Assembly (NCBI GenBank): GCA_002710685.1
Contig: PALD01000035.1
Span: forward strand, 21,431-85,430
Length of the DNA stretch: 64,000 nucleotides
DNA from: Cytophagaceae bacterium
GTDB lineage: Bacteria; Bacteroidota; Bacteroidia; Flavobacteriales; Flavobacteriaceae
Direction: 5' to 3'
Part shown: piece after piece, positions 1 to 64,000 of the stretch
How the letters are laid out: the number at the start of each line of letters is the position of its first letter
Position numbering within the stretch: the stretch's first letter is position 1
The notes under the pieces: model-generated
The model's input: only the letters and a program-made list of their open reading frames with translations
What the model was told of the DNA's origin: nothing
Database searches by the model: none
Translations under genes and position numbers: made by a program

Positions 1-208
1 CAAAAAACACCCCCGCACCAAGACCTTGCGCCAAGACCATGAGTGAAAATGCGACAAGAAGGAGCACCACGCCTAGAACTTTAGCATTACCCCTATTGTG
101 CCTGATCCACCCTTCATAAAGAAAAGGTGGATTAAGCTGGGCACGTCTGGACGTGTTATACAGGATATGGAATCCTAGCAGAAATGTTAAACAACTTATG
201 GAAATCAT
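1..208 (-). CDS. Small membrane protein of the siderophore-receptor operon (partial, 3' end outside window)
   Basis: An open frame starts with ATG at 208-206 and stays open to the window edge, giving about 69 residues. It begins with a hydrophobic helix (residues 2-14), then a polar stretch containing PPFLYEGWIRHNRG, then a second strongly hydrophobic helix near residues 46-69. The start codon follows the TAG stop of the DUF4198 gene with no gap, so it is almost surely the next cistron of the same transcript as the TonB receptor. Small two- to three-helix proteins such as DUF3325 occupy this position in some iron-uptake operons. That assignment is an inference from context, because too little sequence is visible to name the family. 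Confidence 0.6.
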   Translation of the reverse strand, partial: MISISCLTFLLGFHILYNTSRRAQLNPPFLYEGWIRHNRGNAKVLGVVLLLVAFSLMVLAQGLGAGVFF

Positions 209-925
209 CTAGGGTTTTGTATAGGTAACACAGTGCCAAATGAACTCATAATCTTCTCCATTATACCTGCCGGGCACTTCTTCTTTTTTGGTCACTTCAA
301 CTATATATTTCTCACCGGGCCAGGGCAGGGTGGTCTCGATAATCCCTTCTTCATTTGTCCATGACTCCTTTGCCCACTGGTCGCTGATGTAGGTCTTGGT
401 CTCATGGTTTGCCAGTGGCTCGCCTTTATAAAAAACCTGTAGTTTTATCTTGTTAGCATCCGTTGAAAGCGATTTTACCGTTATTCCTTCTGGGTTGTGA
501 ATGGTTGTGGCCCCAACTTTATCGCCCACGTTCATCTGGGCAACGGCATGGTAATGGGTCTTAAAAATCCCAAAATCATATTGTGTGTAATCTATCACAT
601 CAATCTCATTATTGTTCAAGAAAAATGTATACGTACCTTCCTCCTTAGGTGTAAAGGCTGCCGTAAAATGATTTTCCTTTTGCTCAATGCTCAACCTTGA
701 CTTCTTTCCTGCGGGACTCACGGCCCAAAGGGTGAATTTTTTTGCGCTTTGAAAGGTTTCTCCTGCTACTTCTTCAATAACTCCGTATGTGTACTCCCCC
801 ATAAAGACCTTCACGGTCTGTTGCGTGTTCACCCTTGCAGAAGTGGGGACCTCTAACCACATGTAATGGGCTTTCGCCGAAAGGCAAACGAGCAAGAATG
901 CTAAAAGTAGGATTGATCTTTTCAT
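209..925 (-). CDS. DUF4198 domain periplasmic protein (metal/siderophore uptake accessory)
   Basis: This 238-residue protein has a clear signal peptide (MKRSILLLAFLLVCLSAKA, cut before HYMWLEV). The mature protein is beta-rich and starts with the HYMWLE-type motif typical of DUF4198 proteins, which are found beside nickel, cobalt and iron uptake genes. It should be periplasmic or surface-attached. It lies 55 bases downstream of the TonB-dependent receptor and abuts a small membrane protein gene, so the three form one minus-strand operon. The biochemical role of DUF4198 is not established; assisting metal or siderophore handling is inferred from the neighbours. Confidence 0.8.
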   Translation of the reverse strand: MKRSILLLAFLLVCLSAKAHYMWLEVPTSARVNTQQTVKVFMGEYTYGVIEEVAGETFQSAKKFTLWAVSPAGKKSRLSIEQKENHFTAAFTPKEEGTYTFFLNNNEIDVIDYTQYDFGIFKTHYHAVAQMNVGDKVGATTIHNPEGITVKSLSTDANKIKLQVFYKGEPLANHETKTYISDQWAKESWTNEEGIIETTLPWPGEKYIVEVTKKEEVPGRYNGEDYEFIWHCVTYTKP

Positions 926-945
926 GATGTGTTGTTTAATGAAGA

Positions 946-969
946 AGCCTTCCCCCGTAAGGAAAGGCT
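946..969. other. Intercistronic hairpin between TonB receptor and DUF4198 gene
   Basis: AGCCTTCCC (946-954) and its near-complement (961-969) form a 9-bp stem with one mismatch around a short loop, in the 55-base gap after the receptor stop codon. On the minus strand it is not followed by a U-run, so it is more likely an mRNA-stabilising or attenuating hairpin than a terminator. Confidence 0.4.
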
Positions 970-980
970 AAATTTTTTAA

Positions 981-3380
981 TTAGAAATTGTATTTCAGGT
1001 TAGCAGACAGTGACCTGAGCTGCTGCGGGCTGATGGTTGACCACCCCTTGTAATACTCTTTATTTGCAATGTTATCCAGCTTCAAGGTAATCCTGAAACT
1101 TTCAAAACCGTAAAAGGCAGATGCGTTCAGGATGGTATATTCTGGCAGGGTAAAGGTGCCGTTATCTCTATTGAAAATCTTGTTCTCGCTGGCGTAGTTA
1201 CCCCCAAAACCAAGGCCAAAACCTCTCAAGGCACCCTCTGTAAAACGGTAGCTTGCCCATAGGTTTGCCAAGTTTTCTGGACCGGCACTTTCTGGTCTTC
1301 TGCCTCCAAAGGGGTCTCCAGGTGCGGCTGATGTCAACTCACTGTCGTTAAAGCTGTAACCCGCGATGATGTTAAGACCTGCCACGGGATTTGCCGTTAT
1401 GCTTGCCTCGATGCCCTTGCTGGTACGTTCACCTCCTTGAGAATAATCTTGAGGACCCAGGGTGATGACCGTGTTTGTCACTTTGATGTCATAGTAACTT
1501 ACCGTAGCGCTTATCTTATCGCTAAAGTTTATCTTAGACCCTACCTCAAACTGGTTTGCCTGTTCTGGGTCAAAGTTGAAGGTCTGCCCATCAACAATGG
1601 GCGCAACGTTGCTAAAACCATTCATATAGTTTGCAAAGAATGACCATGTGTCCAGGATGGGCTGATAGACCACTCCAAATTTTGGCGACAGCGCAGTCTG
1701 GTCAAAATCAGAATCTTCATTTACAAAATGGTCCACGCGCAAGCTGGCCATGGCACTCAATTCTGGTAGTATGTTAAGCACATCTGACACATAAGCACTG
1801 TAAATGCGCTGTTCTGATATTGTAGGGTTAATAGCGCTGCCAGCAAGTAAGGCGTCAACCCCGGGTTGATTTAAAATCCCGCTATCATCAGTATATGCGG
1901 CGGGGTCGGTTATTCCTAGAACTCCCTCATTGAATTCCTGCAGGTTGTCACCTATATAAATGGCCCCATTGCCCACATAGGCCGAACTATTGTTTACTAC
2001 CCTTCTTGAGTAAAAATCCAGACCTCCCACAAACCTGTTGCGCAGGTTGCCCAGCTCAAAATCACCTATAAAATTCTGTTGCAGGTTTGTTCCTATTGTT
2101 TCAGAATTCTGTTTACTTACGTAGCGGCTAAGCACGATACCTTCCGTTACGGGAGTATACTGGGTACTCTCATAAAGATAGCTGTAATACCCATCAGACT
2201 TTGATGAAGAACTTGAAAAGGTAGTTTGTGAAGTCCACTGGTCACTTATCTTGTAATTCATCTGTGCCTGGATGCTCAAGCTGGGAGTATTTATGTACAA
2301 ATCATTGCCAGTATAGGACCTCTTGTTATCATAGCCCAGCTCGTCAAGATTGGTCACGCGCAAGGGTGCACCGCGATCTACAAAGAGCATGGTTTGGTTC
2401 GTGCTCTTGCCAGAAAAGATTTCGGTATTTACAAAAAATGATAAACGGTCATTTACCTCATAGCTTAATGAAGGTGCTATGAAAAAAGATTTTCTAAAGC
2501 CAGCATCCTGAAAACTATTCTGGGTATGATAAGCCGTGTTGACACGTAGTGCAATGTCTTCTGTTTCGCTCAAGCGTGTATTTACGTCTGCCGTTAAACG
2601 GTGCAGGCCGTAGCTGCCCACGGTATAGCTCGCGTTACCGCCAAAACTGTAAAAAGGCTTTTTAGTATTTACATTGATCAAGCCCCCATAAGATGTAAGG
2701 GTACTTCCATATAAAGTCCCAGAGGGGCCTTTTATCACCTCAATGTTATCAATATTTGCAGGGTCTGGGCTTCCATTGGTCAAGCTGGCCACACCGTTGA
2801 CAAGATTGGGCTGCACTGCAAAGCCCCGTAAGGAGAAATATCCTGCCCCATCGCCACCGCGACCTGTAGACTCCCAGAGCTTGTCAATTCCCGGGCTGTT
2901 CTTCAGGGCATCATCAAAGTTGGTCACCACCTGGTCTTGCAGCAACTCTGCTGAGATTACGTTATAGACCTGTGGATTCTCGATATCCTCCAGGGGGAGC
3001 TTTGCCACGGTCTCGCTTTTTACCCTGGCAAAACGATTACCGTTATGGCCAGAAAGCGTCACGGTTCCCAGTTGCTCTTCACTTGCCACTAGCGAGACCT
3101 TCCCAAGGTTTTCATTACCATTGACGGTCACGTTAACCGTTTTAGTAACAAAACCTATGTAAGAAAACACAAGTGTATAAGAGCCACGAGCCACATTTTG
3201 TATTGCAAATGCCCCGTCAAAGTCTGAGGTTGCCCCTTTATTAAATCCTTTCAGGGTCACGTTGACTGCTGCCAGAGGAGCACCGCCCTCATCCACGACC
3301 GTCCCGTTGATATTTCCATTTTGCGCGCTCATGATTGCTGTCGCAAAAAACAATAGGAAAGAAAATATTCGTATGTTCAT
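981..3380 (-). CDS. TonB-dependent siderophore receptor with carboxypeptidase-regulatory-like N-domain
   Basis: This 799-residue outer membrane protein has a signal peptide (residues 1-19). A carboxypeptidase D regulatory-like beta-sandwich follows (about 24-95, with GTVVDEGGAPLAAVNVTLKG), a domain common on Bacteroidota TonB receptors. The plug domain spans about 120-260 (PGIDKLWESTGRGGDGAG, SLRGFAVQPNLVNG, IEVIKGPSGTLYGS) and the 22-strand barrel ends in the classic aromatic terminus (LKYNF). Plug wording and length match siderophore receptors of the FhuA/FoxA group, so the ligand is probably a ferric siderophore. It heads a minus-strand operon with DUF4198 and a small membrane protein, and a promoter with two operator-like boxes lies directly upstream. 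The exact ligand cannot be read from the sequence. Confidence 0.9.
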   Translation of the reverse strand: MNIRIFSFLLFFATAIMSAQNGNINGTVVDEGGAPLAAVNVTLKGFNKGATSDFDGAFAIQNVARGSYTLVFSYIGFVTKTVNVTVNGNENLGKVSLVASEEQLGTVTLSGHNGNRFARVKSETVAKLPLEDIENPQVYNVISAELLQDQVVTNFDDALKNSPGIDKLWESTGRGGDGAGYFSLRGFAVQPNLVNGVASLTNGSPDPANIDNIEVIKGPSGTLYGSTLTSYGGLINVNTKKPFYSFGGNASYTVGSYGLHRLTADVNTRLSETEDIALRVNTAYHTQNSFQDAGFRKSFFIAPSLSYEVNDRLSFFVNTEIFSGKSTNQTMLFVDRGAPLRVTNLDELGYDNKRSYTGNDLYINTPSLSIQAQMNYKISDQWTSQTTFSSSSSKSDGYYSYLYESTQYTPVTEGIVLSRYVSKQNSETIGTNLQQNFIGDFELGNLRNRFVGGLDFYSRRVVNNSSAYVGNGAIYIGDNLQEFNEGVLGITDPAAYTDDSGILNQPGVDALLAGSAINPTISEQRIYSAYVSDVLNILPELSAMASLRVDHFVNEDSDFDQTALSPKFGVVYQPILDTWSFFANYMNGFSNVAPIVDGQTFNFDPEQANQFEVGSKINFSDKISATVSYYDIKVTNTVITLGPQDYSQGGERTSKGIEASITANPVAGLNIIAGYSFNDSELTSAAPGDPFGGRRPESAGPENLANLWASYRFTEGALRGFGLGFGGNYASENKIFNRDNGTFTLPEYTILNASAFYGFESFRITLKLDNIANKEYYKGWSTISPQQLRSLSANLKYNF

Positions 3381-3383
3381 TTT

Positions 3384-3465
3384 TATTTAGATTGATTTCA
3401 AATAGAGTCGCAAAACTATTATCTGGAATCATTCTACACAAGTTTATTTAGACTTAATTTAAATA
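3384..3465 (-). promoter_or_regulatory. Two operator-like boxes flanking the TonB receptor promoter (putative iron regulation)
   Basis: Two 21-bp sequences at 3384-3404 and 3445-3465 both start TATTTAGA and end AAATA, and each is an imperfect dyad. They are 61 bases apart, about six helical turns on the same face. One lies where transcription should start and the other just upstream of the -33 element, which is how a repressor such as Fur or an IdeR/DtxR-type regulator would block an iron-uptake promoter. The repeat is seen; the regulator is inferred from the gene controlled. Confidence 0.5.
3411..3441 (-). promoter_or_regulatory. Bacteroidota-type promoter of the TonB receptor operon
   Basis: Read on the minus strand, TTG (3441-3439) is followed after 20 bases by TAGTTTTG (3418-3411), a match to the Bacteroidota -33/-7 consensus TTG and TAnnTTTG. 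The predicted start of transcription near 3405 leaves a leader of about 25 bases before the receptor ATG. Confidence 0.55.
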
Positions 3466-3516
3466 AAAATAACCAAGTTTCACGCTGCCAAGTTTATATA
3501 ATCATAATTTTGGCCC

Positions 3517-4227
3517 ATGAGCATATTTAAATTCAAGGCATTTGAGGTTGCGCAAGACCGCTGCGCCATGAAAATAGGGACTGACGGGGTGCTTCTGGGT
3601 GCCTGGGCCCCACTGGCCCACCTGCCAGAAAGTATTCTTGACATCGGCACCGGCACCGGGGTAATCGCACTCATGCTTGCCCAGCGCAGCGAGGCCATGA
3701 CCATTGATGCCCTGGAGCTCGATGACCATGCGTATGAACAGGCGATGGAAAATTTTGAAACCTCGCCCTGGGGCGACCGCCTCTTTTGCTATCATGCCCA
3801 CCTCTATGAGTTTGCCGCAGAAATGGATGAAGAGTACGACCTCATCGTGTGCAACCCCCCTTATTTTTCAGAGGATACAAAAACACCCTCGCTTGCGCGA
3901 AATCAGGCCCGCTTTGAGGACTCCATGCCCTTTGACCTGTTGATAGGTGCCGTCAATAAATTGCTCAGTGCCCTTGGGACCTTTTGTGTGGTGCTTCCGC
4001 GAAAGCGGGAAGAAGAATTTATCTCCCTGTGCAGATTGGTTGACCTGTACCCTAACAGGATCTTGCGCGTCAAGGGCAATCCAAAGGCCCAGCCCAAAAG
4101 GTCATTGATCGAGTTTTCCTTTGGCGAGAGCCACCCCAAAATCGAAAAGCTCACCATTGAGGTTGCCCGTCATGAATACACTGAAAAATACAAGGCCCTG
4201 GTCAAGGATTTTTATATGAAGATGTGA
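3517..4227 (+). CDS. trmN6: tRNA1(Val) (adenine(37)-N6)-methyltransferase
   Basis: This 236-residue class I SAM-dependent methyltransferase has glycine-rich motif I at residues 41-51 (LDIGTGTGVIA). The N6-adenine motif NPPYF is at 113-117, as in the YfiC/TrmN6 family, which methylates A37 of tRNA1(Val). Length is normal for the family. TAATTTTG at 3505-3512, a good -7 element, ends only four bases before the ATG, so the transcript is probably leaderless or nearly so. It is divergent from the TonB receptor and shares a 136-base intergenic region with it. A near-copy of the window's 14-bp palindrome lies inside the gene at 3993-4006. Confidence 0.85.
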   Translation: MSIFKFKAFEVAQDRCAMKIGTDGVLLGAWAPLAHLPESILDIGTGTGVIALMLAQRSEAMTIDALELDDHAYEQAMENFETSPWGDRLFCYHAHLYEFAAEMDEEYDLIVCNPPYFSEDTKTPSLARNQARFEDSMPFDLLIGAVNKLLSALGTFCVVLPRKREEEFISLCRLVDLYPNRILRVKGNPKAQPKRSLIEFSFGESHPKIEKLTIEVARHEYTEKYKALVKDFYMKM

Positions 4228-4273
4228 TAAATCTTGCCTTAAATAATTATATTTTTAGCAAAATTGAATCCAC

Positions 4274-5452
4274 ATGAAGCCAGATCTTTTTGAAGCGCCA
4301 GATTATTATAATATTGATGACCTGCTCAACGAAGAGCACAAACTGGTGCGGGATGCCGCCCGGGACTGGGTTAAAAAAGCGGTGTCTCCCATTATTGAAG
4401 AAGCGGCACAAAAAGCTGAGTTTCCCGGTCAAATTATTGACGGCCTTGCCGAGATAGGCGCCTTTGGCCCGTATATTCCCGTAGAATATGGCGGTGCCGG
4501 CCTAGATCAAATTTCGTATGGCCTCATCATGCAGGAAATAGAGCGTGGTGACAGCGGGGTACGCTCTACCGCATCTGTACAATCATCACTGGTGATGTAT
4601 CCTATTTTTAAATACGGTAGCGAGGTACAAAAGAAAAAATACTTGCCTCAGCTTGCCAGCGGAGCATGGATGGGCTGTTTTGGCCTTACAGAGCCAGACC
4701 ACGGTTCAAACCCCAGCGGCATGCTCACCAATTTTAAGGACAAGGGGGATCATTACCTGCTCAACGGTGCCAAAATGTGGATTTCTAACGCGCCATTTGC
4801 AGATATTGCCGTGGTATGGGCAAAAAACGACGAGGGCCGCATTCATGGATTGATCGTAGAGCGCGGTATGGAAGGTTTCTCCACGCCCGAGACACATAAC
4901 AAATGGTCCCTGCGTGCCAGTGCGACCGGCGAACTTATTTTTAATAACGTAAAAGTCCCAAAAGAAAATTTACTGCCCAATAAATCTGGGCTGGGCGCCC
5001 CGCTGGGCTGCCTGGACTCCGCGCGATATGGTATCGCCTGGGGCGCAATAGGTGCCGCGATGGACTGTTATGACACGGCATTGCGCTACGCAAGGGAGAG
5101 GACGCAGTTTGGCAAGCCCATAGGCGCATTTCAGCTACAGCAAAAGAAACTTGCCGAGATGATCACGGAAATCACCAAGGCCCAACTCCTGGCCTGGAGG
5201 CTGGGAACCCTCAGGAACGAGGGCAAGGCAACCTCTGCACAGATAAGCATGGCCAAGCGTAACAATGTGGACATGGCCTTAAAGATAGCCCGCGAGGCCC
5301 GCCAGATACTGGGTGCAATGGGCATCACGGGAGAGTACAGTATCATGCGCCACATGATGAACCTGGAGAGCGTCATAACCTACGAGGGCACACACGACAT
5401 CCACCTGCTCATCACCGGCCTGGACATCACCGGCGAGAATGCTTTTAAGTAG
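4274..5452 (+). CDS. gcdH: Glutaryl-CoA dehydrogenase (acyl-CoA dehydrogenase family)
   Basis: This 392-residue FAD-dependent acyl-CoA dehydrogenase has the N-terminal helical domain, the middle beta domain (FGLTEPDHGSNPSGM, WISNAPFADIAVVWA) and the C-terminal helical domain. The catalytic base sits in TYEGT as Glu371, the position used by glutaryl-CoA dehydrogenases. The ending YEGTHDIHLLITGLDITG is the glutaryl-CoA type rather than the short- or medium-chain type. The reaction oxidises and decarboxylates glutaryl-CoA to crotonyl-CoA in lysine and tryptophan breakdown. A probable saccharopine dehydrogenase at 26367 in the same window supports a working lysine catabolic route, though the two genes are not linked in an operon. 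Confidence 0.88.
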   Translation: MKPDLFEAPDYYNIDDLLNEEHKLVRDAARDWVKKAVSPIIEEAAQKAEFPGQIIDGLAEIGAFGPYIPVEYGGAGLDQISYGLIMQEIERGDSGVRSTASVQSSLVMYPIFKYGSEVQKKKYLPQLASGAWMGCFGLTEPDHGSNPSGMLTNFKDKGDHYLLNGAKMWISNAPFADIAVVWAKNDEGRIHGLIVERGMEGFSTPETHNKWSLRASATGELIFNNVKVPKENLLPNKSGLGAPLGCLDSARYGIAWGAIGAAMDCYDTALRYARERTQFGKPIGAFQLQQKKLAEMITEITKAQLLAWRLGTLRNEGKATSAQISMAKRNNVDMALKIAREARQILGAMGITGEYSIMRHMMNLESVITYEGTHDIHLLITGLDITGENAFK

Positions 5453-5498
5453 GCTTCCGCCAAAATTTACCTTTGCAGCACCTTTAACGGTCAAAACC

Positions 5499-5530
5499 TT
5501 GCAGTTTACGGTATTCCTTTATTAATTTTG
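5499..5530 (+). promoter_or_regulatory. Promoter of the DUF3050 gene
   Basis: TTG at 5499-5501 and TAATTTTG at 5523-5530 are separated by 21 bases, a full match to the Bacteroidota -33/-7 pattern. The start codon at 5551 is 20 bases downstream of the -7 box, leaving a short A-rich leader. Confidence 0.6.
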
Positions 5531-5550
5531 CCAAAATTGAACAGGAAGAC

Positions 5551-6327
5551 ATGCTGAATGATATCAAGAAGGCGATTTTACCTTACCAGGAACAATTACT
5601 AAACCACCCATTATATAAATCTTTGAAAACCCCTGATGACCTGCATGCCTTCATGCAGCATCATGTGTTTGCCGTATGGGATTTCATGTCCCTCTTAAAA
5701 GCACTGCAAAGCAGCCTGACAAAGACCACGACACCCTGGTACCCGCTGGGAAATCCAGAAGTACGCTACCTCATCAATGAAATCGTACTTGCAGAAGAAA
5801 CTGATGTAGCCCTTGATGGCCGGCACATGAGCCATTATGAAATGTACATCGACGCCATGCAAAAAGCCGGTGCTGACACCACCAAGATGAAGACCTTTCT
5901 GGACCACATCACCCATGGGACTGATATATTTCTTGTAATCGCCGTGAGCGAAATACCCAAGAGCGTGAAACAATTTCTCAAGTTTACCTTTAATACCATC
6001 AGTGAGGGCAAATCGCACAAGATAGCCTCAGCCTTCACCTTTGGCAGGGAAGACTTGATCCCCGGGATGTTCACACAGATCATCGCAAACATCCAGCAAA
6101 ATTTCCCCGACAGGGACCTCACCCATTTTAAATACTACTTTGACCGCCACATTGAACTTGATGGTGATGAGCATGGCCCCATGGCCCTTAAGATGGTTGA
6201 AGAATTGTGTGGCCACGACCCCAGAAAATGGAGCGAGGCAGAAACCGCCGCAGTTACGGCCCTGAGGCATAGGATTGAGCTTTGGGATGGTATCCTTAAA
6301 GAAATCAACACAGAGATTACAGTATAG
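5551..6327 (+). CDS. DUF3050 domain protein (haem-oxygenase-like fold)
   Basis: This 258-residue soluble all-helical protein starts with the DUF3050 signature (LLNHPLYKSLKTPDDLHAFMQHHVFAVWDFMSLLKALQ, residues about 16-53). It has paired histidines (QHHVF, RHMSHYEMY) that could bind metal, as in other haem-oxygenase-like diiron enzymes. No signal peptide is seen. The function of DUF3050 is not known to me; an oxidase role would be speculation. It has its own promoter just upstream and is followed by a terminator-like hairpin that runs up to the next start codon. Confidence 0.8.
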   Translation: MLNDIKKAILPYQEQLLNHPLYKSLKTPDDLHAFMQHHVFAVWDFMSLLKALQSSLTKTTTPWYPLGNPEVRYLINEIVLAEETDVALDGRHMSHYEMYIDAMQKAGADTTKMKTFLDHITHGTDIFLVIAVSEIPKSVKQFLKFTFNTISEGKSHKIASAFTFGREDLIPGMFTQIIANIQQNFPDRDLTHFKYYFDRHIELDGDEHGPMALKMVEELCGHDPRKWSEAETAAVTALRHRIELWDGILKEINTEITV

Positions 6328-6339
6328 ATTATCAATGGG

Positions 6340-6373
6340 AAAAAACTATATTTAGTACCTTATAGTTTTTTTT
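6340..6373 (+). terminator. Terminator-like hairpin abutting the PQQ dehydrogenase start codon
   Basis: AAAAAACTATA (6340-6350) pairs with TATAGTTTTTT (6361-6371) in an 11-bp AT-rich stem with a 10-base loop, ending in an eight-T run. It ends two bases before the ATG at 6375. It can terminate the DUF3050 transcript, but the same structure would sit across the ribosome-binding region of any longer transcript into the dehydrogenase gene. Confidence 0.55.
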
Positions 6374-6374
6374 C

Positions 6375-8477
6375 ATGGATATCAAACAGCTACCCTTCTA
6401 TCTTACGCTATTATTTTTATTGGCATGCGCCGATAACAATCAACCAGAACCTTCTTATACCACCTGGTCGTCCTACCTGGGCGATGCGGGCAGGAACCAC
6501 TACACGCAACTCAGTCAGATTACTCCTGAAAATGTATCTGAACTGGAAATCGCATGGACCTACAAGACTAAAGATAGCGGGCAGATGCAAATGAGCCCCA
6601 TTATTGCAAATGGACTGGTTTATGGTACATCACCCGTCAATGAACCCTTTGCCGTTGATGCAAAAACGGGGGATGAAATCTGGTCCTTTTCGCCGCAAGG
6701 CAAAGAATACCGAGGTTCCCACCGCGGGGTTTCTTATTGGGAAGATGGTGATGACAAACGCATTTTTTGTGCAATAGGTCCTTACTTATACGCACTGGAT
6801 GCCATGACGGGAGTGCCGGTTGCGGGTTTTGGCAATAAGGGCAAGATTGACCTACATTCAGGCTTACCCCCTGAGGCTGAAGATAAATATATCTCTTCAA
6901 CGACCCCGGGAGCTATTTTTAAGGATTTGATCATTATGCCCATCAGGCTCTCGGAAACGGCCGATGCCGCACCGGGCGATTTACGCGCCTTTAGCACAAG
7001 GACCGGTGAGCTCATGTGGACCTTTCATACCATCCCACATCCAGGTGAGGTGGGTTATGACACCTGGAAAAACAAGGATGCATACAAGAACACCACCGTG
7101 GGCGGCGTTAACAACTGGACGGGCGTGGCCGTTGACACCCAGCGTGAAATGGTATTTGTGCCCCTGGGTTCTGCCGCGCCAGATTTTTATGGCAAGGATA
7201 GAAAAGGGCAAAACCTTTTTGCAAACTCACTCGTGGCACTTGACGCAAATACGGGCGAATATATTTGGCATTTTCAGTTCACACATCACGACCTCTGGGA
7301 TCGTGACCCTCCAGCCCCGCCCAATCTCATTACGCTTACGCGAAATGGGACCTCAATTGACGCCGTTGCCCAGGTCACGAAGCAGGGGTATGTTTTTGTC
7401 TTTGACCGTGAGACCGGCAAGCCACTTTTTGACATTGAAGAAAGGGTATTTCCAGGATCTAGGGTAGAAGGAGAAGAGGCTTCACCCACCCAACCCATCC
7501 CCACGAGACCATTGCCCTATTCAAGGATAATAGACTCCATAACCGCTGATGATATCACGCCTTATTCTCAAAAGCAAGACTCCCTGCGGGAAGTATTCAA
7601 CACCTTGAAAAAAGGAGAATATCTACCCCCATCAACTGATGCACAGCTCCTGCTGCCCGGTTATGATGGAGGTGCCGAGTGGGGCGGTGCGGGTGCCGAC
7701 CCAGAGTCTGGAATACTGTACGTAAACAGCAATGAAATACCCTGGATCTTACAATTAGAAAAAACCGAAACCAATGCAAATACCTCTGCCGGCGAGTCAC
7801 TCTATACCCAATATTGTGCCGTTTGCCATAAGGCTGACCGCTCTGGAAACCCACAGAGCAATTATCCATCGCTTTTAAAACTACATAAGAAGCTTAAAAA
7901 AGCTGAAGCAAAGAATATCATCGAGGCCGGAAAGGGCATGATGCCTGGCTTTACGTTTTTAAGCGACGAGGAGGTCAACACCCTTCTTGCCTATGTTTTT
8001 GAAGAAGAACAGGGCGATAAAAAAGAGGTGGGCGGCAGCAATGCATCACTGGCATACAGGCATATGGGCTACCCTAAATTCCTGGATGAAAATGGGCTAC
8101 CTGCCATTGCACCTCCCTGGGGCCGTCTCAGTGCGATAGATTTGAACAGTGGCGACTATCTATGGCAAATCCCACTGGGGGACACCATGCTGCCCGGCAA
8201 TACTGAGAAAACAAACACAGGCACCCAAAATTATGGAGGTCCCATCATAACCCAGAATGGACTTGTGCTCATCGCCGCTACAGAAGATGGATTCTTTAGG
8301 GCCTTTGACAAGGAACATGGGAGATTATTATGGGAGACAAGATTGCCTGCCGCGTCGTTTACCACACCTGCCACCTATATGATAGATGGCAAGCAGTACA
8401 TTGTTATGGCCTGTGGGGGAGAAAAACTGGGCACGCCCAAGGGCAATCAAATCATCGCCTTTGCCCTGCCAGATTAA
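6375..8477 (+). CDS. PQQ-dependent dehydrogenase with inserted cytochrome c domain (lipoprotein)
   Basis: This 700-residue secreted quinoprotein has a short lipoprotein signal with lipobox LLAC (Cys18), so it should be anchored in a membrane facing the periplasm. The eight-bladed propeller begins with the family start (TWSSYLGDAGRNHYTQLSQI) and carries repeated Trp-docking strands. A haem c domain is inserted before the last blades: CAVCH at 481-485 with a distal Met in MMPGFTFLS. Members oxidise alcohols, aldoses or polyols and pass electrons through haem to the respiratory chain. The substrate cannot be predicted. No PQQ biosynthesis genes are in the window, so the cofactor may come from outside. 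It is followed after 45 bases by another lipoprotein gene on the same strand. Confidence 0.85.
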   Translation: MDIKQLPFYLTLLFLLACADNNQPEPSYTTWSSYLGDAGRNHYTQLSQITPENVSELEIAWTYKTKDSGQMQMSPIIANGLVYGTSPVNEPFAVDAKTGDEIWSFSPQGKEYRGSHRGVSYWEDGDDKRIFCAIGPYLYALDAMTGVPVAGFGNKGKIDLHSGLPPEAEDKYISSTTPGAIFKDLIIMPIRLSETADAAPGDLRAFSTRTGELMWTFHTIPHPGEVGYDTWKNKDAYKNTTVGGVNNWTGVAVDTQREMVFVPLGSAAPDFYGKDRKGQNLFANSLVALDANTGEYIWHFQFTHHDLWDRDPPAPPNLITLTRNGTSIDAVAQVTKQGYVFVFDRETGKPLFDIEERVFPGSRVEGEEASPTQPIPTRPLPYSRIIDSITADDITPYSQKQDSLREVFNTLKKGEYLPPSTDAQLLLPGYDGGAEWGGAGADPESGILYVNSNEIPWILQLEKTETNANTSAGESLYTQYCAVCHKADRSGNPQSNYPSLLKLHKKLKKAEAKNIIEAGKGMMPGFTFLSDEEVNTLLAYVFEEEQGDKKEVGGSNASLAYRHMGYPKFLDENGLPAIAPPWGRLSAIDLNSGDYLWQIPLGDTMLPGNTEKTNTGTQNYGGPIITQNGLVLIAATEDGFFRAFDKEHGRLLWETRLPAASFTTPATYMIDGKQYIVMACGGEKLGTPKGNQIIAFALPD

Positions 8478-8522
8478 CACCCTTTACAGAACTGATCTTG
8501 TATGTTTTGCGTAAATAGATAT

Positions 8523-9287
8523 ATGAAAAACATCCATTTACATTATAGTTTATTCCTTGCGGTGCTGTTGGTTTTTAATCTGGCTTCATGCCAAAACGAT
8601 ACTGATTATACTTTTGAACCCCAGCAGGGCAATCAAGATGACACAGGTACTAATACAGAAGACCCAGACCCGGATGCTGATGTTGAATATCTTGCCCTGG
8701 GCGATAGTTACACCATAGGACAAAGTGTATGTGAAACCTGCCGTTTTCCAGAACAGTTGAAGGCAAAATACAACCAGGATTCAGATAAAAGACTCTCTGT
8801 AGATGTAATTGCGCGCACGGGCTGGCGCACGGAAGATCTACTCAATGCGATTGACCAGGCAAAACCCTCTGATCAATATGAACTGGTCACATTGCTCATA
8901 GGTGTGAACAACCAGTATCAAGGACGGTCATTTGAGCAATATGAACAGGAGTTTCCCAAATTATTGCAAAAAGCCATAACATTTGCCCATGGTGATAAAG
9001 ACAAGGTCATTGTGGTTTCCATTCCTGATTATGCCTATACGCCCTTTGGACAAAATTCTTTCAATCCGCAGATAACTTCACAGGAAATCGATGCTTATAA
9101 TGCTTTCGCGAAAGCTACCACTGAAGCAGCCAGTGTAAAATATGTTGACATCACGGATATCACACGCCAAGGCCTGGACCAGCCCACACTTGTGGCCAGT
9201 GATGGCCTCCACCCCTCTGAATTGGCGTATGCCAGGTTTGTGGAGCGGTTGCTGCCTTTGGCGAAAGCCATTTTAAACAATGATTAA
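8523..9287 (+). CDS. SGNH/GDSL hydrolase lipoprotein
   Basis: This protein of 254 residues starts at the ATG at 8523. An in-frame ATG at 8502 adds seven residues but spoils the signal peptide. The lipobox LASC places the lipidated Cys at residue 23, followed by an acidic, low-complexity linker. Catalytic blocks are GDSY (Ser62), GVNNQ (oxyanion Asn) and DGLHPSE (Asp/His), all in the SGNH order. It should act as an extracellular or periplasmic esterase or lipase; the substrate is unknown. A perfect copy of GCTTTCGCGAAAGC lies inside the coding region at 9102-9115. The stop codon overlaps the convergent ferredoxin gene by four bases. Confidence 0.85.
   Translation: MKNIHLHYSLFLAVLLVFNLASCQNDTDYTFEPQQGNQDDTGTNTEDPDPDADVEYLALGDSYTIGQSVCETCRFPEQLKAKYNQDSDKRLSVDVIARTGWRTEDLLNAIDQAKPSDQYELVTLLIGVNNQYQGRSFEQYEQEFPKLLQKAITFAHGDKDKVIVVSIPDYAYTPFGQNSFNPQITSQEIDAYNAFAKATTEAASVKYVDITDITRQGLDQPTLVASDGLHPSELAYARFVERLLPLAKAILNND
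9102..9115. repeat. Perfect copy of 14-bp palindrome GCTTTCGCGAAAGC
   Basis: This is an exact palindrome inside the SGNH hydrolase gene, where it encodes the segment AFAKA. The same or nearly the same 14-mer occurs at least eight more times in the window (for example 28336, 28469, 41284, 14940, 18577, 3993). Confidence 0.7.
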
Positions 9288-9604
9288 GACTCTGGGGCTA
9301 GCTTAACCTCAAGGCCATTAAGGTCTGGGGTAATGGGGATTTGACATCCCAGGCGGCTGTTATCTTCAACATAAAACGCCTCAGAGAGCATGGCTTCTTC
9401 GTCGTAGTTCATCTCATTGAGCTTATGCTCACTGAGCACATAGCACTGGCAGGATGCACACATGGCCATGCCGCCGCAGGTGCCCTCCACGGGAAGTTCA
9501 TACATCTTAAAAACCTCCATAAGGTTGAGGTTCATATCTGTGGGGGCCTCAAGTGCATGCGCAACTCCCTCCCTATCAATAACAGTTATTGTAACGTCCT
9601 GCAT
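9284..9604 (-). CDS. 2Fe-2S ferredoxin, adrenodoxin/Isc type
   Basis: This 106-residue plant/adrenodoxin-fold ferredoxin has cluster ligands Cys43, Cys49, Cys52 and Cys87, in the pattern CGGMAMCASC followed by RLGCQI. Cys54 is an extra nearby cysteine. The spacing C-x5-C-x2-C and the acidic surface are typical of ISC-type ferredoxins that donate electrons for Fe-S assembly or to oxygenases. A ferredoxin-NADP reductase, Nfu and Mrp are encoded close by on the same strand, so this protein probably serves Fe-S assembly. It is convergent with the SGNH hydrolase gene. Confidence 0.88.
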   Translation of the reverse strand: MQDVTITVIDREGVAHALEAPTDMNLNLMEVFKMYELPVEGTCGGMAMCASCQCYVLSEHKLNEMNYDEEAMLSEAFYVEDNSRLGCQIPITPDLNGLEVKLAPES

Positions 9605-9670
9605 ATCCTAGTAATTCGGTAGGCAAAAGTAAATCATCAAAATTCTATCGCCAACAAAAGAATGGCTTAT

Positions 9671-10579
9671 CTACACATCACAAATCTGCACGCCTTCCTT
9701 AAGTGCAGCAATCTTATCTTTATAGGTAGGGATGAACTCCTGGGCCACATAGCCCTTAAAACCAGTCTCTACGATGGCTTTCATGATTGCCGGGTAATAT
9801 AGTTCTTGTGAAGTATTGATCTCGTTACGGCCAGGAACACCGCCCGTGTGGTAATGCGCGATATAGGGATGATGTTCTTTGATTGTCCTGATTACATCGC
9901 CTTCCATGATCTGCATGTGGTAGATATCATAGAGCAATTTAAAATTGTCGCTGCCCAGGCGCTTGCAAAGTTCAACGCCCCAAAGTGTATGGTCGTTTTG
10001 ATAATCTTTATGGTCAACCTTGCTGTTGAGCAGTTCCATGATCAAGGTAACCCCTTCGCTCTCGGCAATATCAGCAAGTGGTTTGAGGCCTTTCACACAG
10101 GTTTCCCACCCTTCTTCATCAGTAAGTTCGCGCCTGTTGCCCGAAAACACGATCACATTGGGCACACCATCTTTTGCAGCTTCCTTAATCAACCCTTCAT
10201 ATTGCTGTTGCAATCTTGAATGGTTTGCCCCAACATTGAATCCATTCTGGATATCTGCAAAACTTTCAGTTCCCACGGCACATTTTATACCCTGCTTTGC
10301 GGCGACCTTCCATTGTGCCGGGGTGAGTAGATCGATTGCCGGCATCCCCAGCCTAGCAACTTCTTTGGAGAAATCCTCAATAGTAAAAGAGTTATAGCAC
10401 CAGTAACATACCGAGTGGTTGATGTTTCCTTTTAGCGGTTGATCCTGGGGTTCTTTGGCTTCCGCCAAAGGTTTTTCTCCTTGATCTTTACAGGCCAGGG
10501 CCGTCATGCCCAGGGCGACACCCGTGGTGCCCAGCGCCATGTTTTTTAATGCGCTTCTACGAGAAGATTTTTTACTCAT
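9671..10579 (-). CDS. Tat-exported sugar phosphate isomerase/epimerase-like TIM barrel (hydroxypyruvate isomerase-like)
   Basis: This 302-residue protein starts with a twin-arginine signal (SRRSALKNMALGTTG) ending in a lipobox-like LACK, so it is predicted to be exported folded and probably lipid-anchored. The mature part is an AP-endonuclease-2-type TIM barrel with metal ligands suggested by MELLNSKVDHKDY, YDIYHMQIMEGD, YHTGGVPGRNE and QEFIP. These are close to hydroxypyruvate isomerase. Many such exported proteins exist in Bacteroidota with unknown sugar substrates. No sugar operon is adjacent, so the substrate is open. Confidence 0.75.
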   Translation of the reverse strand: MSKKSSRRSALKNMALGTTGVALGMTALACKDQGEKPLAEAKEPQDQPLKGNINHSVCYWCYNSFTIEDFSKEVARLGMPAIDLLTPAQWKVAAKQGIKCAVGTESFADIQNGFNVGANHSRLQQQYEGLIKEAAKDGVPNVIVFSGNRRELTDEEGWETCVKGLKPLADIAESEGVTLIMELLNSKVDHKDYQNDHTLWGVELCKRLGSDNFKLLYDIYHMQIMEGDVIRTIKEHHPYIAHYHTGGVPGRNEINTSQELYYPAIMKAIVETGFKGYVAQEFIPTYKDKIAALKEGVQICDV

Positions 10580-10670
10580 GTGTGCTATTGATTTTGACGA
10601 ATATAACCTAAATCATTTTATTCTCTATCCTGCACACACACTTCAATATTTTAAAAAAACAATACAAAAC

Positions 10671-11723
10671 CTAATCAATCGCCTTCACCACAGCCTTGGG
10701 CGCTTCTTTTTTACTTCCGTCAAAACCCTCTACCCCACCCACGGTGGTATATTTCATCACATAACGCTTATCTGGATGAATCCTGGCATAGGCGCTCTGG
10801 CACATCAACGTGGCTTCATGAAAACCGCAAAGGATGAGCTTTAACTTACCTGGATACGTATTGACATCTCCTATGGCATAAATTCCGGGAACATTTGTTT
10901 GATAGTCAAGTGTATTATCCACCTTGATGGCATTTTTTTCAATCTCAAGACCCCAGTTTGCGATGGGTCCCAATTTTGGCGAAAGCCCAAAAAGTGGAAT
11001 AAATGCATCTGTTTTAATGTCAAGTGTCTCTTCACCTTGCTGAATGGTAAGAAGTTCAAGGGTGCCTTTTCCACCCACGCCGATGACCTCGGCCGGGGTA
11101 ATGAGATTGATTTTTCCTAGATCTTTGAGCTCCTTTACTTTTTCTACACTATCCAGTGCCCCACGAAACTCATTGCGACGGTGAATCAAGGTGACCTTGC
11201 TGGCGACATCAGCAAGAAAAATGCTCCAGTCCAGGGCAGAATCACCACCCCCAGCAATCACGACATCCTTATTACGGTAGACCTCAGGGTCTTTTATCAT
11301 GTAAGCCACGCCCTTATCCTCAAAATCACGAATGTTGGGAATGGGTGGCTTGCGCGGCTCAAAACTTCCCAGTCCACCCGCTATCGCGACCACGGGCGCA
11401 TGGTGTTTTGTCCCCTTGTTTGTGGTAACGATAAAGGTACCGTCTTCCAGCTTTTCAATACTATCAGCACGTTCGCCAAGGGTAAACCCAGGTTCAAACG
11501 GCTTTATCTGTTCCATGAGATTATCAACCAGCGAGCCCGCCAGGACTTCTGGAAAGCCAGGGATGTCATAAATGGGTTTTTTGGGGTAGATCTCGGCACA
11601 CTGCCCACCAGGTTGTGTCAAAGCATCTATCAAGTGACATTTCAACTTTAGCAATCCTGCTTCAAATACCGTAAAAAGTCCTGTAGGACCGGCTCCTATG
11701 ATTAATATATCTGTCTTGATCAT
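10671..11723 (-). CDS. Thioredoxin-reductase-like ferredoxin-NADP(+) reductase
   Basis: This 350-residue flavoprotein has two Rossmann folds. FAD binding is at GAGPTGLFTVFEAG (residues 9-22) with the GGQCAEIYPKK segment, NADPH binding is at GGGDSALDWS (about 157-166), and the C-terminal FAD signature is GIYAIGDVNTYPGKLKL. The redox CxxC of thioredoxin reductase is absent, which is the mark of the YumC-type ferredoxin-NADP reductase family. It probably reduces the 2Fe-2S ferredoxin encoded at 9284. An unlinked exported isomerase gene lies between the two. Confidence 0.85.
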   Translation of the reverse strand: MIKTDILIIGAGPTGLFTVFEAGLLKLKCHLIDALTQPGGQCAEIYPKKPIYDIPGFPEVLAGSLVDNLMEQIKPFEPGFTLGERADSIEKLEDGTFIVTTNKGTKHHAPVVAIAGGLGSFEPRKPPIPNIRDFEDKGVAYMIKDPEVYRNKDVVIAGGGDSALDWSIFLADVASKVTLIHRRNEFRGALDSVEKVKELKDLGKINLITPAEVIGVGGKGTLELLTIQQGEETLDIKTDAFIPLFGLSPKLGPIANWGLEIEKNAIKVDNTLDYQTNVPGIYAIGDVNTYPGKLKLILCGFHEATLMCQSAYARIHPDKRYVMKYTTVGGVEGFDGSKKEAPKAVVKAID

Positions 11724-11847
11724 CTATGGAAAAGGTTATGTTTTGGCTTAAAGCCAAAAATTAACAATGGCGAAGAAACCGCCCGATACGAAAAATCCAG
11801 GCCTGCGCACTGGCCAGCGACAAGACCCATACACTCTTCATAAAAAA

Positions 11848-12090
11848 TTAGTTCATCACGTTGATGACCTGCGTGATTTGTGGGGCGTGTTTTTTTATGG
11901 TCATCTCCACCCCGCTTTTTAAGGTCATCTGGTTGACGCTGCAGGAAACGCAAGCGCCCTCAAGCTGTACCCTTACCGTTTCGCCATTCTCGATGTCAAG
12001 TAACGCGATATCACCCCCATCACTCTGTAGGAACGGGCGGATTTCATCTAGTGCATCCAGCACTTTTTGTTTTAATTCTGCTTCTGTCAT
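11848..12090 (-). CDS. NifU C-terminal-domain (Nfu) Fe-S scaffold/carrier
   Basis: This stand-alone 80-residue Nfu domain has the metal-binding CxxC at Cys47/Cys50 (ACVSCSVNQMTLKSGVE), and no other domain is fused. Nfu proteins carry a 4Fe-4S cluster on a dimer interface and hand it to target enzymes. The start codon is three bases downstream of the stop of the Mrp ATPase, indicating translational coupling of two Fe-S carriers in one operon. Confidence 0.9.
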   Translation of the reverse strand: MTEAELKQKVLDALDEIRPFLQSDGGDIALLDIENGETVRVQLEGACVSCSVNQMTLKSGVEMTIKKHAPQITQVINVMN

Positions 12091-12093
12091 GGT

Positions 12094-13227
12094 CTACTTC
12101 TTTACGGCACTACAGCCGGCCATTGTGGTAATTTTTATCGCCTCGGTGGGTGGCAGGGCCTTATTGCGCTTTACCAGCTCTCTCACCGTGTTTCTTGTGA
12201 TTTCTTCAAAGGCTTCTTCTAGGGGGGTTGCCGTTTGTAGTGCTGCGGGGCGACCCACATCACCTGCTTCACGTATGCCCTGTACAAGGGGAACCTGCCC
12301 TAGAAACTCGACACCTAGGTCTGCCGCAAGGTTCTTTGCCCCATCCTGGCCAAAGATATAATACTTGTTATCTGGCAACTCTTGGGGTGTAAAATAGGCC
12401 ATATTTTCCACGATTCCCAGTACGGGAACGTTAATACTGTCCTGTTGAAACATCGCAACACCTTTTCGGGCATCGGCCAGGGCCACATTTTGTGGTGTAC
12501 TTACCACAAGCGCACCCGTTACCGGCATGGCCTGCATGATGCTCAGGTGTATGTCACCTGTTCCTGGAGGAAGATCTATTAACAGAAAATCAAGTGTTCC
12601 CCAGTCAGCATCAAAAATCATCTGGTTCAATGCCTTGCTGGCCATGGGCCCGCGCCATATCACGGCCTGGTCAGGCCTTGTAAAAAACCCTATGGAAAGC
12701 ACCTTTACACCATAATTTTCCACGGGTTTCATCTTTTGCTTTCCATCAACCTTCACGGCAAGGGGGCGTTCATACTCAACATCAAACATCATGGGGATTG
12801 ACGGCCCATAGATATCAGCATCCAGCACACCCACCTTAAAGCCCATCTTGGCAAGGGTCACTGCGGTATTTGCCGTGATGGTAGATTTACCCACCCCGCC
12901 TTTACCAGAAGCAACAGCAATTATATTCTGAATTCCAGGAATGGGTTTTCCCTTGATTTCATTTGTGGTTTTTTCAGGCGCTTCGACCTTTACATTTACC
13001 TTGATCTTGGCCTTTTCATACACTTCCCGGTGTATGCACTTTAAAATCTCGACCTCGGTCTTTTTCCTGGCCTGTAAACTGGGATTGTCTATGGTCACGT
13101 CTACAACGACCTCATCGCCAAAAACCATTACATTAGTCACCGCCCCGCTCTCTACCAGGTTCTTGCCCTCACCGGGTGCAGTGATTTTTTCCAATGCCTT
13201 CAGTACATCCTTCTTATCTATCTTCAA
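12094..13227 (-). CDS. mrp: Mrp/NBP35-family Fe-S carrier ATPase
   Basis: This 377-residue protein has an N-terminal MIP18/DUF59 domain (residues 5-85). A deviant-Walker A P-loop ATPase follows (GKGGVGKST at 108-116, DADIYGPSIP, DLPPGTGD). The usual central CxxC cluster motif of NBP35 is not seen in the ATPase core; single cysteines occur instead, including one near the C terminus (MAGCSAVKK). Mrp proteins bind and transfer 4Fe-4S clusters. It is the first gene of the pair with nfu, and the ferredoxin and reductase lie further along the same strand. Confidence 0.88.
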   Translation of the reverse strand: MKIDKKDVLKALEKITAPGEGKNLVESGAVTNVMVFGDEVVVDVTIDNPSLQARKKTEVEILKCIHREVYEKAKIKVNVKVEAPEKTTNEIKGKPIPGIQNIIAVASGKGGVGKSTITANTAVTLAKMGFKVGVLDADIYGPSIPMMFDVEYERPLAVKVDGKQKMKPVENYGVKVLSIGFFTRPDQAVIWRGPMASKALNQMIFDADWGTLDFLLIDLPPGTGDIHLSIMQAMPVTGALVVSTPQNVALADARKGVAMFQQDSINVPVLGIVENMAYFTPQELPDNKYYIFGQDGAKNLAADLGVEFLGQVPLVQGIREAGDVGRPAALQTATPLEEAFEEITRNTVRELVKRNKALPPTEAIKITTMAGCSAVKK

Positions 13228-13325
13228 AATTCCTTAATTAGATTCATTCTAAAATACAAAGATACAGTGAAATTCAGGAATAGGAAAGTTTTTCCCTTTT
13301 TGGCTTAAAGCCAAAAAAACACTCC

Positions 13326-13676
13326 TTAAATATCCTCGAGCCCCAGTTCTTTGACCGGGTCCCAGTAATGTTTCTTGAACTCAACAATCTGGTCATCCTT
13401 TACCACCATGCCCTCGCTTTCCAGTAATTGCTGCATCAATTTTGTTCCTGGAAAATGATGCTTGCCCGTCAGGACCCCATTGCGGTTTACCACACGGTGT
13501 GCAGGTACATCCTCGCGCATGGAGGCACCATTCATGGCATAACCCACCATACGGGCACTCTTTGCGGCTCCTATGGCCCGGGCAATTGCCCCGTAAGAGG
13601 TTGCACGGCCATAGGGTATTTGACGTGCAATGGCATAGACCCTTTCAAAGAAGTTATCATTTTTATGAGCTGACAT
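13326..13676 (-). CDS. Alkyltransferase-like protein (MGMT family without the acceptor cysteine)
   Basis: This 116-residue protein has the DNA-binding domain of O6-alkylguanine-DNA alkyltransferases (IPYGRATSYGAIARAIGAAKSAR). The active-site PCHR is PAHR at residues 58-61, so the alkyl-accepting cysteine is replaced by Ala59. Proteins of this kind (ATL) bind O6-alkylguanine lesions and recruit nucleotide excision repair without repairing the base themselves. The gene overlaps the upstream LysE gene by 14 bases, so the two are co-translated. Confidence 0.85.
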   Translation of the reverse strand: MSAHKNDNFFERVYAIARQIPYGRATSYGAIARAIGAAKSARMVGYAMNGASMREDVPAHRVVNRNGVLTGKHHFPGTKLMQQLLESEGMVVKDDQIVEFKKHYWDPVKELGLEDI

Positions 13677-14298
13677 AATACATCCTTATAAGAGTAAGAA
13701 TTATGAGCACGACCATCAAGGCTGCCATAAAATAGTTTGAGTACTTGGTAAAGGAGCGTGCCTTTTTATCAATCTTGTTGAAGAAAATAACATAGAGATA
13801 AAGCGCGGTAAATGTACCGGCAGCTGCGGCAAGGATAAATACTATGGTTTCAAGCGGTGCATCTGTAATATCGCCACTGCTTATCTTAAAAGTACCGGAA
13901 AGTGCACAAAAAAACGGGATGGGAAGCACGTTGAGCAATGCGATGGCCATACCCTTGCCCAGGCTCTTTAAACCTTGATGGTCAGGAACCTTGACCTTTT
14001 TTACCTGCTCTTTTTTTGCCTTGATAAAAAAATATACCGCCAGTATCCCAAAAATCACCAGCCCCGTCCTGAACAACATGTTGCGCACAAAGGGATGGCT
14101 AAAGATATACTGTGCCAGCAGCACTGCAAGAAAAGCCTGGAAAACCACCGTTATTGAAGCGCCCACGGCAACCAGCAAACCATTGTGCTTCCCTTGATGG
14201 AGGCAGGTCTTTGCAACGCTCATATTCACCAGGCCAGGCGGTATGACGCCTATGAACGCAGCACCGTAAACGATAAGGAAGAGCTTGGTAATTTCCAC
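13663..14298 (-). CDS. LysE family exporter
   Basis: This 211-residue membrane protein has about six transmembrane helices and the LysE start pattern (AAFIGVIPPGLVNMSVAKTCLHQGKHNGLLVAVGA). The family exports amino acids or other small metabolites; the substrate cannot be read from the sequence. It lies five bases after trmB on the same strand and overlaps the ATL gene, forming a trmB-lysE-ATL transcript. Confidence 0.82.
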   Translation of the reverse strand: MEITKLFLIVYGAAFIGVIPPGLVNMSVAKTCLHQGKHNGLLVAVGASITVVFQAFLAVLLAQYIFSHPFVRNMLFRTGLVIFGILAVYFFIKAKKEQVKKVKVPDHQGLKSLGKGMAIALLNVLPIPFFCALSGTFKISSGDITDAPLETIVFILAAAAGTFTALYLYVIFFNKIDKKARSFTKYSNYFMAALMVVLIILTLIRMYYVSS

Positions 14299-14303
14299 TC
14301 AGG

Positions 14304-14978
14304 TCAATTGATCTTGAAATTGATATAGGTTATGGGCTTTCCCTGCTCAAGATACTGTTTTTCATAAAATGTCTGTATTCCGGTCACTTCTTTTGGAGAA
14401 TATGCATTTTTATATACATCATGGTGAGCATAGATAATCTCATGACCTTGCCCCTGTAGAAGGCCCAAAGTGTACCCATGCATAAACTCGCTGTCAGTCT
14501 TAAGGTGGACCACACCATCTGTGCTGAGCACGTTTTTATATTTCTGCAAGAACTCTGGGTTTGTCATGCGGTGCTTGGTACGCTTATATTTGATCTGGGG
14601 GTCTGGAAAGGTAATCCATATCTCGCTCACCTCGTTTTTTGCAAAAGCAAGCTCAATAAGCTCAATCTGTGCGCGCAGGAACCCCACATTTTCAATCTTT
14701 TGCTCAACCGCGGTCTTTGCACCCCGCCAGAAACGGGCCCCCTTTATGTCAATACCCACAAAGTTCTTGTCTGGGTTGGCTTGCGCCAAAGCTACCGAAT
14801 ATTCGCCCTTGCCACATCCAAGTTCCAGCACCAGCGGGTGGTCATTCTTAAAAAACTCCTGAGCCCATTTTCCCTTATAGGGAAAACCACCATCAAGCAG
14901 TTCATCCCTAGAAGGTTGAATAACATTGTCAAAAGTCTCGTTTTCGCGAAAGCGTTTAAGTTTATTCTTACTTCCCAA
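14304..14978 (-). CDS. trmB: tRNA (guanosine(46)-N7)-methyltransferase
   Basis: This 224-residue SAM-dependent enzyme makes m7G46 in the tRNA variable loop. It has motif I ELGCGKGEYSVALA (about 51-64), GIDIKGARFWRGAK and the family motif TFPDPQIKYKRTKHRM. Length is normal. A 13/14 copy of the 14-bp palindrome overlaps the N-terminal codons at 14940-14953. Confidence 0.92.
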   Translation of the reverse strand: MGSKNKLKRFRENETFDNVIQPSRDELLDGGFPYKGKWAQEFFKNDHPLVLELGCGKGEYSVALAQANPDKNFVGIDIKGARFWRGAKTAVEQKIENVGFLRAQIELIELAFAKNEVSEIWITFPDPQIKYKRTKHRMTNPEFLQKYKNVLSTDGVVHLKTDSEFMHGYTLGLLQGQGHEIIYAHHDVYKNAYSPKEVTGIQTFYEKQYLEQGKPITYINFKIN

Positions 14979-15160
14979 AGTTTTATCTTCTTTTTACTTG
15001 TAAATCAGCGTGTTAAATATTTATTTTTGTTCTTTTTTTTACAAAACTGCGCAAATTACTGCAAATTCCTTAACCTAGACCGTACCAAATGACGTGATTT
15101 TTAAACATTTGGTAAAATTAAGGAAACTTTCAGCATCTATTGAAGCGCCATCTTTGTACC

Positions 15161-16330
15161 ATGCAAAAAAAGAAGACCATCTTGGTTGCCCCCCTCAACT
15201 GGGGCCTGGGTCATGCTACGCGTAGCATCCCGGTCATCCATGCCCTGATGGCTGATGGTTTTAACGTGTTGATAGGGAGTGATGGCGCTGCACTGAACTT
15301 GTTGAAACAGGAATTTCCGACAGCAGACTTTCTTGAGCTTCCCTCTTACCAGATTGAGTATTCAAAAAACGGCAAGAAATTTATGTGGAAGATGATCTTG
15401 CGCAGCCCCAAGGTTGCCAAGGCCATCCATGAAGAAAATAAACTACTGAAAAAAATGGTAAGGCAGGGCGAGGTAGATGGTGTCGTTTCTGATAACAGGC
15501 TGGGGCTTTACAACAAGCATATACCCACGGTTTTCATCACGCACCAGCTACAGGTGCTCAGTGGTAATACCACTAAGCTTACCTCTGCACTGCACTATAG
15601 ATACATCAAGAAATTTGATGAATGCTGGGTTCCAGACTATCAGGGCAAACCCAACCTGAGCGGAAAACTAGGCCATCCCAAATCATTTAATATCCCTGTT
15701 AAATACCTAGGGCCGCTCTCGCGCTTGAACAAGAAGGAATGTGATAAGGAATATGATGTGCTCGTCCTGCTCAGTGGCCCAGAACCCCAGCGCAGCGAGC
15801 TGGAAGAAATACTCTTTTATGAGTTTAAAAAATTCAAGGGCAACGTGCTCTTTGTAAAGGGAGTTGTTGAAGATGAGCAAAAGGTAGAGCGCATCAAGGA
15901 GATGAAGGTGGTAAACTTCATGGAGAGCACAGAGCTTGAAAAGGCAATAAACAGTAGTGACATCGTGGTATGCCGCAGCGGGTACACCACCGTTATGGAC
16001 CTGGTCAAGTTAAATAAAAAAGCATTTTTTATACCCACACCGGGACAAACAGAACAAGAATACCTTGCCCGTAGGTTTAAGAAAAAAGGATGGATACCCT
16101 GTGCTAACCAAGAAAATTTCAAGCTTAAGGATTTGAGCAGTGTAGAGGTCTATAAAGGTTTTAGGCCTTTAATTGACCAGGTGGGATTCACCCAGGTTAC
16201 CTTCGGGGAGCTCTTCGGCCTTTTCAAGGGTGAAAGAGAACTCAGACCCCACACCAAAGTCGCTTTCTACATAAATCTTTTCATCATGGGCCTCAATAAT
16301 GTGTTTGACGATAGAGAGGCCAAGTCCTGA
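15161..16330 (+). CDS. MurG-like glycosyltransferase (GT28 type), 3' end probably altered
   Basis: The ATG at 15161 fits the family start (KTILVAPLNWGLGHATRSIPV); an upstream TTG at 15140 is not convincing. The GT-B fold shows the N-terminal GLGHATR loop, the VFITHQ segment and the C-terminal donor-binding part (DIVVCRSGYTTVMDLVKL, PTPGQTEQEYLARRF). Homologues normally end near VEVYKGF, at codon 334. Here the frame continues 53 more codons antisense to the histidine kinase gene. Adding one T to the T4 run at 16159-16162 would create a stop right after GF, so a one-base contraction is likely. Substrate is unknown; a cell-envelope glycolipid is plausible. Confidence 0.8.
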   Translation: MQKKKTILVAPLNWGLGHATRSIPVIHALMADGFNVLIGSDGAALNLLKQEFPTADFLELPSYQIEYSKNGKKFMWKMILRSPKVAKAIHEENKLLKKMVRQGEVDGVVSDNRLGLYNKHIPTVFITHQLQVLSGNTTKLTSALHYRYIKKFDECWVPDYQGKPNLSGKLGHPKSFNIPVKYLGPLSRLNKKECDKEYDVLVLLSGPEPQRSELEEILFYEFKKFKGNVLFVKGVVEDEQKVERIKEMKVVNFMESTELEKAINSSDIVVCRSGYTTVMDLVKLNKKAFFIPTPGQTEQEYLARRFKKKGWIPCANQENFKLKDLSSVEVYKGFRPLIDQVGFTQVTFGELFGLFKGERELRPHTKVAFYINLFIMGLNNVFDDREAKS

Positions 16331-17254
16331 ACCTCCCTCCCTGCGGCTACCACTTTTATCAACACGGTAAAACCTCTCAAACAATCGTGGTATGTGCTCT
16401 GAGGCTATGCCCTCGCCGTTATCTGTCACCCGCACGATCACCTTGTTCTGTATCAAATCTTCAATCGAGACTTCAGTGGTTCCATCTTGCTTACCGTATT
16501 TTATTGAATTGACGATAAGGTTGGTAAGTGCCTGCTGGATACGTTCTTTATCTGCATTTACATAGATGGGCTTTTCATAGATCCTGTCAAAGGTGAGGGT
16601 GATGTTTTTCTTGCCGGCCTTCATCTCAAGCAGTTCAAAGGCGCTTTCAACCAATTGTACAATATCAAAATATTCATACTTAATATTCAGGTCACCTACC
16701 TCTAGTTTAGAGATCATGTCCAGGTCGCTCACAAGATATATTAACCGCTCGGTGGCCTTCTCGGCCCGTTCCAGGTATTTTTTGCGAACGCTTTTATCCT
16801 TTAAGGCTCCGTCAAGCAATGTAAGTATATATCCCTGTACGGTAAACAAGGGTGTCTTGAGTTCGTGAGAGACATTGCCCATAAACTCCTTGCGGTACTC
16901 CTCGCGTATCTTGAGGGACTCTATCTCAAGCTTTTTGCTCGCGGCAAAACGCTCTACCTCTTTGGTAAGTGTACTCATATCCGTGGTGATCTGACCACGT
17001 TTTAAGGTCGTGCTATCCAGCAGGGAGACATTGTCATAGATTTTCTTGACCCGCTTGTAAATAAATATCTCCACCCTATATTGTAGGATAAAAAAGCAGA
17101 AAACATAACTTACCATAGCAAAGCCCAGCGGCCGCCACCATTCAAAAATATCTGAAATCAATAAAAAAACGCTCAACATGAGCGTAAGGAACAGGGTTAT
17201 GTATAGCGAGGAATATGCCGCAAAAGAGTAAGACTTCTTAAAACTGGCAGACAT
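16169..17254 (-). CDS. Sensor histidine kinase, PhoR-like
   Basis: This 361-residue protein has two N-terminal transmembrane helices (about 14-34 and 42-58), with almost no periplasmic loop. A linker follows, then HisKA with phosphorylated His130 in NVSHELKTP. The ATPase domain has N-box NSIKYG, G1 DNGEGI and G2 GGSGLGLSIVKHI. The lack of a large sensor loop suggests it senses through the membrane or a partner. It is the second gene of a two-gene unit with the response regulator, one base downstream of it. Its last 162 bases overlap the extended reading frame of the glycosyltransferase on the other strand. Confidence 0.9.
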   Translation of the reverse strand: MSASFKKSYSFAAYSSLYITLFLTLMLSVFLLISDIFEWWRPLGFAMVSYVFCFFILQYRVEIFIYKRVKKIYDNVSLLDSTTLKRGQITTDMSTLTKEVERFAASKKLEIESLKIREEYRKEFMGNVSHELKTPLFTVQGYILTLLDGALKDKSVRKKYLERAEKATERLIYLVSDLDMISKLEVGDLNIKYEYFDIVQLVESAFELLEMKAGKKNITLTFDRIYEKPIYVNADKERIQQALTNLIVNSIKYGKQDGTTEVSIEDLIQNKVIVRVTDNGEGIASEHIPRLFERFYRVDKSGSRREGGSGLGLSIVKHIIEAHDEKIYVESDFGVGSEFSFTLEKAEELPEGNLGESHLVN

Positions 17255-17255
17255 A

Positions 17256-17939
17256 TCAAATTACAAATTTGTATCCCACGCCCTTGATGGTCTTAAAACG
17301 TTTATCGCCTATTTTTTCCCTTAGCTTTCTAATGTGCACGTCAATGGTACGGCCACCCACGACCACCTCATTGCCCCACACCTTATCCAGGATATCCTCA
17401 CGTTTAAAGACCTTACCGGGCTTTGAGGCCAGGAGCGACAAAAGCTCAAACTCCTTACGTGGAAGGATGATTTCCTTTTTGTCCTTGATTATCTTATACT
17501 CCTCCCTGTTGATGACAAGGTTGCCTATCTTGACAGAAGTATCAGCCTCGCTCTCATCCTTAAGCCTGCGCAGCAGGGCCTTGACCTTGCTCACCAGGAC
17601 CTTGGGCTTTATGGGTTTTGTAATATAATCATCAGCACCGGCATCGTAGCCTGCCACCTGGGAATAATCCTCTCCCCTGGCGGTAAGAAATGCGATTATC
17701 GTATTTTCATTTTCAGGATTCTTGCGTATCTGCTCACAGGCCTCAATACCATCCATTTCGGGCATCATGACATCTAGGATGATTAGGTGCGGCTGAAATT
17801 TCTTGGCCTGTTTCACGCCTTCCTTGCCATTTTCGGCGGTAATTACTTGATATCCTTCATTTGAGAGGTTATACCCCACGATCTCCAGGATATCCGGCTC
17901 ATCGTCAACCAGTAGTATCTTGATGTCCTTTTTCTTCAT
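17256..17939 (-). CDS. OmpR/PhoB-family response regulator
   Basis: This 227-residue protein has a receiver domain with acidic pocket DDE, phospho-acceptor Asp56 (LDVMMPEMDG), switch Thr in FLTARGED and Lys in ITKPIKPK. A winged-helix DNA-binding domain follows (about 130-227, ending RTIDVHIRKLREKIGDKRFKTIKG). It is co-transcribed with the PhoR-like kinase. The PhoB-like spacing suggests phosphate or envelope control, but no pho genes are next to it. Confidence 0.9.
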   Translation of the reverse strand: MKKKDIKILLVDDEPDILEIVGYNLSNEGYQVITAENGKEGVKQAKKFQPHLIILDVMMPEMDGIEACEQIRKNPENENTIIAFLTARGEDYSQVAGYDAGADDYITKPIKPKVLVSKVKALLRRLKDESEADTSVKIGNLVINREEYKIIKDKKEIILPRKEFELLSLLASKPGKVFKREDILDKVWGNEVVVGGRTIDVHIRKLREKIGDKRFKTIKGVGYKFVI

Positions 17940-18065
17940 GTTTGCCTTAATTTAATGAAAGCGTAAATATATGATAAACTTATCGCGGTTGTTAAAGGTA
18001 GCAAAAGCATAACGTTTTTATAAACTTCCCCCGTGATAAATATTATTTGGCTTATGCCAAAGTCA

Positions 18066-18096
18066 TTGCCCCGCAATACATCTTTCAATACCTTTG
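18066..18096 (+). promoter_or_regulatory. Promoter of the LuxE-like gene
   Basis: TTG at 18066-18068 and TACCTTTG at 18089-18096 are spaced by 20 bases, matching the Bacteroidota consensus. The ATG at 18104 is only seven bases past the -7 box, so the transcript should be leaderless or have a leader of one to three bases. Confidence 0.6.
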
Positions 18097-18103
18097 ACCT
18101 GTG

Positions 18104-19081
18104 ATGAACCCCTACGACATCTTTAAGATAGACTCACAGAAAGCCTTTACAGGTGCGGCGTTGCAGGCCTTTGCATTTCAGTATGCGCACAACCCGGTGT
18201 ACCGTGAATTTTGTGATTTGCTCAAGGTGTCACCACAAGGCATGAAAAATATAGAAGGCATACCGTTCCTGCCCATACAATTCTTCAAGGAAAAAGAAAT
18301 CCTTACCGGCAAACAAAGGGCAAATACCGTTTTTACCAGCAGTGGCACCACCGGGATGACCACCAGCAAGCACCTCGTGGCCGATGTTAACTTATATGAA
18401 GCCAGTTTTACACATGCTTTTGAGATGTTCTACGGCCCCGCTACTGATTATTGCATCCTCGCCTTGCTACCGGCCTACCTGGAGCGCACGGGCTCCTCCC
18501 TAATCTACATGGTGGATAACCTCATCAATACAAGTAAACATCCTGATAGCGGGTTTTACCTTGATGATCTAGAGGCGCTTTCGCAAAAGCTGAAAAAATT
18601 GGACAGCAAGGGTCAAAAAACCCTGTTGATAGGTGTCTCATTTGCATTGCTTGACCTGGTAGAAACCTATGGTTTCAACTTAAAAAACACCATTGTCATG
18701 GAAACGGGTGGCATGAAAGGCCGCCGCAGGGAAATCATTCGTGAGGAACTTCATGAAATCCTGTGCAAAGGTTTTGGCGTAAGCCAAATTCATAGCGAAT
18801 ATGGTATGACCGAGCTACTCTCCCAGGGCTATTCCAAGGGCAAAGGTATTTTTAGGTCCCCGCCCTGGATGAAAATTAGGATTCGTGATACAGAAGATGC
18901 GTTATCGCATGTACCAAGGGGCAAGACGGGAGGTATTAATGTTATTGACCTGGCAAACTGGTATTCTTGCCCGTTTATCGCCACACAAGACCTGGGCAAG
19001 GACCTGGGTAATGGAAGTTTTGAAATTCTTGGACGCTTTGATACTGCGGACGTTAGAGGGTGCAACCTTATGGTGCTATAA
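18104..19081 (+). CDS. LuxE/PaaK-like acyl-activating protein
   Basis: This protein has 325 residues from the ATG at 18104; a GTG at 18101 would add one residue. It belongs to the LuxE-type branch of the adenylate-forming superfamily, with the AMP/phosphate loop FTSSGTTGMTTSKH (about 74-87), METGGMKGRRREI and HSEYGMTELLSQGYS. LuxE proteins activate fatty acids for transfer to a reductase, but no luxA, luxB or luxC gene is nearby, so light production is not implied. In Bacteroidota such genes are common and uncharacterised. A 13/14 palindrome copy lies at 18577-18590. A strong terminator follows. Confidence 0.75.
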   Translation: MNPYDIFKIDSQKAFTGAALQAFAFQYAHNPVYREFCDLLKVSPQGMKNIEGIPFLPIQFFKEKEILTGKQRANTVFTSSGTTGMTTSKHLVADVNLYEASFTHAFEMFYGPATDYCILALLPAYLERTGSSLIYMVDNLINTSKHPDSGFYLDDLEALSQKLKKLDSKGQKTLLIGVSFALLDLVETYGFNLKNTIVMETGGMKGRRREIIREELHEILCKGFGVSQIHSEYGMTELLSQGYSKGKGIFRSPPWMKIRIRDTEDALSHVPRGKTGGINVIDLANWYSCPFIATQDLGKDLGNGSFEILGRFDTADVRGCNLMVL

Positions 19082-19091
19082 GAAAATATTA

Positions 19092-19125
19092 TAGCAAATC
19101 GTGTAAGAAATTTGCTATTAACACG
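19092..19125 (+). other. Possible H-type pseudoknot in the 3' untranslated region of the LuxE-like gene
   Basis: TAGCAAAT (19092-19099) pairs with ATTTGCTA (19110-19117), while CGTGT (19100-19104) inside its loop pairs with ACACG (19121-19125) beyond the stem. This crossing arrangement is an H-type pseudoknot in RNA. It may be chance; no family is recognised. Confidence 0.3.
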
Positions 19126-19184
19126 ACTGAATGAGTGTTCTGCTAAGAACAATGTTCATAATTGGTTGGTTAGTTAAGTTGAAC

Positions 19185-19220
19185 ACCCGGCGTACTATAT
19201 GATAGGCGCCGGGTTTTTCA
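19185..19220 (+). terminator. Rho-independent terminator after the LuxE-like gene
   Basis: ACCCGGCG (19185-19192) pairs with CGCCGGGT (19207-19214), followed by a T-run. It lies between the LuxE-like gene and the convergent tyrS gene. Confidence 0.75.
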
Positions 19221-19316
19221 TTATAACTATTTGATATGCAGTATAAAAAAATAATATTGCAATATTACTTTTTTAATATTTAAACAATTATTTTTAGACC
19301 TCGTGTTTTTCCTCGA

Positions 19317-20612
19317 TTACTCGGTAACGTGGATAATAAAATAATTCTTCTTACCGCGTTGCAGCAAGATATAGGCATTGCTTATCAAATCTTGGGTGGT
19401 AATGGTGTAATCATCAGTAATCTTCTCCTTGTTAACGGCAATAGAATTTTCCTTGAGCGCACGCCTGGCCTCACCATTAGACTTTAAAAAACCGGTTTTT
19501 TCAGCGAGTGCCCCTATAATATCAAGACCTACCTCAATCTCGCTGAGTGCCACCCTGGCCTGGGGCACTCCCTCAAAAACATCAAGAAAGGTCTTCTCAT
19601 CCAGTTTTTTAAGATGTGCGCTTGTGGATTTGCCAAAAAGAATCTCAGAAGCCGCGACGGCATTTTCAAGGTTTTCAGCACCGTGCACCATGGTGGTCAC
19701 TTCTTCAGCAAGCCTTTTTTGCAAGGCTCTTTGATGTGGGACTTCCCTATGGTTTACGATAAGGCTTTCTATTTCTTCCTTAGCTATAAAAGTAAATATC
19801 TTGATATATTTTTCAGCATCCTCATCACTGGTGTTCAACCAATATTGATAGAATTTATAAGGAGAGGTCCTTTCGGCGTCAAGCCAAATGTTACCTCCCG
19901 CTGTTTTGCCAAATTTAGTGCCATCAGCCTTGGTGATCAATGGACACGTCATGGCATACGCCTTGCCCCCCCCTATCCTTCGTATAAGTTCTGTACCCGT
20001 GGTAATATTGCCCCACTGGTCGCTACCGCCCATTTGCAGGGTACAATTTGCCTCTCTGTACAAATGTAAAAAGTCATAGCCCTGTACCAACTGGTAGGTA
20101 AATTCCGTAAAGCTCATGCCCTCTGCAGACTCAGATGACAAACGTTTTTTCACAGAGTCCTTTGCCATCATATAATTTACGGTGATGTGCTTGCCCACAT
20201 CACGTATGAACCCCAGGAATGAAAAATCCTTCATCCAGTCATAGTTGTTGACCAGCTTAGCGGCATTGGGCGCATCACCATCAAACTCCAGGAACCTGGA
20301 CAGTTGCTCCTTTATTGCTTCTTGATTATGGTGCAGTGTTGCTTCATCAAGCAGGTTACGCTCATTAGATTTGCCCGAGGGATCACCTATCATTCCCGTT
20401 GCGCCGCCCACAAGGGCATAAGGCTTATGACCACACTCCTGAAAATGCTTTAACATCATCACCCCTACCAGGTGGCCTATATGTAGCGAGTCTGCAGTGG
20501 GGTCAATGCCCACATAGGCGGCTCGCATTTCTTCCATAAGGTGCTCTTCTGCCCCAGGCATGACATCATGAATCATTCCTCGCCACTGTAACTCTTCTAT
20601 AAAATTCTTCAT
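19317..20612 (-). CDS. tyrS: Tyrosyl-tRNA synthetase
   Basis: This protein has 431 residues starting at the ATG at 20612; an in-frame TTG nine bases upstream is less likely. It is a class I synthetase with HIGH at LHIGHLVG, tyrosine-binding residues in the [17 protein letters not shown] and [14 protein letters not shown] segments, and KFGKT as the KMSKS-type loop. A C-terminal S4-like RNA-binding domain spans about 365-431 ([19 protein letters not shown]). It charges tRNA-Tyr and is essential. Confidence 0.93.
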
Positions 20613-20726
20613 CAAGGTCAAGTAGTTTTTTGGGTTAAACCCAAATTTTTAAAACAACGGCAAATATAAATATTCTCTTTTGGCCTAAAGCCCGTGATGC
20701 CAAAAAGAAATAGGTATCTTAGCATT

Positions 20727-21761
20727 ATGATTCTAGTGACCGGAGGAACAGGATTTGTAGGTTCGCACGTATTGTGGGAACTAACAAGGCAACAGCCCGA
20801 AAAAATCAGGGCAATTTACAGGGATGATTCAACAATAAAGGGTGTCAAAGACCTTTTCAAATACAAGCACAAGCTCCACGGCACCCCCAAAAAACCTTCA
20901 GAACTACGCTCTAGGATAGAGTGGGTACAAGGTGACGTCAAGGATATCCCATCACTCACACATGCTTTTAAAAACGTGACACAGGTCTATCATTGTGCGG
21001 CCATCATAAGCTTTGACCCCGGTCGTTTTCATCAATTACAAAAAACCAACATCGAGGGCACGGCAAATGTGGTCAACCTCAGTATTGAGAACGGTATTGA
21101 AAAGTTATGCATGGTGAGTTCAATAGCAGCCCTGGGCGAAACGGTAGATGACACCCTGATAACCGAAGATACACAATGGGACCCCAATAAGGACAACAGC
21201 GTGTACAGCATCTCTAAGTTTGCCTCTGAGATGGAGGTATGGCGTGGTACACAAGAAGGCCTGGATGCCGTGATTGTTAACCCAGGGGTTATTTTTGGTG
21301 AAGGCGCATACAAAGGAGGCACAGGTGCGTTCTATAGAAAAATAGATGAGGGCCTAAAATATGCCACGCCAGGTGTAACGGGTTTCGTGGATGTTACAGA
21401 CGTTGCACGGGCCATGGTAATGCTCATGCAAAGCAGTATAAAGAACGAGCGTTTTGTTCTTGTGGCCGAGAACACCGGCATAAGGGAGGTTTTCGCGACC
21501 ATTGCCCAGAGTCTGGGTCAAGCCCAAAAGATAAAACTCGTAAAGCCCTGGCAGATCAACATCGCCTGGAAAGCCGACTGGTTCCTGTCACTTTTTGGCA
21601 AAAAAAGAAAACTTTTTAAATCCATGGCAAAAAGTGCCGTGAGCACGACCCGGTACGATGGTGGTAAAATTGTAAAAGAATTAGGTTTTAGCTACACACC
21701 ATTAGCCACGACACTTCAACGTGTTGCCAGGCATTATCAAGAATTTTACAAAAAATCCTAG
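20727..21761 (+). CDS. NAD-dependent epimerase/dehydratase (extended SDR)
   Basis: This protein has 344 residues from the ATG at 20727, which gives the standard start MILVTGGTGFVGSHV; the in-frame upstream codons encode a non-family sequence. It has the Rossmann motif GGTGFVG (6-12), the catalytic Ser in MVSSIAALG and YSISK (Tyr/Lys). Extended SDRs of this type reduce or epimerise NDP-sugars or act on dihydroflavonol- or sterol-like substrates. No sugar pathway is adjacent. Its 3' end overlaps the convergent DUF4296 gene by four bases. Confidence 0.82.
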   Translation: MILVTGGTGFVGSHVLWELTRQQPEKIRAIYRDDSTIKGVKDLFKYKHKLHGTPKKPSELRSRIEWVQGDVKDIPSLTHAFKNVTQVYHCAAIISFDPGRFHQLQKTNIEGTANVVNLSIENGIEKLCMVSSIAALGETVDDTLITEDTQWDPNKDNSVYSISKFASEMEVWRGTQEGLDAVIVNPGVIFGEGAYKGGTGAFYRKIDEGLKYATPGVTGFVDVTDVARAMVMLMQSSIKNERFVLVAENTGIREVFATIAQSLGQAQKIKLVKPWQINIAWKADWFLSLFGKKRKLFKSMAKSAVSTTRYDGGKIVKELGFSYTPLATTLQRVARHYQEFYKKS

Positions 21762-22225
21762 AGGATGGAATCATTCTTGGGCGCTTGCTGTAGAACAGGT
21801 GCGATTTTACGGGCAACAGTATCCTGACCATCAATTTTATTTTGCTCTCGCAACCTTTTTTCACGGTTGATGCTGTCATTGACCTTTTTTACTTCCTGAA
21901 CAGAGTCCAGTTGAAACTGCATACGGTCACGGATGCTCTCCCACATGCGGTTGTAACGGCTAAAATCTACTGAATAATAGGCAATGCTCTGGGCCACCTG
22001 GGTACTATCAACCCCATATTTATCATAGATAAATTTTTCCGGGTCTATACCAGATGTTTTTAAACGGGCAGTATTTGCGGTGCGCAGGCCATTGATCAAA
22101 GAAATATCATAGAGGATGCTGGTCATCTTTTTCTCTGGGATAAGATTATCTGGCTTATCTGGTTTTGCAACGCCGCTGCATGCAACCATAATGCAAAGGA
22201 CAAGTAGGGCTATAAACTGTTTCAT
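21758..22225 (-). CDS. DUF4296 lipoprotein
   Basis: This 155-residue protein has a lipoprotein signal with lipobox VACS (Cys16). The DUF4296 core follows (MTSILYDISLINGLRTANT, then YDKYGVDSTQVAQSIAYYS), and then a lysine- and glutamate-rich helical tail. The family is restricted to Bacteroidota and has no known function. It overlaps the upstream dihydroorotase gene by ATGA, a common pairing in flavobacteria. Confidence 0.82.
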   Translation of the reverse strand: MKQFIALLVLCIMVACSGVAKPDKPDNLIPEKKMTSILYDISLINGLRTANTARLKTSGIDPEKFIYDKYGVDSTQVAQSIAYYSVDFSRYNRMWESIRDRMQFQLDSVQEVKKVNDSINREKRLREQNKIDGQDTVARKIAPVLQQAPKNDSIL

Positions 22226-23562
22226 CTATCAAAAGTTAAACGCTGGCCAAAGTGCTCATCGTATACCTTGAAGTTTTTATAGGCCAGGCGACCGTTTACA
22301 AAAGTGTGTGTCACACGGGACCTGAAAGTATTCCTGTCAAACGGTGACCACTTGCATTTATATAGAATATTGTCTGCATTGACGGTCCAGGGATTGTTAA
22401 GGTCCACCAGCACCAGGTCAGCATGATACCCTTCACGTATGTATCCACGTTTGTTGATGTTGAACAGGATTGCCGGGTTGTGACACATCTTTTGCACAAT
22501 GGTCTCCAGGCTTATACGGCCGCGGTGGTACATCTCGAGCATCGCTGGCAGTGCATGTTGCACAAGCGGCCCTCCACTGGGCGCTTTTGTGTAAACGTTT
22601 TTCTTTTCTTCAAGGGTATGCGGCGCATGATCTGTGGCGATGACATCGATGTGGTTATCCAGCAAAGCTTTCCATAGACCTTCTTTGTCCTTTTCTGTCT
22701 TTACGGCTGGGTTCCATTTAATAAGTGTGCCCTTTTCTTCATAGTCCATATCTGTAAACCACAGGTGGTGAATACAGACCTCGCTGGTTATCTTCTTGTC
22801 CTTAAGTGGCTTTTTATTATCAAAAAGGGCCGTTTCCTTGGCCGTGCTCAAGTGAAAGACATGTAGTCTTGCCCCGGTTTTCTTTGCGAGCGCAACGGCT
22901 TTTGACGAGGAGAGGTAACAGGCTTCTTCACTTCTAATAATGGGATGCATGTTTATGGGGATGTTGTCACCATACCGCTCTTTGTAGATCTCAAGGTTTT
23001 TCTTTATGGTGGCTTCATCTTCACAATGGGTGGAGATTACCAGCTCCGTGGATTTAAAAATATCCTCGAGCACTTTTTCATTATCCACCAGCATGTTGCC
23101 GGTAGAACTGCCTAGAAATAGCTTTATGCCTGCTGCTGCACCTTTATCAAGTTTCTTGATTTCTTCCAGGTTGTCATTTGTACCGCCAAACATAAAGGAA
23201 TAGTTTGCAAAGCTTGATTTATGAGCTATGGCAAATTTATTTTCAAGCTCTTCTATGGTGGTGGTCTGGGGGATGGTATTGGGCATCTCGATAAATGAGG
23301 TGATCCCTCCCGCGACCGCAGCACGTGACTCGGTTTCTATGGTAGCCTTATGGGTAAGGCCGGGCTCCCTAAAGTGTACCTGGTCATCGATGACACCGGG
23401 CATGAGGTAGTTGCCCTCGGCGTCAAATATGTTCACATCTGGACCCTTTGCACTGATACTGCTATCAATTTGTGCAATCATTCCGTTTTCAATGTAAACA
23501 TCGCCGTGGGTGATCTTACCCTCGTTTATAATCTTAGCGTCCTTGATAAGGATCTTTTCCAT
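22222..23562 (-). CDS. pyrC: Dihydroorotase (amidohydrolase family)
   Basis: This 446-residue amidohydrolase TIM barrel catalyses ring closure of carbamoyl-aspartate in pyrimidine synthesis. The usual metal HxH after strand 1 reads QVH here (VIDDQVHFREPG), so the first metal histidine is Gln. From memory this occurs in other Bacteroidota members. Other ligand segments are present: ISTHCEDE, RLHVFHLSTAKE and IATDHAPHTLEEK. An allantoinase-type activity cannot be excluded by sequence. It sits between a polyprenol-phosphate glycosyltransferase and a DUF4296 gene in a tight minus-strand operon. Confidence 0.85.
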   Translation of the reverse strand: MEKILIKDAKIINEGKITHGDVYIENGMIAQIDSSISAKGPDVNIFDAEGNYLMPGVIDDQVHFREPGLTHKATIETESRAAVAGGITSFIEMPNTIPQTTTIEELENKFAIAHKSSFANYSFMFGGTNDNLEEIKKLDKGAAAGIKLFLGSSTGNMLVDNEKVLEDIFKSTELVISTHCEDEATIKKNLEIYKERYGDNIPINMHPIIRSEEACYLSSSKAVALAKKTGARLHVFHLSTAKETALFDNKKPLKDKKITSEVCIHHLWFTDMDYEEKGTLIKWNPAVKTEKDKEGLWKALLDNHIDVIATDHAPHTLEEKKNVYTKAPSGGPLVQHALPAMLEMYHRGRISLETIVQKMCHNPAILFNINKRGYIREGYHADLVLVDLNNPWTVNADNILYKCKWSPFDRNTFRSRVTHTFVNGRLAYKNFKVYDEHFGQRLTFDR

Positions 23563-23564
23563 AG

Positions 23565-24296
23565 TTAAGCAAGATAGTTTTTAAACAAACTCCTGAATTT
23601 CATAACAATAACACCAAAAACCGCCTCAGAAATAATCCCGCTGCTCATCTTACTGGTCCCTTTTGTCCTGTCCACAAAAATAACTGGAACTTCCTTGATG
23701 ACAAAGCCAAAAAGATGTGCCTTGAACTTCATTTCTATTTGAAACGCATACCCTATGAACTTTATGTTATCCAGGTTGATGGTTTCTAGCACATCCCTGT
23801 GGTAACACACAAACCCTGCGGTGGTATCGCTGATGTCCATCCCGGTGATCCACCGTACATATTTTGATGCGCAGTAGGATAACAGGACGCGGCCCATGGG
23901 CCAGTTAACAACATTCACGCCAGTTTTGTACCGGGACCCTATTGCTAGCTGTGCCCCACCTTTCGCGCAAGCGTTATACAATCTATTGAGGTCATTGGGC
24001 GAATGCGAAAAATCTGCATCCATCTCAAAGATGTATGTAAAATCATATTGCAGGGCCCATTTAAACCCGGCAATATAGGCCGTTCCCAGGCCTGCCTTCT
24101 CCCTGCGCTCAAGCAGGTGCAGGCTGCCGGTAAGCTTGCCCTGCAGTTCCTTGACAATGGCAGCGGTGCCATCTGGCGAATTGTCATCTACAACAAGGAC
24201 TTCAAAATTACGCTGTTGCGCAAAAATGTTACGTATAAGCTTCTCGATATTTTCGGCCTCGTTGTACGTAGGCACTATAACCAGCGACCTCGCCAT
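23565..24296 (-). CDS. Polyprenol monophosphate mannose synthase-like GT2
   Basis: This 243-residue family 2 glycosyltransferase lacks transmembrane helices. It has the nucleotide-binding VPTYNEAENIEKL, VVDDNSPDGT and the metal-binding EMDADFSHSPNDL, then GSRYKTGVNVVNWP and a C-terminal region with DRTKGTSKMSSGI. The pattern is that of dolichol/polyprenol-phosphate mannosyltransferases, which move a sugar from a nucleotide to a lipid carrier on the inner face of the membrane. It is two bases upstream of the dihydroorotase start. Confidence 0.87.
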   Translation of the reverse strand: MARSLVIVPTYNEAENIEKLIRNIFAQQRNFEVLVVDDNSPDGTAAIVKELQGKLTGSLHLLERREKAGLGTAYIAGFKWALQYDFTYIFEMDADFSHSPNDLNRLYNACAKGGAQLAIGSRYKTGVNVVNWPMGRVLLSYCASKYVRWITGMDISDTTAGFVCYHRDVLETINLDNIKFIGYAFQIEMKFKAHLFGFVIKEVPVIFVDRTKGTSKMSSGIISEAVFGVIVMKFRSLFKNYLA

Positions 24297-24405
24297 TTTT
24301 AAAGAGCAGTTTTGGCGGCAAATGTACCTATTTTGAATCTTAAATAGTAACCATACCGAGGTATAAGTGAATCTTTATAGTAATTTTAACCCCACAAAAC
24401 AAGGT

Positions 24406-25077
24406 ATGATACAGGCGGTACAGAGAACATTTGAGGCACGTGACTGGCTTACGGTGATCATCATGTCCTGCCTTGTGCTGCTTGTTGTGGCAAAGTCGCT
24501 CAACGAGGTGCGCTTTAGGGATTTTCTTGTACTGGCCTTTAACGACAGGCAGGTGCTCAAATCCAGAAAAGACAAGAAGCATGGCAGGTCAATAAACCTG
24601 TTGCTCTTTGCCGTGCAGCTGCTCATGGTCGCCCTTTTTGTCTACCTGGGGCTTGCAAGATGGGGAGTTTATGAGGGGTTGAGCCCCATAATACTCTATG
24701 TACGGGTACTGCTCTTCTTTGGCCTATTTGTGGGCGTTAAATATTTTATCGAGAAGATGATGGGCGTCCTGTTTGAGATTGAGGAACCCATGGAGCGTTA
24801 CCATGATAAAAAACTGGCCTACCGCAATTACATAGGCCTTATCCTATTGCCCGTGAATGCCCTGCTCATCTATGCATTTGAGCCGGCAAAAATCGTGTTT
24901 TGGATCATGGGGTGCATCATTTTAATACTCAACCTGGGGAGCCTTTTTAATATTTTCAAAAGGAATGAAAATATCATATACGACAATCCATTCTATTTTA
25001 TTTTGTACCTTTGCGCTCTCGAAATAGCACCATATCTTATTTTATTTAAGATAATTGTGCCACAAACGGGAACTTAA
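24406..25077 (+). CDS. DUF4271 multi-helix membrane protein
   Basis: This protein has about 223 residues if started at the ATG at 24406, preceded by AAGG. A GTG at 24367 would add 13 unlikely residues. Six to seven transmembrane helices are visible, with the DUF4271 signature near the start (WLTVIIMSCLVLLVVAKSLNE, then FLVLAFNDRQVLK). The family is specific to Bacteroidota and often precedes uroporphyrinogen-III synthase, as here, with hemD starting 13 bases after its stop. Function is unknown. Confidence 0.75.
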   Translation: MIQAVQRTFEARDWLTVIIMSCLVLLVVAKSLNEVRFRDFLVLAFNDRQVLKSRKDKKHGRSINLLLFAVQLLMVALFVYLGLARWGVYEGLSPIILYVRVLLFFGLFVGVKYFIEKMMGVLFEIEEPMERYHDKKLAYRNYIGLILLPVNALLIYAFEPAKIVFWIMGCIILILNLGSLFNIFKRNENIIYDNPFYFILYLCALEIAPYLILFKIIVPQTGT

Positions 25078-25090
25078 ATTTACAATTTCT

Positions 25091-25837
25091 ATGAAAGTGA
25101 AGACGATTTTGGTTTCGCAACCAGAACCTAAAGTAGAAAACTCACCTTATTTTGAACTTCAAGAAAAGAAAAAAGTAAAAATCGACTTCATCCCCTTTAT
25201 TCATGTTGAAGGGGTTCCCGCTAAAGAGGTAAGGGCGCAAAAGATTGATTTAAAATCCTATTCTGCCATCATACTTACCAGCCGTAATGCAGTGGATAAC
25301 TTCTTTCGCATCGCCGAAGAAATGAGGTACAAAGTGCCGGATACATTAAAATATTTCTGCCAAAGTGAGGCCGTGGCCTATTACCTGCAAAAATACGTGG
25401 TGTACCGCAAGCGTAAGATCTATGTGGGCAAGCGTACCTTTTCAGAGATGGCACCCATACTCAAGAAGTACAAGAACGAGAAGTTTTTACTCCCATCCTC
25501 AGATGTGCTCAAGCCAGAAGTACCCAACGTGCTAGATGAGCTTAAGTTGAACTGGAAACGCGCCATATGCTACCGCACCGTGGTAAGTGACCTCTCACAC
25601 CTCAAGGATGTGTACTATGACATCCTGGTATTCTTTAGCCCCAGCGGTATCAAGTCGCTTTTTGAGAATTTTCCAGACTTTGAGCAAAAGGATACGCGCA
25701 TCGCCGTTTTTGGCAACAGCACCGTCAAGGCCGCAAACGAGGCGGGACTCAAGATCAATATCCAGGCACCCACGCCAGAAACTCCATCCATGACCATGGC
25801 CCTTGAGAAATACATCGACGAGGTCAATAAAAAATAA
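25091..25837 (+). CDS. hemD: Uroporphyrinogen-III synthase
   Basis: This protein has 248 residues from ATG 25091 (MKVKTILVSQPEPK). It has the two-domain HemD fold with AIILTSRNAVDNFFRI, FLLPSSDVLKPEVPNVL and the conserved DILVFFSPSGIKSLFENFPDF and AVFGNSTVKAANEAGL segments. It closes hydroxymethylbilane to uroporphyrinogen III in haem synthesis. A strong terminator 25 bases downstream ends the DUF4271-hemD unit. Confidence 0.87.
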   Translation: MKVKTILVSQPEPKVENSPYFELQEKKKVKIDFIPFIHVEGVPAKEVRAQKIDLKSYSAIILTSRNAVDNFFRIAEEMRYKVPDTLKYFCQSEAVAYYLQKYVVYRKRKIYVGKRTFSEMAPILKKYKNEKFLLPSSDVLKPEVPNVLDELKLNWKRAICYRTVVSDLSHLKDVYYDILVFFSPSGIKSLFENFPDFEQKDTRIAVFGNSTVKAANEAGLKINIQAPTPETPSMTMALEKYIDEVNKK

Positions 25838-25861
25838 GATTTAGCTTTCGCCAAAAGCAAG

Positions 25862-25888
25862 ACGCCTCCACCACGGAGGCGTTTTTTT
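25862..25888 (+). terminator. Rho-independent terminator after hemD
   Basis: ACGCCTCC (25862-25869) and GGAGGCGT (25875-25882) form an 8-bp GC-rich stem with a 5-base loop and a seven-T tail. Confidence 0.85.
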
Positions 25889-25912
25889 ATACATATCACT
25901 TTCGCCGGAAGG

Positions 25913-26293
25913 CTACTTCTTCAAGAACCTGACCAACAAGAATATCCAGCAGGCAATCAATACCACGCCACCTAGGGGCGTCACAAAACCCACGGCACTG
26001 ATATCAATACCCGTGGCAGCCTTGGTGCTCAACAGGTAAATACTGCCCGAAAAAAGCAGCACCCCCACGAGCAACAACCAGAATACCGTGTTTTTAACCC
26101 CTTCAGACAGGTTGAACAAGCCACCCGCCACAAAGGCAAGAAAAGCATGGTACATCTGGTAGCGCACCCCGGTCTCAAAAGATGTAAGCGATTCTGGAGT
26201 CAATGTTTCTTTCAATCCGTGGGCACCAAAAGCACCTAGTATAACGGCGGTCAAGCCAAAAATAGCCCCAAGTACATATAGTTTTCTGGTCAT
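25913..26293 (-). CDS. DUF423 small membrane protein
   Basis: This protein has 126 residues from the ATG at 26293. It has four transmembrane helices and the DUF423 hallmark GAFGAHGLKETLTPESLTSF followed by YQMYHAFLAF. It sits in the inner membrane with no known function. The frame remains open upstream of the ATG but that part is antisense to the saccharopine dehydrogenase gene and is not coding. Confidence 0.88.
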   Translation of the reverse strand: MTRKLYVLGAIFGLTAVILGAFGAHGLKETLTPESLTSFETGVRYQMYHAFLAFVAGGLFNLSEGVKNTVFWLLLVGVLLFSGSIYLLSTKAATGIDISAVGFVTPLGGVVLIACWIFLLVRFLKK

Positions 26294-26366
26294 CTGTGTT
26301 CTGATTTTAATGGTCAAAATGATTACATTTAGCCATATTGCATTCAAAAATACAACAGCAATCGCT

Positions 26367-27734
26367 ATGCGTGAAATCTTAATCATCGGCATTGGAAAAT
26401 CCACTCCCGCCCTCATAAAATACCTGGTCAAGAACGCAGTAAAAGAGCAGCTCAACATCACCCTGGCCGATAAGGATTTGGCGCAAGCCAAAAAATTCTT
26501 GTCGCATGACCGTATCAAAACACGTGTTCTTGATGTATTTGAAAAAGCCAGCCGCGAGCAGGCCATTGCACAGGCTGACATCGTAGTAAGCATGTTGCCG
26601 GCGAGATTTCACATTGAGGTGGCAAAAACCTGTCTTGCCCTGGGTAAAAATCTCGTGACCGCAAGTTATGTAAGCAAGGAGATGCAGGGCCTGGACGAGG
26701 AGGCAAGGTCAAAAAACCTCATTTTCATGAACGAGTGCGGCCTTGACCCCGGCATCGACCACATGAGCGCCATGCAGGTCATCAACCGCATACGCGAAGC
26801 AGGCGGTGAGGTTATCCTCTTTGAGTCCTTTTGTGGTGGCCTGGTGGCCCCTGAAAGCGATAACAACCTCTGGAACTATAAATTTACCTGGAACCCGCGT
26901 AATGTAGTGCTGGCCGGTCAAGGCGGTGCGGCCGAGTTTATCCAGGAAGGAACATATAAATACATTCCATATCATCGATTATTCAGGCGAACTGAGTTTC
27001 TGGATGTGGAAGAATATGGGCGGTTTGAAGCGTATGCCAATAGGAATTCGCTGCACTACCGCAGTATTTATGGTCTTGACGACGTCCTTACGCTTTACCG
27101 CGGCACCATGCGCCGTGTGGGGTTCAGCAAGGCATGGAACGTCTTTGTACAGCTGGGCATGACAGATGACAGCTACACCTTACAGGATACGGAAACCATG
27201 AGCTACCGTGAGTTTACTAATTTATTCTTGCCCTATTCTCCCACAGACTCAGTAGAGCTGAAGCTGCGCCACAACCTCAAGGTTGACCAGGATGATTTAC
27301 TGTGGGACAAGCTGCTGGAGCTTGATATTTTCAATAGTGGTAAAAAGATTGCTTTGGCACAAGCCACACCGGCACAGTGCCTGCAAAAAATCCTGGAAGA
27401 TAAATGGACATTGCAACCGGATGATAAAGACATGATCGTGATGTATCATAAGTTTGGCTACACGCTCAATGGCGAAAAGAAACAAATAGACGCCACCATG
27501 GTCTGCGTGGGGGAAAATCAAGTGGATACAGCCATGGCAAAAACGGTGGGATTGCCCCTCGCCATGGCAACGCTGGCAATCCTGAATGATGAAATCACAA
27601 CCCCTGGGGTACAAATACCCATTGCAAAAGAAGTCTATGCACCCATATTGAAACAACTTGAGCAAGAAGGCATAATCTTTAAGGAATATGAGGTCCCCTA
27701 CATGGGGTACAACCCAAACAATGTCGCGGGTTAG
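26367..27734 (+). CDS. Saccharopine dehydrogenase family protein (probable lysine catabolism)
   Basis: This protein has 455 residues from ATG 26367 (MREILIIGIGKSTPALI). The N-terminal Rossmann fold, the cysteine- and glycine-rich NECGLDPGIDHMSAMQVI and SFCGGLVAPESDNNLWNYKFTWNPRN match the glutamate-forming saccharopine dehydrogenases (Lys9/AASS C-terminal type). In bacteria with glutaryl-CoA dehydrogenase, also in this window, this reaction converts saccharopine to aminoadipate semialdehyde during lysine breakdown. An Lrp/AsnC regulator follows after 48 bases, which fits amino-acid-responsive control. Direction of the reaction in vivo is inferred. Confidence 0.83.
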   Translation: MREILIIGIGKSTPALIKYLVKNAVKEQLNITLADKDLAQAKKFLSHDRIKTRVLDVFEKASREQAIAQADIVVSMLPARFHIEVAKTCLALGKNLVTASYVSKEMQGLDEEARSKNLIFMNECGLDPGIDHMSAMQVINRIREAGGEVILFESFCGGLVAPESDNNLWNYKFTWNPRNVVLAGQGGAAEFIQEGTYKYIPYHRLFRRTEFLDVEEYGRFEAYANRNSLHYRSIYGLDDVLTLYRGTMRRVGFSKAWNVFVQLGMTDDSYTLQDTETMSYREFTNLFLPYSPTDSVELKLRHNLKVDQDDLLWDKLLELDIFNSGKKIALAQATPAQCLQKILEDKWTLQPDDKDMIVMYHKFGYTLNGEKKQIDATMVCVGENQVDTAMAKTVGLPLAMATLAILNDEITTPGVQIPIAKEVYAPILKQLEQEGIIFKEYEVPYMGYNPNNVAG

Positions 27735-27782
27735 TTTATTTTATAAAGGTTTTGAGCTATTTTTGGTTAAAACCTGAAACCT

Positions 27783-28253
27783 ATGAAGGTCGTAAACCAG
27801 CAAATAGAAATCGATGGGATTGACAAGATCATCCTGCGCCAGCTCATGGAGGATGCCCGCAAGCCCATCCTGGAAATCGCCAGAAAAGTGGGCATTTCCG
27901 GAGCTGCGATTCATCAACGCCTGCGCAAGCTAGAAAAAAGCGGACTCATTGCCGGCTCCCGCGTGATCATCGACCCTAAAGTCCTGGGTTATTCTACCAT
28001 GGCATTTATAGGTATTTACCTGGACAGGGCCATGAGCAACCCTAAAGCGGTCAAGCAGCTCCAGGACATCCCAGAGGTTATCGAGTGCCACTACACCACG
28101 GGAAACTGGTCTATCTTCATCAAAATCTTGTGTCAAAACAACGAGCACCTCATGCACCTGCTCAACAAGAAAATCCAGGCCATTGAGGGGGTCTCCCGCA
28201 CGGAGACCTTTATCTCCCTCAACCAGCAGATAGAACGTCAAATCCAGGTATAG
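27783..28253 (+). CDS. Lrp/AsnC family transcriptional regulator
   Basis: This 156-residue protein has an N-terminal winged HTH (DGIDKIILRQLMEDARKPI, then ISGAAIHQRLRKLEKSGLI) and a C-terminal RAM ligand-binding domain (TMAFIGIYLDRA, ECHYTTGNWSIFIKI). These regulators bind amino acids as octamers. Its place just after the saccharopine dehydrogenase suggests that lysine or a breakdown product is the effector; this is inference. Confidence 0.88.
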   Translation: MKVVNQQIEIDGIDKIILRQLMEDARKPILEIARKVGISGAAIHQRLRKLEKSGLIAGSRVIIDPKVLGYSTMAFIGIYLDRAMSNPKAVKQLQDIPEVIECHYTTGNWSIFIKILCQNNEHLMHLLNKKIQAIEGVSRTETFISLNQQIERQIQV

Positions 28254-28276
28254 CCACAGATCAAACCATCTCGAAC

Positions 28277-29557
28277 ATGAAAAAAATACTACTTCCACTC
28301 GCCTGCCTCCTTGCAATCCACATCCAGGCTCAAAAGCTTTCGCGAAAGGAAAAGCAAATCATACAATTTGTAGAACAAAACCATGCTGCCTCAGTGGACT
28401 TCCTGGAAAAAGTGGTCAACATCAACAGTGGCACCATGAATTTTGATGGGGTCAAGCGCGTGGGAGACGCTTTCGCGGAAGCGTATCAAGAAATAGGCTT
28501 TGACACGACATGGATGGATATGAGCGCCGCCGGAAGGTCTGGTCATCTATTTGCATCCATTGACGGCGACAAGGGCAAAAAAATCTTGCTCATAGGGCAC
28601 CTGGACACCGTGTTTGAAGAAGACAGTCCGTTTCAAACTTTTAAGGTGCAAGACACCATTGCATACGGCCCAGGCACCAACGACATGAAGGGCGGCGATG
28701 TCATCATGTTATATGCTCTCAAGGCATTGCAACAGGCGGGCGCATTAAAAGACCGCCAGGTTATTGCTGCATACACTGGTGATGAAGAAAGCACCGGTAG
28801 CCCGTTGATGACCACGCGACAACCCTTGATTGATGCTGCCAAAAAAAGTGACATTGCTCTGGGTTTTGAGACCGCAACGGGATTTGACTATGCCACCGTG
28901 GCCCGCCGGGGTTCAAGTGGCTGGACGGTTGAGGTAACGGCCAAACGTGCACATTCCTCAGGGATTTTTAGTGATTATGTGGGTGCGGGTGCCGTTTTTG
29001 AGATGTCCAGGATCCTGAATGGTTTTTATGAGGATGTGCGCGGTGAAGAATTTTTGACCTTCAACCCGGGAGTGCTTCTGGGCGGCACCCAAATAGATTT
29101 TGATGCAGAGCACAGCAAGGGGACGGCTTTTGGCAAGAGCAATGTGGTGGCGCAAACAGCCGTGGTCAAAGGGGGATTACGCTTTATAACCGAAGAACAA
29201 AAGGACAGCGCACGCGAAAAGATGAAAGCCATCGTGGCGCAAAACCTCCCCAAGACCTCAGCAACCATAACCTTTACCGATTCATATCCCGCCATGCCAC
29301 CCACAGCGGGAAACCAGGCCCTGCTGGAGGAACTCAATACTGTCAGCATAGACCTAGGCCAGGGTGGAGTTAAGGCATATGACCCGGGAAGACGCGGTGC
29401 TGCAGATGTTTCCTTTATCGCACAGTATGTTGATGCCCTTGACGGACTGGGCTCCATGGGCAGTGGCTCACACACGCCCGAAGAAACCGTTGACCTACGC
29501 ACCTTTAAGGACCTGACCAAAAGAACGGCATTGTTAATTTATAGGTTGACGCGGTAA
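28277..29557 (+). CDS. M20 family zinc metallopeptidase, exported (carboxypeptidase G2-like)
   Basis: This 426-residue protein has a signal peptide (residues 1-18, ending IQAQ). Co-catalytic zinc ligands are in LIGHLDTVF, GTNDMKGGD, TGDEESTGS, LGFETATG and GSGSHTPEE, in the order of M20 peptidases. An inserted dimerisation domain lies near residues 200-310. It should hydrolyse peptides or N-acyl amino acids in the periplasm. Two near copies of the 14-bp palindrome (28336 and 28469) lie within the first 70 codons. Confidence 0.87.
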   Translation: MKKILLPLACLLAIHIQAQKLSRKEKQIIQFVEQNHAASVDFLEKVVNINSGTMNFDGVKRVGDAFAEAYQEIGFDTTWMDMSAAGRSGHLFASIDGDKGKKILLIGHLDTVFEEDSPFQTFKVQDTIAYGPGTNDMKGGDVIMLYALKALQQAGALKDRQVIAAYTGDEESTGSPLMTTRQPLIDAAKKSDIALGFETATGFDYATVARRGSSGWTVEVTAKRAHSSGIFSDYVGAGAVFEMSRILNGFYEDVRGEEFLTFNPGVLLGGTQIDFDAEHSKGTAFGKSNVVAQTAVVKGGLRFITEEQKDSAREKMKAIVAQNLPKTSATITFTDSYPAMPPTAGNQALLEELNTVSIDLGQGGVKAYDPGRRGAADVSFIAQYVDALDGLGSMGSGSHTPEETVDLRTFKDLTKRTALLIYRLTR

Positions 29558-29567
29558 TCTCAAGAAG

Positions 29568-30500
29568 GTGAATCATTCAAACCCTCGCATAAACAAGTTG
29601 ATAAGTATAGTGGTCATGCTGCTTTTAGGGTTATTTTCTTTTGGTCAAGAGTTTAAAAAAAATAAATACACACATCAACTGGAGCTACGGCATGACAATG
29701 ATTTTTTTGTCTTTCTGGACCAGTATTACACCTCTGGGCTGTATTTAACCTATCGCAAATCCCTCAATAAGGGTATTTTCTCAGAAAATGCTGAGCAAAT
29801 CTATTTTACCTTAGGGCAGGAAATCTACACCCCCAGTCAAAAAGAAACCATACAGACCAGCACTTTTGACAGGCCCTACGCGGGGTTTTTAGGCTTACAT
29901 TCGGGTTGGTCAATGGTATGTAAAAATCAATTTTATGAGGCAAAACTGCTACTGGGATACACGGGAAAATTCAGTGGTGGCGGTGGTTTTCAACGATGGT
30001 ACCACAAAATGACGGGTTTTGATTCCCCGTTATGGGTCAAGGAACTCAACACCACGTTTCACACAAATTTGTATCTGGCCTACGCCAAAGAATATATGGC
30101 TCCCTTTGGCGCAAGCCTAGCCATACAACCCACACTTGCTGCTGGTTCTCGTGATATTTATGCCGAAAATGGTGTTGCACTTTTTCTGGGCACAAGAAAT
30201 ACAATGCAAAAAAGTAACGCATATCACCGCTGGGGCGGTGCTGATGACGAACTATTTGTCACCATAAACCTTGCTTACCGCTATGTTTTTTACAACGGCC
30301 TCATAGAAGGTAATCTTTTTGGAGATGATTCTCGTGTGTTGAGAACCCCAGAAGAGAGCGTTTTTAAAGCCGGAATAGACCTCAACCATCAGCATAAACG
30401 CAACAGCTATCATGTGGGCGTACGTTTTAACACTAAAGAGACTCCACGAGCAAAAGCGCATGCTTATGTGCAAGTTGCTTATGCGTATGCTTTTAAATAA
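29568..30500 (+). CDS. LpxR-like lipid A deacylase (DUF2219) outer membrane protein
   Basis: This 310-residue protein has a signal peptide (about 1-26, ending FSFGQ). The mature start HQLELRHDNDFFVFLDQYYTSGLYLTYR has the LpxR pattern of Asn-Asp followed by D-x2-YTxG; LpxR removes the 3' acyloxyacyl group of lipid A in the outer membrane. The remaining sequence is beta-barrel-like and ends in an aromatic-rich strand (QVAYAYAFK). It starts ten bases after the M20 peptidase gene. Substrate is inferred from family. Confidence 0.8.
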   Translation: MNHSNPRINKLISIVVMLLLGLFSFGQEFKKNKYTHQLELRHDNDFFVFLDQYYTSGLYLTYRKSLNKGIFSENAEQIYFTLGQEIYTPSQKETIQTSTFDRPYAGFLGLHSGWSMVCKNQFYEAKLLLGYTGKFSGGGGFQRWYHKMTGFDSPLWVKELNTTFHTNLYLAYAKEYMAPFGASLAIQPTLAAGSRDIYAENGVALFLGTRNTMQKSNAYHRWGGADDELFVTINLAYRYVFYNGLIEGNLFGDDSRVLRTPEESVFKAGIDLNHQHKRNSYHVGVRFNTKETPRAKAHAYVQVAYAYAFK

Positions 30501-30502
30501 AA

Positions 30503-30525
30503 AAGCCAGACGGATCGCCTGGCTT
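30503..30525. terminator. Bidirectional terminator between lpxR-like and zinc protease genes
   Basis: AAGCCAG (30503-30509) pairs with CTGGCTT (30519-30525), flanked by A/T runs on both sides. The genes on either side converge here. Confidence 0.6.
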
Positions 30526-30547
30526 ATATACTTTATTCAATATCTAC

Positions 30548-31255
30548 TTACCTCCTACTTCCCAAGATCTGCAATGCAAAATATAGTAAGGTAGCTAATG
30601 AACCCAAGGCTGCAACCACATAGGTTCTTGCCGCCCATTTCAGGGCATCTTTCGCTCCGTCATGTTCCTGCTGGGTCAACATGCGCGAACTCTCCAGCCA
30701 GGCCAGTGCGCGGTTGCTCGCATCATATTCCACCGGAAGGGTGATAAAAGCAAACAACGTACCCATGGCATATAAGCACAGGCCTATAATCGAAACTATC
30801 ATCCCAAAACCGGTCATCGCCATCAATATGATACCCCCCATGATCACAAACATGGACATGCGCGATGCCACGCTCACCACGGGAACCAATTTAGAACGCA
30901 TGGTCAGCCAGGAATAGGCCTTGGCATGTTGCACGGCATGGCCACACTCGTGCGCTGCGACTGCCGCTGCGGCCGCATTGCGCTGGTGGTAGACGCCCTC
31001 GCTGAGGTTTACGGTCTTTTTTTGCGGGTTGTAATGATCGGTGAGCTGGCCAGCCACTGAAATCACCTTCACATCATTGATCCCGTTATCATGCAGCATC
31101 TTCTCGGCAATCTCTGCGCCGCTCATGCCGTTTTGTAAATGCATTTTTGAGTAGTGCTTAAACTTGCTCTTAAGCTTGTTGCTCACGGCCCAACTGATCA
31201 AGGCAATCAGGCCCACAAGGATGTAATATCCCATATATCCTCCTCCTAACATCAT
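30548..31255 (-). CDS. YugP-type membrane zinc metallopeptidase
   Basis: This 235-residue protein has an N-terminal transmembrane helix, a catalytic HECGHAVQH (HExxH) near residue 100 and two or three hydrophobic helices (GGIILMAMTGFGMIVSIIGL, then TYVVAALGSLATLLYFAL). It matches the YugP/DUF neutral zinc metallopeptidase family. It is probably an inner membrane protease with its active site near the membrane face; natural substrates are unknown. Confidence 0.87.
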   Translation of the reverse strand: MMLGGGYMGYYILVGLIALISWAVSNKLKSKFKHYSKMHLQNGMSGAEIAEKMLHDNGINDVKVISVAGQLTDHYNPQKKTVNLSEGVYHQRNAAAAAVAAHECGHAVQHAKAYSWLTMRSKLVPVVSVASRMSMFVIMGGIILMAMTGFGMIVSIIGLCLYAMGTLFAFITLPVEYDASNRALAWLESSRMLTQQEHDGAKDALKWAARTYVVAALGSLATLLYFALQILGSRR

Positions 31256-31420
31256 AATTATGTTCTTTTGAGTTTAAAGTTACGACAGATAAAAATCAAA
31301 AAGCAAGCCGAAAATCACTTCTGCCGTTTTGACGTTATTTTTTCGGCTTTCGCCAAAACCACTCCTGCGTCATTCTGGGCCTATAGATATCGTGACTCAT
31401 CAGAAATCCTGCTCTAGTGA

Positions 31421-31517
31421 GACCCTGAATCAAGTTCAGGGTGACGCTAATTTTCGTCATTCCTTGCTTGACAAGGAATCTCATAATGCTTTTTCAATTT
31501 CTGGATAGATTTGCCAA
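31421..31517. repeat. 97-bp composite palindromic repeat, copy 1
   Basis: Copy 1 is 97 bases long and differs from copy 2 (31583-31679) at four positions. It contains two hairpins: CCCTGAATCAAGTTCAGGG and TTCCTTGCTTGACAAGGAA, joined by TGACG...CGTCA. The stretch from 31256 to 31700 holds only this repeat array and no gene. The same 60-bp core occurs in frame inside leuS at 33153-33213. Confidence 0.85.
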
Positions 31518-31563
31518 AGACAGTCAGGTAAGTTCAGGATGGGGCTCATTCCCGTCATTCCAT

Positions 31564-31579
31564 CCCGATAGTTATCGGG
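31564..31579. repeat. Short palindrome between the two 97-bp copies
   Basis: CCCGATA and TATCGGG flank a GT centre, forming a 7-bp stem. It is of the same style as the hairpins in the flanking repeats (the CCCTGAA-type stems) and probably a truncated relative. Confidence 0.5.
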
Positions 31580-31582
31580 CAT

Positions 31583-31679
31583 GACCCTGAATCAAGTTCA
31601 GGGTGACGCTAATCTTCGTCATTCCTTGCTTGACAAGGAATCTCCTAATACTTTTTCAATTTCTGGATAGATTCGCCAA
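31583..31679. repeat. 97-bp composite palindromic repeat, copy 2
   Basis: This is a direct repeat of 31421-31517 with 93 of 97 identical positions. Two stems (CCCTGAA/TTCAGGG and TTCCTTG/CAAGGAA) are intact in both copies, suggesting the structure is conserved or the duplication is recent. Confidence 0.85.
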
Positions 31680-31700
31680 TGGCGGACACTCGAAGTGACA

Positions 31701-31737
31701 AAAAAAGCTCCTTCCCAACTAGGAAAAGAGCTTTTTT
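31701..31737. terminator. Terminator downstream of leuS
   Basis: AAAAAAGCTC (31701-31710) pairs with GAGCTTTTTT (31728-31737), with a second small stem (TTCC/GGAA) in the loop. The U-run works in both directions; the nearest gene end is leuS on the minus strand. Confidence 0.75.
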
Positions 31738-31758
31738 AAAATTATACCCTAAGTGGGT

Positions 31759-34700
31759 TTACCCCACAATATTCACGATTTTGCCCGGTACAACAATCAC
31801 CTTTTTAGGGGTGCGCCCTTCAAGATATTGTTGTGTTTTCTCATCAGCGAGGACGGCCTTTTCTATTTCGTCTTTAGACAGATCAAGCGGAAGCTCCATT
31901 TTAAAACGCATCTTTCCGTTAAAGGAAATAGGATATTCCTTGCTGCTCTCTACCAAATATTTGCCATCAAAAACTGGGAAAGGCGCCGTAGCAACAGACT
32001 CGTAATTACCCAATAATGACCAAAGCTCCTCAGCGATATGTGGCGCATAAGGCGAGATCAAAACAGCAAGCGGTTCTAGCACTTCGCGGCTATTGCACTT
32101 TTGGGCGGTGAGTTCGTTAACCGCGATCATAAACGTAGAAACCGAGGTATTAAAACTAAAGTTCTCGATATCTTCCTCAACCTTTTTAATGGTCTTATGC
32201 AGCGTTTTCATGCTGTCTTTTGAGGCTGGAGTTTCGCTTACGCTGAAAACTTCTCCCTCATGGTACAGCTTCCATAGTTTTTTAAGGAAAGAATGCACAC
32301 CGGTAATACCAGCGGTGTTCCAAGGTTTTGCCTGCTCTAGCGGCCCCAGGAACATCTCATACATTCTCAATGTATCTGCACCATAGTCTTCACAAATGTC
32401 ATCTGGATTAACGACATTATATTTAGACTTTGACATTTTTTCTACTTCGCGAGAAACCTTTACTCGACAGTTTTCAACTAAAGAATTCGGATAGATAATA
32501 TTTAAAGAATCATCAACAAAAATAGAACTCTTAAGCTCCTTTCGCCAATTCCTAAACTTAAACAAATCAAGAAAGTTCGATGAATTCACAAAGCTGACAT
32601 CGACATGAAATCCTCTTCCTCTAGAAAGAACTTTAATACCCAAATTTTTAATCCCTAAATCCTTTTCAATTTGTTTCGAATACCATCTTTCAAGTTCTTC
32701 TATCTTCTTTTTCAAATCTTCCGTGAAATTATCATCTGTATATTTTGGAAGAAGATCACTAGATAAAAATAGTGGTAACATAGATATATAATCGGATACT
32801 TTTGCCGCCTCATCCCAACTAACCTGAGAGTCATCATATTCAACGAAAACTTGGTGAGCAAAAGCACTATCCCCCAGAATCATCCCCTGATTGATAAGCT
32901 TTTTAAATGGTTCGTCAACAGGTGCGAGTCCGCGGTCTTTTAAGAATTTAACCCAGAAACGGCTGTACAATAAGTGACCGGTAGCATGCTCGCTTCCACC
33001 GATGTATAGATCCACATTCTGCCAGTAGTCTAGCGCTTCTTCTGATGCAAAAACTTCATCACGTTGTGCATCTTCCATATATCTAAAGAAATACCAACTG
33101 CTTCCTGCCCACCCTGGCATGGTGTTTAACTCTAATGGGTAGACACCCTCATGAGATTCCGAGTCAAGCTCGGAATGACGTTGCGTTTCGTCATGCTGAA
33201 CTTGATTCAGCATCTTATTAGGTACAACTTTATTCTGCTTTGTATCCCACGCCCAAACGTCAGCACGGCCCAAGGGCGGCTCACCTTCTTCGGTAGGTAA
33301 ATATTTTTCAACTTCTGGCAAGTGCAACGGCAAATGCTCTAGCGCAATCATCTGCGGCATGCCATCCACATAATACACCGGGAACGGCTCGCCCCAATAG
33401 CGCTGGCGGCTAAATACCGCATCACGCAGCCGGTAGTTGATCTTTCCTTTTCCATAGCCTTGCTTTTCAAGCTCAGCGATAACACGGGTCATGGCTTCCG
33501 CGTAAGCGAGACCATTTAAAAAATCAGAATCAGTAAGTTTTGTAGCATCTTTTGCTGCATACGCCTCCTCTGAAATATCAACATCTGCAAAAATGTTCTT
33601 TATGGGAATATTGAAATGCTTGGCAAAATCATAATCACGCTGGTCGCCACAAGGTACCGCCATCACCGCGCCCGTACCATAACCGGCCAGCACATAATCA
33701 CCTATCCAGATGGGGATGGGCTCTTTAGTGAATGGATGCTCTGCATACGCGCCGGTAAACGCTCCGCTTATGGTCTTAACGTCTGCCATACGCTCGCGTT
33801 CGCTGCGTTTAGACGTCGCATCGACATACGCGTCGATCTCTGCTTTTTGCTCTGGCGTGGTGATCTTTGCCACCAACTCATGCTCTGGTGCTAGCGTCAT
33901 GAACGTTACTCCAAAAATGGTGTCCGGACGCGTGGTGAACACTTCGATATAATCCCCACCTAAATCCTCCCCTAAGGGGAGGACCTCACGCTCCTCTAAT
34001 GCTTTTTCAATATTATTTAGAACTTCTTCTACATCCCCAGTGATATCTTCATTTCTAAACCTAAGAACTTGGTAACCCAAATCATTTAGAATAGCAGTAC
34101 GAGCTTCATCTGCCTCAACTTGTTGATCATGAATAGGACCATCAACTTCAACTACTAACTTCTTTGATAGACATACAAAATCAACTGTAAAATCATCAAT
34201 CAAGTGCTGTCTTCTAAACTTATATCCTAGACTCTTTCCTCGTAATTCTTGCCAAAGAATATCTTCTTCCGCTGTTGGAGCTTTTCTCATTTCCTTTGCT
34301 CTTTCAATAAGCAAATGAGAATTATTACCACCCGTTAAATATCCAGGGCGATTTCCTTCCCCTTTGGGGAAGGTTAGGATGGGGAACTTCACCGAGGCTC
34401 CTTTACTCCTCCCTATCCAATTCGTTTGTGAATCCTTAAGTGGCTGCGGCCAGTCTATCGTATCAAGACCATCAAGCAAACGCTGTGCATAAGCCGTGAT
34501 GCGCATGCTCCACTGCGTCATTTTCTTGCGCACCACCGGATGCCCACCACGTTCAGAAACTCCGTTTACGATCTCATCATTGGCAAGCACGGTTCCCAGT
34601 GCAGGACACCAGTTTACCTCAGTTTCTGCGAGGTAGGTCAATCTATATTTTAGGAGAATTTCTTGTTTTTCTTTATCAGAAAAGGCATTCCACGCTTCCG

Positions 34701-35253
34701 CGGAAAAGATTTCTATATCATCATCGCAAGCCGCGTTTACGGTTACGTTTCCTTCTTTTTCAAAAATGGCAACAAGCGTATCAATACTTTCAGCCTTGTC
34801 GCTGGTGTGGTTGTACCAACTCTCAAACAACTGAATGAAAATCCACTGCGTCCATTTATAATACTCAGGATTAGAAGTGCGCACCTCACGGCTCCAGTCA
34901 AACGAAAAGCCTATTTTATCCAGCTGCTCTCGGTAACGTGCAATGTTTGTTTCGGTAGTGACCGCAGGGTGTTGCCCCGTCTGTATCGCATATTGTTCCG
35001 CCGGAAGGCCAAAAGAATCATACCCCTGTGGATGTAGCACATTAAACCCTTTGTGACGCTTGTAGCGCGCGTAGATATCACTGGCAATATACCCCAGTGG
35101 GTGCCCCACGTGCAGCCCGGCCCCAGATGGATACGGAAACATATCCAGCACATAGTATTTAGGCTTTGTGCTGTGGTTATCTGCTTTAAACGTTTGATTT
35201 TTTGCCCAGTATTCCTGCCATTTCTTTTCGATAGCATTAAAGTCGTACATCAT
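31759..35253 (-). CDS. leuS: Leucyl-tRNA synthetase with three extra internal segments
   Basis: This class I synthetase has 1164 residues; the family is usually about 930-950 in flavobacteria. HIGH is HVGH in the GLHVGHPLGY segment, the editing domain has TTRPDTIFG and MAVPCGDQRDYDF, and KMSKS is at 940-944. Three stretches are foreign to the family. Residues about 293-432 form a DUF559 nuclease-like domain inside the start of the editing domain. Residues 679-703 are encoded by a palindromic repeat (peptide QVQHDETQRHSELDSES). Residues about 800-880, next to the catalytic core, form a charged AT-rich-coded segment. The frame is intact throughout, and the gene is essential, so the protein must tolerate the additions. 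A start at either of two adjacent ATGs is possible (35253 fits homologues). Confidence 0.9.
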   Translation of the reverse strand: MMYDFNAIEKKWQEYWAKNQTFKADNHSTKPKYYVLDMFPYPSGAGLHVGHPLGYIASDIYARYKRHKGFNVLHPQGYDSFGLPAEQYAIQTGQHPAVTTETNIARYREQLDKIGFSFDWSREVRTSNPEYYKWTQWIFIQLFESWYNHTSDKAESIDTLVAIFEKEGNVTVNAACDDDIEIFSAEAWNAFSDKEKQEILLKYRLTYLAETEVNWCPALGTVLANDEIVNGVSERGGHPVVRKKMTQWSMRITAYAQRLLDGLDTIDWPQPLKDSQTNWIGRSKGASVKFPILTFPKGEGNRPGYLTGGNNSHLLIERAKEMRKAPTAEEDILWQELRGKSLGYKFRRQHLIDDFTVDFVCLSKKLVVEVDGPIHDQQVEADEARTAILNDLGYQVLRFRNEDITGDVEEVLNNIEKALEEREVLPLGEDLGGDYIEVFTTRPDTIFGVTFMTLAPEHELVAKITTPEQKAEIDAYVDATSKRSERERMADVKTISGAFTGAYAEHPFTKEPIPIWIGDYVLAGYGTGAVMAVPCGDQRDYDFAKHFNIPIKNIFADVDISEEAYAAKDATKLTDSDFLNGLAYAEAMTRVIAELEKQGYGKGKINYRLRDAVFSRQRYWGEPFPVYYVDGMPQMIALEHLPLHLPEVEKYLPTEEGEPPLGRADVWAWDTKQNKVVPNKMLNQVQHDETQRHSELDSESHEGVYPLELNTMPGWAGSSWYFFRYMEDAQRDEVFASEEALDYWQNVDLYIGGSEHATGHLLYSRFWVKFLKDRGLAPVDEPFKKLINQGMILGDSAFAHQVFVEYDDSQVSWDEAAKVSDYISMLPLFLSSDLLPKYTDDNFTEDLKKKIEELERWYSKQIEKDLGIKNLGIKVLSRGRGFHVDVSFVNSSNFLDLFKFRNWRKELKSSIFVDDSLNIIYPNSLVENCRVKVSREVEKMSKSKYNVVNPDDICEDYGADTLRMYEMFLGPLEQAKPWNTAGITGVHSFLKKLWKLYHEGEVFSVSETPASKDSMKTLHKTIKKVEEDIENFSFNTSVSTFMIAVNELTAQKCNSREVLEPLAVLISPYAPHIAEELWSLLGNYESVATAPFPVFDGKYLVESSKEYPISFNGKMRFKMELPLDLSKDEIEKAVLADEKTQQYLEGRTPKKVIVVPGKIVNIVG
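33153..33213 (-). repeat. Palindromic repeat inserted in frame in leuS
   Basis: Read on the minus strand it contains TGCTGAATCAAGTTCAGCA, TGACG...CGTCA and ATTCCGAGCTTGACTCGGAAT-type stems (21 bases split by a CTTGA loop). This is the same order as in the intergenic copies at 31421 and 31583. In leuS it is read as about 20 added codons. The element is comparable in behaviour to Rickettsia palindromic elements, which also insert in frame. Confidence 0.8.
33954..34384 (-). mobile_element. DUF559 nuclease element with terminal inverted repeats, inserted in frame in leuS
   Basis: On the plus strand the left end reads CCCCACCTAAATCC then CCTCCCCTAAGGGGAGG. The right end reads CCTTCCCCTTTGGGGAAGG then GGTTAGGATGGGG. 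The ends are inverted repeats of each other (CCCCA-CCTAA-CC-TCCCC), and each contains its own palindrome. Between them lies a DUF559 domain of the Vsr-like PD-(D/E)xK superfamily (RAKEMRKAPTAEEDILW, YKFRRQHLIDDF, VDFVCLSKKLVVEVDG, LGYQVLRFRNED). It is read as part of LeuRS. No intein splice residues are present, so the domain probably stays in the protein. Confidence 0.75.
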
Positions 35254-35273
35254 CCTGTGATTTGCGTGCTTGC

Positions 35274-35306
35274 AGACCTCACAGGTTTTGAAAACCCGTG
35301 GGGACT
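35274..35306. repeat. 33-bp REP-like inverted repeat upstream of leuS
   Basis: AGACCTCACAGGTTTT (35274-35289) and AAAACCCGTGGGGACT (35291-35306) form a 16-bp imperfect stem around one base. Similar 'acctcacaggtttt' palindromes are common between genes of Bacteroidota. It lies 21 bases upstream of the leuS start, in its leader. Confidence 0.65.
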
Positions 35307-35359
35307 ATATTCAATTTAAAGCGGCAAATTTACGATTAATAGATGATGTTGAAAGACTT

Positions 35360-35841
35360 TTAAAAAACCCATTCTCCTTGTGAATTATTAATATGCTCCA
35401 TTTGCATGGGGTCTTTAATATCCACCACATAGGTTTTTGCCCAGTGATCACCCGCCCGTTGATGCTTTGAAGACTGGGTGATTATGATGATTCCCACAAT
35501 GCCATAAAAAGAAAAATCAGCCAGATCTGCGATTCTTCTCTTTAAACATTGAGAAAATGAAGGCGGTCTACCAGAAAGACTGTACACCTTAAGGTTAAAA
35601 AGCTGATGCCCCAAGGTAGCGCCAAACTTGAATTCCATATATGGAAGAAGAAAAACCAAAATGCCACGACCGCAAGTACCAGGAAAATAACCAGGACAGG
35701 ATTCTGATTAAAAAGGCCGCTGAACACAAGGAACAACACCGCGATTATCATAAAAAACAGAATCCTGTCCACTATCGTGGCGCCTATGCGTTTCCCTAAG
35801 TTATCTTTTGTGTAGATATCTTCACGGGTGATTTTATCGTG
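35360..35841 (-). pseudogene. RDD family membrane protein, frameshifted and without start codon
   Basis: The N-terminal half (DKITREDIYTKDNLGKRIGA, then VDRILFFMIIAVLFLVFSG) is read in one frame, and the C-terminal half (PYMEFKFGATLGHQLFNLKV, KRRIADLADFSFYGIVGI) in another. The switch falls near 35640-35660 in a pyrimidine-rich run. Upstream, the codon where homologues start (before DKIT) is CAC at 35841-35839, and a TGA precedes it, so no ordinary start is available for the full N terminus. Both lesions together indicate a decayed gene, although a sequencing error could explain the frameshift alone. Confidence 0.75.
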
Positions 35842-36000
35842 TCAATATCTTAAAAATTTTGACTTAAAACCAAAATTTTTTCTCCCTGAACATTACATGG
35901 TCAAATGGGTATATCTCCTTGTGAAGATTGTAACTTTCACATGAATTTGGGATTTTTAGCATGATTAACGCTTACATTAACCTCCCAACTTAAAAAAACC

Positions 36001-36402
36001 ATGAAAATGTTGACATTAGAAAAAGCTGAAAAAATAATTACCACTGCCAAGAAAAAAGCCGCGGAAATCGACACAAAGATGAATATCGCCGTGGTTGACG
36101 CCGGGGCAAACCTCGTGGCATTTGCCCGTATGGACGGAGCCTGGCTAGGATCGGTCGACATTGCGGTTAAAAAGGCAAGAACCGCCCGATTCTTTGATAT
36201 GAACTCTGGTGATATAGGTAGCCTATCGCAACCTGGCGGTTCCCTATACAATATTGAACATTCAAACGGCGGGTTAATCTCATTTCCTGGTGGCATCCCC
36301 TTAAAAGATGACGAAGGAAAAATCATAGGTGCCGTTGGCGTGAGTGGCAGTACGGTAGAGAATGACCATACCGTGGCCTCGGCCGGTGCAGGGGTTATTT
36401 AA
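36001..36402 (+). CDS. HbpS/GlcG family (DUF336) haem-binding-like protein
   Basis: This 133-residue single-domain alpha/beta protein has the family pattern [39 protein letters not shown], then [20 protein letters not shown]. Relatives bind haem or corrinoid-like ligands or have undefined roles beside glycolate or diol operons. No signal peptide. It stands alone, with a terminator 24 bases after its stop. Confidence 0.82.
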
Positions 36403-36425
36403 ACCGCGACCTACAAGATTAAAAT

Positions 36426-36453
36426 AAAGGATGCATCACCGCGTCCTTTTTTA
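36426..36453 (+). terminator. Terminator after the HbpS-like gene
   Basis: AAAGGA (36426-36431) pairs with TCCTTT (36444-36449), followed by a T-run. A GGCTTAAAGCC palindrome of the window's repeat family lies just beyond, near 36463-36473. Confidence 0.6.
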
Positions 36454-36642
36454 TATTATTCTGGCTTAAAGCCAAAAAAAAACCTACAACCTTCAGGAAG
36501 ACTCCACGGGGTTTTGATGGCCGGCAAGATGGGCAAATAAAGTTGACCGGTATTTTTTCCGCGGAAGCGAAATACAAAAACCACAGGAACAACGTTCAAA
36601 GAATGCCAACTTTATTACTTTTACACAAATTTTTCCCAGCCT

Positions 36643-37521
36643 ATGGCAACATCGTATGATACGTTTCAGCGCCGCCGCCTGCTATCTTCTTATTTTAGCG
36701 TGGTCATAAGCATTGCGCTCGTACTTTTCCTGCTGGGGGTCCTGGGGCTTCTTGTGCTCAACACCAAGAAGGTTGCCGACCATTTTAAGGAGCAGATCGC
36801 GCTTACCATTTACCTAAAGGATTCTGCCAAGGAGGTTGAGGTCAACCAGTTGCAAAAAAGCCTGTCACTGGCCGAATACACAAAAAGTACGGATTATGTC
36901 TCAAAAGAAGCCGCTGCCGAACAGCACAGTAAGGAGATAGGTGAGGATTTTATGGATTTTTTGGGCTACAACCCGTTGCAGAACAGTATTGATGTGCACC
37001 TCAAGGCAGCTTATGTGAGTGCCGCACAGGTTGAGGAAATCTCCGATGACATCATGAGCAAGGGCTTTGTTGAAGAAGTGACCTATGACCAGCCATTGAT
37101 TTCATTGCTTAACGATAACATTAAAAAAATCAGTTTGTGGATCTTGATCATCAGCGGGGTATTTACCTTTATTGCCGTGTTGTTGATCAACAGCTCCATC
37201 AGGCTATCGGTTTATTCAAAGCGCTTTACCATCAAGACCATGCAAATGGTGGGGGCAACAAAGGGTTTTATACGCCGCCCATTTATATGGAAAAGCGTAC
37301 GGCTGGGGATGCTGGGCGCAATCATTGCCCTTGCGGGAATGGCCGGCGTGCTGTATTACCTGGATAAATCCTTCCCAGAACTGGGGCTCGTGAACGACTG
37401 GCAATTACTTGCCGCATTGTTTTTGGGCGTATTTTTACTGGGTATGGTCATCAGTTGGTTAAGTACCTTCTTTGCCACGCAGCGTTTCTTGAATTTAAGA
37501 ACGGACGAATTGTATTATTAA
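36643..37521 (+). CDS. ftsX: Cell division protein FtsX
   Basis: This 292-residue permease has one N-terminal transmembrane helix (about 20-40), a periplasmic domain (about 45-165) and three C-terminal helices (170-190, 215-240, 260-282). FtsX works with the ATPase FtsE to activate peptidoglycan hydrolases during division. FtsE is not adjacent, as is usual in this phylum. DUF3098, UppP and TruB genes follow on the same strand, a conserved flavobacterial order. Confidence 0.88.
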   Translation: MATSYDTFQRRRLLSSYFSVVISIALVLFLLGVLGLLVLNTKKVADHFKEQIALTIYLKDSAKEVEVNQLQKSLSLAEYTKSTDYVSKEAAAEQHSKEIGEDFMDFLGYNPLQNSIDVHLKAAYVSAAQVEEISDDIMSKGFVEEVTYDQPLISLLNDNIKKISLWILIISGVFTFIAVLLINSSIRLSVYSKRFTIKTMQMVGATKGFIRRPFIWKSVRLGMLGAIIALAGMAGVLYYLDKSFPELGLVNDWQLLAALFLGVFLLGMVISWLSTFFATQRFLNLRTDELYY

Positions 37522-37606
37522 GATTAGATTTGAGTGATGAGAATTGATAAGTTAGGCAAAACGCAAACCACTCAATACGCACTACTTAACACTTAGGACT
37601 ACCAAA

Positions 37607-37882
37607 ATGGGAGAAAAGAAAAGAAAACAGCAATATGAACTGCACCGCAGCACGTTTATCTTTGGGAAAAAAAATTATAAGTTCATGCTCATAGGGCTGG
37701 GCGTCATCGCCCTAGGGTTTATATTGATGTCTGGCGGCGGCAGTGACGACCCTGCTGTTTTTAACGAGGCAATCTACAGCTGGAGGCGCATTCGCCTGGC
37801 TCCCGCCCTCGTGCTTATCGGTTTTGGGATTGAAGTCTATGCCATCCTGTTGAATCCAGGAGAAAAACAGGACGAGAACTAA
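37607..37882 (+). CDS. DUF3098 small membrane protein
   Basis: This 91-residue protein has two transmembrane helices (about 27-44 and 66-82) and the DUF3098 pattern FGKKNYKFMLIGLGVIALGFILMSGG. It lies between ftsX and uppP in a conserved order, and its stop codon shares one base with the uppP start (TAATG). A role in envelope growth is implied only by neighbours. Confidence 0.87.
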   Translation: MGEKKRKQQYELHRSTFIFGKKNYKFMLIGLGVIALGFILMSGGGSDDPAVFNEAIYSWRRIRLAPALVLIGFGIEVYAILLNPGEKQDEN

Positions 37883-38679
37883 TGGACACCCTTGACGCGA
37901 TTATCCTGGGCATCATCCAGGGCCTTACAGAATTTCTCCCGGTTTCTTCAAGCGGGCACCTGGAGCTGGGAAAAGCCATCCTGGGCGACGACATGGTGGC
38001 TGAAGATAGCCTATTGTTTACCGTGATCCTGCATTTTGCAACAGCATTGAGCACCATCGTCATTTTTAGAAAAGACATCATCGAGATCCTCAGCGGACTC
38101 TTGAAATTCAAATGGAACGAAGAAACCCAGTTTGTTGCAAAAATCGTGGTATCCATGGTTCCGGCGGCCATTATTGGGGTCCTGTTTGAAGAAGAACTTG
38201 AGGCACTTTTTGGCGGTAGTGTACTTTTTGTAGGTTTCATGCTTGTCATCACGGCACTTTTATTGTGGCTGGCAGACAAGGCAAAAGACACCGGCAAACC
38301 GGTTTCCTTCCGCAATGCTTTTACCATAGGCGTGGCCCAGGCCATTGCCATGCTACCAGGGATTTCGCGAAGCGGTTCTACAATTTCCACCTCTGTATTG
38401 CTGGGCAATGACAAGGCTAAGGCCGCACGTTTTTCATTCTTGATGGTCGTTCCGTTGATCTTTGGCAAGATTGCAAAGGATATCCTTGGTGGCGATATCA
38501 CTGCCGAAAACACAGACATCACCGCACTGAGCATCGGGTTTGTGGCGGCGTTTATCAGCGGGCTCTTTGCCTGTACCTGGATGATCAAACTGGTAAAGAA
38601 GAGTAAATTGTCCTACTTTGCCATCTACTGCCTGGTAGTGGGTGTTATAGCCATCGGGTTTGGATATTTTTATAGCTAA
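37882..38679 (+). CDS. uppP: Undecaprenyl-diphosphate phosphatase
   Basis: This 265-residue integral membrane enzyme has the BacA/UppP motifs EFLPVSSSGHLEL (residues 17-29) and PGISRSGSTIS (about 152-162). It recycles undecaprenyl diphosphate to the monophosphate lipid carrier for cell-wall synthesis and confers bacitracin tolerance. Translation is coupled to the DUF3098 gene by a one-base overlap. Confidence 0.93.
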   Translation: MDTLDAIILGIIQGLTEFLPVSSSGHLELGKAILGDDMVAEDSLLFTVILHFATALSTIVIFRKDIIEILSGLLKFKWNEETQFVAKIVVSMVPAAIIGVLFEEELEALFGGSVLFVGFMLVITALLLWLADKAKDTGKPVSFRNAFTIGVAQAIAMLPGISRSGSTISTSVLLGNDKAKAARFSFLMVVPLIFGKIAKDILGGDITAENTDITALSIGFVAAFISGLFACTWMIKLVKKSKLSYFAIYCLVVGVIAIGFGYFYS

Positions 38680-38700
38680 AGCAAAAATTACCCGTGCTTC

Positions 38701-39411
38701 ATGATTATAGATTTCTCAGAAGAAGCCTTTAAAGAAGGCCAGGTCCTGCTTTTTGACAAGCCCCTGGAGTGGACCTCCTTTCAGCTGGTGAACAAAGTGC
38801 GCTGGCTCATACGCAAAAACTGCTGCATCAAGAAGATTAAGGTGGGCCACGCCGGTACACTCGACCCACTGGCCACCGGCCTGCTCATCATTTGCACAGG
38901 CAAGTTCACAAAGCGCATCGAGGAGTTTCAGGCGCAGGAAAAAGAATACACCGGCACCATAACCCTGGGCGCCACTACCCCATCTTATGACCTGGAGACG
39001 GCTATTGACCAGACCTTCCCGCTAGATGGGATTACCAAGGAAGACCTTTTGGCCACAGCCAAGACCTTTGTGGGTGAAATCAATCAATATCCCCCGGTAT
39101 TTTCTGCGGTCAAAAAAGATGGCAAAAGGCTGTACGAATATGCCCGCCAGGGCAAGGAGGTAAAAATCAATAGCCGAAAAATCACTATTCATGACCTTGA
39201 ACTCACCAGGATAGAACTGCCCGAGGTTGACTTTTGCGTAAGCTGCAGCAAGGGCACGTACATACGCTCGCTGGCACATGATTTTGGCAAGGCAGTGGAC
39301 AATGGCGGGCACCTCACGGCATTGAGAAGGACAAAAATAGGCCCCTTTGACGTACAGGGTGCGTTGACGATTGAAGAATTTGAGCAAAAAATCACGGCCT
39401 TTCATCAATAA
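38701..39411 (+). CDS. truB: tRNA pseudouridine(55) synthase
   Basis: This 236-residue TruB-family enzyme has the catalytic Asp55 in GHAGTLDPLATGLL and the conserved KEYTGTITLG, QYPPVFSAVKKDGKRLYEYAR and CSKGTYIRSLAHDFG blocks. It makes pseudouridine 55 in the T-loop of tRNAs. It is shorter than the E. coli enzyme, lacking most of the C-terminal PUA extension, as is normal in this phylum. Confidence 0.92.
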   Translation: MIIDFSEEAFKEGQVLLFDKPLEWTSFQLVNKVRWLIRKNCCIKKIKVGHAGTLDPLATGLLIICTGKFTKRIEEFQAQEKEYTGTITLGATTPSYDLETAIDQTFPLDGITKEDLLATAKTFVGEINQYPPVFSAVKKDGKRLYEYARQGKEVKINSRKITIHDLELTRIELPEVDFCVSCSKGTYIRSLAHDFGKAVDNGGHLTALRRTKIGPFDVQGALTIEEFEQKITAFHQ

Positions 39412-39488
39412 TTTAACCTTCCCTTAAGCCCATAACGGGCATAAAATACGTTGGTTTAAGGAAGTTTAGTATTTTTATCACGACCATA

Positions 39489-40214
39489 ATGAAACTGACG
39501 CCCCAAGATAAAGCCATGTTAATCACCTTTGGAGGTGCAAGCTTTCTTTTGGTCGCGTTTATCCTCATCACGATCAAACCTTTTGACCACGCTGCCGCGA
39601 AAAAAGAACGGTTTATACCCATCCCCATCGTTGAAGAAATCCCGCTTGAAGAAGAACAACAGGAGGCCGAAGAAAAACAGATAGCCCAGCAGATTTCGCA
39701 TCACGTGCGCAACAACAACGCCCTCATGCGCGAGGCTGAGCAGTACTTTAGTCAAGATGACCCGCTGGACGAGGCCCTGAACAGCAGTGATGAGGTTGAG
39801 CCCCAACCGGAAATCATGGAAGCAAGTTCGGGTGTGGATTACCGGCAAAAAATTGCCGAATTGCGCAAAAAACGCCAGGAGATACGTTCTTCAGGAGATG
39901 AAGCAAATACTCAAAAAGTCTCCCGGAAAAGCACCACCAGCCGGTATAGCACCGTAAGCTACAATCTTGTGGACCGCGATGCGGTGCGCATCCCAAACCC
40001 TGTGTACACCTGTGATGCCACCGGCAAGGTCGTCATCAACATAGAAGTGAACGGTGGCGGGGGCGTCATCAAGACCACCTATAATAAAAGTGCCTCCACC
40101 ACCTCAAATGGATGCCTGGTGGACCAGGCCACGGAGTATGCCAAAAAGGCCTATTTCAACAAATCTTCACGAGAAAAACAACTGGGTTCCATAACCTTTG
40201 AATTTCAGGGATAA
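39489..40214 (+). CDS. TonB-like energy-transducer/periplasmic protein
   Basis: This 241-residue protein has one N-terminal transmembrane helix (about 11-29). An acidic, glutamate-rich stretch (IVEEIPLEEEQQEAEEKQ) and a charged helical linker follow, then a C-terminal domain (about 170-241) that ends in SITFEFQG and resembles the TonB C-terminal fold (RIPNPVYTCDATGKVVINIEV). The layout matches proteins annotated as energy transducers in flavobacteria, but the proline-rich spacer of true TonB is absent. The C-terminal match is weak, so a structural role is also possible. Confidence 0.6.
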   Translation: MKLTPQDKAMLITFGGASFLLVAFILITIKPFDHAAAKKERFIPIPIVEEIPLEEEQQEAEEKQIAQQISHHVRNNNALMREAEQYFSQDDPLDEALNSSDEVEPQPEIMEASSGVDYRQKIAELRKKRQEIRSSGDEANTQKVSRKSTTSRYSTVSYNLVDRDAVRIPNPVYTCDATGKVVINIEVNGGGGVIKTTYNKSASTTSNGCLVDQATEYAKKAYFNKSSREKQLGSITFEFQG

Positions 40215-40296
40215 CCTTAGTGTTTATGCAGCATTGCCTTTTGGCGAAAGCCAAAGATGGACTATCTTGTGTGCATGACTAAACAATTTCCATAAA

Positions 40297-42726
40297 ATGA
40301 TCAAAAAACTAACGTGGTTACTGCTTCTGGCAGTGATTCTTGGCGGATGCCAAAGCCAGAAAAAGATTGCCGGGACGGCTCCCCCAGAAAAAAAGAAAAA
40401 AGAGGATTTTAAAAAGTACAAAGAGGTCATCACCGGTGAAGCCCAGAGTGACGACGGGCTCTTCACCACCCACCTCGTAGATGAAGACCTGTACTACGAA
40501 ATCCCCGATAGCCTTTTCAACAAGGATATGTTGTGGGTAAGCCGTATCGCCAAGGTCCCCGCGGGGTATGGCGGCGGCTATGTGAACGCGGGCAGCAAGG
40601 TCAATGAGCAAGTGGTGCGGTGGGTGCGCCGGGGCAAGCACATAGACCTCAAGGTCATGAGCTTTGAAAATGAAAGCGACGAAGGATCGCCCATTCATAT
40701 CTCGGTGGCAAACAATAATTTTGAACCCATACTTTTCAGTGCCCCCATCGAGACATTTGGCAAGGATTCAACCACGGTCGTCATCCAGGTAAACAAACTT
40801 TTTGAAGATGAAGTGGGTGCGCTTGACGGGCTTTCGCCCAGGCTAAAAAAAGAATACAAGGCCAAGGGGATGGACAAGAACCGCTCCTACATCGAGTCAG
40901 CACATGCATACCCCAAGAACATCGAGGTAAAGCACGTTACCACTTATGAGGCAGAAGAACCGCCAGAGCGCGGCCAGGCCGGGACAATCTCACTGATGAT
41001 GAATCAATCAATGATATTGCTGCCTGACGACAAGATGCAGCCCCGCATCGCTGACGACCGCGTGGGCTGGTTCACCGTTGACAAGTACAATTATGACAGT
41101 GATGAACTCAAATCTGACGATTATGAAATCATTCGTCGATGGAGACTGGTACCCAAGGATATTGAGGCATACAGGCGAGGTGAACTCGTTGAGCCCGTCA
41201 AACCCATTGTCTATTATCTGGACCCGGCCACTCCAAAAAAATGGAGGCCCTACTTCAAACAGGGCATTGAAGATTGGAACGTCGCTTTCGCGAAAGCGGG
41301 ATTCAAGAATGCCATCATTGCAAAAGACCCACCCACGGCAGAAGAAGACCCTGAGTTCAGCCCAGAAGATGTGCGCTACTCCGTGGTGCGCTATGTGGCG
41401 AGCACCACACGCAATGCCGTGGGCCCATCAGTCACCGACCCGCGAACGGGGGAAATCATTGAAAGTGATGTGATATGGTACCACAACCACCTGCGCTCGT
41501 ACCGCAACCGTTTTATGATCGAGGCCGGTGCCCAGAACCCTGCCGCAAGAACGCTCAATACCCCCGAGGAAGAAATAGGTGAAATGATGCGCATGGTAAT
41601 TGCCCATGAGGTGGGTCATGCCCTGGGGTTGCCCCATAACATGAAGGCGAGCTCGGCATATCCCACAGATTCACTTCGTGTGGCAAGCTTTACGCAAAAA
41701 TATGGCCTTACCCCCTCAATCATGGATTATGCCCGGGTAAACTATGTGGCACAACCGGGCGACGAGGGTGTGCGCTACATCCGCATGATGGGTCCTTATG
41801 ACCTGTATGCCGTCAACTGGGGATATCGCTATCTGCCAGATGCAACCAGCGCAGCAGATGAAAAGCCCACGCTGCACAAATGGATCATGGAGCATGATGG
41901 CGACCCGGTTTATGAATTTGGCGGAAGCCGGGGTATCGACCCGCACTCTCAGACCGAGAGCCTGGGCGATGATAACGTCAAGGCCAGTGAATATGGCCTG
42001 GCAAACCTTAAAAAGGTGGTTCCGCAACTTGCAGAATGGACCACGAAGGATGGCGACAACTATGAAGACCTGGGCGAAGTGTACGGAGAACTCACAAACT
42101 TATGGCGTGGTTACATTTACCATGTCATAACAAACATAGGGGGCGTTTATGAAAACCACAAAACAGCAGACCAGGAAGGCGCCGTCTATGAACCCGTGCC
42201 CGCTGGGATACAAGAAGGTGCCCTTGATTTTTTACTGGATAATGCCTTTAGCAGTCCTGACTGGCTGATGAACGATGAAATCCTGGACAAAATAGGCACG
42301 AATGAAGCCGTAGAACGCGTGCAAGGCCTACAATCCCGAGCGCTGGGCTACCTGCTGTCCAGTGATAGGCTGAACCGCATCGTCGAGGCCCAGCAACTCA
42401 ACGGCAAGGATGCCTACAATGTCGTGGACATGATGAATACCTTGCGCAAGGGCCTGTTCACAGAACTCTATCAATATAAAAAGGTTGATGCCTTTCGGCG
42501 AAATCTACAACGCTCGTTTGTGGATATAGCTGCAGGTTACCTGGATGAACTTGAAGTGAAGAAGGATACTGATGTCCTTAACTCTGACGTGCTTGCCCTT
42601 ATGCGCGCCCAGTTGCAACAACTGCGCAGTGCTGTTGCAGGGCGCGGCAACAGTAGCGACCCGCTCACCAGTTACCACTGGAAGGACCTTCTTGCAAGGA
42701 TAGACAAGGGGTTAAAGGTGGAATAG
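40297..42726 (+). CDS. Zinc-dependent metalloprotease lipoprotein (DUF5117/DUF5118 family)
   Basis: This 809-residue protein has a lipoprotein signal (lipobox LGGC). The metzincin motif HEVGHALGLPH is at 437-447 (HExxHxxGxxH), followed by MDYARVNYVAQPGD with the Met-turn. N-terminal DUF5118 and DUF5117 regions precede the catalytic domain. The family is common and uncharacterised in Bacteroidota; members are thought to be surface or periplasmic proteases. A perfect 16-bp version of the window's palindrome lies in the gene at 41283-41298. A strong terminator follows the stop codon. Confidence 0.87.
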   Translation: MIKKLTWLLLLAVILGGCQSQKKIAGTAPPEKKKKEDFKKYKEVITGEAQSDDGLFTTHLVDEDLYYEIPDSLFNKDMLWVSRIAKVPAGYGGGYVNAGSKVNEQVVRWVRRGKHIDLKVMSFENESDEGSPIHISVANNNFEPILFSAPIETFGKDSTTVVIQVNKLFEDEVGALDGLSPRLKKEYKAKGMDKNRSYIESAHAYPKNIEVKHVTTYEAEEPPERGQAGTISLMMNQSMILLPDDKMQPRIADDRVGWFTVDKYNYDSDELKSDDYEIIRRWRLVPKDIEAYRRGELVEPVKPIVYYLDPATPKKWRPYFKQGIEDWNVAFAKAGFKNAIIAKDPPTAEEDPEFSPEDVRYSVVRYVASTTRNAVGPSVTDPRTGEIIESDVIWYHNHLRSYRNRFMIEAGAQNPAARTLNTPEEEIGEMMRMVIAHEVGHALGLPHNMKASSAYPTDSLRVASFTQKYGLTPSIMDYARVNYVAQPGDEGVRYIRMMGPYDLYAVNWGYRYLPDATSAADEKPTLHKWIMEHDGDPVYEFGGSRGIDPHSQTESLGDDNVKASEYGLANLKKVVPQLAEWTTKDGDNYEDLGEVYGELTNLWRGYIYHVITNIGGVYENHKTADQEGAVYEPVPAGIQEGALDFLLDNAFSSPDWLMNDEILDKIGTNEAVERVQGLQSRALGYLLSSDRLNRIVEAQQLNGKDAYNVVDMMNTLRKGLFTELYQYKKVDAFRRNLQRSFVDIAAGYLDELEVKKDTDVLNSDVLALMRAQLQQLRSAVAGRGNSSDPLTSYHWKDLLARIDKGLKVE
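41283..41298. repeat. Perfect extended palindrome CGCTTTCGCGAAAGCG
   Basis: This is a 16-bp perfect palindrome within the metalloprotease gene, coding for the AFAKA segment. It is the longest copy of the repeat family seen in the window. Confidence 0.7.
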
Positions 42727-42728
42727 AC

Positions 42729-42755
42729 AAAGCCCCGGTTTTCGGGGCTTTTTTA
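42729..42755 (+). terminator. Rho-independent terminator after the metalloprotease gene
   Basis: AAGCCCCG (42730-42737) pairs with CGGGGCTT (42743-42750), with a TTTT-type loop and a six-T tail. Confidence 0.85.
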
Positions 42756-42900
42756 TGTATAAACACTGTTTTAAGTTAATATAGGTTAACAAGGTTAAAC
42801 CCTGTTAAATACTCAAATGCACACCATTTGCTTCGTAATTTTATAGTATTATTAGGTTGAAAATCAACCTGAGTTATTGTAGAATGAAATAAATGAAGCC

Positions 42901-43347
42901 ATGAGTTACTCAAATGAAATTGCAAAAGAACTAAACGAACTGCTTGAGAAGAATTATGATGCTGAGGCAGGCTATAAAAAAGCAGCCGAGGATGTAAAGA
43001 ACCAGGCACTTAAAAACTATTTTACCTCTAGGGCAAAAGACAGATATGATTTTGGACATCAGCTAAAGGATGAAATCAAGAGTTTTGGCGAAAGCCCTGA
43101 AAAGGGGACCAGCCTAAAAGGTGATTTGCACCGCAGTTGGATGGATTTAAAATCGGCTTTTAGTTCAGATAAGGAAGAATCAATCCTTGAAGAAGCCGTG
43201 AGGGGTGAAAAGGCCGCGATAGAAGATTATAATAAAATCATCGCAAAAAATGACTTGCCACCTTCCACTGAGAATTTGATTATACGCCAGCGCAATAGTG
43301 TAGAAAGTGCACTTGACGAGATCAAATCCCTTGAAGCACTGAGCTAG
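42901..43347 (+). CDS. PA2169-type four-helix-bundle protein (DUF2383)
   Basis: This 148-residue all-helical ferritin-like protein has regularly spaced acidic and histidine residues (LEKNYDAEAGYKKAAED, KDRYDFGHQLKDEI, RGEKAAIEDYNKII). They fit the DUF2383/PA2169 family. Such proteins are often stress-induced; metal binding is possible but unproven. It stands alone and is followed by a strong hairpin terminator. Confidence 0.82.
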   Translation: MSYSNEIAKELNELLEKNYDAEAGYKKAAEDVKNQALKNYFTSRAKDRYDFGHQLKDEIKSFGESPEKGTSLKGDLHRSWMDLKSAFSSDKEESILEEAVRGEKAAIEDYNKIIAKNDLPPSTENLIIRQRNSVESALDEIKSLEALS

Positions 43348-43370
43348 AAGGTGAGATTAACTTAATACAC

Positions 43371-43408
43371 AAATCCCAATACCATGTAACACGGTATTGG
43401 GATTTTGT
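43371..43408 (+). terminator. Terminator after the DUF2383 gene
   Basis: AAATCCCAATACC (43371-43383) pairs with GGTATTGGGATTT (43393-43405), a 13-bp perfect stem followed by T-rich sequence. Confidence 0.85.
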
Positions 43409-43526
43409 TGTTTAAAACTCCTCACAACTTTCCTTTTTTCACCCCGCGATTTTCAATAATTTAGAGGCATTCTTCGTTTTCGCTTTAAGCGAAAACAACT
43501 CACCCACAAAAAACGGATTTTAAGGA

Positions 43527-46500
43527 ATGTATCTCATTTTTGACACTGAGACCACTGGTCTTCCCCGCGATTGGAACGCTCCCATTACTGACAGCGATAA
43601 CTGGCCACGCGCCATACAGATTGCATGGCAGCTGCATGACGACATGGGTAATTGCGTAGATCATCAGGATTACCTGATCCAGCCACAGGGTTTTGACATC
43701 CCCTTTGATGCAGAGCGTATCCACGGGATTTCAACAGAGCTCGCACAGCGTGACGGTTTGCCGCTTGCAGACGTGCTAGTCAAATTTAAAAATGCTCTGG
43801 ATAGCGCCAAATTTATCGTGGGGCAAAATGTGGGGTTTGACGTCAATATCATGGGGGCAGAATTTCACCGGCTGGATATCTCCAACCAAATGGCAGAAAT
43901 GCCCGTGCTCGACACCTGTACAGAGACAACGGCGCAGCTTTGCCAGATTCCCGGGGGGCGTGGTGGCAAGTTCAAACTGCCTACGCTTACAGAGCTGCAC
44001 GAGTATCTTTTTAATCAACCTTTTGCAGAAGCGCACAACGCAACCGCCGATGTTGAGGCAACCACGCGCTGCTTTTTTGAGTTGATACGCCGCAGGATTT
44101 TCACCATTGAGGAGCTGGATGTTCCCGCAAACTATTTTGAAGAATTCTCTCGCGAGAATCCGCAGCCCATTGAGTTCATAGGGCTAAAACACATCAACCT
44201 CAAGGCCGCTTCAGACGAGATTCGCAAGGAGCTTCAAAAAGCCGAAGGCGGAGAGATTTCGCACGAGGAGATCAAGGAGAACAAAGAACAGATGAAAGAG
44301 GTGGATTTTGCCCACCTGCACAACCATTCACAGTTCTCCATCCTGCAATCTACCGCGAGCGTGCAGGACATCGTGAATGCAGCTATCGCAAAAAAAATGC
44401 CCGCCGTGGGCCTTACGGACATGGGCAACATGATGGGTGCTTTTCATTTTGTAAAAGCCATTATGGGCCATAACGCTTCCGCGAAAAAAAAGAACGAAGA
44501 ACTCAAAGCCCAGAGTGAAGCACCTACCGAAACCATCGTGAAACCCGTGGTGGGAATTGAGCTCAATGTTTGTCAAGATAGAACGAATAAATCTCAAAAA
44601 GACAACGGTTTCCAAATCGTCTTTTTGGCAAAAAACAAGAAAGGTTATCACAACTTAGCTAAGATGGCCTCTATCGCCTACACTGAAGGTTTTTATTACG
44701 TTCCGCGTATTGACCGTGAGGTGGTAGAGCGATACAAAGAAGATATTATCGTGCTTACGGGTAATCTCTATGGTGAAGTTCCCAGTAAGGTTTTGAACGT
44801 GGGTGAAAAGCAAGCTGAAGAAGCCTTGCTGTGGTGGAAAGAAACCTTTGGCAAGGACCTCTATATAGAGATCATGCGCCATGGTCAGGAAGATGAAGAT
44901 CGCGTAAATCAAACATTGGTGGACTTTTCGCGAAAGCATGATATCCAGCTTGTAGCGAGCAACAACACCTTTTATATTGACAAAGAAGACGCAGAGGCGC
45001 ATGACGTGCTGCTTTGCGTGAAAGACAATGAGAAGGTCACCACGCCCAAGGGGCGCGGCCGTGGATATCGTTTTGGCTTGCCTAATGAAGAATACTATTT
45101 TAAAAGCTCTGATGAAATCAAGGCCCTGTTCACTGACCTGCCTGAGGCCATCACAAACATCCAGGAGATAGTTGATAAGGTAGAACCGTATGAACTTGCA
45201 CGCGATGTACTGCTCCCCAAGTTTGACATTCCACATGAGTTTCAATTTAAAGAAGATAATGTTGATGGCGGTAAGCGCGGAGAAAATAAATTCTTGCGCC
45301 ACATTACCTATGAAGGTGCCAGAAAACGCTATCCAGAACTCACGGAGTCAATCCAGGAACGCCTGGATTTTGAGCTGGACGTAATTGCAAAAACAGGGTA
45401 CCCGGGTTACTTTTTGATAGTTGAAGATTTTATCCGTGAAGCCCGCAACATGGGTGTTTCCGTGGGGCCTGGCCGTGGGTCGGCAGCCGGCTCAGCCGTG
45501 GCATATTGCCTGGGCATCACAAATATTGACCCCATAAAGTATGATCTGCTTTTTGAGCGTTTCCTAAATCCTGACCGTGTGAGCATGCCTGATATTGATA
45601 TCGACTTTGATGATGAGGGCCGTAGCCGGGTAATGGATTATGTGATCAATAAATATGGCGCTAACCAGGTTGCGCAAATCATTACCTACGGCACCATGGC
45701 CGCAAAATCGTCCATACGGGATACCGCCAGGGTTCTTGACCTCCCACTGGGCGACGCAGACAGGATTGCAAAGCTGATTCCCACAATGTCCAAATTGAGC
45801 AAGATTTTTGGACAGTCAGAAGCTGACCTGAAGAAGAAATTCCGCTCTGACGACCTGATAAAGATCAATGAACTACTCAATCTTTCTGAAGGAGATGACC
45901 TGGAGGGCAAAACATTGCGCCGCGCAAGGCAACTGGAAGGATCTGTGCGCAATACCGGTATTCATGCCTGTGGTGTCATCATCACCCCAGACGATATAAC
46001 AAATTTTGTCCCTGTCGCCACGGCAAAAGACTCTGATCTCTATGTCACCCAGTTTGACAACAGCGTCGTCGAATCTGCAGGATTGCTGAAAATGGACTTC
46101 CTGGGCCTCAAGACCCTAACGCTCATCAAAGACACGGTGAAGCTTGTAAAGATCAAGCATGGCATTGACCTTGATCCAGATAATTTTCCGCTTGACGATG
46201 AAAAAACATACGAACTCTTTCAACGCGGGGACACGGTAGGGATATTTCAGTATGAATCTCCCGGGATGCAAAAACACATGCAGGCCTTAAAGCCCACGGT
46301 GTTTGAAGACCTTATTGCCATGAACGCGCTGTACCGTCCGGGACCCATGGAGTACATCCCCAGTTTTATTTCGCGTAAGCATGGAGAAGAAGATATTACC
46401 TATGACCTTCCCGACATGCAGGAATACCTTGAGGAAACGTATGGTATTACCGTGTATCAGGAGCAGGTGATGTTGCTTTCGCAAAAATTAGCCGGATTTT

Positions 46501-47909
46501 CTAAAGGTGAGGCAGATGTTCTTCGTAAAGCAATGGGAAAAAAGATTTTTGCCCTGCTAGAAAAGCTAAAACCCCAGTTCATTGAGGGCGGCAAAAAAAA
46601 TGGCCATCCAGAAGACATACTAAATAAAATCTGGAAGGACTGGGAGGCATTTGCGGCATATGCCTTTAACAAGTCGCACTCTACCTGTTATGCCTGGATT
46701 GCTTATCAAACAGCCTATTGCAAGGCCCATTACCCTGCCGAGTATATGGCAGCTGTACTGTCAAACAACATGAACGACATCAAGCAGGTTACCTTCTTCA
46801 TGGAAGAATGTAAACGCATGGGGCTGGAAGTCTTGGGCCCGGACGTGAATGAATCCTTCAGAAAGTTTACCGTGAACGACCAGGGAGCCGTACGTTTTGG
46901 CATGGGTGCCGTAAAAGGTGTGGGGAGCAACGCCGTAAAAACCATTGTAGAAAACAGAAAAGATGGCCCGTACCGCAGTGTTTTTGACCTTGCCAAAAGA
47001 CTAGATTTGCGGGCCGCAAACAAAAAAACCTTTGAAAGCCTGGCACTTGCTGGCGGTTTTGACAGTTTTACCGGTACTCACCGCGCACAGTATTTTAAGG
47101 ATGAGGGCGATGGCATTACCTTTCTTGAAAAAGCAGTTAAGTATGGGGCAAAATTTCAGGAAAATGAAAATAGTGCCCAGGTAAGCCTTTTTGGCGAATC
47201 AAGCGAAGTGCAAATCCCCGAACCCCTGGTCCCCCCGTGTGAAGAATGGGGAACAATGGAAAAGCTGAAACGTGAAAAGGAAGTTGTGGGAATCTATATT
47301 TCTGGGCATCCACTCGATGATTTTAAGTATGAGATGGATAACTTCTGCAATGGCAAAATCTCTGATTTTAATAATCTGGAGGCAAATGTCAATAAAGAGA
47401 TAGCCGTGGGCGGTGTCATAACAGATGTGCAGCACCGTACCTCAAAAAACGGAAAACTCTGGGCGACCTTCATGATCGAGGATTTTGAAGAATCCCATGA
47501 GTTTAGGATGTTTGGCGAGGAGTATTTAAAGTTCAGGCATTTTCTTATCATAAACACCTTTGTGCATGTACGCATTTTTGTACGAGAGGGATGGGTGAAT
47601 CGTGATACGGGCAAAAAAGGAGACCCCCGCACACAATTTAATGGCTTTATGCAATTACAGGATTGTATGGAGCAGTTTGGCAAAAAACTCACCATCAACC
47701 TTGACCTTAAGGAAATCAAGGAAGAGCGCATTGATGAAATCAAGGAGACCCTCTTTAACTTTCGTGGAGACCACAACCTGCATTTTTACATATTTGAACC
47801 TGATGAAAAGATTGCCTTGCAAATGCCCAGCCGCAGGAAGAAGGTCAAGATTTGTACAGAACTGCTGGATGAGCTGAAAAGTAAGAATGTAAATTTTAAA
47901 TTGAACTAG
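43527..47909 (+). CDS. dnaE: DNA polymerase III alpha subunit with fused N-terminal 3'-5' exonuclease
   Basis: This 1460-residue replicative polymerase begins with a DEDDh proofreading domain (FDTETTG at 5-11, ending in HNATADVEATTRCF near 173-186). This is normally the separate epsilon subunit DnaQ. The PHP domain follows from about 258 (FAHLHNHSQFSIL, VGLTDMGNMMG), then the C-family palm with catalytic aspartates in PDIDIDFDDEGRSR (about 690). Fingers, HhH and OB folds (AVGGVITDVQHRTSKNGKLW) come last. The fusion is usual in flavobacteria. The GGA just before ATG is an unusually SD-like start for this window. Confidence 0.93.
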   Translation: MYLIFDTETTGLPRDWNAPITDSDNWPRAIQIAWQLHDDMGNCVDHQDYLIQPQGFDIPFDAERIHGISTELAQRDGLPLADVLVKFKNALDSAKFIVGQNVGFDVNIMGAEFHRLDISNQMAEMPVLDTCTETTAQLCQIPGGRGGKFKLPTLTELHEYLFNQPFAEAHNATADVEATTRCFFELIRRRIFTIEELDVPANYFEEFSRENPQPIEFIGLKHINLKAASDEIRKELQKAEGGEISHEEIKENKEQMKEVDFAHLHNHSQFSILQSTASVQDIVNAAIAKKMPAVGLTDMGNMMGAFHFVKAIMGHNASAKKKNEELKAQSEAPTETIVKPVVGIELNVCQDRTNKSQKDNGFQIVFLAKNKKGYHNLAKMASIAYTEGFYYVPRIDREVVERYKEDIIVLTGNLYGEVPSKVLNVGEKQAEEALLWWKETFGKDLYIEIMRHGQEDEDRVNQTLVDFSRKHDIQLVASNNTFYIDKEDAEAHDVLLCVKDNEKVTTPKGRGRGYRFGLPNEEYYFKSSDEIKALFTDLPEAITNIQEIVDKVEPYELARDVLLPKFDIPHEFQFKEDNVDGGKRGENKFLRHITYEGARKRYPELTESIQERLDFELDVIAKTGYPGYFLIVEDFIREARNMGVSVGPGRGSAAGSAVAYCLGITNIDPIKYDLLFERFLNPDRVSMPDIDIDFDDEGRSRVMDYVINKYGANQVAQIITYGTMAAKSSIRDTARVLDLPLGDADRIAKLIPTMSKLSKIFGQSEADLKKKFRSDDLIKINELLNLSEGDDLEGKTLRRARQLEGSVRNTGIHACGVIITPDDITNFVPVATAKDSDLYVTQFDNSVVESAGLLKMDFLGLKTLTLIKDTVKLVKIKHGIDLDPDNFPLDDEKTYELFQRGDTVGIFQYESPGMQKHMQALKPTVFEDLIAMNALYRPGPMEYIPSFISRKHGEEDITYDLPDMQEYLEETYGITVYQEQVMLLSQKLAGFSKGEADVLRKAMGKKIFALLEKLKPQFIEGGKKNGHPEDILNKIWKDWEAFAAYAFNKSHSTCYAWIAYQTAYCKAHYPAEYMAAVLSNNMNDIKQVTFFMEECKRMGLEVLGPDVNESFRKFTVNDQGAVRFGMGAVKGVGSNAVKTIVENRKDGPYRSVFDLAKRLDLRAANKKTFESLALAGGFDSFTGTHRAQYFKDEGDGITFLEKAVKYGAKFQENENSAQVSLFGESSEVQIPEPLVPPCEEWGTMEKLKREKEVVGIYISGHPLDDFKYEMDNFCNGKISDFNNLEANVNKEIAVGGVITDVQHRTSKNGKLWATFMIEDFEESHEFRMFGEEYLKFRHFLIINTFVHVRIFVREGWVNRDTGKKGDPRTQFNGFMQLQDCMEQFGKKLTINLDLKEIKEERIDEIKETLFNFRGDHNLHFYIFEPDEKIALQMPSRRKKVKICTELLDELKSKNVNFKLN

Positions 47910-48095
47910 GCTAAATACCAGCCCTTATTTGTGACTAGATCTAAACCATACCAGCAGCGCATAGGTGGGGAATGCCCTGAAAACCTTTAAAATCAGTTAA
48001 ATCAATTGAAGCATAACCAAATCTAATTCAACCGCTGTAAGCTTTAGGAAAAATAATGACTAATTTTGCGTAGATAACCCATAATAAATCACAAA

Positions 48096-48413
48096 ATGGC
48101 ACTAGAGATAACAGATGCAACCTTTGAAGAAACGGTACTTAAGAGTGAAAAACCGGTACTTGTTGACTTTTGGGCAGCATGGTGCGGACCTTGTAGGATG
48201 GTAGGTCCCGTAATTGAAGAAATCAGCAATGAATATGACGGCAAGGCCGTTGTGGGCAAGCTGGATGTAGATGCTAACCAAGAGTTTGCAGCAAAATATG
48301 GCGTGCGCAACATTCCCACGGTACTTATGTTTCAAAACGGTGAGCTCGTGGGTCGCCAGGTAGGCGTAGCCCCTAAAAATGTTTACACGGAGGCTATTGA
48401 CAAACTCCTGTAA
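48096..48413 (+). CDS. trxA: Thioredoxin
   Basis: This 105-residue classical thioredoxin has the active site WCGPC (Cys30, Cys33) and the cis-Pro in RNIPTVLMF. It reduces disulfides in the cytoplasm. TAATTTTG at 48061-48068 is a plausible -7 element, leaving a 27-base leader. Confidence 0.95.
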   Translation: MALEITDATFEETVLKSEKPVLVDFWAAWCGPCRMVGPVIEEISNEYDGKAVVGKLDVDANQEFAAKYGVRNIPTVLMFQNGELVGRQVGVAPKNVYTEAIDKLL

Positions 48414-48436
48414 GGATTATTAAAAAATTACATTTT

Positions 48437-48474
48437 AAAAAAGGTTTGCCGCTTAGGGTCAAACCTTTTTTATT
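48437..48474 (+). terminator. Terminator after trxA
   Basis: AAAAAAGGTTTG (48437-48448) pairs with CAAACCTTTTTT (48460-48471), giving a 12-bp stem and a T-tail. Confidence 0.85.
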
Positions 48475-48534
48475 TTTAAGTTTACCCTACAACAGTTTTA
48501 TTGCCCTATGGCAAAAACAATCAAAATCTAAAGC

Positions 48535-49080
48535 ATGAGCAACAAGATAATAAAGCCCCAGGACAGGATAGATTCCCTTTTTCTTGATGAAAGAAAAGTA
48601 TTTATATGGGGCATGGTCGATGATAAAAGTGCCAAGCACGTGGTTGACCGCCTGATGTACCTGGATTCATTGAGCAATGACGAGATAAAATTCTATATCA
48701 ACAGCCCTGGCGGTTATGTTACCTCAGGGTTTTCAATCTATGACACCATGCAGGCCATCAAGAGTCCCGTGAGCACGATATGTACCGGGCTTGCCGCAAG
48801 CATGGGAAGCATCCTGCTCTCAGGTGGTGAAAAAGGAAAAAGATTGATTCAAAAACATGCCCGTGTCATGATTCACCAGCCCAGTGGCGGGGGTCGCGGA
48901 CCGGCAAGTGATATTGAGATCACCGCACAAGAAATCATCAAGACCAAAGAACTAAGTGCCCAGATACTGGCAGATAATTGCGGTCAATCATTTGAAAAAG
49001 TAATGAAAGATTTTAACCGCGACCACTGGATGAGTGCAGAGGAGTCAGTTGAATATGGCATAGTTGATGGCATAGAATAG
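48535..49080 (+). CDS. clpP: ClpP-family serine protease subunit
   Basis: This 181-residue protein has the intact Ser-His-Asp triad: Ser89 in AASMGSILL, His114 in MIHQPSGG and Asp163 in NRDHWMSAEE. It is shorter than the usual 200-225-residue housekeeping ClpP, with a short N-terminal region and an early C-terminal end (GIVDGIE), so it may be a second, paralogous ClpP. It would form the proteolytic chamber with ClpX or ClpA-type ATPases. No clpX is adjacent; a small membrane protein and a DUF58 gene follow closely on the same strand. Confidence 0.85.
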   Translation: MSNKIIKPQDRIDSLFLDERKVFIWGMVDDKSAKHVVDRLMYLDSLSNDEIKFYINSPGGYVTSGFSIYDTMQAIKSPVSTICTGLAASMGSILLSGGEKGKRLIQKHARVMIHQPSGGGRGPASDIEITAQEIIKTKELSAQILADNCGQSFEKVMKDFNRDHWMSAEESVEYGIVDGIE

Positions 49081-49085
49081 ACAGT

Positions 49086-49496
49086 ATGCAGCTACAAGTC
49101 GATGAGCAGGACAAAAAGATCTTGATAAAGGACGGTGCAAAAACACAAAACAACCTTTTAAAGTTCTTGATGTTCCTCAACCTGGGCAATGCACTGCTCA
49201 ACCTTTTTCTGGGGCAACTTGACTCCCTGGGCTCCATACAGTATTTATGGATCTTTGTAGCCCTTATTTCCGTGGTGCTGCTCTACTGGTTCTTTACAAA
49301 AAAGAGCAGCGCTGGGGTTTTGGCTTTCGCCGAAATAGACTCCCTTCAGGAAAAGGACAGGATGGGGGTCAAACGCTTTTCGCTCAAGCTAAAAAACGGA
49401 AAGGTACGCGACCTTACCACCCTGAAGAACAGTGATGAAATTGCCAATATCAAGAAGGTGTTTTCCAGGATCCAGATACCCATCACGCAAAAGTAA
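49086..49496 (+). CDS. Hypothetical membrane protein
   Basis: This 136-residue protein of no family known to me starts with a charged region (LQVDEQDKKILIKDGAKTQN). It then has two closely spaced transmembrane helices (about 26-46 and 52-69) and a cytoplasmic C-terminal domain with a basic, beta-like pattern (FSLKLKNGKVRDLTTLK). It begins five bases after clpP and ends three bases before the DUF58 gene, so the three are one transcript. Confidence 0.7.
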   Translation: MQLQVDEQDKKILIKDGAKTQNNLLKFLMFLNLGNALLNLFLGQLDSLGSIQYLWIFVALISVVLLYWFFTKKSSAGVLAFAEIDSLQEKDRMGVKRFSLKLKNGKVRDLTTLKNSDEIANIKKVFSRIQIPITQK

Positions 49497-49499
49497 CCC

Positions 49500-50432
49500 A
49501 TGGATATACAAGCAGAGATAAACTCACAATCAGGTTTTGGAAACCTTGAACTCCTTGCCAGCCAGGTGGTAGAGGGCTTTATCTCTGGCATGCACAAGAG
49601 TCCATTTCATGGATTCTCGGCAGAGTTTGCCGAGCACAAGGTCTACAATACGGGAGAAAGCACAAAACACATAGACTGGAAGCTCTATGCCCGTACTGAC
49701 AAGCTGTACACAAAGCGGTATGAAGAAGAAACCAACCTGCGCTGTCACCTTATCCTGGATGACAGCAGCAGCATGCACTACCCCCCTCTTGAGAAGAATC
49801 CGGGCATAGCAAACCTGAACAAGGTTGCCTTTTCCGTCCTGGCCTCTGCCGCTATCATGAACCTGATGAAAAAACAGCGTGATGCCGTTGGGATGAGCAT
49901 CTATGGCAAGGAGTTTGAATTTTATGCCCCCGAGAAGGGCAGCGAGCGTCACCACCATATGCTGCTGGACCAGTTGAACAGGACCATCACCACAACACCC
50001 ACAAAAAAACAGACGGATACCTACGCAAACCTACACTTCATCGCCGAAAAGCTCAAGCGGCGTTCACTGGTTTTTCTCTTTAGTGACATGCTGCAACATG
50101 ACAAGGAGCAGGATGAGCTTTTTAGCGCGTTGCAACACCTTAAATACAATAAGCATGAGGTAATACTCTTTCATACTTATGATGGCGCTACGGAGCTGAA
50201 TTTTGATTTTGACAATGCCCCCAAGAAATTTATTGATGTGGAGAGTGGCAACCACATCAATGTCTTTAGCGACAACATCCGTGAAAATTATAAAAAACAG
50301 GTGCAGGCCTATTTTACAGAATTACGGATGCGTTGTGCCAAATTTCAAATAAAATACCTAGAGGCTGATATTCAGCGCGGTTTTGGCCCCATCCTTACCA
50401 CATTTTTAGTGGAGCGGCAGCGATTTCAATAA
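49500..50432 (+). CDS. DUF58 (vWA-like) protein
   Basis: This 310-residue protein has the DUF58 core: EHKVYNTGESTKHIDWKLYART (about 45-66) and a MIDAS-like DDSSSMHY. The vWA-like fold is followed by VFLFSDMLQHDKEQDELF. In Bacteroidota DUF58 genes usually sit beside MoxR ATPases and BatA/B-type vWA genes; none is next to it here. Role unknown; chaperone-type or envelope stress functions have been suggested for the family. Confidence 0.87.
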   Translation: MDIQAEINSQSGFGNLELLASQVVEGFISGMHKSPFHGFSAEFAEHKVYNTGESTKHIDWKLYARTDKLYTKRYEEETNLRCHLILDDSSSMHYPPLEKNPGIANLNKVAFSVLASAAIMNLMKKQRDAVGMSIYGKEFEFYAPEKGSERHHHMLLDQLNRTITTTPTKKQTDTYANLHFIAEKLKRRSLVFLFSDMLQHDKEQDELFSALQHLKYNKHEVILFHTYDGATELNFDFDNAPKKFIDVESGNHINVFSDNIRENYKKQVQAYFTELRMRCAKFQIKYLEADIQRGFGPILTTFLVERQRFQ

Positions 50433-50458
50433 GGTATTAAAAATTTCTTCAAAATAAT

Positions 50459-50488
50459 TTGCGCACATTAAAAGAGGGTGTATATTTG
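50459..50488 (+). promoter_or_regulatory. Promoter of tRNA-Asp
   Basis: TTG at 50459-50461 and TATATTTG at 50481-50488 are 19 bases apart, matching the -33/-7 consensus of this phylum. The tRNA 5' end is 60 bases further on, so the precursor has a leader that must be trimmed. Confidence 0.65.
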
Positions 50489-50548
50489 CATCCGCTAAGA
50501 AAGAAAGGGGTGACCCTTTATTTTTTGCGATGGTTCTTAAAGAATAAT

Positions 50549-50622
50549 GGTCTGGTAGTTCAGTTGGTTAGAATATCTGCCTGTCACGCAGGGGGTCGCG
50601 GGTTCGAGTCCCGTCCAGACCG
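50549..50622 (+). tRNA. tRNA-Asp (anticodon GTC)
   Basis: This 74-base cloverleaf has acceptor stem GGTCTGG paired with CCAGACC, D-arm AGTTCAGTTGGTTAGAAT and anticodon loop CTGTCAC with GTC at 50583-50585. The T-arm is GCGGGTTCGAGTCCCGT and the discriminator base is G. CCA is not encoded. It lies directly upstream of a tyrosine recombinase gene and is the likely attachment site of an integrated element. Confidence 0.97.
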
Positions 50623-50647
50623 CTAGGAATCGGTCTTAATTCCTACA

Positions 50648-50688
50648 AAAGCCTGTAAATCACTTGATTTACAGGCTTTTTTGTTTTT
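50648..50688 (+). terminator. Terminator after tRNA-Asp
   Basis: AAAGCCTGTAAATC (50648-50661) and GATTTACAGGCTTT (50666-50679) form a 14-bp perfect stem with a 4-base loop, followed by a T-run. Confidence 0.9.
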
Positions 50689-50873
50689 GTTCAATAGCGT
50701 TTGATACCATATAATTTCAAAAAAAAGGTGAGTGATTCGGTGAGTCTTTTTTATCATCAAAAACACTCACCGCGAGGGCACGTAAAGTGTTAAAATTAAA
50801 AGCCTTACACGATTCCTTTAACATTTTTTAAATAGGACTTTTGTACCTTAATTGACTCATTTAAAAGCTCAAA

Positions 50874-52115
50874 ATGATGTCAAGTTCTATTTCAATTCTT
50901 TTCTACCCTAAAAATTCAGCTAAAAAATCACTAAAAGCAGCTACAATCTACGCCAGGATTACGGTTGATTCCAGACGTAGCGAATTTTCAACACAGCACA
51001 AGGCCACAAGAAAATGGGATTCTAAAAGTGGCAAGATGAGTGGTTTTGGTGCAGAGTCGAGAATGGTTAACCGACATTTGGACGATATCCGCACCAAAAT
51101 CTATGAAATCCATGACAGGCTACTAAGGGATGACAAGCCTGTTTCAGCCCAAATCATCCGCGATATCTATCAAGGCAAGGATACCGAACAACGTACACTT
51201 TTGGAATTTTTTCAGGAGCATAATGATGGGATGGAGCGTCTTGTGGGCAAAGGTTACTCTAAAGGGACCCTGCAACGCTATAAGGCAGCGCAAGCCCATC
51301 TAACAAACTATTTAAGTTTTCTCAAAAGAAATGGGGACATCCCTTTACGGGAAGTTGATTACCAATTTATATCAGGGTTTGAGCATTACCTCAAATCAAA
51401 AAAGAATTGTGCACACAACACAGCTACAAAATATATAGTCAATTTTAAGAAAATCATGCGCCTGGCCCTGGCTCATGAATTTATAGACAGAGATCCTTTT
51501 TTCCATTGGAAGTCCAATTGGAAAACAAAGGAACGAGAATTTTTAACAGGCGAAGAATTGAATACCCTTGCCAATAAGGAATTTTCAATTGCCCGACTGG
51601 AACAAGTGAGGGACATCTTCCTTTTTTGCTGCTTCACCGGCCTAGCCTATGCCGATATACATAAACTAAGTCCAGATAATATAATTCGGGGGTTAAATGG
51701 GGAATACTGGATCAAGACCAAAAGGCAGAAAACAAAAACCCTTAGTAGCATACCCCTACTCCCTACAGCAGAACAGATTCTCCATAAATATGAATACCAT
51801 ACCTGTCAAAAAGAGCAAAACAAATTATTACCTGTCCTGACCAATCAAAAGTCTAATGCCTATTTAAAAGAAATTGCTGATATATGTGGAATCAAGAAAA
51901 ACCTGACCACACACTTGGCAAGGCACACATTTGCAACTACGGTAACGTTGTCTAGAGGAGTGCCTATGGAAACAGTGAGCAAAATGTTAGGTCATACTTC
52001 CATTAAAACAACCCAGATCTATGCTAAGGTCTTGGACACAAAAATCAGTTCGGACATGGATATTTTAAAACAAAAAAAACCTTTAATCGGCAGCGTTTCC
52101 CAGAAAACAAAATGA
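50874..52115 (+). CDS. Tyrosine recombinase (phage/transposon-type integrase)
   Basis: This 413-residue integrase has an arm-binding domain (about 1-100), SAM-like core-binding domain (about 105-205) and catalytic domain (about 220-400). Catalytic residues are His347 and Arg350 in HLARH, His374 in MLGHTS and nucleophile Tyr383 in QIYAK. The first catalytic Arg position reads TGLAYAD (255-261) with Ala, the form seen in many Bacteroides-type recombinases. It starts 250 bases after a tRNA-Asp gene, the typical position for an element that integrated into the tRNA 3' end. The accessory genes to the right are probably its cargo, at least in part. Confidence 0.9.
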   Translation: MMSSSISILFYPKNSAKKSLKAATIYARITVDSRRSEFSTQHKATRKWDSKSGKMSGFGAESRMVNRHLDDIRTKIYEIHDRLLRDDKPVSAQIIRDIYQGKDTEQRTLLEFFQEHNDGMERLVGKGYSKGTLQRYKAAQAHLTNYLSFLKRNGDIPLREVDYQFISGFEHYLKSKKNCAHNTATKYIVNFKKIMRLALAHEFIDRDPFFHWKSNWKTKEREFLTGEELNTLANKEFSIARLEQVRDIFLFCCFTGLAYADIHKLSPDNIIRGLNGEYWIKTKRQKTKTLSSIPLLPTAEQILHKYEYHTCQKEQNKLLPVLTNQKSNAYLKEIADICGIKKNLTTHLARHTFATTVTLSRGVPMETVSKMLGHTSIKTTQIYAKVLDTKISSDMDILKQKKPLIGSVSQKTK

Positions 52116-52162
52116 AATTTCCGGAAAATACTATTTAATGCTATTTAGGGAATTTCACTAGT

Positions 52163-52239
52163 CCAATGCTTGTCCACTACTAGTCCAAGAATAAGTCCAG
52201 AAACGGGACACTAGAATCCCATCAGTGGACAAGCATTGG
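52163..52239. repeat. 16-bp perfect inverted repeat with 45-base spacer, downstream of the integrase
   Basis: CCAATGCTTGTCCACT (52163-52178) is the exact reverse complement of AGTGGACAAGCATTGG (52224-52239). The spacer holds further copies of AGTCC and two small stems (GTCC/GGAC and GGGA/TCCC). No gene overlaps it. It could be a recombinase or excisionase binding array, a replication or transfer origin, or a structured RNA. It is not followed by a T-run, so it is not a standard terminator. Confidence 0.75.
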
Positions 52240-52368
52240 TATCTTATATAAACATAATTAAACATATAAACATTAAAAAAGCCAGCCCTTTTTAAAAAAT
52301 AAAATTCCTTTAATTGCAAATAGAAATTAAATCCAATAAAAAAACGCTTTTTTTAAGAATTTTAAACC

Positions 52369-52734
52369 ATGAGAATTGCGCAAAAACAGTTCACAAATAT
52401 ACTTGAAGGTAAATTATCCGAAAGTCGCTTAGAAGCCTTTAAAATTCCGATTGTAAACGAATATGAAGGGGAGCATAAAATTTACTCTTATTTAATACTA
52501 AATATGCTCTTCGTTAAACTGGGAAAATTAAATTTCTTCTTTGATCGTAAACTCTCAAGCCATAATTTACTCCAATGGGCTTGGTTTCTAAACTGTTCAA
52601 AAAAAGTCCTAATCCAGCTACTTACCGATTATTCCCGAAATTATCAAAAGGATAAGTGGCAAGAGATTAAACTTGGCATTCTGCGGTTTTTATTTAACAA
52701 ATTCTCAAATGCTCTATATCGTAATTATTTATAG
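52369..52734 (+). CDS. Hypothetical protein, element-associated
   Basis: This 121-residue basic, aromatic-rich protein (HNLLQWAWFLNCSKKVLIQL, FLFNKFSNALYRNYL) has no family I recognise and no signal peptide or clear transmembrane helix. It lies between the integrase and a CheY-like gene on the same strand and is AT-rich compared with the core genes. The frame is short, so it may not be expressed; position suggests element cargo. Confidence 0.5.
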   Translation: MRIAQKQFTNILEGKLSESRLEAFKIPIVNEYEGEHKIYSYLILNMLFVKLGKLNFFFDRKLSSHNLLQWAWFLNCSKKVLIQLLTDYSRNYQKDKWQEIKLGILRFLFNKFSNALYRNYL

Positions 52735-52773
52735 TTTTACCGATGATTTTTATATCCCTATTCCATTTTTTAC

Positions 52774-53148
52774 ATGTCAAAACCAAAAGTTTTTTTAGTT
52801 GATGACCATAAAATCATGAATTACGTACTAGGTAAAATGTTGGTATTACAAGGTGTTACAGATTGCATTTTTGAATATGATGACCCTCTATTGGCCCTTA
52901 AGGATTTAAAAATTAAAAAACCAGACTTGATTCTGTTAGATTTAAATATGCCCAATTTTTCTGGGTGGGATTTTTTAGATGAACTACATGAAATTGGGCC
53001 AGACCATACTAAAGTTATATTGATTACTGGTAGTAGCCGCCCTGAAGATAAGGCGCAAAGTAAAAAATACCCGATGGTAGTAGATTTCTTAAAAAAGCCC
53101 CTTAGCAAGGAGAATATATCTTCTATTGGAAAGAGATATAATTCTTGA
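52774..53148 (+). CDS. Stand-alone receiver domain (CheY-like)
   Basis: This 124-residue receiver-only response regulator has the acidic pair in VDDH, phospho-acceptor Asp in LLDLNMPNFSGWDF, switch residue in ITGSS and Lys in FLKKPLS. There is no output domain, so it must act through protein contact, for example in a phosphorelay. No partner kinase is adjacent, though a two-component pair lies 1.6 kb further right on the other strand. Confidence 0.83.
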   Translation: MSKPKVFLVDDHKIMNYVLGKMLVLQGVTDCIFEYDDPLLALKDLKIKKPDLILLDLNMPNFSGWDFLDELHEIGPDHTKVILITGSSRPEDKAQSKKYPMVVDFLKKPLSKENISSIGKRYNS

Positions 53149-53409
53149 AACCCTCTTATGTTTTTGAATTAAAACAACTTATCTACAAGAAAAGGCTGGT
53201 GATGATAGATTCATTTCACTACGCTTTTACAATATTCATCAGACACTTGGCTGCTCACAAATCAGTAAAATAGTTATCACTTTAAGCGATAAGTATTCTC
53301 TTTTCTGACCTTTAGAATTACATGACTTTGCAAATAAATGAAGTCTTGTCCTTTTCCGAATCCTAGGATTAAACTCCTCAAACTTGTTGTCTTTTGGAAT
53401 TTTATAAGG

Positions 53410-54192
53410 CTAAATAGTAAAAGGATTTTTAAGAATAACATCAAATGCGATATAATGGATATCCTTTCTGAAGGTTTTTCCCAGCAATTCGTTCATATAC
53501 CCCACATCAAAGACCATTTTGTTTGAGGGATTGGTATAGGAAAAATATAGGCAAAACCTACTCTCCTTATATCTCCACTTGTCCCAATGCTCTTGCTTTT
53601 CAGTCGCAAAAAGCAACTCGGTACTAAGAAGTAATTTCTTGCGCAGGGCGTGGTCCAGGGACCACGATAATTTTTCCTTGAAACGGGACCTGAATTGCAT
53701 GGTTTCTTCAAACCTTTTGAAGTACGGGTCAAAGAAAAAGCGCAGCTCCGGTCGATAGGTGCTTGAGAATTCCAATGTATGTGAACCTATTTGATACGAT
53801 AGCTTCCCATACGTCCTTATTTCTTGCCTGGCATCAGGGCTATCCTTGGCATAAGGTGGAATTTCACTATATCGGTCCTGCCATCTATAGCTAAGCGCAC
53901 CGCTATATTTCCAGTGTTTGGCAAAATGATTGGAGATTTCTTCATTGACAACATAGATTGAAGCGCGTTCCCCAGGGTTATAATCATCCGGTCTACTGCT
54001 GCGTCCCATACCCATATAAGTGCTATTGGTCACCTGATGTGAGTCGTCAAGGTTTTGTTTAAAGCCTACGGCAAACCATTCCCCTGTATGAATTTCCCCA
54101 AGACCAGGAGGGGTGAATTGAGCCTTTATGGATTGGCTGATATAAAAAGTGCCAACGAGTATAATAATGTGCCTTATCTTTTTCCCTAACAT
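53410..54192 (-). CDS. DUF2490 outer-membrane-type protein
   Basis: This 260-residue protein has a signal peptide (about 1-24, ending SIKAQ). The mature part is beta-barrel-like (WKYSGALSYRWQDRYSE, LEFSSTYRPELRFFFDPY) and matches the DUF2490 family of Bacteroidota outer membrane proteins of unknown role. It overlaps the PepSY-like gene by one base and is third after the two-component system on the same strand, so it may be an output of that system. Confidence 0.78.
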   Translation of the reverse strand: MLGKKIRHIIILVGTFYISQSIKAQFTPPGLGEIHTGEWFAVGFKQNLDDSHQVTNSTYMGMGRSSRPDDYNPGERASIYVVNEEISNHFAKHWKYSGALSYRWQDRYSEIPPYAKDSPDARQEIRTYGKLSYQIGSHTLEFSSTYRPELRFFFDPYFKRFEETMQFRSRFKEKLSWSLDHALRKKLLLSTELLFATEKQEHWDKWRYKESRFCLYFSYTNPSNKMVFDVGYMNELLGKTFRKDIHYIAFDVILKNPFTI

Positions 54193-54635
54193 TAGTCAAG
54201 CCTTTTTTCCATAACACTTCCCCCTTGATCAATAACCACTTCCCAGTCCTTCTTAAAAAAAGAATTCAATTCCATTTCATAGACTACCTGGTCTTTTTTC
54301 GTAATCTTCACAAGGTCATCAATAGAGTAACCCTTAAAGTCATCGTTTAGCCTTTCCCTTACCGTATCTGGCAAGTCCATTACGGAATAATCTTCCTCAT
54401 GCAGCACAACATCTCCTCCAGCAGTATACCATATTTCATGATCATTGCCCCACCCCATTTCAAATTCAACAACATAGTGTGCGTTATTCCTTTCCCATTC
54501 TATATCCTTGGCACCTTCAAAATCGGCGGTAAAGTTGTTCAATACAATAGAGGGTACTTGTTCTTGATAAATATCCTGCGCATGGAGTATGCCTATGGAT
54601 AATAATGACAAAATTGAAAAAATGTAAATCTTCAT
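54192..54635 (-). CDS. PepSY-like (beta-lactamase-inhibitor-like) exported protein
   Basis: This 147-residue protein has a signal peptide (1-19, ending LHAQ) and two PepSY-like half repeats (WERNNAHYVVEFEMGW...YSVMDLPDTVRERLNDDF and then VKITKKDQVVYEMELN). Such proteins in Bacteroidota sit beside two-component systems and are thought to sense or regulate at the periplasmic face. It lies 69 bases downstream of the histidine kinase gene on the same strand. Confidence 0.75.
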   Translation of the reverse strand: MKIYIFSILSLLSIGILHAQDIYQEQVPSIVLNNFTADFEGAKDIEWERNNAHYVVEFEMGWGNDHEIWYTAGGDVVLHEEDYSVMDLPDTVRERLNDDFKGYSIDDLVKITKKDQVVYEMELNSFFKKDWEVVIDQGGSVMEKRLD

Positions 54636-54704
54636 ATCGGTATATTTTAAGTATATACCTCAAATAAACTATATGATTTAGGAAAGAAATGGGAATTGGG
54701 ATTT

Positions 54705-55982
54705 CTAAAAATGTATTTTAAAGCAGTGCATGCCGTCAACATAGAGATAACGGATTCTAAAATCATAAAGGTTTGTGATAGCCTTCACAATGGCGAGGCC
54801 CAACCCAGAACCACCACCTTCCTTATTTGACTTTTCAAACCTATTAAAAATGGTTTCATTGGCCAAAGGACCGTGGGTGGCCGTATTATAGATACTCAAT
54901 GTTCTTTTTTTCAACCTTACTTTGATCAATCCTTCCTCTGTATTATGGATAATTGCATTTTTAAGCAAATTGGAGATTACAATATTTGCGAGGGCGGCAT
55001 CCATCACAACATTGAGATTGCTCTTCTCTTTAATTTCTAGCTTGATATTTTTAAATTGGACTAAGGGCCTAAATTCCTCAACTAAATTGAATACAATGGT
55101 ATTTATCAAGATTTCCCGATTGTCAAAAATCTCTTTATTATCAATCTTAGAAAGCAGAAGTAGGGACTTATTCAGCCTTACAAGCCGCTGAATAATATCG
55201 TACACATGGGTAATATCATTCGCAAGTGACTTATCCAGCTGATGGTTCTCAATCATCAATTCCAGTTTATTGCTGGCAATGGCCAAGGGTGTCTGCAATT
55301 CATGAGATGCATTTCCTATAAAGGCTTTCTGCTGCTCAAAAGTCTCATTCCCTTGTACAAGCAGCTCCTTAAGAGCGATTTCTAAATCATTGAACTCCCT
55401 GGTTTTGGTATTTACGTGGGGAAGGCTCCTGCTGCGCCCTAGCTTAAATTCCTTCAATTGGGCAAGCAGTTTATAAAAGGGGTCCCATAGCCTTTTGAGT
55501 ACGATGTTGTTGATCAATATAATTCCTGCGATTAATATTGCATAGAGCCAGATGGTATCAAGAAAAAGTTCTGCAATTAGGTCATCTTCTTCAACCATTG
55601 AATTGGCCACTTTTAACTCATAAAACTGTCCATTATTTACAAAGGCGGTGGTTAACATGCGCACCGGCTCGGGCTCGGGCGCCTCATCATCAGCATCCTG
55701 CATATAGATAATGGTGTCCTGGTAAATGTCTCTTCGGGACAGTGCTTCTCGTTTGGGCAGTTTTTTTATCGTGAAAAAACTTTCGTCAAAATATTTTTTG
55801 GTAAGCAGGCTAGGATCTTCCTCGGCATTTTTAATTATCAATCGCTTATAGTTCTCAAGGCCTTCATCTATGCTCCCCTTTATTTCATTGAGCATGTCTA
55901 TGTAAAAAATGCACGCCCAGAGTGCCACGATCAACAAAATGGAAAAAGACAGGTACTTGAGGGACTGATTGAGGAGTTTCAT
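54705..55982 (-). CDS. Sensor histidine kinase with periplasmic domain
   Basis: This 425-residue kinase has transmembrane helices at about 12-30 and 140-160 enclosing a roughly 105-residue periplasmic domain. HisKA follows with the phospho-His in GNASHELQTPLAIA, and HATPase with NLLKNAIIHN and GGGSGLGLAIVKAI. The short ATPase tail (YVDGMHCFKIHF) suggests a compact CusS/BaeS-like kinase. It overlaps the response regulator by four bases. Confidence 0.88.
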   Translation of the reverse strand: MKLLNQSLKYLSFSILLIVALWACIFYIDMLNEIKGSIDEGLENYKRLIIKNAEEDPSLLTKKYFDESFFTIKKLPKREALSRRDIYQDTIIYMQDADDEAPEPEPVRMLTTAFVNNGQFYELKVANSMVEEDDLIAELFLDTIWLYAILIAGIILINNIVLKRLWDPFYKLLAQLKEFKLGRSRSLPHVNTKTREFNDLEIALKELLVQGNETFEQQKAFIGNASHELQTPLAIASNKLELMIENHQLDKSLANDITHVYDIIQRLVRLNKSLLLLSKIDNKEIFDNREILINTIVFNLVEEFRPLVQFKNIKLEIKEKSNLNVVMDAALANIVISNLLKNAIIHNTEEGLIKVRLKKRTLSIYNTATHGPLANETIFNRFEKSNKEGGGSGLGLAIVKAITNLYDFRIRYLYVDGMHCFKIHF

Positions 55983-56656
55983 TTTTTGACCATTTTGTAC
56001 CCTACGCCATATATAGATTCTATTTCTAGGCTGGCCATGGAGTCCCTTAATTTTTTACGAAGGTGCTTGATTTGATAATAGACAAAATCAAAATTATCGG
56101 CTTGGTCCATAAAATCCCCCCATACGTGTTCCGCTAGGGCTGCCTTTGTGACCAAGCGGTTTATGTTGAGCATAAAATAATTGAGTATATCAAACTCCTT
56201 TCTGTTAAGGGCTACGGGGTTTCCCGATATTTCACACTCCCGTAGGCTTAGGTCAAGAATGGTATTGCCTATTTCAACCATGTTTCTACCATCTAGTTTC
56301 TTCCTTCTTAGCACGGCTTTTACCCTGGCGTTGAGTTCTGCTAAATGGAATGGTTTTACCAGGTAATCATCTGCCCCTTCTTGTAATCCCTTTACCCTAT
56401 CATCTAGGGAATCCTTGGCAGAAATGATAATGATGTTTTCAGTCCTTTTGGCTTTTTTCAATTCGCTTAGGATATCAAAACCGCTACCATTGGGGAGCAT
56501 AATATCTAAGAGGATACAATCGTATTCATATACAAAAACCTTCTCAATGGCAGTATGGAAATCAGTAGCCGTTTCCACTAAAAAAGACTCACGCTCCAGG
56601 GAATCCTGTATGCTCTGCAGCAACTGGGGCTCATCTTCCACAATTAAGATTTTCAT
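55979..56656 (-). CDS. OmpR-family response regulator
   Basis: This protein has 225 residues from the ATG at 56656 (MKILIVEDEPQLLQSIQ); an upstream ATG adds 20 unlikely residues. The receiver has Asp51-type phospho-site in LLDIMLPNGSG, switch in IIISAKDS and Lys in LVKPFHLAE. The winged helix ends QADNFDFVYYQIKHLRKKL. It forms a regulator-kinase-PepSY-DUF2490 unit, all on the minus strand. Confidence 0.88.
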   Translation of the reverse strand: MKILIVEDEPQLLQSIQDSLERESFLVETATDFHTAIEKVFVYEYDCILLDIMLPNGSGFDILSELKKAKRTENIIIISAKDSLDDRVKGLQEGADDYLVKPFHLAELNARVKAVLRRKKLDGRNMVEIGNTILDLSLRECEISGNPVALNRKEFDILNYFMLNINRLVTKAALAEHVWGDFMDQADNFDFVYYQIKHLRKKLRDSMASLEIESIYGVGYKMVKK

Positions 56657-56846
56657 GGCTCTAATGTATTTTTGAAATTGGGAAAGATATGGGAATACGG
56701 GATATAAGCACGCCATTTATAAAACTTGCTTGTTTCACTAATATCTTTTGATAGGAAAACATCCCCAAATTATTCAATATTCTTGCTCAACTAAAGATGT
56801 CCTTAACGATAAGACAACAAGTTTGAATTAAAATTGTCAGCTTAGA

Positions 56847-57611
56847 TCAACACCATATTTCATTGGCTTCAGTCAGGATAACGGGGGTAGTATCAGTTAC
56901 TAATATGGTATGTTCATGTTGTGTGACATATCCACCCCTGTCACCTACCAGGGTCCATCCATCTTTGAGGGTTATAACGTTCCATGATTTTGTGGAAATA
57001 AAGGTTTCAATCGCCACGGTTGAATTATTTTTAAAACGCTCCCTATTGCTTCTTACCCGGTAGTTCAATATATCTTCTGGTGCTTCATGCAAACTTCTTC
57101 CCACTCCATGACCTGCCAGGTTTTTAATGACCCTTAAACCTCGTTTTTTAGCCTCTAGTTGAATTACATGTCCCACGTCTGCAATCCGCGTTCCCGCCTT
57201 TATATTATAAATTGCCTTCTTTAAGATGTCTCTTGAAGCATCAACCAGCGCTTGATGATTATGGATATCCTCCCCAAGCACAAAGGATTCCCCGTTATCT
57301 GACCAAAACCCATTCAGCTCTGCGGAAACATCTATATTGATCAAGTCACCCTCCCTTAAAATCCTGGTCTTTGAGGGTATTCCATGGGCAGCTTCACTAT
57401 TTACACTTATACAGGTATACCCAGGGAAGGAGTAGGTCAAAAAAGGAGCTGAGCGGGCCCCATATTTCTTAAGTATGGAAGCTCCATAATTATCGAGTTC
57501 CATGGTGGACATGCCTACCTTGGCATATTCTTTCATTAACTTTAGTGTAACGCCCACCGCTTCACTTACCCTACGCATTCCTTCCAACTCAGCTTCTGTA
57601 CTAATCGACAT
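56847..57611 (-). CDS. map: Type I methionine aminopeptidase
   Basis: This 254-residue pita-bread metallopeptidase has metal ligands and active-site residues in GIPS (AHGIPSKTR), INIDVSAELNGFWSDN (Asp, Asp), GHGVGRSLHE (His), IETF (Glu) and QHEHT (Glu). The usual GYHGD reads GFWSDN, a variant form. It removes the initiator methionine. Its place in the accessory region suggests an extra copy, because the housekeeping map is usually linked to ribosomal protein genes. Confidence 0.85.
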   Translation of the reverse strand: MSISTEAELEGMRRVSEAVGVTLKLMKEYAKVGMSTMELDNYGASILKKYGARSAPFLTYSFPGYTCISVNSEAAHGIPSKTRILREGDLINIDVSAELNGFWSDNGESFVLGEDIHNHQALVDASRDILKKAIYNIKAGTRIADVGHVIQLEAKKRGLRVIKNLAGHGVGRSLHEAPEDILNYRVRSNRERFKNNSTVAIETFISTKSWNVITLKDGWTLVGDRGGYVTQHEHTILVTDTTPVILTEANEIWC

Positions 57612-57772
57612 CTCTTAACGCTTAAAGTGAAAAACAAAATTAAACCTAATTACATTACTTACATGTCCTTGACACCCCTAGGTTATATATAAATCCAGAT
57701 TCCCAGATGTTTCCCTATTTCCATTGGATATTTACCTAAAAGACGAGGTTTCTTAACGCATTAAGCAATCAA

Positions 57773-58468
57773 ATGGAAAAAGGAAATAAAAAAAGTAATA
57801 TCCCAAAACTTGTCTCGGGAATACTCCTGGGGGGCACATGTCTTTGCTATTTTTTAATCCCTGATGTCCAAAGCTTTTTAAACGAGGCATGGAACATTTT
57901 GACAAGTGATGACGAACAAAAAATAAAAGCCTGGGTGGATGGCTTTGGCTGGTACGGACCCCTCATCCTGATTGTCGCTATGATTGTTCAAATGTTTTTA
58001 TTGATTATTCCCTCTATTGCCCTTATGGTGGTTTCAGTATTGGCCTATGGCCCATATTGGGGCAGCCTAATTAGTATAACGGCTATATTCCTGGCTTCTT
58101 CGGTAGGATATGGTATTGGCAAGTACCTGGGCCAGGCCTTTGTTTTAAAATTGCTTGGCGAAAAAACCAAAGAAAAGATTGAAGGCCTTGTAGATGACTA
58201 TGGATTTTGGGCGGTTATCGTAACCCGTCTCAATCCACTACTGTCCAATGATGCGATAAGTTTTGTTTGCGGTCTGCTAAAAATGAAATATTTCAAATTT
58301 ATATGCGCAACCATCGTGGGCATCCTTCCCCTGACCGTATTTATAGCCATTTTGGGCAAAAACATTCAAAGCCTAAAAACCGGCCTGCTATGGGGTTCTC
58401 TGGTTAGCTTATTGATTTTTGCAGGGTATATCTGGTGGGATAAAACCAGAAAAAGCAAAAAGCACTAA
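57773..58468 (+). CDS. TVP38/TMEM64 family membrane protein (VTT domain)
   Basis: This 231-residue protein has five to six transmembrane helices and the VTT signature VSVLAYGPYWGSLISI, then FLASSVGYGIGKYLG. A re-entrant-type segment ends with VTRLNPLLSNDAISFVCGLLKM. Family members act in lipid or metal homeostasis (DedA-like). No neighbour points to a substrate. The extended C-terminal basic tail (DKTRKSKKH) is unremarkable. Confidence 0.83.
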   Translation: MEKGNKKSNIPKLVSGILLGGTCLCYFLIPDVQSFLNEAWNILTSDDEQKIKAWVDGFGWYGPLILIVAMIVQMFLLIIPSIALMVVSVLAYGPYWGSLISITAIFLASSVGYGIGKYLGQAFVLKLLGEKTKEKIEGLVDDYGFWAVIVTRLNPLLSNDAISFVCGLLKMKYFKFICATIVGILPLTVFIAILGKNIQSLKTGLLWGSLVSLLIFAGYIWWDKTRKSKKH

Positions 58469-58511
58469 AGTAAAGCTGCTTAGCGAAAACAAAATGGACG
58501 TACTCAAGTTG

Positions 58512-59420
58512 CTATTTAAACCTAAGCACGGCCAGCAGTGGGTAATGGTCAGATGGAAGTCTTCCTTCCTGAACCTCAAGGCTGATTTCTTTAGGGAAAT
58601 CCCCACGTTCAATTACAGTCTTTACCTCGTCTTCATCAAGATGGTAGATATCGGTTAAAATCCCATGCTTAAGTACCTCGATTCCCTTGGTCACAAAAAT
58701 ATGATCAATCCGCTCATCAGAATTTACATCGGTATTAAATCCATTATAGGTTCCGTTTGCGCCATACACTAAGGGCGCTATGTCAAACGCATCTGTCACT
58801 AAAGGAGACTGTTCAAAAACCTTAAAACTATCACTGTGCTGGTCAACATTAAAATCTCCGGTAAGGATAACCGGGGCTCCCTTTGCAATTTGCTTAATCT
58901 CGTCAAGGATTAAATGGGCGCTCTCGCTTCTAGCCTTCACCCCTATATGATCAAAGTGGGTATTGAAGAAATAGAATACCTTACCGCTGGATTTATCCTT
59001 AAATTTTCCCCAGGAGCAAATCCTAGGAAGTACGGCATCCCATCCTTTCAAGGGCTTTTCTGGAGTTTCTGAAAGCCAAAAATCCCCTTTATAAAGTAAT
59101 TCAAACCTATCCTTTTTAAAGAAGATGGCGGAATGCTCCCCCGCCTTTTTACCATCATCCCTACCCACACCTATACGGTCGTACCCTGGTAAATTGTCTT
59201 TGAGATAGACCAGCATGTGCTCTAGACCTTCTTGAGTACCCACAATATCGTAGTCATGAAATAGGATAAACTTCGCCACGGTTTCCTTCCTATAATTCCA
59301 ATTGTTAAGGGAGTCTGCAGGGTTATCATACCTAAGGTTAAAACTACCCGCTCGCAAATCTTGGGTATAACAGTTGCTTTCTAAGCATGCGCTCAACAGC
59401 AGTAAAAAAATATACTTCAT
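58512..59420 (-). CDS. Exported endonuclease/exonuclease/phosphatase-family hydrolase
   Basis: This 302-residue protein has a signal peptide (LLLSACLESNC may serve as lipobox). The EEP fold has the Mg-binding Glu in GTQEGLEH, NTHFDHIG, catalytic TGDFNVDQH, and the C-terminal SDHYPLLA (Asp-His). Members of this group cleave phosphodiesters in nucleic acids, inositol phosphates or lipids. Export suggests a nucleotide or phospholipid substrate outside the cytoplasm; the exact one is unknown. Confidence 0.8.
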   Translation of the reverse strand: MKYIFLLLLSACLESNCYTQDLRAGSFNLRYDNPADSLNNWNYRKETVAKFILFHDYDIVGTQEGLEHMLVYLKDNLPGYDRIGVGRDDGKKAGEHSAIFFKKDRFELLYKGDFWLSETPEKPLKGWDAVLPRICSWGKFKDKSSGKVFYFFNTHFDHIGVKARSESAHLILDEIKQIAKGAPVILTGDFNVDQHSDSFKVFEQSPLVTDAFDIAPLVYGANGTYNGFNTDVNSDERIDHIFVTKGIEVLKHGILTDIYHLDEDEVKTVIERGDFPKEISLEVQEGRLPSDHYPLLAVLRFK

Positions 59421-59599
59421 AATTAATTCTTAAGATGTCTATTTGTTGAAAATTAACTACTCACCCCAACAAATACATATTTATTGGGAAGATTATGGCA
59501 ATTTTTTACCTGCATTCAATTATCCTTAAAATAACTCAATTAATTTAGCACTAATACCCCCTTAATGTTCCAGTAAATATCGGTCATTTCAATGATTTT

Positions 59600-59824
59600 A
59601 TGGGCCTCTTGAGAGTAAATATGATAGGCTTAAGGCAGGCCAACAAATGTATGCAGCTCTCAGCTATCGCCTACAACCTTAAGAAATACCTGAAATTCAC
59701 TCAAAAACGGGTAAAAAGTGGGGCAGGGATGCTCGGCTTTTATTTAAAGTTTGCAATGACGTTAAATCAGGAATATAAGTCCATTTTAAAGGGACTTCAT
59801 TTTGCTAATTTACAAACGGTATAA
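59600..59824 (+). pseudogene. Transposase C-terminal remnant (IS1182-like)
   Basis: This open frame of 74 codons is preceded by ATG but has no plausible N-terminal region. The segment ANKCMQLSAIAYNLKKYLKF is the conserved C-terminal block of IS1182/IS5-group DDE transposases. The catalytic domain is missing, so it is a dead fragment. A 20-bp hairpin follows at 59832. It lies between the phosphodiesterase gene and the cassette region. Confidence 0.7.
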
Positions 59825-59831
59825 AACTAGA

Positions 59832-59851
59832 AAACCGCTTAGAAGCGGTTT
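59832..59851. repeat. Perfect 20-bp palindromic hairpin beside the transposase remnant
   Basis: AAACCGCTT (59832-59840) and AAGCGGTTT (59843-59851) pair around a two-base centre. It may be the old terminal repeat of the insertion sequence or a terminator-like structure. Confidence 0.55.
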
Positions 59852-59883
59852 AAATGAATGTGTTTTCTATGAATTAGGGACTT

Positions 59884-59910
59884 GTGCAACGGTTACCGGT
59901 GTTGGGCATA
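59884..59910 (-). other. attC-like recombination site after the SIR2 gene
   Basis: On the minus strand the site reads TATGCCCAAC, then a short GGTTACC-type dyad, then GTTGCAC. TATGCCCAAC (59910-59901) is the exact reverse complement of GTTGGGCATA found at the start of the SIR2 unit, at 61171-61162. That complementarity is what an integron cassette needs to fold its own site. The right core GTTGCAC fits GTTRRRY imperfectly. Confidence 0.5.
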
Positions 59911-59911
59911 G

Positions 59912-61153
59912 TTATTTTAATTCGTTTTTTATCAGTTGTGCATTATCACACGCTTCCATTAATCCGTTATACCAAATACTTATGGGCAATTCTTTATTTG
60001 GTGAAAATTCAAACGACTTATTGTCTTTATAGTATTTTACTTTTGGTGGAATTCCATCAATTCCATTACCTAAAATTGCATTACATCTCAATGTTTCTGT
60101 TAACCCATTAGCCCAATTATCTGACCTATAAAATTGTCCGTCAGTTTCGTCACTTGCCCAATCAATTATAACCGCTTTTCTTATTTTATTGTTGTCATAT
60201 CTGTGAATAGGAAAAGAACTATTTAAATGTTTATCCCCGAATCCATAGCCAATAAACAAATATGAATCGGCTTCGTTTGCAAGTTGGTCTAACTTACTGA
60301 AATACTGTTTAAATGGTGTTTTTAACAGTTGATTTGGTTTGTCTAAACCAGTTATTATATTTGAATTTAAATGAAGAATACCGCTACTAGAATTATTAGT
60401 TCTTCGTTGACCTGCACCAGGACTAAACTTTTTACTTAAATCATCTTGCCAAAAAATATGATGATGGTCAATTTCATTTAATTCACGAGTGTCAAAATGA
60501 ACTGAACCGTGTAAATGATAACAAAAATTCCACTTATTATTGTAAAATTCAGAAATGTCGAACTTTCCAGTTTCTTTATTAAAGCCTGTAGACAAGTCAG
60601 GAAGAGTTGATAAAATTACGTTATCATAGTTTAGATTGATAAAGCCTAATTCATACTCTTCTTTTAGACTATCAAATAAGTACTTAAGTTTTAATATTTG
60701 TTGCGATTTATGTTCTTTTAGTTTTGAGCATTTGTCTCGGAAATATCTTAGTAGGTCATCAATTAAATATCCAATTAAGTATTGGAAATCCATTCCATCT
60801 GCAATTTTTCTATTACGATGAGATAAAATTTCTGGAAATGATTTAAAATCAATGAAAGCATTTATTGGATGGTTTTCGCCCCAACTATGGTCTTCTGAAA
60901 TAGATGCTATATTTTGTATTGTAAAAAGAGTTTGTTCAAAATTTGGTTTTTGGTAATAATCATTTGTAGATTTTTCCTCAAGTCTTTTTACAACTTTGTT
61001 TTTTACCCAAGTATAGAGATTTTCTCTTTCATTATCTGCTAATGGAAGGTATCGACTAGCCCAACTGTTAAATAATTTGTCTATTTCGGTAACAGTAGGC
61101 ATTCCGAAATCAATTGATGCACCAGCACCTATAATTATTAACAGTTTCTTCAT
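59912..61153 (-). CDS. SIR2-domain protein (probable NADase-type defence effector)
   Basis: This 413-residue protein starts with the SIR2 nucleotide-binding loop GAGAS (9-13). It carries the Asn of the NAD-cleaving centre in NLNYD (173-177), catalytic His in YHLHGS (212-217) and the sugar-binding loop IGYGFGD (301-307). This is the layout of SIR2_2 proteins that deplete NAD in phage defence systems such as DSR and Thoeris relatives, rather than of protein deacetylases (no zinc cysteines). No partner gene is adjacent, so it is either a single-gene system or the toxin of a system with an unrecognised partner. It is enclosed by cassette-like sites on both sides and is AT-rich. Confidence 0.8.
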   Translation of the reverse strand: MKKLLIIIGAGASIDFGMPTVTEIDKLFNSWASRYLPLADNERENLYTWVKNKVVKRLEEKSTNDYYQKPNFEQTLFTIQNIASISEDHSWGENHPINAFIDFKSFPEILSHRNRKIADGMDFQYLIGYLIDDLLRYFRDKCSKLKEHKSQQILKLKYLFDSLKEEYELGFINLNYDNVILSTLPDLSTGFNKETGKFDISEFYNNKWNFCYHLHGSVHFDTRELNEIDHHHIFWQDDLSKKFSPGAGQRRTNNSSSGILHLNSNIITGLDKPNQLLKTPFKQYFSKLDQLANEADSYLFIGYGFGDKHLNSSFPIHRYDNNKIRKAVIIDWASDETDGQFYRSDNWANGLTETLRCNAILGNGIDGIPPKVKYYKDNKSFEFSPNKELPISIWYNGLMEACDNAQLIKNELK

Positions 61154-61161
61154 TTTCTAAT

Positions 61162-61297
61162 TATGCCCAACGGTTGGCGGTATGAAATCGTTGGGGATTG
61201 TGGGTTACTTTCTTGTCCAGTTACACTGAACTTGATGCGTGGCAGAATGTTTGAATAACAGCCTAACCCCCAATGTTTTATACCGCGTGTTAGCTGC
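61162..61297 (-). other. attC-like site between the acetyltransferase and SIR2 cassettes (136 bp)
   Basis: Reading the minus strand, GCAGCTAAC (61297-61289) opens the site and GTTGGGCATA (61171-61162) closes it. Inside is a large imperfect stem: 61286-61268 pairs with 61196-61177, differing by one extra base and a few mismatches. Length, bulged stem and end motifs (RYYYAAC/GTTRRRY type) all match integron attC sites of 57-141 bp. Confidence 0.6.
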
Positions 61298-61315
61298 TGT
61301 GTTTTATTCAATTCG

Positions 61316-61840
61316 TTATAAGTTACTTTCTTTAAATTTTGTTTTGAATTTATTATCTGCTTCTATGATTTTCTTAAAGTCAATCATATCCGGGTTATAT
61401 ATTAAATCGTAGTCTTTGTCTTTCGGTCTAAAATGATTTACACCATAAGCAACACTATTTTCAGGTATGTCTTTTGTAATTATTGCTCCAGCTGCTATCA
61501 CTGAATTCTTTCCAATTAAAATTGGTCCTAAAATTTTCGCTCCATCCCCAACCACAACATTTTCATCAATTATTGGACTACCGACATTTTCCCATTCTTT
61601 ACTCACTTTGTTGTATTTCATATTAGAACCAATAGTTACATTTTGGTAAATGACAACATTACTACAAATTTTCGCTGCAGCAATTGTGCAACCTCTTGCG
61701 TGATGGGCAAACAATACGCTTTTATCCATTTCACTGCAATGAATTTCACAGCAATAAAATTTTTCCAATAAATTCTCAGCTATTTGTCTCAGTAATTTAT
61801 TTTTTGAATGGCAATTTATATTCACTAATTTTTCAAACAT
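61316..61840 (-). CDS. Hexapeptide-repeat acetyltransferase (serine O-acetyltransferase-like)
   Basis: This 174-residue protein is left-handed beta-helix-like, with hexapeptide repeats IAAAKICSNVVIYQNVTIGS, VVVGDGAKILGPILIG and SVIAAGAIITKDIPENSVAYG. A catalytic His is likely at FAHHARG (about 45-51). The family includes serine and xenobiotic acetyltransferases. Genes like this are frequent integron cassette cargo. It is bounded by GTTAGCTGC upstream and GCAGCTAAC downstream, complementary to each other. Confidence 0.75.
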   Translation of the reverse strand: MFEKLVNINCHSKNKLLRQIAENLLEKFYCCEIHCSEMDKSVLFAHHARGCTIAAAKICSNVVIYQNVTIGSNMKYNKVSKEWENVGSPIIDENVVVGDGAKILGPILIGKNSVIAAGAIITKDIPENSVAYGVNHFRPKDKDYDLIYNPDMIDFKKIIEADNKFKTKFKESNL

Positions 61841-62137
61841 ATAATCTAATTTTTAAATTTTTACGGTTCTGTAACATTGCAGCTAACTTGTTATATCAAC
61901 ACTAAATATATACATATCCCCTCAAAATTTACGGGATATCAACACTTTTGAGTTGTGTTTATAAAAATAACGAATTGGCTTTGAACTAGTTTACGGAATT
62001 CCTTAATCAAGAATCTGTATAGCTATTTTAGGACGGGTCACAATGAATAAATGCTAAATAGATACTCCATGGATAAAGCATGGATACTGTATGAAGAGTG
62101 TATGAAAACAGCACCCTGGAAACTTAAAATCTAAAAC

Positions 62138-62371
62138 TTATTCCCTTATAGCTTTGTCTGGCCAAAAGTCTTTCGGAGAGCATTGGAGTACTTCTGCAAT
62201 AGCATTGAGATGATTGATATTATATTTTGCTCTTCTTGTATTTGATTCTACGTGTGAAATAAAGCTATCACTCATTCCTAATTTTTGCGATAGGGCAATT
62301 TGAGATAGATTTTTCTCCTTCCTTCTTTCTTTAACCCTTTCAATAATATAAGCCTCTACTTTACTTATCAC
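62138..62371 (-). CDS. XRE-family transcriptional regulator
   Basis: This 77-residue HTH_3-type DNA-binding protein (RRKEKNLSQIALSQKLGMSD, then SFISHVESNTRRAKYNINHL) has no sensor domain. It is divergent from the sigma factor gene, with 194 bases between the two start codons, so it may control that promoter or its own. A palindrome GGTACCTGTACC at 62422-62433 lies between them. The N-terminal helix (MISKVEAYIIERVKE) is unlike typical phage repressors. Confidence 0.85.
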   Translation of the reverse strand: MISKVEAYIIERVKERRKEKNLSQIALSQKLGMSDSFISHVESNTRRAKYNINHLNAIAEVLQCSPKDFWPDKAIRE

Positions 62372-62421
62372 AGTCTCTTCTTACGAAGTACAAGAAGTAA
62401 AATATAAACACACTTAACAAA

Positions 62422-62433
62422 GGTACCTGTACC
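62422..62433. promoter_or_regulatory. Palindromic operator candidate GGTACCTGTACC
   Basis: GGTAC/GTACC arms with a two-base centre lie between the divergent XRE and sigma genes. The palindrome is 20 bases upstream of TATATTTG (62453-62460), a possible -7 element for the sigma operon without a clear -33. Confidence 0.4.
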
Positions 62434-62565
62434 ATTATTAAATAGTTTTTACTATATTTGGGGAAATGCTAGAGGATTATAAGCATTTATAGCTATTGGG
62501 TTGCCATTAAGCTATTCAAAGTATACGGCTACCAAGTACACATTTCAATTAATACGGGATTAATA

Positions 62566-63354
62566 ATGTGCTCAAAAACCAAAACACAATTCGAATTATT
62601 TAAACACGGCTGTCCAAGGGCATTCAATGCCATCTATAAACACTACCACCGCCGCATCTATTGGATGGGCAGGAGCCTAGTTCGGGATGTCTTTGTGGTG
62701 GAGAGCCTGGTGCAGGACACCTTTTTGACCCTTTGGGAAAAACGGGAGGATATCGAGTCCCCAAAGCATCTGGTGAATTTCCTTTATACGGTGATTTCCA
62801 GTGAATGCACCTGGTACTACACGCGCCCCAGGAATCAATTCCATCGCAGCGTGTTTGCCCTGGATACCGTCCCCCGCTATCAGGATTATATGTTGGGCCA
62901 TGACCCTGATGATATGGATCATCACTTGATGGATCAACAAAAAAGGCAATTGGAATATGAGCGGGTCATATCCATATTGCCCCTTTTGGGCACACGGCGC
63001 AAACGCCTGATAGAGCTTTGCCTTGAGCACGGTTTTAAGTATGCCACCATTTCCCAGCATATGGGAATCAGTATCACCCAGGCACGCCTCACCATGAAAA
63101 GCACCATCGGGGAGATCAAGAACATACTCCATCAGGGATATATCCGCAAACCGGAAGAAAACTCATTCCCTGTCGGCCATTCCAATGAAATGACCCCACA
63201 GCAGGCACAGGTGCTGGACCTACGCTGTGAGCAGCACTATTCCTTTGCAGAGATAGCCACGCAGCTCAACCTCTCGCAGAAGGAAGTACACCGGGCATTT
63301 ACCACGGCCTATAGGTTCCTGCAGGGCCAGGGACGTCACCTAAGATCCGCATGA
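62566..63354 (+). CDS. ECF-type RNA polymerase sigma factor with extra C-terminal HTH, coupled to a Cas12f-like protein
   Basis: This 262-residue sigma-70 family protein contrasts with typical ECF factors of 170-200. Region 2 is at about 16-90 (FNAIYKHYHRRIYWMGRSL, LVQDTFLTLWEKREDI, FLYTVISSECTWYY) and region 4 at about 130-190 (LLGTRRKRLIELCLEHGFKY, ISITQARLTMKSTIGEIK). A second region-4-like HTH occupies 207-252 (TPQQAQVLDLRCEQHYSFAE, LNLSQKEVHRAFTTAYRFLQ). No anti-sigma factor is nearby. The stop codon overlaps the next start as ATGA at 63351-63354, so the downstream Cas12f-like protein is made by translational coupling. Its GC-rich third positions differ from the AT-rich cassettes to the left. 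Confidence 0.85.
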   Translation: MCSKTKTQFELFKHGCPRAFNAIYKHYHRRIYWMGRSLVRDVFVVESLVQDTFLTLWEKREDIESPKHLVNFLYTVISSECTWYYTRPRNQFHRSVFALDTVPRYQDYMLGHDPDDMDHHLMDQQKRQLEYERVISILPLLGTRRKRLIELCLEHGFKYATISQHMGISITQARLTMKSTIGEIKNILHQGYIRKPEENSFPVGHSNEMTPQQAQVLDLRCEQHYSFAEIATQLNLSQKEVHRAFTTAYRFLQGQGRHLRSA

Positions 63355-64000
63355 CCATGAAGACCAAGACACTAAGCCTAACCCGTAAGATCCAGCTCAA
63401 TATAGACCTGGCCGATCATGAAGAACGCAAAGCGGCCATGGATAGGCTCTACGATTGGCAGTATTGCTGTTTCAAGGCGGCAAACATCATCGTCACCCAT
63501 CTGTACTGCCAGGAAATGATACAGGATTTCTTTTACCTTACCGAGGACATCCGGTACAAGCTTGCCGATGTCAAGAAGCACGAAAACGGCATCCTCAACC
63601 GTTCCCGCATCAACACAACCTACCGGGTGGTCTCCGATCGTTTCAAGGGGCAGGTACCCACCGATATCCTGGCCAGCCTCAACAAGAACCTCGAAAGTTC
63701 GTTCCACAAGAACAGGTCCAAGTACTGGAGCGGTGAGCGCTCCCTAAAGAACTTTAGGCGTGATATCGGCTTTCCCTTTTACGCCCGTTGCATTCGGGGG
63801 CTGAGGTATGACGAGGACCGCAATGCCTTTTGCTTCCGGTTGTTCCAGATGCCCTTTTGCACCTATCTGGGCAGGGACTTCTCCGACAAGCGGCCCCTCC
63901 TCCACCGTGTCCTGAAGGGGGAGACAAGGCTCCGTACTTCCGAGATAAAGCTACGGGACGGCAAGATCTTCTGGCTGGCGGTCTTTGATGTCCCACAGGA
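63351..64000 (+). CDS. Cas12f/TnpB-like protein, N-terminal part (continues beyond window)
   Basis: The frame opens at ATG 63351 (alternative ATG 63357) and has no stop to 64000, giving 216 residues. It shows the Cas12f/TnpB start: a beta strand (RKIQLNIDLADHEERKAAM), then a long helical recognition-type region (YDWQYCCFKAANIIVTHLYC, DIRYKLADVKKHENGIL, TTYRVVSDRFKGQVPTDIL, LNKNLESSFHKNRSKYW). A beta-rich return follows (FCFRLFQMPFCTYLGRDF) and SEIKLRDGKIFWLAVFDVPQ, which lines up with the strand just before the RuvC domain in Cas12f1. The RuvC and zinc-finger halves are outside the window, so nuclease activity cannot be judged. Coupling to a sigma factor suggests a role in RNA-guided transcription. 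Confidence 0.75.
   Translation, partial: MTMKTKTLSLTRKIQLNIDLADHEERKAAMDRLYDWQYCCFKAANIIVTHLYCQEMIQDFFYLTEDIRYKLADVKKHENGILNRSRINTTYRVVSDRFKGQVPTDILASLNKNLESSFHKNRSKYWSGERSLKNFRRDIGFPFYARCIRGLRYDEDRNAFCFRLFQMPFCTYLGRDFSDKRPLLHRVLKGETRLRTSEIKLRDGKIFWLAVFDVPQ

Follow-up and report, generated by a model that had tools for sequence, protein, structure and literature searches.

The gene pair and its surroundings in the window

The stretch of DNA analysed here, in the following called the window, is 64,000 nucleotides long and corresponds to G000:C34:21431-85430, where G000 is the organism's own assembly and the last window base is also the end of the contig. At this end lies an ECF-like sigma factor gene (62566..63354, forward strand, 262 aa), which is followed on the same strand by a gene for a putatively nuclease-dead Cas12f protein (dCas12f; 63357..63998). 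The latter is cut by the contig end: its frame is open as far as 63998, contig C34 stops at window base 64000, and the first 214 codons are present if the start found in its relatives is used. The assignment to the ECF type, which had been made from the letters of the window in a first-pass annotation, agrees well with database searches. Pfam detected region 2 (Sigma70_r2, residues 23-87) and two region-4-like parts (Sigma70_r4_2 in two stretches, the best at 207-248), and the search of the PDB aligned residues 7-255 with residues 4-253 of the chain 9n9q_C, named 'RpoE' (E 2.4e-64). A sigma factor cluster from other public contigs (P0122) is 98% identical to the window protein.

The first-pass annotation had also described the two genes as overlapping by ATGA, which stands in part. 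The ATG at 63351 does overlap the sigma stop codon (TGA, 63352-63354). The residue of 63351 is likewise the first one of the database protein P0005, and counted from this alternative start the window contains 216 residues. The dCas12f of the relatives begins at the residue encoded at 63357, which leaves a gap of 2 nt to the sigma stop and no overlap. The pairing of the sigma and dCas12f genes is real and conserved and does not require an overlap.

Upstream, the pair is bordered by a divergent gene for an XRE-type HTH protein (62138..62371, reverse strand; Pfam HTH_3, 4.4e-11). A divergent HTH gene is also found in locus L043 (HTH_3, 3.1e-12), and a weak one on contig C41 of the own assembly (Mga, 0.003, below the cut-off). 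Further away follow a hexapeptide-repeat, acetyltransferase-like protein with 30% GC (61316-61840), which lies between the HTH gene and a SIR2-like protein of defence-type cargo (59912..61153, reverse strand; Pfam SIR2_2, 9.7e-9; PADLOC SIR2, 7.7e-15), and a protein of the endonuclease/exonuclease/phosphatase family (58512-59420). The observation that the pair is GC-rich at third codon positions, unlike its AT-rich neighbours, could be reproduced: GC3 amounts to 0.61 for the sigma gene and 0.74 for dCas12f, whereas it is 0.21-0.26 in the SIR2-like, transferase-like and HTH genes. A GC content of 42-48% was found in the first 48 kb of the window and in five of seven small pieces of other contigs of this assembly, the remaining two having 36%. 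Because most of the genome pieces seen fall into the range of 42-48%, it is the AT-rich cassettes that look foreign and not the sigma-dCas12f pair.

A tyrosine recombinase gene (50874..52115, forward strand; Pfam Phage_integrase, 6.8e-16) adjoins a tRNA-Asp (50549-50623, predicted by ARAGORN), and the GC content, 0.46 at 44 kb of the window, has dropped to 0.37 by 52 kb. The tRNA-Asp and the recombinase possibly mark the left edge of an island which carries the pair and reaches the contig end; a direct repeat of at least 18 nt was not found in window 50400-64000.

Loss of the RuvC site and relation to solved complexes

The missing part of the Cas12f-like protein can be read from P0005, a protein of 367 aa that was found with the genome's second copy as query and is identical to the window fragment in 216 of 216 residues. 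It ends with KAGIELIVG at the same point as 18 complete copies from genomes, and the best 120 of 1048 database relatives all have lengths of 360-374 aa. PADLOC assigns the window protein to Cas12f (7.7e-51), in line with the earlier proposal that the downstream frame follows the Cas12f/TnpB plan.

For the first-pass annotation, the RuvC residues lay outside the window and their loss was a point to be checked. In the alignment with active Cas12f, the Asp of GVDLG in 9nzr and 9nzo corresponds to Ser230 of P0005, and the Glu of QMED in 8j3r corresponds to a Met at a place where the gap placement is uncertain; we take this Asp and this Glu to be the catalytic RuvC residues. The residue after the Met is Asp in P0005 and in one of the 18 complete copies, and Asn in the other 17. 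P0005 stops about 90 residues short of the end of 9nzo and 9nzr. The third RuvC Asp of Cas12f sits in the C-terminal part of the protein, and is thus missing from a chain that ends that early. By alignment, the intact Asp-Glu-Asp of a type V-F nuclease is absent from P0005; the RuvC cutting site is evidently lost, which makes the protein a predicted nuclease-dead Cas12f.

These results also bear on the assumption that we are dealing with a complete transposon-borne Cas12f/TnpB nuclease that has a sigma gene as its neighbour by chance. It is indeed the Cas12f/TnpB family to which the protein belongs. The lost RuvC residues, the absent C-terminal part, the uniform length of the relatives mentioned above and the outcome of the searches in plasmid and phage collections, where only remote matches with less than 30% identity appeared (5 and 2 records, respectively), all argue against this explanation, which we regard as hardly conceivable. 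In the viral contigs searched, no close relative was found either.

Much closer counterparts exist among solved structures. P0005 matches the 'Nuclease-deactivated Cas12f' (365 aa) of the entries 9n9c, 9n9m, 9n9o and 9n9q with E 4e-162, and one of them, 9n9q, matches both window proteins, since it contains RpoE as chain C (E 2e-64). Both proteins match over nearly their whole length, and the solved dCas12f has the same size and C-terminal end as the window kind; the difference is that the dCas12f proteins are only about 62-65% identical. The titles of 9n9c and 9n9m name a guide RNA. In a Foldseek search with the predicted dCas12f model, 9n9m (a dCas12f-gRNA-DNA complex) ranked first together with 9n9c (a dCas12f-gRNA complex); the best matches are Cas12f, and TnpB follows lower in the ranking. 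It must be mentioned that the AlphaFold model is of middling quality, with a mean pLDDT of 76.0 and a pTM of 0.52, and that the five models span pLDDT values from 76 to 40. The matches of P0005 to active Cas12f are weaker (E 5e-45 to 5e-16). The active forms Al3Cas12f (9nzo/9nzr), CnCas12f1 (8hr5) and AsCas12f (7wju/8dzj) have the fold and an alignable stretch in common with the window kind; the aligned ones keep the RuvC residues, and 9nzo/9nzr are longer by about 90 C-terminal residues. Judged by sequence and predicted fold, the window pair is a member of the solved dCas12f-sigma kind.

The first-pass annotation had referred to reports of nuclease-dead Cas12f homologues paired with sigma factors, which fits these PDB entries. 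A preprint of the Sternberg group from 2025 is said to describe how dCas12f and sigma-E proteins from Bacteroidota bring about transcription guided by RNA. Our search by title and abstract returned no paper on sigma-Cas12f pairs; it lay outside bioRxiv and included few subscription papers, and hence says nothing about what is in print.

Conservation of the pair among relatives

The own assembly contains a second pair on contig C41 (L056), whose dCas12f is 85% identical over the shared part. Altogether, 13 of the 99 genomes searched (own genome included) match dCas12f, in G033 with a fragment only, and seven of the 13 have two matches. Among named genomes with close relatives, Leeuwenhoekiella accounts for five of six loci, which would make the host a flavobacterium close to Leeuwenhoekiella. 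Six loci of the Leeuwenhoekiella group (L048-L053) form a second group with 61-63% identity to the C41 protein. As far as these sequences tell, a Leeuwenhoekiella-type genus carries more than one lineage of the sigma-dCas12f pair.

Eighteen loci, the window included, allowed the distance between sigma stop and dCas12f start to be calculated with the dCas12f start of the relatives. It is 1-2 nt in 15 of them and 11, 212 and 751 nt in the other three, so that all but one have the sigma gene no further than 212 nt away (a nineteenth locus, L045, in which the upstream gene is cut off, was left out). This close arrangement is relevant for another explanation, namely that dCas12f acts as a TldR-type RNA-guided repressor or road block and the sigma protein is a normal ECF factor that has no more than the operon in common with it. 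RNA-guided repressors derived from RuvC-dead TnpB are in print: TldR proteins are of this type, among them phage-encoded repressors of a flagellin gene, and they resemble the window kind in being nuclease-dead and in exerting RNA-guided control of transcription (PMC13418256). To our knowledge, TldR proteins have no sigma partner. The window protein further differs from TldR in that its matches to Cas12f are better than those to TnpB. Given in addition that the sigma gene is found so regularly within 2 nt or at most 212 nt and that the closest solved relatives of both proteins share the entry 9n9q, a repressor with an unconnected sigma factor appears very improbable to us.

Structured RNA units behind the dCas12f gene

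A structured RNA after the gene, another point raised for checking by the first-pass annotation, was detected in all 17 complete relatives with downstream sequence; in the window, the contig ends inside the gene, so that its own guide RNA would lie past the contig end. The RNA consists of three hairpins, lies 10-463 nt 3' of the dCas12f stop codon and ends with ATACAAC or a close variant. Tandem units are present in nine of the 17 loci, up to six of them; six were counted in one G004 locus and six in one G002 locus, where three are situated between sigma and dCas12f. Almost all matches to the RNA pattern (42 of 43) are on the dCas12f strand, and the one on the opposite strand, which looks like a chance match, was left out. 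Three loci tried against Rfam matched no family.

Alignment A1 comprises 39 of the 42 units (38 distinct sequences; three units were left out). The three helices comprise 14 base pairs, which are maintained in 97.9% of the cells of these 39 units; changes on both sides of a pair occurred in 22 cells compared to a mean of 5.5 in shuffled alignments. Counted by pairs, 4 of 14 show such a change against 2.8 in shuffles, which is not unusual, since 84 of 500 shuffles reach 4. RNAalifold reported both-sided changes in 7 of 17 pairs. The covariance model R1, built from the 39 units, matched all 13 genomes that encode the protein and none of the nine that lack it. This search covered 22 genomes, with the 150 best first-look places scored per genome, and because 11 of the 13 positive genomes had contributed to the training, the real information comes from the nine empty genomes as well as from G033 and the own genome. 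The latter contains two RNA units on contig C42 and a third one cut by the end of C42.

Recombination sites similar to attC were considered as another identity of the RNA units and rejected: the units occur together with the protein and on the same strand as its gene, and the three hairpins that they form show compensating changes. As a separate observation, tandem repeats of about 150 bp at G004:C34:118823-119599 (L143) appear by eye unrelated to the RNA units.

RNA-guided activation of transcription as the probable function

The first-pass annotation had proposed that the two proteins form an RNA-guided transcription activator, and the findings on the relatives, i.e. the RuvC loss, the downstream RNA and the matches to solved dCas12f-gRNA and RpoE structures, support this reading. 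We put the probability that the pair of ECF-like sigma factor and RuvC-dead Cas12f is such an activator at nearly nine in ten. In the proposed mechanism, dCas12f would bind the three-hairpin RNA as its presumed guide, and the variable tail after the third hairpin would be the guide segment that pairs with a DNA site. The sigma factor would be held or recruited via dCas12f and would bring RNA polymerase, such that transcription could start nearby without a promoter motif. For the binding of RNA and DNA and for the recruitment of sigma, this proposal draws on the solved complexes and on general knowledge of such systems. In roughly half of the relatives, several tandem guides seem to belong to a single pair, and each such locus would then control a small regulon.

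If this is true, transcription starts are set by base pairing of a small RNA and not by a promoter motif. The kind as such is already known from the solved complexes, and the pair is not categorically new. Compared with what the proteins and entry titles of the solved kind show, the covarying RNAs, their tandem arrangement and the cas-gene neighbours of the relatives are new. The locus and its relatives add arrays of presumed natural guides, the model R1 for finding them, and more than one lineage of the pair within a genus.

Presumed guide segments and candidate target sites

The stretch behind ATACAAC is GGCGTGAG or a near variant in most units, after which the sequences differ; in the comparison of 49 units, which was anchored on that motif so that the drop of conservation behind it is partly built in, seven units were without a GGCGTG-type continuation. 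The GGCGTG stretch is either scaffold or a shared seed; since it is common to most units, it would make a strange free guide. The 14-nt match of G011 described below begins after GGCGTG, which argues for scaffold.

GGCGTG-TTCATCTACACTTA is common to two G011 units, and the final 14 letters of this guide recur at G011:C1:1550981-1550994, in an intergenic position 78 bp before a STAS-like gene. The chance expectation for the match is 0.09 genome-wide, before counting the other guides tried. The gene at this candidate target matches Pfam STAS_2 below the cut-off and is followed by a membrane protein, for which Pfam named nothing and whose sequence reads like a polysaccharide flippase. A similar element, CCATTCATCTA (CCATTCRTCTA), is found about 100 bp upstream of the STAS-like gene in five genomes (L192-L196), four with the dCas12f system and one, G005, without it. 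Because of its presence in G005, we regard the site as an older promoter element that is overlapped by one guide. A match comparable to this one was not obtained with other guides. The corresponding pattern GTGTTCATCTACACTTA, searched with 3 mismatches in one genome (G011), gave 15 inexact matches besides the two units, one of them promoter-placed.

The second candidate is the guide of unit u3 in G009, with a match of 15 nt (expected 0.01) in its own locus, situated 14 bp upstream of an HTH gene at the head of a QatA-like defence gene. With the u3 pattern GTGAGCTTRCTTATT (1 mismatch, nine genomes), an exact site was found in one genome only, and five other genomes that have a form of the u3 guide contained no exact site; matches with 1 mismatch appeared in G000, G006 and G009 and twice in G008, a genome without the system. 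As a side observation, matches to another pattern, GTGAACTGTAAACWCAA, recur every ~320-335 bp at G009:C33:776-1776, pointing to another tandem repeat.

No site common between genomes was obtained with the u2 pattern GCGTGACATCTGACTT (2 mismatches, four genomes) or the u1 pattern CTCATCGTATATTWATA (2 mismatches, three genomes), and GTGAACTGTAAACWCAA (3 mismatches, four genomes) gave no convincing common site, one of two shared sites inspected being located inside a long conserved stretch. It should be noted that GCGTGACATCTGACTT and GTGAACTGTAAACWCAA include probable scaffold letters, and targets could therefore be missed. CTCATCGTATATTWATA had four matches with 2 mismatches and a single one with 1 mismatch, in one of the three genomes, which lies antisense at a susD start and was taken as chance and dismissed as a target. 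The genome-wide searches with five guide patterns hence produced one promoter-placed 14-nt match, one 15-nt match in the own locus and nothing convincing for the other three.

About 50 guides were also compared with their own loci of 5-20 kb, where seven exceeded the best of 12 shuffles by 1 to 4. The largest excesses, after setting aside matches to other units, belong to u3 of G009 (15 versus 12) and a G004 guide (14 versus 10); since so many guides were scanned, we count only u3 of G009 as worth following. For 30 of the 59 SusC matches of G001, tried with exact 12-letter matches, none among the matches listed was placeable upstream of susC. When 0.8 Mb of G001 were compared with seven guides, none of the matches surpassed the best shuffle; ten matches of the G001 scan were inspected, two of which are intergenic, one of these antisense between ribosomal protein genes.

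Most of the guides searched thus gave no clear target, which would be expected if the loci were relics, i.e. if a former RNA-guided pair were carried along in islands with guides that match nothing now. The two loci with fragments only (L032, L055) among the 21 loci read point in the same direction. Such decay is difficult to reconcile with the full-length dCas12f frame in 18 of the 21 loci (the remaining one is the cut-off window copy), with RNA helices that show compensating changes and with the co-occurrence of RNA and protein, and we consider a relic quite improbable. For an active RNA-guided activator, the candidates to be switched on are the polysaccharide-export-type operon, the SusCD operons between RNAs and surrounding defence-island genes.

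Loci in front of cas genes

In four of the six second-group loci (L050, L051, L052, L053), cas genes start 1.4-1.6 kb after dCas12f, and no other frame of 150 aa lies in between. G002 has a system of the type I-B kind (Cas7, Cas5, Cas3, Cas1, Cas4) and G004 has Cas9-Cas1, both with a repeat-spacer array; repeat arrays were located in L051 and L052. In G010, which also has Cas9-Cas1, Cas9 is split over two frames. The first cas genes of G011 are the same as in G002, judged by translation only, and its cas3 is shortened and lies before a transposase-like frame. In the stretches read, only two of the four cas operons look intact.

One may speculate that in Leeuwenhoekiella and its kin the pair works as a switchboard which reads up to six tandem guides and commands a small, rewritable regulon of mobile cargo, and that in front of cas genes, as in these four loci, it serves as an RNA-guided on-switch for another RNA-guided system. 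We regard this extended role as rather doubtful and do not rate it higher because only half of the cas operons appear intact.

Defence and SusCD genes near the relatives

On contig C42 of the own assembly (L088), a susC-susD operon stands between two RNA units. It includes two genes of the endonuclease/exonuclease/phosphatase family, the same Pfam family as that of the window gene at 58512-59420. The same SusCD layout is seen in G001 and G006, as judged by length and translation, and C42 also carries a relaxase and an integrase. A CBASS-like cyclase and a 4TM effector are found near the C41 locus, and QatA near the G009 locus; we read further genes on C41 and elsewhere as restriction-modification-like from their translations. 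These neighbours, i.e. SusCD, defence islands and cas operons, would offer a way to test what such systems are for in nature. The contigs C41 and C42 have 36-38% GC compared to 44% of the window contig, and the contamination of the assembly is given as 8.79%; the assembly may mix two organisms, or C41 and C42 may be mobile elements.
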